A stretch of DNA of 30,955 bases from a virus, in IMG/VR virus record IMGVR_UViG_3300021961_000393, positions 1 to 30,955 of that record; one strand, 5' to 3'. A program made the position numbers and the translations under genes. Each line of letters starts with the position of its first letter. Position 1 is the stretch's first letter. The notes beneath the pieces are model-generated. The model worked only from the letters and a program-made list of their open reading frames with translations. It was not told where the DNA came from and ran no database searches. This document shows, in pieces, positions 1 to 30,955 of the stretch.

Positions 1-117
1 AATCGTGGGTTTTTTGAACTTGAAAATATCTCCACCGGCTCGTCAAGAATTTACCAGATTGATGATACCGGGGCGGCTTGGGACATAACTAAAACAACTT
101 TTCAGGTGTTTCGATGA
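1..117 (+). CDS. Tail fibre protein, C-terminal end (partial)
   Basis: Frame 1 is open from the first base and ends with TGA at 115-117, giving 38 residues that begin NRGFFELENIS and end FQVFR. No start is visible, so the gene enters from outside the window or from its other end. The segment is rich in short beta-type stretches with a G-S-S-R-I-Y-Q-I-D motif, as at the ends of phage tail fibres. It lies directly before lysis genes, the usual place for a podovirus tail fibre end. The stop overlaps the next start (ATGA). The fragment is in phase with the tail-fibre reading frame that runs off the right end of the window. The assignment rests on context and that phase match, not on a recognised domain. 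Confidence 0.6.
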   Translation, partial: NRGFFELENISTGSSRIYQIDDTGAAWDITKTTFQVFR

Positions 118-302
118 GCAAACGAATAATTTACCCAACGGACGAAGGTGGCGTGGCGGTTATCATTCCTGCCGACTGCGGTCTGACTATCGAGGAAATC
201 GCTGCCAAGGACGTTCCCGCTGGCAAGCCGTATAAGATCGTGGACGTTAGCGACATCCCCGCTGACCGCACCTTCCGCAACGCTTGGGAGTATCAGCCGT
301 GA
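114..302 (+). CDS. Small conserved phage protein downstream of tail fibre
   Basis: Encodes 62 residues, starting with an ATG that overlaps the tail-fibre stop (ATGA), so translation is probably coupled. The protein contains IIYPTDEGGVAVIIP near the N-terminus and a central DVPAGKPYKIVD block. I recognise this as a type of short protein often found beside tail-fibre genes in phages and prophages of Proteobacteria. Its function is unknown to me. No membrane segment or catalytic motif is seen. It may act with the next gene in fibre assembly or attachment, but that is only a guess from position. Confidence is high that it is a gene and low on role. Confidence 0.75.
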   Translation: MSKRIIYPTDEGGVAVIIPADCGLTIEEIAAKDVPAGKPYKIVDVSDIPADRTFRNAWEYQP

Positions 303-574
303 TCACCATTAATCTCGACAAGGCCAAGGCCATTGCCCACGACAAGCGCCGCGCAAAGCGGGCTGAAGAGTTTGCCCCGCTCGACATCAAGGCGACAATC
401 CCCGCCGAAGCTGCTGCCGCCGAAGCCGCTCGTCAGGTTATCCGAGACAAATACGCCGCCCTGCAAAGCGACATTGACGCTGTGTCCGGGGTGGTGGAAC
501 TGAGAGACATTGTAACCGGGGCAGGACTCTACGACCACGCCAAGACCACAAAAGACAAGTACCCCAAGGAGTAG
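299..574 (+). CDS. Conserved phage protein, possible fibre-assembly partner
   Basis: The best start is GTG at 299, overlapping the previous stop (GTGA) with GGGAG about nine bases upstream. A TTG at 284 is in frame but less likely. The product has 91 residues, begins ITINLDKAKAIAHDKRRAKR and carries an Ala/Glu-rich helical centre. This N-terminus is common in small phage proteins encoded after tail fibres. I know no demonstrated activity. The last codons (YDHAKTTKD) are echoed by the first codons of the gene at 613 (HDHAKTTVD), and the DNA repeat behind this is listed separately. No transmembrane segment is seen. Confidence 0.75.
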   Translation: MITINLDKAKAIAHDKRRAKRAEEFAPLDIKATIPAEAAAAEAARQVIRDKYAALQSDIDAVSGVVELRDIVTGAGLYDHAKTTKDKYPKE

Positions 575-635
575 CCAGATGATAGAGAATATAGTCGCAA
601 GGTGTAGGTAAAATGCACGACCACGCTAAGACCAC
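531..635 (+). repeat. Direct repeat flanking the lysis-gene leader
   Basis: Bases 531-549 and 617-635 match at 18 of 19 positions (ACGACCACGCYAAGACCAC). The first copy lies in the last codons of the gene ending at 574. The second lies in the first codons of the gene starting at 613. Both are read in a frame that gives DHAKTT. This suggests local duplication or recombination at the gene junction. Confidence 0.8.
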
Positions 636-722
636 CGTCGATGCTTCCGCTGTAGCCGTGGCTGGCCTTTCGTGGGCGCAGCTTCTTCCGAACCTTGCGG
701 CTATATTCTCTATCGTCTGGCT
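573..722 (+). repeat. 31-bp inverted repeat spanning the first lysis-gene start
   Basis: The arm at 573-603 and the reverse complement of 692-722 match at 29 of 31 bases. Both mismatches (580 with 715, 595 with 700) place T opposite G, so in mRNA they would be G-U pairs and the helix would be unbroken. The 88-base loop (604-691) holds the start codon at 613 and the first third of that gene. The right arm codes for its membrane helix. No T-run follows, so this is not a standard terminator. A role in controlling translation of the membrane protein is inferred from position. Confidence 0.85.
579..611 (+). CDS. Possible 10-residue leader peptide before the lysis gene
   Basis: ATG at 579 follows AAGGAG (565-570) at good spacing and encodes MIENIVARCR, then TAA at 609-611, one base before the next start. 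It lies across the upstream arm of the 31-bp inverted repeat. Ribosomes reading it would open that helix and arrive at the next gene, which is the logic of a leader peptide. The AAGGAG overlaps the end of the preceding gene. At ten codons, chance cannot be excluded. Confidence 0.35.
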   Translation: MIENIVARCR

Positions 723-783
723 GGCCATCCGCATCTATGAGACGCGCACCGTCCAGAAGCTGCTGCGCCGAGGTGAAAAATGA
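613..783 (+). CDS. Small single-helix membrane protein, holin-like
   Basis: Encodes 56 residues from ATG 613, with AGGT-type purine stretches just upstream. There is one clear hydrophobic helix at about residues 25-44 (LPNLAAIFSIVWLAIRIYE), followed by a basic tail (RTVQKLLRRGEK). The short soluble N-terminus, single helix and charged C-terminus are typical of class II/III-type phage holins. The gene sits at the head of a cassette ending in an endolysin. It overlaps the next gene by four bases (ATGA). Its mRNA start lies in the loop of the 31-bp inverted repeat, so expression may be structure-controlled. It could be the holin itself or a partner or antagonist of the 3TM holin downstream. Confidence 0.7.
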   Translation: MHDHAKTTVDASAVAVAGLSWAQLLPNLAAIFSIVWLAIRIYETRTVQKLLRRGEK

Positions 784-860
784 TTCCATTCAGTGCGGGC
801 GAAATCGTCGCCATCATTCTTGGCGTTGCCATCCTGCTGGCGATCAGGGGCATGAAGTAA
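780..860 (+). CDS. 26-residue transmembrane peptide in lysis cassette
   Basis: ATG at 780 overlaps the previous stop (ATGA), with GAGG about nine bases upstream. The ORF ends at TAA 858-860, which itself overlaps the next ATG (TAATG). The peptide has 26 residues, nearly all one hydrophobic helix (EIVAIILGVAILLAI) ending in RGMK. The tight coupling on both sides argues that it is translated. I know no family for it. A role in lysis or in tuning the neighbouring holin is inferred only from position and hydrophobicity. Confidence 0.6.
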   Translation: MIPFSAGEIVAIILGVAILLAIRGMK

Positions 861-1261
861 TGCTGCCTCTGCTAAACGCTATCCTGCCAGTCGTCGGCAA
901 CGTCCTCGACCGCATCATCCCAGACAAGGCCGGGAACGAAAAGGCCCGCCTCGAAATGGAAAAGGCGCTGCTCGACGCGGCGACGAAGGGCCAGTTAGGC
1001 CAGCTTGAGATCAACAAGATCGAGGCGCAGAGCAGCAGCTTGTTCAAGTCAGGCTGGCGTCCGGGCGTGGCTTGGATTTGCGTTGCGGCAATGGGCTTCC
1101 ACTTTATCGTCGCTCCTGTCGTCAACTGGATTGGCCTACTAACCGGCAATGTGCTGCCCCTGCCCGAGTTCGACATGGACGCGCTGCTGTATGTCCTTGG
1201 CTCGCTCCTCGGCATCGGTGCGCTGCGGACCTATGAAAAGAAATCCGGCCTTACCAAGTGA
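860..1261 (+). CDS. Holin of the GTA 3TM family
   Basis: Encodes 133 residues from ATG 860, overlapping the preceding TAA. The N-terminal third is amphipathic and helical (MLPLLNAILPVVGNVLDRIIP), followed by a charged KARLEMEKALLDAA stretch. Then come W-RPGVAW, a membrane helix at about residues 70-90, and a second near 105-122 ending in RTYEKKSG. This order matches the 3TM holin family known from gene transfer agents and many alphaproteobacterial phages (PF11351-type). It would sit in the inner membrane and let the downstream endolysin reach the wall. A longer in-frame reading from 695 exists but would run across the two preceding genes, so 860 is preferred. Confidence 0.85.
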   Translation: MLPLLNAILPVVGNVLDRIIPDKAGNEKARLEMEKALLDAATKGQLGQLEINKIEAQSSSLFKSGWRPGVAWICVAAMGFHFIVAPVVNWIGLLTGNVLPLPEFDMDALLYVLGSLLGIGALRTYEKKSGLTK

Positions 1262-1268
1262 GCCGCCG

Positions 1269-1445
1269 ATGCTTATCGTCAAGATCGTTACAGAGGAAGG
1301 CGAGCGCGAGTTACCCATCGCCAGCGATGGCGACTGGGCGATTGAATCCGAAGGCGGTTATCTGATCGTCAAGCGCGTCGATGGTGTCCGCGTTTACTAC
1401 CCCCTCATATCTTTGACCTATTGGGAAATCGGCCCCCTCAAATGA
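1269..1445 (+). CDS. Small hypothetical protein between holin and endolysin
   Basis: Encodes 58 residues from ATG 1269, seven bases after the holin stop. The sequence looks all-beta (MLIVKIVTEEGE, then VKRVDGVRVYYPLISL) and ends WEIGPLK. The stop TGA at 1443-1445 overlaps the endolysin start. No signal peptide, membrane helix or known domain is recognised. Position implies co-transcription with the lysis genes. The role is unknown. Confidence 0.65.
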   Translation: MLIVKIVTEEGERELPIASDGDWAIESEGGYLIVKRVDGVRVYYPLISLTYWEIGPLK

Positions 1446-1897
1446 TGCTGTCCGATCACTTCTCGCTTGAAGAACTCGTCAAGTCGCAGACGGCCTTGCG
1501 TCTTGGCATCGACAACACGCCGGGCGATGCCGAGGTCGCGGCGCTCAGGCAGGTCTGCGAGAACATCCTAGAACCGATCCGCGATTACTTCGGCATCCCG
1601 TTCGCGCCGTCGAGCGGCTATCGTTCGCCGCGCCTGTGCCGCGCCATCGGCAGCAAGGAGACGAGCCAACACGCGCTCGGTCAGGCCGTCGATTTCGAGG
1701 TGCCACATATCGACAACCTGTTCCTCGCACATTGGATCAAGCAGAACCTCAAGTTCGACCAGCTTATTCTGGAGTTCTACGAGGAGGGCGAACCCAATAG
1801 CGGATGGGTTCACGCCTCCTACGCAGATGCTATGCGCGGCCAGTGCCTTACCTACAACAAGCAGCGCGGCTACACTATCGGCTTGCCGCTGCCGTAA
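1442..1897 (+). CDS. Endolysin, M15-family peptidase
   Basis: Encodes 151 residues from ATG 1442, overlapping the previous stop; ATG 1445 is an in-frame alternative. The protein is a single M15_3-type zinc peptidase domain. The SGYRSPRL motif is at about 58-65. The H-x6-D zinc motif lies in QHALGQAVDF, with H77 and D84. The third ligand is in WVH, at H124. This family cleaves peptide bonds of peptidoglycan stem peptides (D-Ala-D-Ala or L-Ala-D-Glu type). There is no signal peptide, so export depends on the upstream holin. It is the last gene of the plus-strand lysis cassette, and its 3' end overlaps a convergent small minus-strand gene. Confidence 0.9.
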   Translation: MMLSDHFSLEELVKSQTALRLGIDNTPGDAEVAALRQVCENILEPIRDYFGIPFAPSSGYRSPRLCRAIGSKETSQHALGQAVDFEVPHIDNLFLAHWIKQNLKFDQLILEFYEEGEPNSGWVHASYADAMRGQCLTYNKQRGYTIGLPLP

Positions 1898-2036
1898 CCG
1901 CCCAGATGATGCCGACGTTGGCGATGGTATAGCCGAGGAACGTCAAGCCCATGCCGTGCTGGCCGATGTAAGTAAGTCGAGCGGCCTCAAGCAGATAAAG
2001 CACGGTGACGATGACCAGCAGGATTGGGCTGTGCAT
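1875..2036 (-). CDS. 53-residue membrane protein, end of minus-strand operon
   Basis: Reads leftwards from ATG 2034-2036 to TAG 1875-1877. The start comes four bases after the stop of the preceding minus-strand gene, so it is operonic. The product has two hydrophobic helices: ILLVIVTVLYLLEAAR near the N-terminus, and LGYTIANVGIIWAVTAA near the C-terminus. It overlaps the endolysin 3' end by 23 bases on the opposite strand. Small two-helix proteins can be holins, antiholins or superinfection-exclusion peptides. Its place in the early-type operon favours a membrane function other than lysis, but this is inference. Confidence 0.6.
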   Translation of the reverse strand: MHSPILLVIVTVLYLLEAARLTYIGQHGMGLTFLGYTIANVGIIWAVTAAASR

Positions 2037-2040
2037 GGCG

Positions 2041-2241
2041 TCACCCGCGATCAAGCATGACGGCGGATGGCAACTCGCCCTCCACTATCATCCGGCGCAC
2101 CAGCCGATGGGTATTGGATTTCCCGCCGCCAATCTCGGCAACCAGTTCGCGGTAGGATGGATTGCGCTTCAGCTTGTGGCGCAGTGACGCAATGCCGATG
2201 AGAATGGCATCGCGCCGTGCGCGGTTTACCCGGCCCCTCAT
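2041..2241 (-). CDS. Small winged-helix regulator (LexA-type DNA-binding fold)
   Basis: Encodes 66 residues starting from an ATG that overlaps the exonuclease stop (ATGA). After a basic N-terminus (RGRVNRARRDA) it has a helix-turn-helix pattern, NPSYRELVAEIGGGKSNTHR, then LVRRMIVEGEL. This resembles the winged helix at the N-terminus of LexA and of small phage regulators. No protease or dimerisation domain follows, so it would be a minimal DNA-binding protein. It may regulate its own operon or the opposing lysis genes. Its target cannot be read from the sequence. Confidence 0.6.
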   Translation of the reverse strand: MRGRVNRARRDAILIGIASLRHKLKRNPSYRELVAEIGGGKSNTHRLVRRMIVEGELPSAVMLDRG

Positions 2242-3200
2242 TTATCGAGTTCCTTCACCGAAAGCGTCTGCTGGCGCACGACCGATGGCGGCTTGGCGGG
2301 CACAACCCTTTCGGGCGATCCCTTCAGATGGCGCATCGGCCACTTGATAACGAACCGGCGATTGCCCACCGGGGCATAGGCGCATTCATGACAGCCCATT
2401 ATATCCTTTAGCCCGGCTTCCGCCTCGTCGATGATCGCCTCCGCTAAACGCTTCTGCTGTCTGGCATGAACCAGTTTCTCCGCCAGTTCCAGCGCGGGTT
2501 CCATCCCGGTAAGGTCGATCTCCGGTGCGCCCTGATCGACGCGGGCATAGGCCACGTTCGCGTCCATGCTGCTGATGGATGGATACCAGTCTATGTTGCG
2601 GGCGCGTTCCTCGAACTCCGCGACGGCATCAGCAATGCGGCGCTGCACATTGGGGTCGGCGCGGTACACGAACACGCGCAGATCGGAGCCGCGATACAGC
2701 ACACAGACCGCGCCCCATTGGTGGCCGGTGCACATCATCTGCGCTTGAAGCTGTAGGGGTCCGCGATACGGCGGCGGTACATCCTCCGGCGCGGCTTGCG
2801 TGGTTTTGGCCTCAAGGATGCCGATGCCGTCGATCTCGATCTCGTCGGCGTTGACGCAGTAAATCCCGCGCTCGGTATCCGTCCGAACGCTACCCCTGCC
2901 CACTCCCGTGCCGTCCAAACTGGCGGCGAGCGGCAGCACCTCATGCTGCGCGGCGGAGCGATAGTCCAGTTCCACGTTCCGCAATTCAAGGATGCGGGCG
3001 GCCTCGGTCAGCACGATAGGTTCAAGCAGATCGCCGAACCTCATCCGCATATTCTGCGGCCACGGCGTCGGTTCCTTACCGGCGCGGGCGTCGATGATTT
3101 TTGCCAGCATTTCGTTCTGCGAGGTATAGGGCGAAAGGCCCATGATCGCGGCGACGATTGACGCGGATGCTTGCGTCGAGGGTGTGACTTTTCCAACCAT
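2238..3200 (-). CDS. YqaJ-type phage recombination exonuclease
   Basis: Encodes 320 residues with the YqaJ PD-(D/E)XK core in the N-terminal half. GDLLEP is at about 56-61, the SLDGT aspartate at D96, LEAKT with E130 and K132, and the QLQAQMMCTG block at about 150-159. These match the metal-binding and catalytic positions of lambda-exonuclease-like enzymes. Family members degrade one strand of duplex ends for single-strand annealing recombination. No RecT, Erf or Red-beta partner is recognisable nearby. The C-terminal half (VHARQQKRLAEAIIDEAEAGLKD onward) is a helical extension seen in phage members. It sits in the minus-strand early-type operon. ATG 3198-3200 is followed by MVGKVTPSTQ. Confidence 0.85.
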   Translation of the reverse strand: MVGKVTPSTQASASIVAAIMGLSPYTSQNEMLAKIIDARAGKEPTPWPQNMRMRFGDLLEPIVLTEAARILELRNVELDYRSAAQHEVLPLAASLDGTGVGRGSVRTDTERGIYCVNADEIEIDGIGILEAKTTQAAPEDVPPPYRGPLQLQAQMMCTGHQWGAVCVLYRGSDLRVFVYRADPNVQRRIADAVAEFEERARNIDWYPSISSMDANVAYARVDQGAPEIDLTGMEPALELAEKLVHARQQKRLAEAIIDEAEAGLKDIMGCHECAYAPVGNRRFVIKWPMRHLKGSPERVVPAKPPSVVRQQTLSVKELDK

Positions 3201-3203
3201 TTT

Positions 3204-3365
3204 CTAACCTTTCATTAGTTCGGAGATTATCGGGAGTAGGACGAACAGCACCCACCCAAGGGCGATGAGAATTGCCACGCCCAACAGGTCGCGGGCGACT
3301 TCCAGTATTTCACGCATTTGTTCTGTTTTCCCTTTTTGATCTCGGCTAAACGCTTGGCCCCTCAT
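3204..3365 (-). CDS. Small single-helix membrane protein
   Basis: Encodes 53 residues if it starts at the ATG overlapping the previous stop (ATGA, 3363-3365). An internal ATG at 3315-3317 would leave 37 residues and keeps the whole membrane part. The helix is GVAILIALGWVLFVLLPIISEL, followed by the short tail MKG. It sits three bases before the exonuclease start. No family is recognised. It may be an early inner-membrane peptide. The start is uncertain because neither site has a strong ribosome-binding sequence. Confidence 0.5.
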   Translation of the reverse strand: MRGQAFSRDQKGKTEQMREILEVARDLLGVAILIALGWVLFVLLPIISELMKG

Positions 3366-3613
3366 TGCTTGACGGATACCAGAAGTTTTCCGATCCAGCG
3401 CCATTCCTCGACGCAGGCGGCGAGGCGGTTGCGGCCCTTGGCAAAGGACGGCTGCCCGGTGGCGCGCTCGAGATAGGCGACCGCCTCCGCCGGGTCGTCG
3501 AATGTGCGCTTTCCCGTCCCGTTAAAGTTCGGCGCGCAATGGTATTCGCGCTTCATTTCGGGGCGGCTTTTGAGATTACGCTTTTGCACTGGCTGATCGT
3601 TTCGTTTAGCCAT
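3362..3613 (-). CDS. Hypothetical protein, basic, 83 residues
   Basis: Starts at ATG 3611-3613 behind a strong AGGAGG. The N-terminus is very basic (AKRNDQPVQKRNLKSRPEMKREY), followed by a central FDDPAEAVAYLERATGQPSF segment and a C-terminal CVEEWRWIGKLLVSVK. No domain is recognised, though basic composition would suit nucleic-acid binding. Its first 61 bases overlap the preceding minus-strand ORF in another frame, and the AGGAGG lies inside that ORF. Confidence 0.6.
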   Translation of the reverse strand: MAKRNDQPVQKRNLKSRPEMKREYHCAPNFNGTGKRTFDDPAEAVAYLERATGQPSFAKGRNRLAACVEEWRWIGKLLVSVKQ

Positions 3614-3729
3614 TTTCCGTCCTCCTGTCTGGCGATGAATTCAAGGGCGATCACGGCGCGTTCAAGCGCCGTGATCAATTCTCGCAGAACGCTACCCGTG
3701 CCCGCGTTCATGGCGTCTCGATCAGCCAT
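3553..3729 (-). CDS. Small helical hypothetical protein
   Basis: A 58-residue reading from ATG 3727-3729 to TGA 3553-3555. It begins MADRDAMNAGTG, continues with an amphipathic helix (LRELITALERAVIALEFIA) and ends in ISKAAPK. It overlaps the upstream 32-residue gene by 22 bases and the downstream gene by 61 bases. The long downstream overlap is unusual. An 11-bp perfect inverted repeat (3649-3659 / 3666-3676) lies inside it. It is probably real, since similar helical small proteins fill phage early operons, but the evidence is modest. Confidence 0.45.
   Translation of the reverse strand: MADRDAMNAGTGSVLRELITALERAVIALEFIARQEDGKWLNETISQCKSVISKAAPK
3649..3676 (-). repeat. Perfect 11-bp inverted repeat inside early operon
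   Basis: GATCACGGCGC at 3649-3659 is the exact reverse complement of 3666-3676, with a 6-base loop. It lies within the coding sequence of the 58-residue protein. No T-run follows on the minus strand. It could act as an mRNA hairpin or a protein-binding palindrome. Confidence 0.7.
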
Positions 3730-3806
3730 AGCAGGGTGAGGAATAGGCCGCCCGCTATGGCGGCAAGGGCAAGGGTGATTTCAAGGTAGGAATAGATGCG
3801 CTTCAT
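3708..3806 (-). CDS. 32-residue transmembrane peptide
   Basis: ATG at 3804-3806 follows AAAAAGGAGAC, a strong ribosome-binding site within the repeated leader element. The peptide is MKRIYSY, then one hydrophobic helix (LEITLALAAIAGGLFLTLLWL), then IETP. It ends at TGA 3708-3710, inside the next gene. The strong initiation region and clear membrane helix support translation. The role is unknown. Confidence 0.55.
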   Translation of the reverse strand: MKRIYSYLEITLALAAIAGGLFLTLLWLIETP

Positions 3807-3813
3807 GTTGTGT

Positions 3814-3848
3814 CGTCTCCTTTTTGTGGGCGGGGGCCGAAGCCCCCG
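3814..3848 (-). promoter_or_regulatory. Repeated hairpin-plus-SD leader, copy A
   Basis: On the minus strand a 7-bp GC stem with a four-base loop (3831-3848, CGGGGGC/GCCCCCG) is followed by CCCACAAAAAGGAGACG and then the start at 3806. Two other copies stand at 5291-5326 and 5547-5580. The segment 3814-3830 matches 5547-5563 at 15 of 17 bases. There is no T-run, so termination is unlikely. A stabilising or attenuating mRNA leader is inferred. Confidence 0.7.
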
Positions 3849-3858
3849 GCGGATTGGC

Positions 3859-4275
3859 TCATTCAACGAGATCAATGTGAAGCGCGGTTAAAAATGCGGA
3901 ACACTGGCTAGGCTCTAACATGACGCCGTAAAGTGAAGTTTCATTGAGGTTAGTGCCCTCAAGATTGGCGCCGCTAAGGTCGGCATTTTCAAGATCAGCG
4001 CACCAAAAGTTAGCGCCGCTAAGATCAGCGCCGCTGAGATCGGCGCCAAAAACTATTGCGTGCTGAAGGTTAGCACGATGGAGATTGGCGCCGCTAAGGT
4101 TGGCGCAACTAAGTTCCGCTTCAAAAAGCCAAGCGCCGCTGAGGTCAGCGCCGCTAAGGTCTTCTTCTGCAAGGTAGGCGCCGCGAAGGTTAGCGCCACT
4201 GAGGTTGGCGCCGCGAAGGCTGGTGCCTTCGCAAGAGTAGATGACTTCTTCGTCGTCATTTTTGATTTCGATCAT
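3859..4275 (-). CDS. Pentapeptide-repeat protein
   Basis: Encodes 138 residues with a short lead (MIEIKNDDEEVIYSCEG), then about 19 tandem five-residue repeats of A(N/D)LSG/RGANL type to about residue 115, and a non-repeat tail (MLEPSQCSAFLTALHIDLVE). Such repeats form a right-handed square beta-helix. Some members (Qnr, MfpA) are acidic DNA mimics that bind gyrase. The repeat here is rich in Asp, Glu and Asn with few basic residues, which would suit DNA mimicry. It lies directly after the ArdC antirestriction gene, so a shared anti-defence or topoisomerase-protecting role is plausible but unproven. The GGAAAGACACGAA before the start is a reasonable binding site. The repetitive DNA here is coding and is not a CRISPR. 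Confidence 0.85.
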   Translation of the reverse strand: MIEIKNDDEEVIYSCEGTSLRGANLSGANLRGAYLAEEDLSGADLSGAWLFEAELSCANLSGANLHRANLQHAIVFGADLSGADLSGANFWCADLENADLSGANLEGTNLNETSLYGVMLEPSQCSAFLTALHIDLVE

Positions 4276-4332
4276 TTCGTGTCTTTCCTTTGGCTTGCCA
4301 TCATCAGGCGGGAGGGTGCCATCCTGCCCGCG

Positions 4333-4359
4333 ACGGGGACGGCGCGAGGCCGCCCCCGT
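4333..4359 (-). repeat. GC-rich hairpin between ArdC and pentapeptide genes
   Basis: Bases 4333-4343 and 4349-4359 form an 11-bp stem with one G-U pair and a 5-base loop. It begins eight bases past the ArdC stop on the minus strand. No T-run follows. It is analogous in place to the other GC hairpins that separate genes of this operon. Confidence 0.6.
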
Positions 4360-4367
4360 TTCGGCGG

Positions 4368-5282
4368 TTAGGCGGCGACGGCGGCGGGTTCCTCCGCCTC
4401 CGCCTCCGGCTTGGGGTTAATGAACGCCGCCGCCTTGCGGGCGGCGCTAAAGGCGCGGAAAATTGCCCGCTTGTCTTCGCGGAGGCGAGCGATCCAACCG
4501 TTCAAATACTTGGCATGATCGGGCGCGGGCGCTGTCTCGATGCCGAGATCAGCCGCAAGAAACGCGGCGGCGCTTTCGGCGATCAATTCTTCGAAGGCGT
4601 ATTCTGGCGATCCGAACGGGGCCAGCTTGAGGCGATCAAGGCGCGAAGCGTGGCCCGTCCAATGGCCTAGTTCATGGAATGCGGTCCCATAGTACCCGGC
4701 GCGGCTGGTAAAAGCGCCAAACGGGGGGATGGTGATTTGATCGGTCGCGGAGGAATAAAAGGCGCGATCCCCCGCCGCGTGGATAATCTTTGCACCGGTT
4801 GCCGCGATTACCGCATCTGCGGCGGCAATGCGGGCGGCCTCAGTCATACCGTTGGCCGCCGGATCAGCTGGCACATTGTAGGTGTTGCCGCTCGCGTCCC
4901 GCACTTGATCGCCGTTGAAAACGGAAAAATGGCGGAGGGTAGGGATGCGATCCACAATCGCCTCGCCCTTGCCATTTACCTTGCCCGTGTCGCGCTCGAA
5001 CATTTTCCAGAAAGTAATCGGCGTTGCTTTCTCGCCCTTTTGCACCTGATAGCCGCGCTCGGCCCATTGCTTGTAGGTGCCCCACAAGGTGCTGGTGTAG
5101 CCCTTGCGGCTGGCGCTGGCGAAGGTAAGGGCGACGTTGACGCCGTTATAAGGCTTGCGGCTGGCGACGTTCTGGTGGGCCGTGGAGCGCCACGGCTTCG
5201 TCCAATTGGTGCCTTCGGTTTCCATAAGCCGGACAATTTCGGCGGAAACGTGTTCGTAAATGTCAAATTTTGCGGTGGTCAT
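4368..5282 (-). CDS. ardC: ArdC-type antirestriction protein
   Basis: Encodes 304 residues from ATG 5280-5282 (MTTAKFDIYEHVSAEIV), placed after CGGAGAC. An in-frame extension upstream to 5345 lacks support. Residues about 5-130 match the ArdC N-terminal ssDNA-binding domain: WTKPW, then NVASRKPYNGVNVALTF, then WGTYKQW and YQVQKGEKATPITFWK. The rest is a zinc-metallopeptidase-like domain with HELGH at 203-207 and a downstream EELIAES glutamate (about 231-236). ArdC proteins occur mostly on conjugative plasmids and in some phages. They protect incoming DNA from type I restriction and bind ssDNA. The C-terminus is an Ala/Glu-rich tail. Expression as the second gene from the divergent promoter fits early protection of injected DNA. 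The gene looks plasmid-derived. Confidence 0.9.
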   Translation of the reverse strand: MTTAKFDIYEHVSAEIVRLMETEGTNWTKPWRSTAHQNVASRKPYNGVNVALTFASASRKGYTSTLWGTYKQWAERGYQVQKGEKATPITFWKMFERDTGKVNGKGEAIVDRIPTLRHFSVFNGDQVRDASGNTYNVPADPAANGMTEAARIAAADAVIAATGAKIIHAAGDRAFYSSATDQITIPPFGAFTSRAGYYGTAFHELGHWTGHASRLDRLKLAPFGSPEYAFEELIAESAAAFLAADLGIETAPAPDHAKYLNGWIARLREDKRAIFRAFSAARKAAAFINPKPEAEAEEPAAVAA

Positions 5283-5290
5283 TTTGCGTT

Positions 5291-5326
5291 GTCTCCGTTT
5301 TGTGCCGGGGGCGGGATCGCCCCCGG
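5291..5326 (-). promoter_or_regulatory. Repeated hairpin-plus-SD leader, copy B (before ArdC)
   Basis: A perfect 9-bp stem (5305-5313 / 5318-5326, CCGGGGGCG) with a 4-base loop is followed on the minus strand by CACAAAACGGAGAC and the ArdC start. It lies between the stop at 5342 and the start at 5282. It matches copies A and C in order and spacing. Confidence 0.7.
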
Positions 5327-5341
5327 CGGGTTGATTAACGA

Positions 5342-5530
5342 TCAAGCGAGATCGGCGCGTTCGGCGACCTCCGCAGGGGCGTCATAGAGGCGGACCTGCC
5401 ATCCCCCGTCGTAGTCCGGGGCGATCCTGATTTCACGGCCCGGATATTCAGCGCGGGAGCCTTCAAGGCGGCGCTGGCAGGATGAGTGGCGACCCGCGAA
5501 GAGAACGGTGTATTCGTCGTTATAAGCCAT
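5342..5530 (-). CDS. Hypothetical protein, first gene of minus-strand operon
   Basis: Encodes 62 residues from ATG 5528-5530 (MAYNDEYTVLFAGRHS). A longer in-frame reading would cover the promoter region and is rejected. The sequence has a beta-rich look (YTVLFAG, then EIRIAPDYDGGWQVRLYDAP) and an acidic end (AEVAERADLA). No known domain is identified. As the first gene downstream of the divergent control region it should be among the earliest expressed. Small size and context would suit another anti-defence or takeover protein, but nothing in the sequence proves this. Confidence 0.65.
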   Translation of the reverse strand: MAYNDEYTVLFAGRHSSCQRRLEGSRAEYPGREIRIAPDYDGGWQVRLYDAPAEVAERADLA

Positions 5531-5546
5531 GATGCGATATCCCTTG

Positions 5547-5580
5547 CGTCTCTGTTTTGTGGGCGGGGGCTTGTCCCCCG
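5547..5580 (-). promoter_or_regulatory. Repeated hairpin-plus-SD leader, copy C (operon 5' end)
   Basis: The stem CGGGGG/CCCCCG (5564-5569 / 5575-5580) with a 5-base loop is followed on the minus strand by CCCACAAAACAGAGACG, 17 bases upstream of the start at 5530. Being the first copy, it would be in the 5' leader of the whole minus-strand transcript. Confidence 0.65.
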
Positions 5581-5591
5581 TCGATGTCCCC

Positions 5592-5620
5592 CTTTTAGAT
5601 CGGTTGCGCGGAGCCGTCAA
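5592..5620 (-). promoter_or_regulatory. Candidate promoter for minus-strand early operon
   Basis: On the minus strand TTGACG (5615-5620) is a good -35 box. At 17 bases it is followed by TAAAAG (5592-5597), and at 15 bases by TCTAAA. The -10 is weak. It lies 62 bases upstream of the first minus-strand start and overlaps the plus-strand candidate, so the two would compete. Confidence 0.4.
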
Positions 5621-5631
5621 GCTGATATTAT
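5604..5631 (+). promoter_or_regulatory. Candidate promoter for plus-strand RHH/resolvase genes
   Basis: TTGCGC (5604-5609), a 16-base spacer and TATTAT (5626-5631) lie 38 bases before the ATG at 5669. The 5' leader is AT-rich with GAGG before the start. The RHH protein encoded just downstream is a candidate autoregulator of this divergent region. Confidence 0.45.
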
Positions 5632-5668
5632 CGCGGTTGCAAAATAATTTTTTCGAGGCCAGAAAATC

Positions 5669-5866
5669 ATGAAATATCAAGCGATTACATTGCGGCTGAG
5701 GCCGGAAACAGTTGCGGCGCTGCGGATGGCGGCTCAAAAATCGGCGCACCGAACGATGGCGGCGCTGGCCGATGAAATCCTCGCGGCGGGGCTTGCGGCG
5801 CGCCTACAGGCGGCGGAAAGCGATCTAGAGCGCCTTCTGGCGGCGGCCCGTAGGGTGAGCGCGTGA
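5669..5866 (+). CDS. Arc-like ribbon-helix-helix DNA-binding protein
   Basis: Encodes 65 residues. The N-terminal KYQAITLRLRPETVAALRMAA is a beta strand followed by the first helix, and TMAALADEILAAGLAARL is the second helix, matching the Arc/MetJ ribbon-helix-helix fold. A short helical tail follows (ESDLERLLAAARRV). Such dimers bind short operator repeats and often repress their own promoter. Its place just right of the divergent control region makes it the likely repressor of one or both operons. The stop overlaps the next start (GTGA). Confidence 0.75.
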   Translation: MKYQAITLRLRPETVAALRMAAQKSAHRTMAALADEILAAGLAARLQAAESDLERLLAAARRVSA

Positions 5867-6315
5867 GGCCGGGCGGCGGGCGGCAAAAGGGCGCGGCCTT
5901 CGAGCGCGAGATGGCGGCGGCGCTTGAGCAGGGGTTAAACGTCCACTTCCGGCGGAACCTCGAACAGTACCGCGAGGCCGAGGGGGCGGATTTGATTACG
6001 CCCAATATGCCGAATTTCCCATTCTCCATAGAGTGCAAGCGGTACGCCGAGGGCGAGGTGCGCCCGGAGTGGTGGGCACAAGCGAGCGTGGCGGCGGCAA
6101 AGGCGGGGAAGTATCCGGCGCTGGTGTACCGGTTCGACAGGCGGGACACATATGTGATAGTGCCTATGTCGTCTATTGCTTTTGGCGTAGGAAATGGGGC
6201 GGGAACGGGGGACAACGGTTGCATTTCGGGTTGCAACCGTCCTGCCCGGATCGCGTTCGAGGACTTCCTTTTTCTATGCCGCGAGGTAATGGCGGCGCAA
6301 AAAGGTTTCAATTAA
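5863..6315 (+). CDS. Resolvase-like PD-(D/E)XK nuclease
   Basis: Starts at GTG 5863, overlapping the RHH stop, and encodes 150 residues. Motifs in order are KGAAFEREMAAAL (E14), EGADLITP (D43) and FSIECKRY (E57, K59). These are the spacing and residues of Holliday-junction-resolvase-like and related PD-(D/E)XK enzymes found in phages and plasmids. A later VYRFDRRDTYVIVP segment continues the core sheet. It may resolve recombination intermediates or branched replicating DNA. The end of the gene contains two copies of the ACGGTTGC motif found in the repeat block downstream (6215, 6232), so the control or origin region may begin inside it. Confidence 0.7.
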   Translation: MRPGGGRQKGAAFEREMAAALEQGLNVHFRRNLEQYREAEGADLITPNMPNFPFSIECKRYAEGEVRPEWWAQASVAAAKAGKYPALVYRFDRRDTYVIVPMSSIAFGVGNGAGTGDNGCISGCNRPARIAFEDFLFLCREVMAAQKGFN

Positions 6316-6422
6316 ATCAACGGGTACGGTGGTTCGGTTACGGTTGCATCGAGGTTTCCGTAACCCCGGTTACAGGTTCGGTTACAATCCCCCCCCCTTA
6401 GGGGGATGTAACCCGCAACCGT
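6215..6422 (+). repeat. Iteron-like repeat block, candidate origin or operator
   Basis: Five GGTTAC/GTAACC sites lie at 6336, 6360, 6368, 6380 and 6408 (first base of each hexamer), all within 78 bases. GGTTCGGTTAC is exactly repeated at 6331-6341 and 6375-6385. ACGGTTGC or its reverse complement occurs at 6215, 6233, 6340 and 6415. GTTACAATCCCCC (6381-6393) can pair with 6401-6412 as a hairpin with one bulged A, and the run of nine C (6389-6397) reaches into its loop. The block between 6316 and 6435 is non-coding and precedes a winged-helix replication-type gene. Origin function is inference. Confidence 0.6.
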
Positions 6423-6444
6423 ACCAGTAAAGGAGATGCATTTT

Positions 6445-7023
6445 ATGGGTCTTAAAAAGAAAACTTCACTTCGTGCGGCTCCATCTGCGGAGCGGCTTTT
6501 CGTGGGTGGGTCGGATCGCGTCTATCGCGCCATCCAGTCCGCGCTGATCGAACTGGACAAGGTGGCGAAGGATTGCGAGGCCCAATGGGGCATTGATCGC
6601 CTGCCGGAACTGGTGGGGCCGGAATTGCGCGAGCGGTTCGAGGCGCAGGGCGATAGGTTGGACGAGGCGATAGCGCGACAGGATGTAGACGCCGTGCGGC
6701 ACGAGGCGGAGGTAATGGCCCGCGCTTGGCAGGCCCTAGAAAGGGCAGCGAAGGGGGCAGGCGCGCGGGAGTTAACCGGCGAGGGGTTCGAGGGCCGGAC
6801 AAGTGACGGGCGCGTTGTGCGCGTTTGCCGCGACATTCACGAGGCTAGCAAAGCGATGCGTGACCAGCCGGGCCTTGTCGCGGTAGGGGCGGATGAAGTG
6901 GCCGCGCTTTGGGGGCTTTGGGAAGGGGCGCGGCTCGTGGAAAGGGCGAAGGCGACATTTCCGGGCGCGAAGGTAGTTGCGACGAATTACAGGGAGAGCC
7001 TCGACGATGAAATCCCATTCTAA
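6445..7023 (+). CDS. Helical protein with SSB-like C-terminal tip
   Basis: Encodes 192 residues from ATG 6445, which has AAAGGAG at proper spacing. An ATG at 6436 is in frame but abuts the binding site. The protein begins MGLKKKTSLRAAPSAERLF and is mostly helical, with no OB-fold pattern that I can see. It ends in LDDEIPF, which closely resembles the DDDIPF tip of bacterial SSB. That tip recruits host primase, RecQ, exonuclease I and other replication proteins. The gene overlaps the following winged-helix gene by 17 bases and follows the iteron-like block, so a role in replication is likely. I do not recognise a named family. Base use (many GCG, CGG, GGG) is like the ArdC region. Confidence 0.7.
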   Translation: MGLKKKTSLRAAPSAERLFVGGSDRVYRAIQSALIELDKVAKDCEAQWGIDRLPELVGPELRERFEAQGDRLDEAIARQDVDAVRHEAEVMARAWQALERAAKGAGARELTGEGFEGRTSDGRVVRVCRDIHEASKAMRDQPGLVAVGADEVAALWGLWEGARLVERAKATFPGAKVVATNYRESLDDEIPF

Positions 7024-7687
7024 CGCTGGCCCGGTAGCCGTACCGGGGGAAAAGTGGAAGTGGTCAATTGTGCCCACGCGGGCGTTTGGCGATCCGGCGT
7101 TGAAGCTGCCGGACCTTCGCGTTCTTGGCGCGTTGTGCGCCTTCGTTAACCGGGCGGGCGTGTGCTGGCCCGCTCTCGAAACCATCGGCGGAATTAGCGG
7201 TCATGCGACGATCAAAAGCGTTTTCGATGCTATCGCCCGCTTGAAAAAGGCGGGTTACGTGCGCCAGTTGAAAGCGAAGGATTATCAACTGACAAAAAGC
7301 GGTTGGAAAACAAACCGTTATCAGGTCCTTTGGGAAGGCAACGATCCGCTGCCCGGCCTCGAAGATATAAACGCCGCGACGAAACTACGGGCCGCCCTCG
7401 ATCCGCCGGAGGAAAGCAAAGAAACAGGGGGTACGGGGGAAGACGCGGCGCTGATCTCGCTCTCGCACACTCTCGCGCGCGCCTACGCCGCCACCCTCGA
7501 GCGCCGCACCGGGCAGGCCCGAAATATCACCAATGAGATCAACACGGCCCGGCGCTTGGCCGAAAAAGGCGTTACTGTTCAACAGGTTACTGAGGCAACC
7601 GAGGCGCTATGCCGCGCCGCGATAGAGCGCCGGGGCGGACTTCCCTTCCTCGCCGACGTAGCGCGGCACCTCAACGCCGCGCCATGA
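7007..7687 (+). CDS. Winged-helix replication-initiator-like protein
   Basis: Encodes 226 residues from ATG 7007, which lies inside the end of the preceding gene. Residues about 27-90 form a winged helix-turn-helix: LKLPDLRVLGALCAFVNRAG, CWPALETIGGISGHATIKSV, FDAIARLKKAGYVRQL. A linker is followed by a helical C-terminal region (LARAYAATLERRTGQARN, then VQQVTEATEALCRAA). The two-part layout resembles replication organisers of phages (O/DnaD-like) and winged-helix Rep proteins of plasmids. Lying next to the iteron-like block, it is the best candidate for an origin-binding initiator. A transcription factor is the alternative. Confidence 0.6.
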   Translation: MKSHSNAGPVAVPGEKWKWSIVPTRAFGDPALKLPDLRVLGALCAFVNRAGVCWPALETIGGISGHATIKSVFDAIARLKKAGYVRQLKAKDYQLTKSGWKTNRYQVLWEGNDPLPGLEDINAATKLRAALDPPEESKETGGTGEDAALISLSHTLARAYAATLERRTGQARNITNEINTARRLAEKGVTVQQVTEATEALCRAAIERRGGLPFLADVARHLNAAP

Positions 7688-8014
7688 TCCCGGCGCATGG
7701 CTGGCGGGGCGGATCGACCATATAAGGGCATGGCGAAATGCGACCGTCCCCCCACGAAAGCGCATAGCGCAATACTATCATAGGCTTATCGTTTTCCATA
7801 ATATACGTTATGCGCGAATGGCCTGCATAAATGGCAGGGCTGGCCGGGATGTCGTCGCCTACCGCCCGGCGCGAAGGGCACCCTTTGCCCCCCGCCCAGC
7901 CGCGTGTACGGAGGGGGGTGTCGCAAAAAATTTTCCCCACTTTCCGCATTTTCTTCTTGCGCCGCGCAAAATTCCCTGCCCATTATCGCCCAACAACCAA
8001 ATCGGAGACACAAC
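7688..8014 (+). other. Non-coding stretch between the two replication blocks
   Basis: No convincing gene is seen in these 327 bases. It holds an AT-rich island (about 7770-7812) flanked by the inverted pair GCGCATA (7760-7766) and TATGCGC (7809-7815). There is also a GC-rich pair with CCCCCC and GGGGGG arms (about 7890-7916), followed by AAAAAATTTT. A 42-codon minus-strand reading (7671-7799) is possible but lacks a ribosome-binding site. The next start is preceded by ATCGGAGACACAAC, similar to the SD part of the early-operon leaders. Base composition changes here, so this may be a module boundary. Confidence 0.5.
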
Positions 8015-8299
8015 GTGAACCGCGATACGGTGCTTTCCGCCGTCACCAATATTCTCACCGCCCGTGGCGCGAACTACGGCGATGCGTACATTAACCACAA
8101 GCGCATTGGCGACCTGTGGTCCGTCATCCTCGGCAAGCCCGTTGCGCCGCATGAGGTCGCCCTTTGCATGGCCGCTCTGAAGATCGCTCGCCTTGTTGAG
8201 TCGAAGCATCACGCGGACAGTTGGATCGACCTTGCGGGCTATGCCGCCATCGGCGCTGAGTGCGTCGAGCCGAACAGCCGACCGACCGAAGGACGCTAA
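8015..8299 (+). CDS. DUF6378-type phage protein
   Basis: Starts at GTG 8015 behind GGAGACACAAC and encodes 94 residues. The sequence RDTVLSAVTNILTARGANYGDAYINHKRIGDLW, then LCMAALKIARL and DSWIDLAGYAAIGAE, is the pattern I associate with the DUF6378 phage family. It is all-helical with conserved Arg/Tyr/Asp residues somewhat like MazG-type nucleotide-binding helices. The function is unproven, and a nucleotide-related role is a weak inference. It opens the second plus-strand gene block. Confidence 0.75.
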   Translation: MNRDTVLSAVTNILTARGANYGDAYINHKRIGDLWSVILGKPVAPHEVALCMAALKIARLVESKHHADSWIDLAGYAAIGAECVEPNSRPTEGR

Positions 8300-8304
8300 T
8301 CGCC

Positions 8305-8718
8305 ATGCGCCCGCGCTATGAGTCAGCCCGTGATCTGGCCAACGAGCGCCGCGTTGCGGAGCGCCTGAAGGCGCAGCGCAACCTCGATGTTCAGAAGATG
8401 CCGATCAGCTATCGCCTCGACTACGCTCTTATGCGCGACGACAAGATCGTCGGTTTCGCCGAGATTAAGTCGCGCCGCAATGAGATGGCGCGTTATCCGA
8501 CGCTTATGATTTCCCTCGGCAAGGTCATTGCCGCTCGCCAGCTTACCGCTGCGACGAAGCTGCCGTGCTACCTGATTGCCGAATTTACAGATTGCATCGC
8601 GGTGGTGAACTTCCGCGAGCAGCACGAATTGGGTATAGGCGGGCGCATCGACCGCAATGACGCGGCTGATGTAGAGCCGTGCGCCTATTACCCAATAGCC
8701 CGGTTCGCAATCCTGTGA
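8305..8718 (+). CDS. Putative PD-(D/E)XK nuclease
   Basis: Encodes 137 residues from ATG 8305, six bases after the previous stop. The N-terminal helix (ARDLANERRVAERL) carries a possible conserved Glu. YRLDYALMRDDKIVGFAEIKSRR contains the D39 and E53-x-K55 pattern of the PD-(D/E)XK core. A strand with CYLIAEFTDCIAVVNF follows. Phage proteins of this shape are often annotated as VRR-NUC-like or hypothetical nucleases. It probably acts on replicating or recombining DNA. The exact reaction is unknown. Confidence 0.55.
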   Translation: MRPRYESARDLANERRVAERLKAQRNLDVQKMPISYRLDYALMRDDKIVGFAEIKSRRNEMARYPTLMISLGKVIAARQLTAATKLPCYLIAEFTDCIAVVNFREQHELGIGGRIDRNDAADVEPCAYYPIARFAIL

Positions 8719-8752
8719 ACCAAAATCTCTGACGTTGAGAAGGAAAAGTAAA

Positions 8753-9346
8753 ATGGCACTTGGATTTAATACTGAAAGCAAGCCCGTCACCAACATCCTC
8801 CCGATCATCAAGTTCGACGCGAAGGCCGGTGACTTCATCCGGCAGGACCGTCAGCAGGATGCCGGTGGTCAGTGGAATCGTACGGAAAGCGAACTCAGCT
8901 TTCCGCTTCGTATGATGGTTGACTTCGAGAACCTCGAAGTGGGCTGGCTCTCGTTCTCGACCGGCGCACCTGATTTCCACATGGTGCGCGTCGGCGAACG
9001 CATGCCGGAGAAGCCGTCCGATGAACACAAGCACGCTTTCCGCCTGCGCCTGTTCAGCGACGATCTTGGCACTCGTGAGTTCTCCGGGTCGTCCAAGACG
9101 CTGCTTCGTGCGGTCGATCTGCTGCACAATGAATATGAGGCGGCGAAGGGCAAGAACGCTGGCAAGGTGCCGGTGGTGGAAGTGACCGGCACTTCGACGG
9201 TCACGGTCAACACGCCGAAGGGTGAGTTGCGGTTTAAGTCGCCGAAGTGGGCGATCGTGGATTGGGTCGAGCGCCCGTCCGGTTTGGGGGAAGCGCCCGT
9301 CGCGGCGCAGGGTAAGTCGTCGGCCAAGGACGAAGACTTGTTCTAA
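8753..9346 (+). CDS. Putative phage single-stranded DNA-binding protein
   Basis: Encodes 197 residues from ATG 8753, with AAGGA upstream. It begins MALGFNTESKPVTNILPIIKFDAKAG. The body looks beta-rich (LRMMVDFENLEVGWLSFST, then FRLRLFS), and the C-terminus is a Ser/Ala linker ending in the acidic tip KDEDLF. A beta core with an acidic tail ending in Phe is the plan of T7 gp2.5 and SSB. The gene directly precedes the primase/helicase. No direct sequence match to a named SSB family is claimed. The hairpin at 9355-9384 follows its stop. Confidence 0.55.
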   Translation: MALGFNTESKPVTNILPIIKFDAKAGDFIRQDRQQDAGGQWNRTESELSFPLRMMVDFENLEVGWLSFSTGAPDFHMVRVGERMPEKPSDEHKHAFRLRLFSDDLGTREFSGSSKTLLRAVDLLHNEYEAAKGKNAGKVPVVEVTGTSTVTVNTPKGELRFKSPKWAIVDWVERPSGLGEAPVAAQGKSSAKDEDLF

Positions 9347-9354
9347 AACGCGAT

Positions 9355-9384
9355 GCGGCGGGTGTTCTTGGGGGCACCCGCCGC
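9355..9384 (+). terminator. Hairpin after the ssDNA-binding gene, possible attenuator
   Basis: GCGGCGGGTG (9355-9364) pairs perfectly with CACCCGCCGC (9375-9384) across a 10-base loop. Only a mixed GCCTTCTTTG follows, so termination is likely weak. It lies between the abundant-type ssDNA-binding gene and the primase/helicase, and could lower readthrough to the latter. Confidence 0.55.
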
Positions 9385-9402
9385 GCCTTCTTTGGGAATT
9401 CG

Positions 9403-11229
9403 ATGATGAATAATATTGGGGCATACATGGAGGCCGTGGCCCGCCACTATTGGGGCGAGCCAACGAAAGTTCGCGGCCACGAAATTCGGTGGGGCACCTA
9501 TGGATCAAAGTCTGTCGACAAGAGGAAGGGTACGTTCTACGATCACGAGCATTCTGTTGGCGGTGGTGTTGTTGACCTCGTGCGGCTGATGGAAGGCGCG
9601 ACACTTTCGTCGCTGCCCGATGTTCTTGAACGTAAATTTGGTATTCCGAAGCGGGTGCAGGAAGGTTTGCGCCCTGCCGAGTTTCTCTCGCGGATTTATG
9701 ATTACTTCGACGAAGATGGCGTTCTGCGCTATCAGGTGATGCGCTATGAGCCGAAACGATTTGTCCAGCGGCATCCTATTGCGGACGACCAGTGGTCTTA
9801 CAAAATGGATGGTATCGAACCGCTGCCTTTCAATTTGCCCTCTATTCTTGCGAACGCCCATCGTCCTGTCTTTGTGGCGGAAGGGGAGAAGTGCGCGGAA
9901 GCACTGATCCGCGCTGGCTTCGTTGCGACGACAAATCACGGCGGCGCGAATAATTGGAACCCGTCGCTCAATCGCTGGTTCGCTGGCCGCAAGGTCGTCG
10001 TGCTGCCCGATAACGACGTTACCGGCAAGGCTCACGCCCAGCGCGTCGTAAACAATCTTTTGCCGGTCGCTTCGGAAATAAAGTTGTGCGAGTTGCCGGG
10101 GTTGTTGCCGAAGGGAGACATATCGGATTGGTTTAACGCTGGCGGAACTTCGGAGGCGCTAACGGACTTGGTGAAGTCTGCGCCCGTTGTGCAAGCGGCG
10201 CAGGAGCCGGTAGAGGAACCAGCGCAACCGACTGGCGATGTATTTCCGATTTATAGCGTAAATCATCTTACGATGATGCCGCCGGTTGAATTTCTTGTCG
10301 AGGGGCTGTTGCCGCGCAATGCCTTCGTGGTTGCGTATGGATTGCCCGGCGCGGGCAAGAGTTTCTTTGCCCTTGACGTTGCCATGTCGGTTGCGGCCAG
10401 CCGTTCGTGGCAGGGCTTGGCGACTGGTTCTGGCGCAGTGCTTTACATCGCTGGTGAAGGCGTCGGCGGTATCGGCAAGCGCATCAAGGCGTGGCGCGAT
10501 CACAATAAGTTTGACGGCGAGGAGCCGGATTTCTTTTTGCTGCCGACCGCCGTGCGCTTCCGCGAGCCTGAGGATGTCGAGAAGCTGTTTCGCACCATCG
10601 ACGGATTGGGCAAGCAATTTTCTTGCGTCGTCGTCGATACGGTCGCCCGTGCCTTGTTGGGTGGCGACGAGAACAGCGCCTCAGACATGGGTCTGTTCGT
10701 TGATGCCTGCGACACGCTGCGTAAGCGGCTGGGCTGCACATTGCTGGCTATCCATCATGCGGGCAAGGATGTTGCGCGTGGTATGCGCGGATCGTCTGCG
10801 TTGCTCGGTGCCTGCGATACGTCGATCTGCATCAAGAGCGACGGCGACATTCTGTCGCTGCTGGTCGAGAAGCAGAAGGACGCCGACGCAGCGCCGGAGA
10901 TGTTCTTCGACATGGTTAAGGTTGCCATCCTTGAGGGCAGTTCGATTGTATTGCAGCGCCGCGATGTATCTGGTGGGGGCAGCTTCCAGCCGAAGCTGAC
11001 TGAGGCCGACCGCATCGCGCTACAGGCGCTGCGTAATCTTGAGGCCGAACTTGGCTGGCGCAGGGTTTCTGTCGAACAATGGCAGCAGCGCCATCTCGCC
11101 AATGCACCGGATGAAAAGAAGGAACGACGCAATCGTGCCCGTGCTAAACTTCAGACCAGCAAGGTCGTGTTCATCGAGAACGGTCAGGTTTGGACCGCGC
11201 CGGAGGTGAAGGAATGGGAAAAGATTTGA
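9403..11229 (+). CDS. Toprim primase/RepA-type helicase fusion
   Basis: Encodes 608 residues from ATG 9403 or 9406. The N-terminus (residues 1-150) resembles the non-catalytic start of DnaG/gp4-like primases. A Toprim domain follows, with VAEGEKCAEAL (E160, K163) and LPDND (D203, D205). From about residue 295 there is a RecA-like ATPase of the AAA_25/RepA class. Walker A is GLPGAGKS (313-320), Walker B is CVVVDTVAR (about 408-416), and AIHHAGKD is at about 449-456. A helical C-terminus may bind DNA. The protein would unwind and prime phage DNA for a host polymerase, since no polymerase gene is visible. Its 3' end overlaps the terminase small subunit start. Confidence 0.85.
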   Translation: MMNNIGAYMEAVARHYWGEPTKVRGHEIRWGTYGSKSVDKRKGTFYDHEHSVGGGVVDLVRLMEGATLSSLPDVLERKFGIPKRVQEGLRPAEFLSRIYDYFDEDGVLRYQVMRYEPKRFVQRHPIADDQWSYKMDGIEPLPFNLPSILANAHRPVFVAEGEKCAEALIRAGFVATTNHGGANNWNPSLNRWFAGRKVVVLPDNDVTGKAHAQRVVNNLLPVASEIKLCELPGLLPKGDISDWFNAGGTSEALTDLVKSAPVVQAAQEPVEEPAQPTGDVFPIYSVNHLTMMPPVEFLVEGLLPRNAFVVAYGLPGAGKSFFALDVAMSVAASRSWQGLATGSGAVLYIAGEGVGGIGKRIKAWRDHNKFDGEEPDFFLLPTAVRFREPEDVEKLFRTIDGLGKQFSCVVVDTVARALLGGDENSASDMGLFVDACDTLRKRLGCTLLAIHHAGKDVARGMRGSSALLGACDTSICIKSDGDILSLLVEKQKDADAAPEMFFDMVKVAILEGSSIVLQRRDVSGGGSFQPKLTEADRIALQALRNLEAELGWRRVSVEQWQQRHLANAPDEKKERRNRARAKLQTSKVVFIENGQVWTAPEVKEWEKI

Positions 11230-11633
11230 CCGTGCGCGAGGCTCGTGCCGCGCTCGCCAGCGATGACGAGGAGCGCAAGCGGGCCGTCGTTGTCGAGCTT
11301 GAGGCCATTGCCGCTGGCGAGATCACCGATGTTTTGTCGTGGGACGCGCTGGGCCGCGTCCAGCTTGTCGCGTCTGCCGACCTCCCAGATCGTGCGCGTC
11401 GTGCGATCAAGAAGGTCAAGGTCACGCCGAACGAGCATGGCAATCAGATCGAAGTCGAAATGCACGACAAGATTTCCGCGCTGCGCCTGTTGGCGAAGCA
11501 TCGCGGACTGCTTGAACCGAACGCGAGCGAAACGCGGCCCTCGATGATCGGGATTAACATAACCGGGCCGAAGACGACGACATATGAAGTTAAGGAGGAT
11601 GACGATGATGAAGAAACTGTACAAGAAAAATAA
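11214..11633 (+). CDS. terS: Terminase small subunit
   Basis: Encodes 139 residues from ATG 11214, which overlaps the helicase gene by 16 bases behind GGTGAAGGA. After a helical N-terminus (TVREARAALASDDEERKRA), the signature VEMHDKISALRLLAKHRGLLEP is at about 81-101. It matches the C-terminal segment of Terminase_2-like small subunits, in which a short helix reads like HDKLxALxLLGKHLG. The acidic tail (EDDDDEETVQEK) is likely disordered. Small subunits recognise the packaging site and load the large subunit. Here the large subunit lies about 2.7 kb away, past a homing-type gene. Confidence 0.75.
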   Translation: MGKDLTVREARAALASDDEERKRAVVVELEAIAAGEITDVLSWDALGRVQLVASADLPDRARRAIKKVKVTPNEHGNQIEVEMHDKISALRLLAKHRGLLEPNASETRPSMIGINITGPKTTTYEVKEDDDDEETVQEK

Positions 11634-12264
11634 ACTTGTTTATGGCGTCGGCGTTAATGACGCGGATTATGTGACTGGCGGACGAAACCCGGACGGAAAG
11701 CGGTGGGTGTGTCCGTTTTACAGGGCTTGGTCTAGTATGCTTCAACGCGCCTACTGTCCGAAATTCCACGCCCGCCGTCCAACATACATTGGCGTATCTG
11801 TTTGCGAGGAGTGGCACTCGTTCATGGCTTTTCGCGCTTGGATGCAGGCCCAAGATTGGGAAGGCAAACATTTGGACAAGGACATCCTATGTCCGGGCAA
11901 CAAGGTGTATTCGCCAGAGAATTGCTTTTTTGTTGCGCCCCATATCAACGCTCTATTGAATGACCACGCCGCCACAAGAGGCGCTTACCCGATTGGGGTG
12001 AGTTGGAGTAAGTGCGTCAAAAAATATCAGGCGAAGTTAGCGATAAACGGCAAGGAAAAGCACCTCGGCTGTTTCACCGATCCATACGAGGCGCATCTTG
12101 CGTGGCGCAAAGCGAAGTACGATTACGTCCGCGCCCACGCAAAGCAGCAAACCAATCCAAGATTGTCTCAGGCACTACACCAACACGCCGAACTGATCCT
12201 GTCTGGCGAACATTCGAGCATCAAGTCGCAGGAACCCAACATTGCAGGTGTTAGGTATGCGTAG
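11605..12264 (+). CDS. HNH/AP2-type homing endonuclease-like protein
   Basis: Encodes 219 residues if started at ATG 11605. ATGs at 11584, 11599 and 11608 are in frame, and AAGGAGG (11592-11598) favours 11605 or 11608. The N-terminal part has W-x-x-ML-x-RAYCPKF, GVSVCEEW, LDKDILCPGNKVYSPENCFF and PHINALLND, the pattern of HNH-like nucleases of phages. An AP2-like DNA-binding region follows (IGVSWSKCVKKYQAKLAI, then HLGCFTDPYEAHLAWRKAKYDY). It is a free-standing gene inserted between the terminase genes and overlaps the small-subunit 3' end. It is probably a selfish element, possibly involved in headful or cos cutting. Confidence 0.7.
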   Translation: MMKKLYKKNKLVYGVGVNDADYVTGGRNPDGKRWVCPFYRAWSSMLQRAYCPKFHARRPTYIGVSVCEEWHSFMAFRAWMQAQDWEGKHLDKDILCPGNKVYSPENCFFVAPHINALLNDHAATRGAYPIGVSWSKCVKKYQAKLAINGKEKHLGCFTDPYEAHLAWRKAKYDYVRAHAKQQTNPRLSQALHQHAELILSGEHSSIKSQEPNIAGVRYA

Positions 12265-12487
12265 TTCAGATTGGCGTTCCGTGGCGCACAAGGACTACGG
12301 AATCATGCACGACGAATGGCACATCAATCCAGAACTTGTTTCGATGACATCGAAGAAGGACAAGGACACCTACTTCGAGTGGCTCAGAAACGCCGACAGG
12401 AACGGCGACATTTTCTTGGTGCAGCGCCGTGTGCCTGATACAAGCGTGTTTGAATTGCTGGTAATTCCGAGGGTGAACCGTGGCTAA
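12257..12487 (+). CDS. Hypothetical protein
   Basis: Encodes 76 residues from ATG 12257, overlapping the homing-type gene by eight bases. The N-terminal part is helical and acidic (DWRSVAHKDYGIMHDEW), then KKDKDTYFEWLRNADRN, and the C-terminus is strand-like (IFLVQRRVPDTSVFELLVIP). No domain is recognised. Its stop overlaps the next GTG. Confidence 0.6.
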   Translation: MRSSDWRSVAHKDYGIMHDEWHINPELVSMTSKKDKDTYFEWLRNADRNGDIFLVQRRVPDTSVFELLVIPRVNRG

Positions 12488-12605
12488 AAAATCGAAGGAA
12501 GCTGTAAAGTGGGAACCGCGCAAGAAGCCGCAACGCCGCCACAAGAAGGGCAAGCTGCGGCACTGCAAGAAACTTGGCCCCAAGTCGGCGTGGAGGGTGC
12601 GCTGA
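12480..12605 (+). CDS. Small, highly basic protein
   Basis: Starts at GTG 12480, overlapping the end of the previous gene by eight bases. It encodes 41 residues of which nearly half are Lys, Arg or His (KKPQRRHKKGKLRHCKK). Such composition suits RNA or DNA binding. The region is short, and translation is supported mainly by the overlap and unbroken frame. No family is recognised. Confidence 0.45.
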   Translation: MAKKSKEAVKWEPRKKPQRRHKKGKLRHCKKLGPKSAWRVR

Positions 12606-12668
12606 TGGTTCAAGATTACTTGGCATATCGAAGCCCGCCGGGCCGGGCGCTAAGGAGGATCTGACGCG

Positions 12669-12965
12669 ATGACGAGAGAACCGGGATTTTACTGGGCATG
12701 GGACGAAGAGGGCAGACCCCAACCTGTCGAGGTGATCGGCAACGGCAAGGTGCTGGTTTGTGGCACCGATGGCCCGCTCTCAGAGGATCATTTCGTCGCG
12801 ATGGATGACATGCCCGTGCTCCAGCCGGGTTTGCCCACCGACGCGCAGATCATCGGCGCGATGGCAGAGGTGGCAGCAGAGTTGGGCGAGCCATGCACCG
12901 ACGAGTTGCTGTTGAAGCTGGGGCGCGGCTTTCTCCGCCGAGCGCGCGCGGAACTTTCACGCTAA
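12669..12965 (+). CDS. Hypothetical protein
   Basis: Encodes 98 residues behind AAGGAGG. The N-terminal half looks like a small beta domain (GFYWAWDEEGRPQPVEVI, then VLVCGTDGPLSEDHFVAM). The C-terminal half is helical (AQIIGAMAEVAAELG, then LLLKLGRGFLRRARAELSR). No known motif is present. It belongs to a run of small genes between the terminase subunits. Confidence 0.65.
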   Translation: MTREPGFYWAWDEEGRPQPVEVIGNGKVLVCGTDGPLSEDHFVAMDDMPVLQPGLPTDAQIIGAMAEVAAELGEPCTDELLLKLGRGFLRRARAELSR

Positions 12966-12975
12966 CGAGGAATTG

Positions 12976-13167
12976 ATGGTTCAGAATTACAAAGTCGAGC
13001 AATACCTCGACGACCGCGACCCGGTGATTCTCGCCGCCCGTGCGGCTTGCCCACACTGTCGCGGAACCGCCGAGCAGGTGCGCGGCAACCCGCCTTTGGT
13101 CGATGTCTGCGCGTGGTGTACTTGGGCAGATCAACTTCGCATCAAGGCGATGCAGGGGGCTATATGA
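12976..13167 (+). CDS. Small zinc-ribbon-like protein
   Basis: Encodes 63 residues from ATG 12976 behind ACGAGGA; a TTG at 12973 is also in frame. Two CxxC knuckles are visible: CPHC at about 25-28 and CAWC at about 45-48. This is a typical four-cysteine zinc ribbon. Such domains bind DNA, RNA or protein. The stop overlaps the next start (ATGA). The exact role is unknown. Confidence 0.6.
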   Translation: MVQNYKVEQYLDDRDPVILAARAACPHCRGTAEQVRGNPPLVDVCAWCTWADQLRIKAMQGAI

Positions 13168-13382
13168 AGGGCTTCAGATTTGATTCTGCGCGGCGCGAAA
13201 AGAATCGTCGCAGCAAGGAGCGTCTTCGCTGCGACATTGAGGACGCCCTATCTCGGTTCCTTGCTGAAGGCGGCAAGATCACGGTCTGCAAGCCGTGCCG
13301 TTCCGGGCGGCTTGAACACTACGACGAAGACCTGACGCGCTGGCGCTGGGGCCGTGGGAAGGTGGTGCCGGATGCTGTTTGA
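13164..13382 (+). CDS. Small basic hypothetical protein
   Basis: Encodes 72 residues from ATG 13164, overlapping the previous stop. The N-terminus is very basic (KGFRFDSARREKNRRSKER), then a helix (CDIEDALSRFLAEGGKI) and a CKPCRSGR motif. One CxxC is present, so metal binding is possible with a partner. The unbroken coupling to both neighbours supports expression. No family is recognised. Confidence 0.55.
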   Translation: MKGFRFDSARREKNRRSKERLRCDIEDALSRFLAEGGKITVCKPCRSGRLEHYDEDLTRWRWGRGKVVPDAV

Positions 13383-13515
13383 TCTCGCTCGCTCCATAAT
13401 CGTCGCCTCCATAATCGGCGGCTGCATAGCGGTGTCAATGCCACAAAAAATTGTTATAATCTCGAAAGGTGATGTTGTTATCGACCAATCGGGCGGCGGG
13501 ATGCGGTCCAGATGA
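13372..13515 (+). CDS. Small membrane or exported peptide
   Basis: Encodes 47 residues from ATG 13372, overlapping the previous gene by 11 bases and the next by four (ATGA). Residues about 5-24 are hydrophobic (LARSIIVASIIGGCIAVS). IGGC could act as a lipobox, giving a lipoprotein, or the stretch may simply anchor the peptide. The remaining sequence is beta-like (KIVIISKGDVVID). The role is unknown. Confidence 0.5.
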   Translation: MLFDLARSIIVASIIGGCIAVSMPQKIVIISKGDVVIDQSGGGMRSR

Positions 13516-13946
13516 GCGCGGAGTTTAACTACATAGGAACGGCGGCAGAACATTTCGTAGCTTATGACCTGTGGCGTCGGCAGATCGAGTGCTGCATGAC
13601 GGCAGCCAACATGGAATACGATCTGATCGCGTTCTTGGAGGAGCCGGTTCGTATTCAGGTCAAGGCGACTTCTGGCCTGAAGGAACGGATGTCTGGCGAG
13701 AAGAAATACCGCAACGTCTATGACCGCTACCGCTTCGACTGCACCCGTGGGCGGAAGGGCTACGACAACGTGGACATCTTCGCCCTTGTCGCCCTCGACA
13801 AGCTGGCGATCATGTACGTCCCCTATAGCGGGCGCGGGTATTATACGTTCAAGGATGAAGACTTCTCATCGCCCATGTTGAGCGATGTGAGTTGGTTCTA
13901 TTGCATGGAGCGCCTGTATGGCGGCGAAGAACAGGAAGATGAATGA
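13512..13946 (+). CDS. PD-(D/E)XK endonuclease, PDDEXK_5-like
   Basis: Encodes 144 residues. The pattern is YIGTAAEHFVAYDLWRRQIE (E13), then EYDLIAF (D37) and RIQVKATS (Q49-x-K51). It matches the PDDEXK_5 family that includes intron-encoded nucleases such as I-SspI, and many stand-alone phage proteins. The rest is beta-rich (DIFALVALDKLAIMYVPY). It could be a homing-type or packaging-associated nuclease. The start overlaps the previous stop. Confidence 0.65.
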   Translation: MSAEFNYIGTAAEHFVAYDLWRRQIECCMTAANMEYDLIAFLEEPVRIQVKATSGLKERMSGEKKYRNVYDRYRFDCTRGRKGYDNVDIFALVALDKLAIMYVPYSGRGYYTFKDEDFSSPMLSDVSWFYCMERLYGGEEQEDE

Positions 13947-14341
13947 TGGACAAGATAGCCGGGATCGAAATTAGAAATCCGTTCAAGTCTGAACTTGATT
14001 ATTTCAAGCGCAACCCAAGGGTTGCCGGGATGGCGGCGTCGGACAACAAGATAATTATAAATCCGTTTTCTGGCCTTATGGATGAGCAGAAAAGACTTGT
14101 TGCAATAAATGAAGCCGCCCGTGTCTGGATGCGGACAAAGGACGATTTCAAGCCAAACTTTGAATTGACGAAGCAGCAAAAGGATTTTCTCGACACAACA
14201 GATTACGCTGGCGCATCAGATCAGGACAGGATGGCAACGATTGCCGCGAGAATCTTGAGCGGCGACCCAAGCGCCGGTCAGGCAACGCCAGAACAGATGA
14301 TGTTTGTTATGGATTTGAAAAGGGCCATGTTTGGGGAATAG
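13943..14341 (+). CDS. Conserved phage protein preceding terminase large subunit
   Basis: Encodes 132 residues from ATG 13943 (ATGA overlap) or ATG 13946. The sequence has IIINPFSGLMDEQKRLVAINEAARVWM in the N-terminal half, which I associate with conserved proteins of alphaproteobacterial phages. TPEQMMFVMDLKRAMFGE is at the end. It is mostly helical. Its place directly before the large terminase suggests a packaging accessory. No function is established. Confidence 0.65.
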   Translation: MMDKIAGIEIRNPFKSELDYFKRNPRVAGMAASDNKIIINPFSGLMDEQKRLVAINEAARVWMRTKDDFKPNFELTKQQKDFLDTTDYAGASDQDRMATIAARILSGDPSAGQATPEQMMFVMDLKRAMFGE

Positions 14342-14342
14342 C

Positions 14343-15899
14343 ATGGCGAGGATGAGCAGAGCGACTGACATTTCCCCGCGCCGCAAAAGGGCGCGGCAGG
14401 ACAGCCCGCTAACCGGATTGAATCTTGATTTTTCTGAAAGTCCGACGGTATGGCGATTTCTAAACGACGACAGCTTTGTTCGTGGGCTGATGGGGCCGGT
14501 TGGCTCTGGGAAAACCTATGCCTGCTTGGCCGAGGTCATGCTCCGTGCTGTGAAGCAGCCGCCGTCTTCGATAGACAATATCAGATATTCCAGATTTGCG
14601 GTGATTCGAAATTCATACCCGGAATTGAGGACGACGACGCTCAAGACTTGGCAGGAGATATTTCCTGAGAACGTCTGGGGTTCGATGCGGTGGTCGCCGC
14701 CGATCACGCACCACATCAAGCTGCCGCCCCGTGATGGCGTAGCTGGCGTCGATTGCGAAGTCATCTTTCTGGCCCTAGACCAACCGCGTGACGTTCGCAA
14801 GCTGCTGTCGCTTGAGTTGACCGGCGGCTTTGTTGACGAGGCGCGTGAACTGCCGAAGGCGGTGGTTGACGGCCTCACTTCCCGTGTTGGTCGCTATCCC
14901 ACTAAGAAGCACGGTGGCTGCCCTTGGCGCGGCGTGTGGATGTCAACCAACCCGATGGACTCTGATCACTGGTGGCCGAACCTTGCCGAGAAGAATCCCA
15001 TCCGTGGTCGCTATCCGTGGAAGTTCTACAAGCAGCCGGGTGGCGTCATCGAAGCAACCGCCGAACACGAGAACAACATCTTCGCCGCGAACAAGCACTG
15101 GATCGTGAACGACAAGGCGGAGAACATCAACAATCTCCCGGTCGGCTATTACGAGCAGCAACTCGCTGGCAAGACGCTGGACTGGATCAACTGCTACGCT
15201 GGGGCGCAGTACGTCTATGTGCAGGACGGCAAGCCGGTTTGGCCCGAATACTCCGACAGCCTGATGTCATATGACGTAGAGATCGAGCCGGGCCTGCCGG
15301 TTCATATCGGCCTCGACTTCGGTCTGACGCCTGCTGCGGTCTTCGGGCAAAAGATGGCGAACGGGCGCTGGCACGTTGTTCACGAACTGGTTGCTTTCGA
15401 CATGGGCTTGGAACGATTCGCGCATCATCTTCTGGCCGACATCTCCACCAAGTTTCCAAAGTGCGAGGTGTTCCTGTGGGGCGACCCGGCTGGTGGCAAG
15501 CGCGACGAAATCTTCGAGGTGACGGCGTTTGATCACTTGCGGTCACTCGGTCTGCGGGCGCAGCCCACGGCATCGAACGACTTCATGGTGCGCCGCGAAG
15601 CCGGTGCCATGCCCATGAACCGCTTGATCGACGGCAAGCCCGGTCTTCTGGTGGCTCCACATTGCAATCGCGTTCGCAAGTCTCTTGCTGGTGGCTACCA
15701 TTTCAAGCGCATCGCTGTCGGTGCTGGTTACGAGCGGTTCCGCGATGCCCCAAACAAGAACGAACACTCGCACGTTGGCGATGCCTACGGGTATCTGATG
15801 TTGGGCGGTGGCGAGCATCGCCGCCTGACGCGGAACCCAAATGGACGGCAGGAGTTCAAGCAATTCATGGCGAAAACGGACTTTGACATTTTCTCCTAA
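14343..15899 (+). CDS. terL: Terminase large subunit
   Basis: Encodes 518 residues from ATG 14343, two bases after the previous stop. The ATPase domain has Walker A GPVGSGKT at 51-58 and Walker B-like LTGGFVDE at about 159-166. The nuclease domain shows GLDFGL (D325), FLWGDPAG (D381) and HSHVGDAYGY (D480), the three acidic positions of the RNase H-like nuclease. The length is normal for the family. The protein drives DNA into the prohead and cuts the concatemer. It is followed by a strong hairpin terminator. Confidence 0.92.
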   Translation: MARMSRATDISPRRKRARQDSPLTGLNLDFSESPTVWRFLNDDSFVRGLMGPVGSGKTYACLAEVMLRAVKQPPSSIDNIRYSRFAVIRNSYPELRTTTLKTWQEIFPENVWGSMRWSPPITHHIKLPPRDGVAGVDCEVIFLALDQPRDVRKLLSLELTGGFVDEARELPKAVVDGLTSRVGRYPTKKHGGCPWRGVWMSTNPMDSDHWWPNLAEKNPIRGRYPWKFYKQPGGVIEATAEHENNIFAANKHWIVNDKAENINNLPVGYYEQQLAGKTLDWINCYAGAQYVYVQDGKPVWPEYSDSLMSYDVEIEPGLPVHIGLDFGLTPAAVFGQKMANGRWHVVHELVAFDMGLERFAHHLLADISTKFPKCEVFLWGDPAGGKRDEIFEVTAFDHLRSLGLRAQPTASNDFMVRREAGAMPMNRLIDGKPGLLVAPHCNRVRKSLAGGYHFKRIAVGAGYERFRDAPNKNEHSHVGDAYGYLMLGGGEHRRLTRNPNGRQEFKQFMAKTDFDIFS

Positions 15900-15904
15900 A
15901 AGAA

Positions 15905-15935
15905 CGCCGCCCCGATTGGGGGCGGCGAAGTTTTT
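15905..15935 (+). terminator. Rho-independent terminator after terL
   Basis: A perfect 9-bp GC stem (CGCCGCCCC at 15905-15913 with 15919-15927) with a 5-base loop is followed by AAGTTTTT. It lies six bases past the terL stop and separates the packaging genes from the structural operon. Confidence 0.8.
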
Positions 15936-15980
15936 GGAGACACGCATGAAGAACTGAACTCAACAAAACCAATATACACC

Positions 15981-16460
15981 ATGCCAAACCGTCGCACAAT
16001 CGTAACAAACCGGAACGTCCAGATCATCCCGTTCCACTGGACGCATCCGCACATGATGGACTTGCGCCAGTTTGAGCGCGAGTTGATGGAGTCCGTTCCA
16101 GACTTTAACGAAAGATTAAAGTGGTATTCCGGTACTGAATTAGCTTGCAGTGCGATCAGCGGAGGGCAGATGTTGTGCTGTTGGGGCGTTATTCAAATTT
16201 GGCCGGGTCTTGCGGAGGGCTGGCTGCTGACCAGCAACCAGATTGAAGGCTATGCGGTGTCGCTGACACGCGGTGCCCGACGCTATTTCAAGCAGGTAGC
16301 AACCGAATTGAAATTAAATAGATTGCAGATAACCGTCAATTCACGCAATATAGTTGCTATTCGGTGGGCAGATGCTTTAGGATTTGAACGTGAGGGGCGG
16401 CTCAGGAACTACGGTCCTAGCGGCGACGATTATTTCATGTATGCGAGGGTTTTCAAATGA
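15981..16460 (+). CDS. GNAT-family acetyltransferase-like phage protein
   Basis: Encodes 159 residues starting at ATG 15981. No good ribosome-binding site is visible. The C-terminal half fits the GNAT fold: AVSLTRGARRYFKQVATELKLN, then LQITVNSRNIVAIRWADALGFEREGRLRNYG, in which N-xx-AIRWADALGF is the usual helix-loop before the last strands. T7-like phages often carry such a protein at the head of their structural genes, sometimes counted as an internal core component. Whether it still acetylates is unknown. The stop overlaps the next start (ATGA). Confidence 0.75.
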   Translation: MPNRRTIVTNRNVQIIPFHWTHPHMMDLRQFERELMESVPDFNERLKWYSGTELACSAISGGQMLCCWGVIQIWPGLAEGWLLTSNQIEGYAVSLTRGARRYFKQVATELKLNRLQITVNSRNIVAIRWADALGFEREGRLRNYGPSGDDYFMYARVFK

Positions 16461-16681
16461 CTGGAATTTTTGGTGGGCCGAAGATGCCCGGCCCCGATCC
16501 CGAACTGAAGGCGGCACAGGATCGCCAGCAGGCGCGGCTTGACGAGGAAGAGCGCCAGAAGAAGGCCGCTATCGCGGCTCGTCAGAAGGCTCGCCAGATC
16601 GGCGGTCAGCGTATGCTGCTGTCGGCAGAGCGCGAAAGCCCGCAGATGGGCATTCAGTCAACGCTCGGCACGGAGTCTTAA
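16457..16681 (+). CDS. Small virion-region protein, copy 1 of a related pair
   Basis: Encodes 74 residues. The N-terminal GIFGGPKMPGPDPE is followed by a charged helix (AAQDRQQARLDEEERQKKAAIAARQKARQ) and a conserved-looking end, GGQRMLLSAERESPQMG, finishing LGTES. The layout is shared with the next gene (Pro-rich start, charged helix, RMLLS, terminal LG). Small Pro-rich proteins of this type with a GR-T/M-ILL-S segment are common before podovirus portal genes. They are likely minor structural or assembly proteins. Confidence 0.7.
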   Translation: MTGIFGGPKMPGPDPELKAAQDRQQARLDEEERQKKAAIAARQKARQIGGQRMLLSAERESPQMGIQSTLGTES

Positions 16682-16683
16682 TC

Positions 16684-16893
16684 ATGGGTGGTATCGTTTC
16701 GAAACCCAAGGCCCCCGCGCCCGCACCAGCGCCGGAACCAGTAGCAAAGCCGATTCAGTCAACCGAAGAAGACCGGCAGAAGGCCGCTCGACTTAGGGCT
16801 AGAGGGGCGGCTGGACGGATGCTCCTGAGCGGACCTCAAGCCGTGCAGGCATTGATGGACCCTCTTTCCTTGAAAGACACCTTGGGGCAGTAG
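16684..16893 (+). CDS. Small Pro-rich virion-region protein, copy 2
   Basis: Encodes 69 residues from ATG 16684, three bases after the previous gene. It begins MGGIVSKPKAPAPAPAPEP, has a charged helix (TEEDRQKAARLRARGAAG), then GRMLLSGP, and ends DTLGQ. The shared RMLLS block and ending suggest that it and the preceding gene derive from an old duplication. The Pro/Ala lead is probably extended. Confidence 0.7.
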   Translation: MGGIVSKPKAPAPAPAPEPVAKPIQSTEEDRQKAARLRARGAAGRMLLSGPQAVQALMDPLSLKDTLGQ

Positions 16894-16895
16894 CA

Positions 16896-17069
16896 ATGCC
16901 GAAGGTCATTCTTCCCAACGGAAAGTCTCGGACGTTCGCTTACAGCCCGGCTGGCATGAAGGCGGCAAAGGAATACGCCCGCCAGTATGGCGGTCGCGTC
17001 AGCGAGGCGAACATGAAGACTGTGTTCGCTAAGAAGAAGGAATCGAAGGATGCCTCTGAAGGAAGGTAA
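16896..17069 (+). CDS. Small conserved connector-region protein
   Basis: Encodes 57 residues from ATG 16896. It begins MPKVILPNGKSRTFAYSPAG and continues with a Lys/Ala-rich helix (KAAKEYARQYGGRVSE), ending KKKESKDASEGR. It overlaps the following gene by 20 bases in another frame. Basic composition suggests contact with DNA or another virion protein. No function is known. Confidence 0.6.
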   Translation: MPKVILPNGKSRTFAYSPAGMKAAKEYARQYGGRVSEANMKTVFAKKKESKDASEGR

Positions 17070-17190
17070 GTCTGACAAGGCTATTGGTCAGAACATCAAG
17101 ATGCTGATGAAGGAAGGCCGTCCGATGAAGCAGGCCGTCGCCATTGCTATGCGTAAGGCCGGAAAGCCGATGCCGAAGGGAAAGAAATGA
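17050..17190 (+). CDS. DUF6496-like small basic protein
   Basis: Encodes 46 residues from ATG 17050. The pattern MPLKEGKSDKAIGQNIK, then LMKEGRPMKQAVAIAMRKAG, is the one I know as DUF6496, a short basic family found near portal genes and in bacteria. GRP-x-KQAVAIAM is the characteristic core. Its stop overlaps the next ATG (ATGA). The function is unknown, though DNA binding would fit the charge. Confidence 0.75.
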   Translation: MPLKEGKSDKAIGQNIKMLMKEGRPMKQAVAIAMRKAGKPMPKGKK

Positions 17191-17342
17191 AAAAGCCCGT
17201 TTGGGAAAAGAAGCGTCCAAAAGAACTCGGCAAGCCGAAGGAACTCAGTTCATCTGAGAAGCGGGCCGCCATGCGAGCGGCGAAGAAGGCTGGCCGACCG
17301 TATCCGAACCTGATTGACAATATGCGGGCTGCCCGTGGTTAA
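17187..17342 (+). CDS. Small conserved basic protein before portal
   Basis: Encodes 51 residues: MKKPVWEKKRPKELGKPKEL, then a Lys/Ala helix, then GRPYPNLIDNMRAARG. The terminal GRPYPNLIDNM block is familiar from podovirus structural regions. It overlaps both neighbours. The role is unknown; basic composition and position suggest a minor virion or assembly protein. Confidence 0.7.
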   Translation: MKKPVWEKKRPKELGKPKELSSSEKRAAMRAAKKAGRPYPNLIDNMRAARG

Positions 17343-17607
17343 GAAGGTTCATCAGAATCCCAAGGGTGGTCTTAACGAAGCGGGCCGCAAATACTTTGAG
17401 CGCAAGGAGGGCGGCAACCTTCAGGCTCCGGTAAAGTCAGGAGTCAATCCGCGCCGGGTTTCGTTCGCCGCCCGCTTCGGCGCAATGGACGGCCCGATGA
17501 AAGACGAGAAGGGGCGACCCACCCGCCTTGCGCTGGCGCTGAAGGCGTGGGGCTTTGGATCGAAGGAAGCGGCGCGCAACTTTGCGGCGCGGCACAAGAA
17601 GGGTTAG
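17335..17607 (+). CDS. DUF6321-like conserved protein
   Basis: The best start is GTG 17335, overlapping the previous stop by eight bases, giving 90 residues. The sequence VSFAARFGAMDGPMKDEKGRPTRLALALKAWGFGSKEAARNFA matches the family I know as DUF6321, found in phages just upstream of portal genes. It has no known activity. The first part (NPKGGLNEAGRKYFERKEGG) is also typical. Confidence 0.75.
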   Translation: MVKKVHQNPKGGLNEAGRKYFERKEGGNLQAPVKSGVNPRRVSFAARFGAMDGPMKDEKGRPTRLALALKAWGFGSKEAARNFAARHKKG

Positions 17608-17611
17608 AGCG

Positions 17612-19180
17612 ATGCTCACAGCAGACCAGATTATGAAGCGTCACGAATTGGCGCAGCGCCGCAAGGACAACTGGCGTCAGATTTACGAGGACTGCTACGA
17701 GTTCGCTCTGCCGCAGAGAAATTTGTATGACGGCTACTACGAAGGTGGCGGTTCTCCGGGGCAGAACAAGATGTCCCGCGTTTTCGACTCCACCGCGATC
17801 TCGTCAACGCAGCGGTTCGCCAACCGTATTCAGGCCGGTCTTTTCCCGCCCTATGGGCGTTGGTGCCGACTCGAACCCGGCCCGGACATCCCGGCAGATC
17901 GCGCCATTGAAGCGCAGGCCGCGCTCGACATCTATGCTGACAAAATGTTCGCCGTTTTGCGTCAATCGAATTTCGATCTGGCGATGGGCGAGTTTCTGCT
18001 CGATCTGGCGGTTGGCACTGCCGTCATGCTTGTGCAGCCCGGTGACGACATTACGCCGGTTCGATTTACGCCGGTCCCGCAGTATCTCGTCGCCTTCGAG
18101 GAAGGCGCTCACGGCAAGGTCGATAACGTCTATCGCAAGATGCGGCTCAAGGGCGAGTCCATCAAGCAGCACTGGATTGACGCCGAACTCTCTGACCGCC
18201 TGAAGATGATGGTTGATGAGAAGCCGACCGATGAGGTCGAACTTGTTGAGGCCACGGTTTACGATCCTGAGCGCGGCGATTACCACTATTGCGTCATCTG
18301 GCCCGCAGACAAGTCGATGATTGTGTCGCGCAAGATGAAGTCGTCTCCGTGGATTGTCGCTCGCTACATGAAGGTCGCTGGCGAAATTTACGGTCGCGGC
18401 CCGCTTGTCACCGCCATCCCCGACATCAAGACGTTGAACAAGACGCTGGAACTGCTGCTGAAGAACGCCTCACTCTCTATCGCTGGCGTCTATACCGCAG
18501 CCGACGATGGCGTTCTTAATCCGCAGACGATCCGCATTGCTCCGGGCGTCATCATCCCGGTTGCGCGGAATGGTGGTCCGCAGGGCGAGTCGCTTCGTAT
18601 GCTGCCGCGCTCTGGCGATTTCAACGTGTCGCAGATCGTGATTAACGATCTCCGCATGAATGTTAAAAAGATTCTCCTTGATGACACTCTCCCGCCAGAC
18701 AACATGAGCGCAAGGTCGGCCACCGAAATCGCCGAGCGCATGAAGGAACTGGCGCAGAATCTCGGCAGTGCGTTCGGTCGGCTCATCACCGAAACGATGG
18801 TGCCGCTTATCAGCCGCATCCTTTATGTGATGGACGAGCGCGGCATGATCGAAATGCCGCTGCGCGTCAACGGTCTTGAGATCAAGGTAACGCCGGTATC
18901 TCCGATTGCTCAGGCGCAGAACATGGGCGACATCGAGAAGATCATGCAGTGGGTCCAGCTTTCCAGTGCGCTTGGCCCGGCTGGTCAGATGGCGGTCAAG
19001 ACCGGCTCGATCTCTGACTATGTTGCCGACAAACTTGGCGTCCCGGCTGAATTGCGTACCACGCCGGAGGAGCGTCAGCAGATGGCGCAGCAGGCTATGC
19101 AGGTCGCGCAGGCCGCCGCCGAACAACAGGGTATGGCACAGCCGGAGGCTGGCGCTGGCCCGCAACCTGAGGGCATTTAA
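17612..19180 (+). CDS. Head-tail connector (portal) protein, T7 gp8-like
   Basis: Encodes 522 residues from ATG 17612. The hallmark of this family is near the N-terminus: RVFDSTAISSTQRFANRIQAGLFPP followed by W-x-x-LEPG (about 56-90). A second hallmark, SARSATEIAERMKE, is at about 365-378. The length is normal. The C-terminus is Gln/Ala-rich (QQMAQQAMQVAQAAAEQQG) as in other members. Twelve copies form the ring through which DNA enters and leaves. The stop overlaps the next ATG. Confidence 0.92.
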   Translation: MLTADQIMKRHELAQRRKDNWRQIYEDCYEFALPQRNLYDGYYEGGGSPGQNKMSRVFDSTAISSTQRFANRIQAGLFPPYGRWCRLEPGPDIPADRAIEAQAALDIYADKMFAVLRQSNFDLAMGEFLLDLAVGTAVMLVQPGDDITPVRFTPVPQYLVAFEEGAHGKVDNVYRKMRLKGESIKQHWIDAELSDRLKMMVDEKPTDEVELVEATVYDPERGDYHYCVIWPADKSMIVSRKMKSSPWIVARYMKVAGEIYGRGPLVTAIPDIKTLNKTLELLLKNASLSIAGVYTAADDGVLNPQTIRIAPGVIIPVARNGGPQGESLRMLPRSGDFNVSQIVINDLRMNVKKILLDDTLPPDNMSARSATEIAERMKELAQNLGSAFGRLITETMVPLISRILYVMDERGMIEMPLRVNGLEIKVTPVSPIAQAQNMGDIEKIMQWVQLSSALGPAGQMAVKTGSISDYVADKLGVPAELRTTPEERQQMAQQAMQVAQAAAEQQGMAQPEAGAGPQPEGI

Positions 19181-19452
19181 TGTCAATCATTGAAGGATGG
19201 GATGGTCTTCGGACAGTCGAGCCGGAGGCCAGAAGGAACGTCGAAGTAGAGCAGGACGATCTTAACCGGCTCTATCTTCGCGTATTCGGCAGCGAGGACG
19301 GGCAGAAGTTGATTAAACATCTGCGCTCGCTGACGATTGAACAGCCCACTTGGTATCCCGGCGAAGACGCTTCGCACGGCTATGCGCGAGAGGGGCAAAA
19401 CTCACTAGTGCGCGAAATCGAGCGCCGAATCGAAAAGGCAAGAAACCTATGA
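19180..19452 (+). CDS. Bbp19-like small phage protein
   Basis: Encodes 90 residues. The features LYLRVFGSEDGQKLIKHLRSLTIEQPTW, followed by GYAREGQNSLVREIERRI, fit the Bbp19 type of small protein found between portal and scaffold genes. The fold is probably helical. Its function is not established. It is translationally coupled on both sides (TAATG and ATGA). Confidence 0.7.
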   Translation: MSIIEGWDGLRTVEPEARRNVEVEQDDLNRLYLRVFGSEDGQKLIKHLRSLTIEQPTWYPGEDASHGYAREGQNSLVREIERRIEKARNL

Positions 19453-20246
19453 GCGAAACCGAAGGCTTGCTGGCCGATGCTCAGGTACAGAGCGACGATA
19501 ACCAGCAGCAGCAAGAGGAATCAATCTCTCACATTGAGCCGACCAACGAGCAGCCCGTCGATAACGTGACGGTTGCCAAGGAAGACGAAGAAGTAGATGT
19601 CGTCAGGCCGGAATGGTATCCAGAGAAGTTCTGGGGCGATGACGGGCCGGACATCGAAAATCTGGTCAAATCTTATACCGAATTGCAGAAGAAATTCTCG
19701 CAGGGCAAGCACAAGGCCCCGGAGAAATATGACGATTCTGTGTTCAAGAGCGCCAATATCCCCGACGACGATCCGCTGTATTCCACATACCGCGATTGGG
19801 CGAAGGAGAATGGCATCAGTCAGGATGCGTTTGAATCGCTCGCCTCGAAGTTCGTTGAGATCGTTGGCTCCCAGAACGAGAGCGCCAAGGTGGCCTACGA
19901 ACAGGAGTACAAGAAGCTAGGCCCCAATGCCGATGTCACCATCAAGTCGATGACGGATTGGGCGCAGGGCCTTGTTCGCAAGGGTGTGTGGAGTCCCGAT
20001 GATTTCGAGGAGTTCAAGATCATGGGCGGCACGGCGCAGGGTATCCGCGCCTTGCAGAAAATCCGCTCCTACTATGGCGATCAGCCCGTGCCCGTTGATG
20101 TTGCGCCGGTCGGCGACACGCCCTCGAAGGAAGAACTGATGGCGATGGTCGGCAAGCCGGAGTATGCGACTGATCCGGGCTATCGCGCCAAAGTCGAGAA
20201 GTTGTTTGAAAAAGTTTACGGCACCAAAGAATACTCGCCGTTTTGA
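19449..20246 (+). CDS. Capsid assembly scaffold protein
   Basis: Encodes 265 residues from ATG 19449. The N-terminal 50 residues are low-complexity and acidic (DDNQQQQEESISH), typical of disordered scaffold N-termini. The middle has PEWYPEKFWGDDGPDIENLVKSYTELQKKF, a conserved motif of T7-like scaffolds. The C-terminus carries a helical capsid-binding type end (YRAKVEKLFEKVYGTKEYSPF). Its place between portal and capsid fits. It is followed by a strong terminator. Confidence 0.85.
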   Translation: MSETEGLLADAQVQSDDNQQQQEESISHIEPTNEQPVDNVTVAKEDEEVDVVRPEWYPEKFWGDDGPDIENLVKSYTELQKKFSQGKHKAPEKYDDSVFKSANIPDDDPLYSTYRDWAKENGISQDAFESLASKFVEIVGSQNESAKVAYEQEYKKLGPNADVTIKSMTDWAQGLVRKGVWSPDDFEEFKIMGGTAQGIRALQKIRSYYGDQPVPVDVAPVGDTPSKEELMAMVGKPEYATDPGYRAKVEKLFEKVYGTKEYSPF

Positions 20247-20252
20247 TTAAAG

Positions 20253-20282
20253 AATGGGGGCATTTACAGCCCCCATTTTTTT
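20253..20282 (+). terminator. Rho-independent terminator after scaffold gene
   Basis: AATGGGGGC (20253-20261) pairs perfectly with 20269-20277 across a 7-base loop, followed by an uninterrupted T-run (20276-20282). It would separate upstream transcription from the capsid gene. Confidence 0.85.
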
Positions 20283-20295
20283 ATATATATTCCAC

Positions 20296-20325
20296 TTGAC
20301 AGACAACCGTTTTTCGGCCTGTTAA
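20296..20325 (+). promoter_or_regulatory. Promoter for the capsid gene
   Basis: A perfect -35 box TTGACA (20296-20301) stands just after the terminator. TGTTAA (20320-20325) at 18 bases is an acceptable -10. The leader to 20422 includes a structured stretch in which 20330-20340 and 20353-20361 can pair with a two-base bulge. This arrangement gives the capsid gene its own transcript. Confidence 0.55.
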
Positions 20326-20422
20326 ACCACGCTTGGGGGCGAAGCGCAATCGCCCAAGCCACGGCCCGCAAGGATAACTGTTTGGCGCATAATTTGTTCA
20401 ACCCAACGAAAGGAATATGGAA

Positions 20423-21256
20423 ATGGCTATTGGCATTTCTAACGCCTTCGTCCAGTTGTTCGATGCGGAAGTCAAGCAGGCTTATCAGGCGTCCCGCGCC
20501 CTTGCCGGTCTTGTCCGTGAGCGCAACGGTGTCGAAGGTTCGGTGGTGAAGTTCCCGAAAATCGGGAAGGGCACTGCCACCATCCGCGTTCCGCAGACTG
20601 ATGTCACCCCGCTGAACGTGTCGTACTCTCAGGTTACGGCCACGATGTCTGATTACATCGCCGCCGAATACTCTGACATCTTCAACCAGCAGAAGGTCAA
20701 CTTCGACGAGCGCCGTGAACTCGTCAAGGTTGTTGGTAACGCCATTGGCCGTCGCATGGACCAGTTGGTCATCGACGCGCTGAACTCGGCGTCCTCGCCC
20801 TCGACTGTCGGCACCGACATCGGCGGCGTTGGCACCAACATGAACCTCGCCAAGCTGCTTGCCGCCAAGAAGGCGCTGGACGCGAAGAACGTGCCGATGG
20901 ATGGCCGCGCTGTCGTGATCCACGCCAATGGTCTTGCGGCCCTGCTTGACGAAACGGAACTGACCAGCGGCGACTTCGCCACTGTGAAGGCTCTGGTTCG
21001 TGGCGAAATCGACACGTTCCTTGGGTTCAAGTTCGTGACCCTCGGTGATCGTGACGAAGGTGGTCTGCCCCTGCCCTCTACCCGCACCTGCTTTGCGTTC
21101 CATCGTGACGCGGTGGGCTTCGGTGTCGGCATGGCGCAGAAGACCGAAATCAACTATGTGCCTGAGAAGACCTCGTTCCTCGTCTCCTCGATGTTCTCGG
21201 CTGGTGCCGTTGCCATCGACGACGAGGGCATCGTCAAGATCAGCGCGACCGAGTAA
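20423..21256 (+). CDS. Major capsid protein
   Basis: Encodes 277 residues from ATG 20423, which has AAAGGA at good spacing. ATG 20417 is in frame but too close to it. The sequence AIGISNAFVQLFDAEVKQAYQ, then VVKFPKIGKGTATIRVPQTD, VNFDERRELVKVVGNAIGRRMDQLVIDAL, and a final FLVSSMFSAGAVAIDDEGIVKI is typical of HK97-fold coat proteins of podoviruses. The length is normal. Its own promoter and terminator context and even codon use fit high expression. Confidence 0.88.
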   Translation: MAIGISNAFVQLFDAEVKQAYQASRALAGLVRERNGVEGSVVKFPKIGKGTATIRVPQTDVTPLNVSYSQVTATMSDYIAAEYSDIFNQQKVNFDERRELVKVVGNAIGRRMDQLVIDALNSASSPSTVGTDIGGVGTNMNLAKLLAAKKALDAKNVPMDGRAVVIHANGLAALLDETELTSGDFATVKALVRGEIDTFLGFKFVTLGDRDEGGLPLPSTRTCFAFHRDAVGFGVGMAQKTEINYVPEKTSFLVSSMFSAGAVAIDDEGIVKISATE

Positions 21257-21270
21257 GGGGGGGAATAATC

Positions 21271-21549
21271 ATGGCATTTTCTGCTTCCGGTCTTGGCGTC
21301 GTTTCGGCCTCGAAGAAGGGTAACGCTCCGGCGATTTACACCTATCAGACCGCCGACACGATTGCCGATGTCAACACTTCGGGTTACTTCAATAGCCTGT
21401 CGGACACCCTCGCGGTGGGCGACCTGATCTATTGCGTGACCTCCACTGGTGGCACCCGCGTCAGCACGCTCACTCAGGTTCTGTCGAACTCTGGTGGCGT
21501 GGTTGACGTTGCCGATGGCACCACGCTGGCCGCGACGGACAGCGACTAG
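21271..21549 (+). CDS. Small head-decoration-like protein
   Basis: Encodes 92 residues behind AAGGGGGG. It begins MAFSASGLGVVSASKKGNAP and has a beta-rich Ser/Thr/Gly body (IYCVTSTGGTRVSTLTQVLSNSGGVVDVADGTTLAATDSD). Such small proteins directly after the coat gene are often capsid decoration or head-fibre components. No enzymatic motif is seen. The assignment is by position and composition. Confidence 0.6.
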   Translation: MAFSASGLGVVSASKKGNAPAIYTYQTADTIADVNTSGYFNSLSDTLAVGDLIYCVTSTGGTRVSTLTQVLSNSGGVVDVADGTTLAATDSD

Positions 21550-21558
21550 TTGAGTACC

Positions 21559-21583
21559 GGGGCGGCGTCAAAAGCGCCGCCCC
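21559..21583 (+). terminator. GC-rich hairpin after capsid/decoration pair
   Basis: GGGGCGGCG (21559-21567) pairs perfectly with 21575-21583 across a 7-base loop. No T-run follows, so it may slow but not end transcription. It could protect the capsid mRNA 3' end and reduce expression of the tail genes. Confidence 0.6.
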
Positions 21584-21604
21584 GCCCTCAATAGAGGAAA
21601 TCAA

Positions 21605-22219
21605 ATGGCCGCTGGCGATACCAAACTTTCGATCTGCAACGACGCGCTGATTATGCTTGGCGCGTCAACTCTTTCCAGCTTTGCCGATGGAACCGATGAG
21701 GCTCAGGTCGCAGACCGGCTTTATGACGACGTTCTCGGCCTTATCCTGATGCAGTATCCGTACAGTTGGTCCGTTCGCAAGGTCAAGCTGGCGCAGCTTG
21801 CCGATGCGCCGATCAACGAGTGGAAGTATAAGTACCAGCTTCCCGGCGACATCCTTGGCAATCCGAAGGCCGTGTTTATCACGAGTTCCGTTGGCGGGTT
21901 GCCGATGCGCGACTTTGAAATTTACGCCGCTGGTCTTTACACGAATTATGAAAGTGTGTGGATCGACTACCAGTACCAGCCAGACGAGGCGTTCTTCCCG
22001 CCGTATTTCGTGAAGCTGCTTCGCACGGCTCTGGCGGCTGAGTTTGCCGAGCCGATTACGGATCAGCTTACGAAGGGCGACTATTATCACAAGATGGCTT
22101 TTGGGTCGCCGAGCGAGAATATGCGCGGCGGTCTTGTCAGAGTTGCGATGAACATTGATGGCGTAGATCGTCCGCCGCAGAACATTCTTGACTTCCCGCT
22201 TACGGATGTCCGTGGATGA
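21605..22219 (+). CDS. Tail tubular protein A, T7 gp11-like
   Basis: Encodes 204 residues behind AGAGGAA. The N-terminal SICNDALIMLGASTLSSFADGTDEAQVADRLYDDVLGLIL, followed by YPYSWSVRKVKLAQL, is the standard start of the gatekeeper or tail tubular A family. It forms the upper ring of the short tail under the portal. It is coupled to the next gene by ATGA. Confidence 0.88.
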   Translation: MAAGDTKLSICNDALIMLGASTLSSFADGTDEAQVADRLYDDVLGLILMQYPYSWSVRKVKLAQLADAPINEWKYKYQLPGDILGNPKAVFITSSVGGLPMRDFEIYAAGLYTNYESVWIDYQYQPDEAFFPPYFVKLLRTALAAEFAEPITDQLTKGDYYHKMAFGSPSENMRGGLVRVAMNIDGVDRPPQNILDFPLTDVRG

Positions 22220-24423
22220 GCCGAATCATTCAGATTCAGAATGACTTTACGTCAGGCGAGCTTGACCCGAAGCTGCTGGCGCGGACGGATTTGAAGCAAT
22301 ACAAATCCGGCCTGTCTGTTGCGCGGAATGTTTCGATTCAGCCGCAGGGTGGCGCGAAGCGCCGCGATGGAACCAAGTTCATCTACCAGCTTGACTCTGG
22401 CGCTGGCACCGCTGTGCGAATGGTGCCGTTTGAGTTTTCTACGGCGGACAGCTATATGCTCGTTTTCACGCCGGGAAAGATGTACGTCTTCAAGAATGGC
22501 GCTGTCGTTCCAAACATCAATGGTTCCGGCAACGACTATCTAACCGTCGCATCAATTACGTCTGCAATTATCCCAGAGATGAACTGGGTTCAGAGCGCCG
22601 ATACCGTCATCATTGTCCACGAGGACTTGCCGCCATTAAAGATCGTTCGCGGCGGCACGGACGCGACTTGGACGGCCAGCACAATCGTTTTCGATTTTAC
22701 GCCGCGATATTCATTCGTGTCAGATCAGCACAATCCGAATTATACCATCACCCCGTCAGCCGCCAGCGGTAATGTTACCATAACGGCGTCTGGCGCGACG
22801 ACGGATACAGGGTCCGCACAGGGTGGTTCCTCAAATACCATTATTCTAAAGAACGCAACCAGCTTTACGACTGACGATCAGCCGAATGGTATGTATATCA
22901 AGATTACGTCTGGAACCGGCTCTGGGCAGACGAGGCACATCCACGATTATGTTGCTTCCACAAAAACGGCTACCGTCTATCCGGCTTGGGATACCGCCCC
23001 AAACGCAACGTCTAATTATGGCATCAATCCGTTTGAGGAAATGATTGTCGATCAGTATATCGAACTTACAAACGGGTTTGGTCGAGCGCGTATCATCGAG
23101 TGGGTTAGCCACACGGTAGTCAAGGCGTACGTTGAAACCCCATTCTTTGATACATCCGCCGTGTCAGCCGGTGACTTCAGAACGGAACATGGATATGAGG
23201 AGGCGTGGTCGGCAACCCGTGGCTATCCTCGCTCCGTTACGTTCCACGAGGGCAGGCTTTTCTTTGGCGGCTCCAAGGCACTTCCGTCAACCCTTTGGGG
23301 TTCTCACGTTTCTGGCTTCTTCGACTTCTCGTCAAAGGAAGGACTTGATGACGACGGCGTTTCCGCCACGCTAGACACCGGCACGTTCAACGCCATCGTG
23401 GACATTTACAGCGGCAGGCATCTTCAGGTATTCACGACCGGCGCTGAGTTCTATGTGCCGCAATCGCTCGATGAGCCGATCACGCCGAGCAACTTTATCG
23501 TTAAGCAGCAGACGGCCTATGGCTCAAAGCCGGGTATCCGCCTTCAGAACGTAGAAGGATCGACGCTGTTCATTCAGCGTCAGGGCAAGGCGTTGCAGGA
23601 GTTTGTCTATACCGACACGCAGAACGCCTATACGTCTGCGAAGATTTCGCTTCTGTCCTCGCATCTTCTGAAGACCCCGGTTGAGATGGCTATGCGCGTT
23701 GCGACCAGCACCGATGAGGGCGACAGGCTTTTGATCCTGAATGAAGGCGACGGCTCGATTGCTTGCTACACACTGCTGAAGTCGCAGAATGTCATTGCGC
23801 CGTCAGAGTGGACGACGGACGGCCTGTTCCTGAATGTGGGCGTTGATGTCGATGACATCTATTGCGTCACCAAACGCACCATTAACAGCGTGGATGTTTA
23901 TTATGTGGAACTTTTCGATGCTGAAATCAACCTTGATTGCGCCAAGTCTGGCGGCGCTGCGTCGTCTGTGGCAATGGCTCACCTCGAAGGCGAAACAGTT
24001 AAAATCATTCGTGACGGGGTTGTGGAGCCGGATCAAACAGTTCCTTCCAGTCCGTACACGGTAACATTCGCCAGCCCGGCGACGGCAAGTTATCAGGTCG
24101 GCCTGAACTTCACGCCGCAGATCAAGACGCTTCCTGTTGAGCCGGGCCTTCCGTCTGGTTCGATAAAGGGATTCAAGAAGCGTATCTTCGAGGTCAACGC
24201 GCAGCTTTATGCGACTCAGGCGCTGACGATTAACGGCAAGGAAGTTCCGTTCCGGCGCTTTGGACCGAGCGTCCTTGACGATGACATTGACGAGTTCACC
24301 GGCATCAAAACATTGCACGGAATCCTTGGCTATAGTTATGATGGTCAAATCACCATCGGCCAGAGCGTTCCGCTGAAGATGACGGTTCTTGGTTTAGATT
24401 TCAAATTAAGCACGGGGCAGTAA
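22216..24423 (+). CDS. Tail tubular protein B (nozzle), T7 gp12-like
   Basis: Encodes 735 residues. It begins with SRIIQIQNDFTSGELDPKLLARTDLKQYKSGL and VSIQPQGGAKRRDGTKFIY, the typical start of tail nozzle proteins. The body is beta-rich throughout and includes YPRSVTFHEGRLFFGGSKALPSTLWGS. It forms the tail nozzle together with tail tubular protein A. The length is normal. No interruption is seen. Confidence 0.88.
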   Translation: MSRIIQIQNDFTSGELDPKLLARTDLKQYKSGLSVARNVSIQPQGGAKRRDGTKFIYQLDSGAGTAVRMVPFEFSTADSYMLVFTPGKMYVFKNGAVVPNINGSGNDYLTVASITSAIIPEMNWVQSADTVIIVHEDLPPLKIVRGGTDATWTASTIVFDFTPRYSFVSDQHNPNYTITPSAASGNVTITASGATTDTGSAQGGSSNTIILKNATSFTTDDQPNGMYIKITSGTGSGQTRHIHDYVASTKTATVYPAWDTAPNATSNYGINPFEEMIVDQYIELTNGFGRARIIEWVSHTVVKAYVETPFFDTSAVSAGDFRTEHGYEEAWSATRGYPRSVTFHEGRLFFGGSKALPSTLWGSHVSGFFDFSSKEGLDDDGVSATLDTGTFNAIVDIYSGRHLQVFTTGAEFYVPQSLDEPITPSNFIVKQQTAYGSKPGIRLQNVEGSTLFIQRQGKALQEFVYTDTQNAYTSAKISLLSSHLLKTPVEMAMRVATSTDEGDRLLILNEGDGSIACYTLLKSQNVIAPSEWTTDGLFLNVGVDVDDIYCVTKRTINSVDVYYVELFDAEINLDCAKSGGAASSVAMAHLEGETVKIIRDGVVEPDQTVPSSPYTVTFASPATASYQVGLNFTPQIKTLPVEPGLPSGSIKGFKKRIFEVNAQLYATQALTINGKEVPFRRFGPSVLDDDIDEFTGIKTLHGILGYSYDGQITIGQSVPLKMTVLGLDFKLSTGQ

Positions 24424-24424
24424 T

Positions 24425-24934
24425 ATGGCGGCTGAAGCAGCACTAGCAATGGCCGCAGTGTCGGCGGTTGGTTCCGTATCTGGCGGGTACGCGCAGGCAA
24501 AGGGTCTGGCGCAACAGGCTGCTTTCACCAAGCAGCAGGCTCGCTCTGAGGCACTTAAATACAAACAGCAGGGCGTGGCGGTGCTGGATAATATTCTCAA
24601 GACGCAGGCGTCAATTGTTGCGGCTGCTGGGGCCGGTGGTATTGATCCGTATTCCGGCTCTCCTTTATTTATTTCGCAACAGGCGCTCGCCAAGGGCGCT
24701 GGTGAATTTTACCTTTCGGAAGACGGGCAAATTATATCAACCCGCACTGGCGATCTGAAGGCGCAGCAGCTTATGGCTCAGGGCAAGCAGGCGATTATGG
24801 GCGGATGGACAAGCGCCGCGACAACGCTTGCGTCTGCCGGGTTCTCATATGCCAGACTTGGCGCTGCGCCGAGCGGTGGTCTAACGGCCTCATATGCTGA
24901 CCTATCCTCAAACCCGCCGTGGTTTGTGGAGTAG
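24425..24934 (+). CDS. Internal virion protein, T7 gp14-like
   Basis: Encodes 169 residues from ATG 24425, one base after the nozzle stop. The N-terminus is hydrophobic, Ala/Gly-rich (AAVSAVGSVSGGYAQAKGLA), and leads into a helix (FTKQQARSEALKYKQQGVAVLDNILKTQ). AAGAGGIDPYSGSPL is in the centre. These match the small ejection protein of T7-like phages, which inserts in the outer membrane at infection. The C-terminal GGWTSAATTLASAGFSYA is also hydrophobic. Confidence 0.75.
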   Translation: MAAEAALAMAAVSAVGSVSGGYAQAKGLAQQAAFTKQQARSEALKYKQQGVAVLDNILKTQASIVAAAGAGGIDPYSGSPLFISQQALAKGAGEFYLSEDGQIISTRTGDLKAQQLMAQGKQAIMGGWTSAATTLASAGFSYARLGAAPSGGLTASYADLSSNPPWFVE

Positions 24935-24937
24935 CAA

Positions 24938-26689
24938 ATGGCTGAGAAACTCCCTCGTTACCGCCCACTCGGAGTTGGGATTCCTTCAATCCCAACGGTT
25001 GATTATGCTGCGACCGGCGCAATGTCTGCGCGTGGGCTTCAAAGTATGTCCGCTGCGCTCGATAGAATATCTCAATTTGCTTTCAAAGAAGCTGGCGAGC
25101 AGGCCAAGCTTGCGGGTGAGGAATATGGCGCGTCTAACGCTCCCACCAGAGAGCAGCTTGATGAGATGGTCGCTGGCGGAGAGCAGATACAGCCAGTGGG
25201 CGGAACTTTTACTATTTTTGACAGGGCCGCTAGGAAGGCAAGCTTAGACGCCATAAGCAACGATCTTGGGGTTCTTGCAAAAGAGAAAATCCAAGCGATC
25301 ACACTCAATGCAGAAAATAAAGTTATTTCTGTCTCTCAGATGCAGCAAGAGATTGAGGGCGTCGTTGACGGAATCTCATCTTCTCTTTCACAGCAAAGTC
25401 CGGCAGAAGCTAGATCGCTCCGAGCGGCTCTTGCCCTATATGGCAACAATGCCATAACCGCACAGGCCAAGAAAGCAATCAAGGAACAGAATGATCGCGC
25501 AATTGTGATGGCTATCACAAACGCACAATTGAACCTTGAGGCCATTAACAATCACGAAGATTCTTTTGATACCAATGGTAATGTCGTTAGATTGGAGTCT
25601 AAGGTTGCTGCTGCAATAAATAACGGAATGAAAGCTATTCTTTCTGCGCCCGGCGTAACGACAGAACAGGTGCTGAGTTATAGAAATAGAGCATTTGATG
25701 CAGTAAAGAGCATGGGCGTTTCTGAGGCGCTTCGGCTGAACGCTGGAGAGATGTCGCCCAGTGACAAGATCAATCTGTCGCTTGGCATTATCCCGAAAGG
25801 CTCAAAGCTAGAGCGCATTTACAATATGCTTGATGCGCCACGGCAGGCGGATTTGCAAAAGGAAATCAGGTCGGCGATCTCCGGCCAACAGAGCGCGCTT
25901 TCTGCGGAAGAGCGTGATGTTGCCGACAGGATACGGCGCGGCGGGGAAGCCAGACTTGCATCTATATACGGCGGAACCTATCAAAACCCGTCAACACTCC
26001 TTACGACAAATTATATTTTTCGCGTTGATAAAACACGGAGCGTCAGCCGGATCGGCGTTGATCTCTTGCGGTATGAGGCGAACCCGGAAACTTCACCATC
26101 TGGAGGAGCAAATGAATTTGATTATGTGAAGTCTCTAGAGGATAGGATATATGAACGCAATCCTATGGCACAAGAAATGATTGCCCGTGCCAGACTTTCT
26201 GGGGACATTTCGCGCGAGAAGGCTGCGGCGCTGCTTCAACTAAATGAGACTGTTATTTCTGAGGCGATTGACCAGAAAAAAGAAACAATCGACAGAGAGC
26301 GGTCTAGAGTTAGGGAGATGATTGGCGCAAATTATGACAAAAGTTTTCTTAGTGGCCCAACTGGCGAGTCACAAGAAATTGCCGCTAGGGTCGGGAGCGC
26401 CACCGATGAATTCAATAAAAGGGTGTTTAAGAACGGTGAACCCGCTTCAAAGGTCGCGGATGACATTGTTAGTCGGTACATGAAGGAAGTTAAGTTTGGT
26501 CCGCCGCCGCCATCATTGACTATTGGCGGGGTTAGTTACGTGCCAAAATCGAAAGATGCAATAAAAAGGGTCGGTGAACTAATAAAACAAAAACAATCAA
26601 GTAATGCCATGAGCGCATATGACGTTCGCGCAGCAACGATGTTGCTTTTGAGATGGGAAAGATACAACGCCTCTCAGGAAGGTAAATAA
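24938..26689 (+). CDS. Internal virion protein, T7 gp15-like
   Basis: Encodes 583 residues from ATG 24938. It begins MAEKLPRYRPLGVGIPSIPTVDYAATGAMSARGLQSMSAALDRI, a common start for phage internal virion or tail-core proteins. The rest is predominantly helical with many Gln, Ala and Lys and no recognised enzyme motif. It lies between the small gp14-like and large gp16-like proteins, the conserved ejection-protein order. Codon use is noticeably more AT-rich than in the head genes. Confidence 0.75.
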   Translation: MAEKLPRYRPLGVGIPSIPTVDYAATGAMSARGLQSMSAALDRISQFAFKEAGEQAKLAGEEYGASNAPTREQLDEMVAGGEQIQPVGGTFTIFDRAARKASLDAISNDLGVLAKEKIQAITLNAENKVISVSQMQQEIEGVVDGISSSLSQQSPAEARSLRAALALYGNNAITAQAKKAIKEQNDRAIVMAITNAQLNLEAINNHEDSFDTNGNVVRLESKVAAAINNGMKAILSAPGVTTEQVLSYRNRAFDAVKSMGVSEALRLNAGEMSPSDKINLSLGIIPKGSKLERIYNMLDAPRQADLQKEIRSAISGQQSALSAEERDVADRIRRGGEARLASIYGGTYQNPSTLLTTNYIFRVDKTRSVSRIGVDLLRYEANPETSPSGGANEFDYVKSLEDRIYERNPMAQEMIARARLSGDISREKAAALLQLNETVISEAIDQKKETIDRERSRVREMIGANYDKSFLSGPTGESQEIAARVGSATDEFNKRVFKNGEPASKVADDIVSRYMKEVKFGPPPPSLTIGGVSYVPKSKDAIKRVGELIKQKQSSNAMSAYDVRAATMLLLRWERYNASQEGK

Positions 26690-26690
26690 G

Positions 26691-29600
26691 ATGTCTGAGA
26701 TTTCATTCAGCACCAATGATGCCGCAGCGGCTTATGAGGCAGAAAAGAGCAAGCAGGATACGCCTGACCTTGACGAGATCATCGCAAGAAACTCCGCTGA
26801 AACAAAAGATGACGTTAAGTTAACCCCCGAACCTGAAGCGGATTATCTCGGTTCCATCTTTGCGCCCGCCGGTAGAGTCATCAAAGGCACCGTCGCTGAC
26901 GTTGCCGGTGGTGTTGTGGAGTCACCGAAGTCGGCCCTGCGCGGCGTTACCGCTGGCGCTGCTGAGTTTATCAAGTCGATCAATGAACTCGGCGACTGGC
27001 TGGACACCAAGATTCCGTTGGGCAGAATTTCAATCGGCGAAGGTGATGGCGGTACAAACGACGCCTTGGCCGCAGCGTCAGATACGCTGTACGGGCTGCG
27101 AAATATGTTTCAGCAGGGCGAAACAAACACCGGGAAGATTGTTGAGGGCATTGCCCAATTCCTTGGATCGGCGGGCATCTCTGGCAAGGTTACAAAAGCC
27201 CTTGGCGTCCCGCCCGGAGTTTACAAGAGAATTATTGATGGGTTCCTTGGGGGTGCCACTGGATTCGACCCGAATGATCCGCGTCTGAGCAATACCCTCA
27301 ACGAACTGCTGCCAAACCCAGTCGCGGAATTTTTGATGGCCGAAAAGGAAGATCCGGCCCTGCTGGGTCGCCTCAAGTCTGGCATTGAGAACGCCGGTCT
27401 CGGTGTTGTTGCAGAGGCTGTAATAGGCGGGGTTAGGGTACTGAGGTCGGCGCTCAAGTCTGGGGATCAGGTTGTCCCCAAAGAATACTACGGCCCAGCA
27501 GATTTTGAATCCGGCGTCAAAGTTCGCGTAAGCGGGCAGGATGATGTGTGGTCAATCGCGTCAAGGGACGGCGATAATGTAACCGTCACCCGCAAATTGC
27601 CCGATGGGTCGGAGCAGAAGAAGACCGTCGCTCAGAAAGATCTTGATGTTCTTGCCGGTCAAGAAAAGATGCCGAAGATGCCGGAGCCGGAAGCGCCATC
27701 CGGGCCTGCCGTCGCTGTCAACGACAATCTGAAATTCCAGCAGCAGGCTAGACAGTATTTGTCCGGCGAGATACCAGACTCTCCCATTAAGGTGAATATC
27801 GAGAAGTTTGAGGGGCCGGACCAGATTAAAGAGGAAATTGCGAAGCTGTCCAAACTTCTTCCTGAAGACAAGGTTATTTCGCAGGAAGATACACTGAAGC
27901 AGGCAACCGAACTTGGCATATCGCCGGAAGAATTTGCAAATGGCATTAGCGGTCAGATTTTTGATCGCCGGCAGATTGCCGCTGGCTGGATGATGGTCCG
28001 TTCATCGACAGAAAATCTGATCTCGTTGGCGCAGAAGGCCAAAGCCACACGCTCCCCGGAAGATGTGGCGCGTTTCAATGCGGCGTTCCAGTTGACCCAC
28101 GCCATCATGCTTCAGGTCAAGGGTCAATCCTCAGAAATCGCTCGCGCCCTTAACATTCATAAGGCGCTCCGTCGCAAGGATGCTGGTATGCTTGACGCCC
28201 TTGAGGCGATCAACGCAGAGATGGGCGGTAGCGCACCATCAATCAAGATTGCTTCTATGGTTGCCGACCTGAAAGACCCATCCGCCGGTATGGCCTTCAT
28301 TAAGCAGACGGCAAAAGCGAAGAACGGTGACGGAATTCTTTTTGCGTATTCCAATGTCCTGATGTCAAACCCAGCTACGCAGGTTGTGAACATTGCCGAC
28401 ACATTCGCATCAACTCTTTGGCGGGTTCCAGAGACTTGGGCGGCGTCCAAGATTTCGTCTGATGTTGCCGAAGGCGAGGCCACCGCCCTTCTTTTCGGGC
28501 TGTTCTCTGGCGTTCGCGGGGGGATTCGATACGCCGCGAGAACAATCAAGACCGGAAAGGAAACTTTTGCGCCTAGCGGCGCTATAGAAATTCCCGGCAG
28601 GCAAAATATTGTAGCCACGGAACTTGGCGCGATAAATGATAATCGCAGATTTGCTGATTACCTGAAGATGGCATTGCCGACAAACTTGTCGAAGGCCGGA
28701 GATCAATTACTAAAGGTCATCAATTACCAAGGCGCTCGCCATCAACTTGCTTATCGCCATGCCGTTAATGACATGGGGCTTTCTGGCGCGGAGGCCAGAG
28801 ACTACGCCGCCAAGGTTTTGCGCGATGCGCCAGATTGGCTTGAAAGCCAAGCGGTTGATGAGGCCATTAAGGGGACTTACAATGAGCCGCTAAAAGGCGC
28901 TGCCGCTATGGTGTCTAACGCAATCAACAGAATGGCAGTGCCAGTTCCGGGGGTGGACTTATCTGTGCCTTTTGGCAGAATTGCCATAGCCGTATTCATC
29001 CGCACCCCATACAACATCCTTAGGTGGACAATGAGCCGCACTCCGATGGCGTTCCTTGCTCCATCCGTGAGAGAAGACATTATGGCGGGTGGCGCTCGTC
29101 GCGCCACCGCTCTTGGAAGAATTGCCACCGGCACCGCCTTCATGGCGACCCTTTCCGATGCCGTTATGTCTGGATCAATAACAGGCGCCGGACCAAGCGA
29201 TCCCCGCGTCAGGGCAAGAATGTTTGAAATGGGATGGCGACCGTATTCCATAAAATGGAATGGCAAGTATTACTCGTACAATAGGTCTGCCACAATCGGC
29301 GGCCTCATCGGCATCGCCGCAGACGCCACGGAAATGATAGGCGGTGTTTATGCAAGAGAGAAGAATACAATCAATATTGACGGAACGCCCGTTGAAGACA
29401 GCGCGTTTGCCGCTGTTGTGGTCCCGTTTGCTGGCGCTCTGATTAACAAGCGTTATATGCAGCAGTTCGCAAATCTTATTGAGGCGCTCGGAGACCCGCG
29501 CAGATATGGCGATGGATACGGTGAGGCGCTAGTAAAGTCTTGGGTTCCGGCAGTAGTTGGCGCGGTCGAAAGGGCAGTTGACCCGCAGATCAGGATTGCA

Positions 29601-30233
29601 AATGACACCATGTCTGCGCTGAAGTCTAAGATACCGGGGCTGTCTTCATCGCTCGCCCCGAAGCGCGGTCTGTGGGGGCAGGAAATCAAAGACGAAAATG
29701 GTATTTGGGGTTTGATCTCGCCGGTTTCTGTATCAACAGAAAGAATTGAGCGAATTGACAAAGCGATGAAGGACCTAGGAATGTATCGCGGCGTTCCGTC
29801 TGCTGCTCAGAACTTTGTGAGCGGCAGATTTACAAAGTCAATTGTTCTTGAAGATAAAGAATATAGCCGCTTCTTAGAATTGGCGGGCAACGAACTGAAG
29901 CTGAAGATGCCGGGAGTTTCAGGAAAGATCGGCGCAAAGGATTATCTCAACGCCATAGTGAGTGGCGAGGCTGGTTCTTTGTCTCGTCGATACAATGCAG
30001 CGATGGACGAGACCAAGGCATCAATGATTAATTCCGTTATCGGCTCATACAGGAAGGCGGCGAAACAGCAAATCAGAAAAGAATTCCCAGAAATCGAAGA
30101 CCGGATACAGGCGCAGATCGCCGATCTCAAAGAACGCTTCAAGGAAAGTCGCGGCGGAGTTCCGCAGCTTCCATCGAGGGAAGATATGAAGACTAAGGAA
30201 TTGGATACGCCGCAACTACCGAGTCTGCGCTGA
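26691..30233 (+). CDS. Large internal virion/DNA-ejection protein, T7 gp16-like
   Basis: Encodes 1180 residues from ATG 26691. The N-terminal 60 residues are acidic and disordered. Residues about 65-190 are Ala/Gly-rich with amphipathic helices. Near residue 560 there is GDGILFAYSNVLMSNPATQVVNIADT, a block I recognise from large ejection proteins of podoviruses. Hydrophobic stretches such as RIAIAVFIRTPYNILRWTM and AFAAVVVPFAGALI may enter the membrane. No lytic transglycosylase motif is evident, although T7 gp16 has one. It would form part of the DNA-injection channel. Confidence 0.78.
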   Translation: MSEISFSTNDAAAAYEAEKSKQDTPDLDEIIARNSAETKDDVKLTPEPEADYLGSIFAPAGRVIKGTVADVAGGVVESPKSALRGVTAGAAEFIKSINELGDWLDTKIPLGRISIGEGDGGTNDALAAASDTLYGLRNMFQQGETNTGKIVEGIAQFLGSAGISGKVTKALGVPPGVYKRIIDGFLGGATGFDPNDPRLSNTLNELLPNPVAEFLMAEKEDPALLGRLKSGIENAGLGVVAEAVIGGVRVLRSALKSGDQVVPKEYYGPADFESGVKVRVSGQDDVWSIASRDGDNVTVTRKLPDGSEQKKTVAQKDLDVLAGQEKMPKMPEPEAPSGPAVAVNDNLKFQQQARQYLSGEIPDSPIKVNIEKFEGPDQIKEEIAKLSKLLPEDKVISQEDTLKQATELGISPEEFANGISGQIFDRRQIAAGWMMVRSSTENLISLAQKAKATRSPEDVARFNAAFQLTHAIMLQVKGQSSEIARALNIHKALRRKDAGMLDALEAINAEMGGSAPSIKIASMVADLKDPSAGMAFIKQTAKAKNGDGILFAYSNVLMSNPATQVVNIADTFASTLWRVPETWAASKISSDVAEGEATALLFGLFSGVRGGIRYAARTIKTGKETFAPSGAIEIPGRQNIVATELGAINDNRRFADYLKMALPTNLSKAGDQLLKVINYQGARHQLAYRHAVNDMGLSGAEARDYAAKVLRDAPDWLESQAVDEAIKGTYNEPLKGAAAMVSNAINRMAVPVPGVDLSVPFGRIAIAVFIRTPYNILRWTMSRTPMAFLAPSVREDIMAGGARRATALGRIATGTAFMATLSDAVMSGSITGAGPSDPRVRARMFEMGWRPYSIKWNGKYYSYNRSATIGGLIGIAADATEMIGGVYAREKNTINIDGTPVEDSAFAAVVVPFAGALINKRYMQQFANLIEALGDPRRYGDGYGEALVKSWVPAVVGAVERAVDPQIRIANDTMSALKSKIPGLSSSLAPKRGLWGQEIKDENGIWGLISPVSVSTERIERIDKAMKDLGMYRGVPSAAQNFVSGRFTKSIVLEDKEYSRFLELAGNELKLKMPGVSGKIGAKDYLNAIVSGEAGSLSRRYNAAMDETKASMINSVIGSYRKAAKQQIRKEFPEIEDRIQAQIADLKERFKESRGGVPQLPSREDMKTKELDTPQLPSLR

Positions 30234-30262
30234 TTGAAAAGGTTGCCCTAGGGGTATATAAT
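30234..30262 (+). promoter_or_regulatory. Strong sigma-70-type promoter before tail fibre
   Basis: TTGAAA (30234-30239), a 17-base spacer and a perfect TATAAT (30257-30262) stand between the end of the ejection gene and the tail-fibre start at 30284. This is the best-matched promoter in the window. It should also serve the lysis genes if the fibre gene continues into them. Confidence 0.7.
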
Positions 30263-30283
30263 TGAGGCAAGTGAGGAACCAAA

Positions 30284-30955
30284 ATGGCTGATTATAACAT
30301 CAATGCTGTGACCCGACGAGTGGTATTTACCGGCTCCGCTGGCACGGGGCCATATGCCTTCACGTTCGAGGTTCTAAACCAGACCGACTTGGCGGTGTAT
30401 TTCAACGCCACCAAGCTGACCCTCACGACCGACTATACGGTGACGATCAACGCGAATGGCACCGGCAGCGTGACCATCGTCGTCGGCACGAATGTCCCGT
30501 CCACGCCTACCGCCTCCGACACCATCACTATCATCGGTGCCCGCGACATCGAGCGCACCACGGACTTTGTGACGGCTGGCGATCTGCTGGCATCGGCGCT
30601 GAACGAGCAGCTTGATTCGCAGATCATCATGATCCAGCAGCTTGCGGAAGAAAACAAGCGCACGCTGCGGGCACCGGCCTATGACCCGGCGGCGGCGGAA
30701 GACGGCGGCGTCCTGAACATGACGCTGCCCGCGAAGGCCACCCGCGCCACCAAGGTGCTGGGGTTCGACGCGAACGGCAACCCGGTCGCCTCGACTTCGA
30801 CCCTGACCGAAATTGAAGCGGATGCCGCTGCCGCAGCGGTGTCTGCTGCCGCTGCCGCCACGAGCGCTAGCAACGCCGCGTCGTCGGCATCTGGCGCGGC
30901 GTCGTCTGCGTCCGCCGCCTCGACAAGCGCCAGCAACGCCTCAACCAGCGAAACC
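30284..30955 (+). CDS. Tail fibre protein, N-terminal part (partial)
   Basis: Encodes the first 224 residues from ATG 30284 and runs off the window in an open frame. Residues about 1-100 (YNINAVTRRVVFTGSAGTGPYAFTFEVLNQTDLAVYFNATKLTLTTDY) are the T7-type tail-fibre N-terminal domain that docks on the tail. QTI-like helices and a DPAAAEDGGVLNMTLP block follow. From about residue 180 the chain is almost only Ala, Ser and Thr (SAAAAATSASNAASSASGAASS), a common trimeric coiled linker. The receptor-binding part is not in the window apart from a possible end at 1-117. Confidence 0.88.
   Translation, partial: MADYNINAVTRRVVFTGSAGTGPYAFTFEVLNQTDLAVYFNATKLTLTTDYTVTINANGTGSVTIVVGTNVPSTPTASDTITIIGARDIERTTDFVTAGDLLASALNEQLDSQIIMIQQLAEENKRTLRAPAYDPAAAEDGGVLNMTLPAKATRATKVLGFDANGNPVASTSTLTEIEADAAAAAVSAAAAATSASNAASSASGAASSASAASTSASNASTSET

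Follow-up and report, generated by a model that had tools for sequence, protein, structure and literature searches.

The question raised by this locus is whether a phage genome has taken up a plasmid replicon, by which it could persist as a plasmid, or whether the genes concerned belong to the phage itself. The DNA analysed here, referred to as the window, is a virus record of 30,955 bases whose genes specify a connector, capsid and tail of the T7-like kind, a terminase and an M15 endolysin; with portal, capsid, terminase and tail tubular proteins encoded, it carries the full structural and packaging equipment of a phage. The original prediction described a plasmid-like block within it.

Results

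Affiliation of the window

Methylophilales phage MEP301 was the nearest named phage (portal 65%, TerL 64%, MCP 67%), and the order of structural and terminase genes common to the window and the MEP301-like podophages places the window in this group. A near-DNA search of the whole window against phages gave no match. The MEP301 assembly is a 34.8-kb circle in which RNA polymerase and DNA polymerase are both absent, and it resembles the window in head, tail and terminase genes, in YqaJ and in gp55, a distant O-like protein (PMC8024684). It differs in carrying a serine recombinase-domain gene, gp04, which is absent from the window, and no match to the window's primase-helicase or g6436 was found in it. 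The window begins and stops within the tail fibre or close to it, and comparison with relatives of 34-36 kb suggests that some 4-5 kb of this part of the genome is missing. Because the window is incomplete to this extent, genes called absent are absent from the sequenced part only. Within that part, it is correct that there is no integrase, and neither a resolvase nor ParA was found; a DNA polymerase is absent from it as well.

Table 1. Features in and around the replication module, numbered along the window.
Feature	Position	Strand	Basis and remarks
YqaJ/RecE-like exonuclease	2238-3200	-	PF09588 E 3.9e-8; phrog_434 E 2e-32; left of variable cassette
Pentapeptide-repeat protein	3859-4275	-	PF00805 E 2.9e-33; accessory cassette
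ArdC-type anti-restriction protein	4368-5282	-	PF08401 E 2.5e-30 and PF18818 E 6.8e-45; accessory cassette
Small RHH-like protein	5669-5866	+	Conserved in alignment of relatives; no confident HMM match
PDDEXK_15 nuclease	5863-6315	+	PF24608 E 3.9e-18; PHROGs RusA-like Holliday junction resolvase, phrog_244 E 5.6e-18
E1, iteron cluster	6216-6421		CGGTTAC + at 6335, 6367, 6379; CGGTTGC + at 6216, 6341, reverse at 6233, 6415
E1, palindrome GGTTACAATCCCC..GGGGGATGTAACC	6380-6413		13-nt arms, 85%
g6436, unnamed replication-module protein	6436-7023	+	Conserved P194 F195; AF2 pLDDT 84.5
O-like winged-helix replication protein	7007-7687	+	HTH_36 E 8e-4, under gathering cut-off
E3, G-run element in O-like linker, ACAGGGGGTACGGGGGAA	7424-7441	+	Conserved in DNA
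E2, conserved noncoding element CACCCTTTGCCCCCCGCCC..GGGGGGTGTCGCAAAAAATTTT	7879-7934		Downstream of O-like
DUF6378 protein	8015-8299	+	PF19905 E 1.6e-27; synteny; moves with cassette
Putative SSB-like protein (name inferred)	8753-9346	+	Before helicase in relatives and Caenibius p1
Primase-helicase, RepA-type AAA_25 core	9403-11229	+	PF13481 E 2.8e-38; phrog_239 DNA primase/helicase
Primase-helicase codons 553-597, inferred iteron-reading segment	11059-11193	+	Best co-variation with iteron type

The block in related phages

Relatives were gathered by searching with the portal protein, with the O-like protein or for the E2 pattern. Their usual gene order is YqaJ (reverse), RHH, PDDEXK_15, PDDEXK_14, SSB-like, primase-helicase, g6436, O-like, DUF6378, TerS and TerL, and the RHH, nuclease, g6436 and O-like genes recur in dozens of MEP301-like podophage contigs. 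The order in the window is unique, with g6436, O-like and DUF6378 placed between the two nucleases and the repeats and E2 carried along; as gene order indicates, the repeats, g6436, O-like and E2 were relocated as one unit in this genome. Judged from gene content and synteny, the suspected plasmid block is the replication module of the phage family itself together with an anti-restriction gene.

The identification of that gene as ArdC stands, since both its ArdcN and its zincin-like metallopeptidase domain exceed the gathering cut-off. Its homologues occur on 3020 plasmids and in 53 phages, among them phages of Caulobacter and pelagiphages, and when the DNA of the block was compared with plasmids the best matches listed were to ArdC without exception. 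A small serine recombinase (PF00239) is present in 9 of the 33 records from a first search, the window not being among them, and in 10 of 13 from a second; where its position was mapped, it lay between YqaJ and RHH, which in the window is the site of the pentapeptide and ArdC genes. By this synteny, the two genes are accessory and occupy the recombinase site of the relatives.

The remaining parts of the block fared differently. The RHH regulator retains its pattern (LRLRxET...SAHRSMAALADEIL), which is conserved among relatives and RHH-like in look, but the family assignment is weak, as the protein matched neither Pfam nor PHROG and just 1 of 11 members of the family touched RHH_5 (E 0.05). The resolvase-like nuclease was confirmed as a PDDEXK_15 or RusA-like protein. 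The distinct codon choice, measured by region, holds for 5669-7687 only: GGG (25/98 in the block vs 81/591 in the rest), CGG (24/99 vs 57/453) and GCG (88/197 vs 265/795) are in excess (Fisher p 0.004-0.006), and the excess is located in the RHH, PDDEXK_15, g6436 and O-like genes. The ArdC and pentapeptide genes are without it, so that the block is not uniform. Orthologues in relatives carry part of the shift, one of them (L086) strongly.

Iterons and their probable reader

The iteron-like repeats were upheld, as CGGTTACA, allowing at most one mismatch, has 7 copies in 6200-6435, whereas dinucleotide shuffles contain 3.6 on average (p 0.005). The stretch upstream of g6436 holds a repeat cluster in 31 distinct phages, nearly all of which exceed every shuffle. 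The repeats themselves vary from phage to phage (ATCACACA, ATCTCATA, CACCCCAC, ATCAATAG, CCCGACCG, TGTCCGAG and others) and are element-specific in the manner of P4 alpha. A palindrome lies amid them, often centred on CCCC-TATA-GGGG, and in 22 of the 31 phages it exceeds all 20 shuffles. With what appears to be an iteron-type origin region inside the block, the label replicon-like was right. We consider it probable, on comparative evidence, that the iterons and palindrome are the origin region of the phage and that the primase-helicase is their reader, forming a native iteron replicon. An AGGGGG motif common to E1, E2 and E3 was discarded, as it occurs elsewhere too and is not specific.

The primase-helicase, which sits outside the block as first outlined, has a core that matches the RSF1010 RepA structure 1g8y (E 1e-4); the SSB-like protein next to it had no match in Pfam. 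For each pair of phages, the similarity of the iterons was set against that of the primase-helicase, g6436 and O-like proteins, taken in sliding windows; the highest values came from windows within residues 553-597 of the helicase (raw r up to 0.56, partial r up to 0.39). When the remainder of the helicase, g6436 and O-like were held constant, this segment co-varied with iteron type in 38 phages (partial Mantel r 0.266, p 0.0005, a value somewhat flattering because the segment was picked by a scan of the same data), and the part of the protein before residue 500 co-varied less strongly (partial r 0.187, p 0.0025). In the same 38 phages, iteron type showed no signal with g6436 (p 0.61), with its N-terminus beside the repeats (p 0.98) or with O-like (p 0.73). 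Because the 3' end of the helicase gene adjoins the repeats in most relatives, linked recombination could give part of the correlation; g6436, equally adjacent on the other side, is without such a signal. Two pairs of relatives (L158/L137 and L132/L137) have common iterons and helicase C-termini that are 99% alike, with g6436 just 59-60% alike. Domain HMMs detected no DNA-binding fold in the helicase C-terminus, where the co-variation would suit an origin-binding winged-helix domain of the P4 alpha type. From the co-variation, and by analogy with P4 alpha, we infer that this C-terminus reads the origin. Two other candidate readers, g6436 (an idea from a few pairs) and the wing of O-like, were rejected by the controlled co-variation test and by one of the same kind, respectively.

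It is possible, though unlikely in our estimation, that the repeats are not an origin but operators of an autoregulated early promoter, to be bound by the RHH protein, g6436 or O-like. That they immediately precede the g6436-O operon, and that they include a palindrome and inverted copies of the repeat, would suit such a role. However, iteron type tracks neither g6436 nor O-like, and the repeats are present in Caenibius p1, in which O-like is absent and no RHH relative was found.

g6436, the O-like protein and elements E2 and E3

In the alignment of g6436, P194 and F195 are invariant and most relatives share the consensus end DDEIPF, whose tip EIPF resembles the C-terminal peptide of SSB (E. 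coli ending). The protein of the window matched nothing in Pfam or PHROG, and its predicted fold had no match in the PDB at E 0.001, an absence that proves nothing. The AF2 model of the O-like protein (pLDDT 84.6) has a winged-helix N-domain, and the protein matched O-like, primosomal and replication-initiation families of PHROG at E 5e-7 to 6e-8. By tblastn, it found no match in 72,556 plasmids, nor in named phages, and a distant copy in the cultured MEP301 was recovered by profile search. The winged-helix Rep-like protein of the original prediction is, by these matches, a winged-helix replication protein, but the iterons co-vary with the primase-helicase instead of with it.

E3 is conserved as DNA, in that the same codon encodes an identical residue in 0.90-0.93 of pairs compared to 0.495 gene-wide. 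Of 25 loci selected by protein, 22 have E2 downstream of O-like; its length is nearly fixed, and its pattern is present in 55 contigs. We rejected E2 as a known RNA, as there was no match in Rfam, and as an RNA hairpin, as RNAalifold gave 5 pairs of which none changed on both sides. A role as cos or pac, though possible, is not supported either, since in the window E2 travels with O-like, 3 kb from TerS. Both E2 and E3 may be further candidate parts of the origin.

These properties of O-like allow for an origin of the lambda type inside its gene, at E3, with O-like as initiator and the upstream repeats as accessory elements. The conserved linker codons and the weak matches to phage O and replication-initiation families are consistent with it. 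However, E3, although conserved, consists of a single G-run pair and forms no repeat array, nor is it phage-specific, and we consider such an origin improbable.

Caenibius p1 and an integrated relative

Plasmid p1 of Caenibius sp. WL, deposited as complete, is a circular phage genome of 38,127 bp with capsid, terminase and packaging genes. Its capsid is unlike that of the window, its TerS is of the Sf6 type, and it encodes repressor-like HTH proteins and a tyrosine integrase. It shares with the window the SSB-like protein, the helicase, iterons with a palindrome (13 copies of CTGCGGAA, palindrome CTCCCCCTACGGGGGAG) and g6436. Neither an O-like gene nor an RHH relative was found in p1. As p1 has the repeats without O-like, the iterons go with the helicase and g6436, not with O-like.

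An O-like profile scan of bacterial genomes gave 3 loci. A MEP301-like phage occupies 63,502-98,844 (35.3 kb) of a 186,520-base contig from a Hyphomicrobiales MAG and is bounded by two copies of GTCGCATAAGACATAT, 16-bp direct repeats; hflX and mazG flank it on the left, and moeA and an ATP12 gene lie further right. The termini of this phage are located between the YqaJ and serine recombinase genes, and it also carries a tyrosine recombinase. The prophage was recognised computationally in a MAG, where some chance of an assembly error persists. In the first search, no tyrosine integrase was found in the 33 virus records, and ParA (PF13614) was found in 0 of 33, including the window, whose genome misses 4-5 kb.

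Because the window is without the recombinase of its relatives, its phage may be a virulent derivative or a plasmid prophage, or the recombinase may be in the missing part. The second option, a prophage kept as a circular plasmid by means of the iteron origin, is in line with the presence of an iteron origin region, with the lack of recombinase and integrase in the sequenced part, and with the helicase, iterons and g6436 that the circular p1 has in common with the window. We think it unlikely. ParA was not found in any of the 33 records, p1 with its tyrosine integrase may be an excised prophage, and a relative closer than p1 is inserted into a contig that looks chromosomal; 4-5 kb of the genome of the window is also missing.

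Recent capture of the block from an alphaproteobacterial plasmid, which the plasmid-borne ArdC homologues and the codon shift could suggest, is very improbable and near refuted for 5669-7687, as O-like has no plasmid match and g6436 just one, itself a phage genome, the genes form an established module of these phages, relatives display some of the codon shift as well, and ArdC is found in phages too. No replication initiator common to plasmids was recognised in O-like or g6436, and what would count against the original prediction, a block common in phage relatives but with no homologues on plasmids, is largely what was observed. The one exception is p1, entered as a plasmid but a circular phage genome of 38 kb, which g6436 and the helicase match.

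Discussion

We propose that a MEP301-like podophage, which presumably uses the DNA polymerase of its host, has its native replication module in 5669-11229. The primase-helicase would bind the iterons through its C-terminal segment, thereby bringing itself to the origin, and g6436 and O-like would assist initiation. Perhaps g6436 docks host replication proteins through its SSB-like tail.

Parts of this scheme are found in well-known systems. In P4 alpha, primase, helicase and a C-terminal origin-reading part are joined in one protein, and the ori and crr iterons are short and element-specific. The window appears similar in having a single protein with primase, helicase and an inferred C-terminal reader, and element-specific iterons. 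It differs in that its helicase is of the RSF1010 RepA type (AAA_25) and has no SF3 core, in that g6436 and O-like are extra, and in that the C-terminal fold is putative. RSF1010 likewise combines a RepA-type hexameric helicase with iterons, but it has a separate iteron binder (RepC) and a separate primase, whereas in the window the iterons appear to be read by the helicase itself. Like lambda O and ori lambda, the window has a winged-helix O-like protein and a linker element conserved in DNA. However, the sequence similarity is weak, and the iterons of lambda lie inside gene O, whereas the main repeats of the window are upstream of the preceding gene. The plasmid pRN1 is archaeal, and its primase and helicase families differ from those of the window. 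The likeness of its ORF904 lies in a lone replication protein of primase-helicase type in a small minimal replicon (PMC4234260). Mycobacterial extrachromosomal prophages with RepA-type origins resemble the window in having phage-borne origins able to maintain a plasmid prophage; their maintenance was experimentally shown (PMC7157519), whereas that of the window phage would be hypothetical, and ParA was not found in the window.

We put forward tentatively, as a possibility that falls somewhat short of being probable, that a large group of aquatic podophages uses the primase-helicase as origin reader, that a C-terminal segment and the iterons diversify in pairs and so split these phages into many types resembling incompatibility groups, and that the cassette is movable as a unit and common to an element living as a plasmid. 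The integrated relative suggests that temperate members exist in this group, in whose only cultured representative no integrase has been recognised. Plasmid capture is replaced by a testable pairing of protein and DNA, namely which helicase C-terminus reads which iteron. If true, the approximately 40 natural pairs would amount to a recognition code for a self-recruiting RepA-type helicase, which would offer small orthogonal replicons and explain how replication starts in podophages without a polymerase.

Conserved elements and repeats

The replication-module protein g6436, in which no OB fold was recognised, carries at its C-terminus an EIPF tip similar to the SSB C-terminal peptide. Downstream of the gene for the winged-helix replication protein (O-like), the noncoding element E2 is strongly conserved and almost constant in length; it is present in at least 55 viral contigs, and in several cases a contig ends close to it. 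In the G-run element E3, the codons of the O-like linker are conserved at the DNA level. The window also holds an inverted repeat (31 nt, 94%, 88-base spacing) and a direct repeat (24 nt, 92%). Both the pentapeptide gene and a small gene have a copy of the direct repeat upstream of them, perhaps as an early promoter or leader common to the two.

Positions of the elements and of the related loci
Feature	Sequence	Position
Inverted repeat	window	573-603 / 692-722
Direct repeat	window	3814-3837 / 5547-5570
Small gene	window	5342-5530
EIPF tip	window	7003-7020
E3	window	7424-7441
E2	window	7879-7934
Shared helicase, iterons and g6436	L176 (NZ_CP081845.1)	31649-35207
Prophage (L162-L164)	G034:C36	63502-98844
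Integrated element	L161	101-4919

Circular and integrated relatives

The circular 38-kb "plasmid" p1 of Caenibius sp. WL (L176) is a phage genome, and the helicase, iterons and g6436 are common to it and the window group. A MEP301-like prophage was found integrated in a Hyphomicrobiales MAG contig (G034:C36), with the 16-bp direct repeat GTCGCATAAGACATAT on both flanks; a YqaJ/RecE-like exonuclease and a tyrosine recombinase lie close to one end and a serine recombinase close to the opposite end. In a Rhizobium MAG contig (L161), where a tyrosine integrase and chromosomal genes adjoin the primase-helicase and an O-like relative, there is a further integrated element carrying this replication module.
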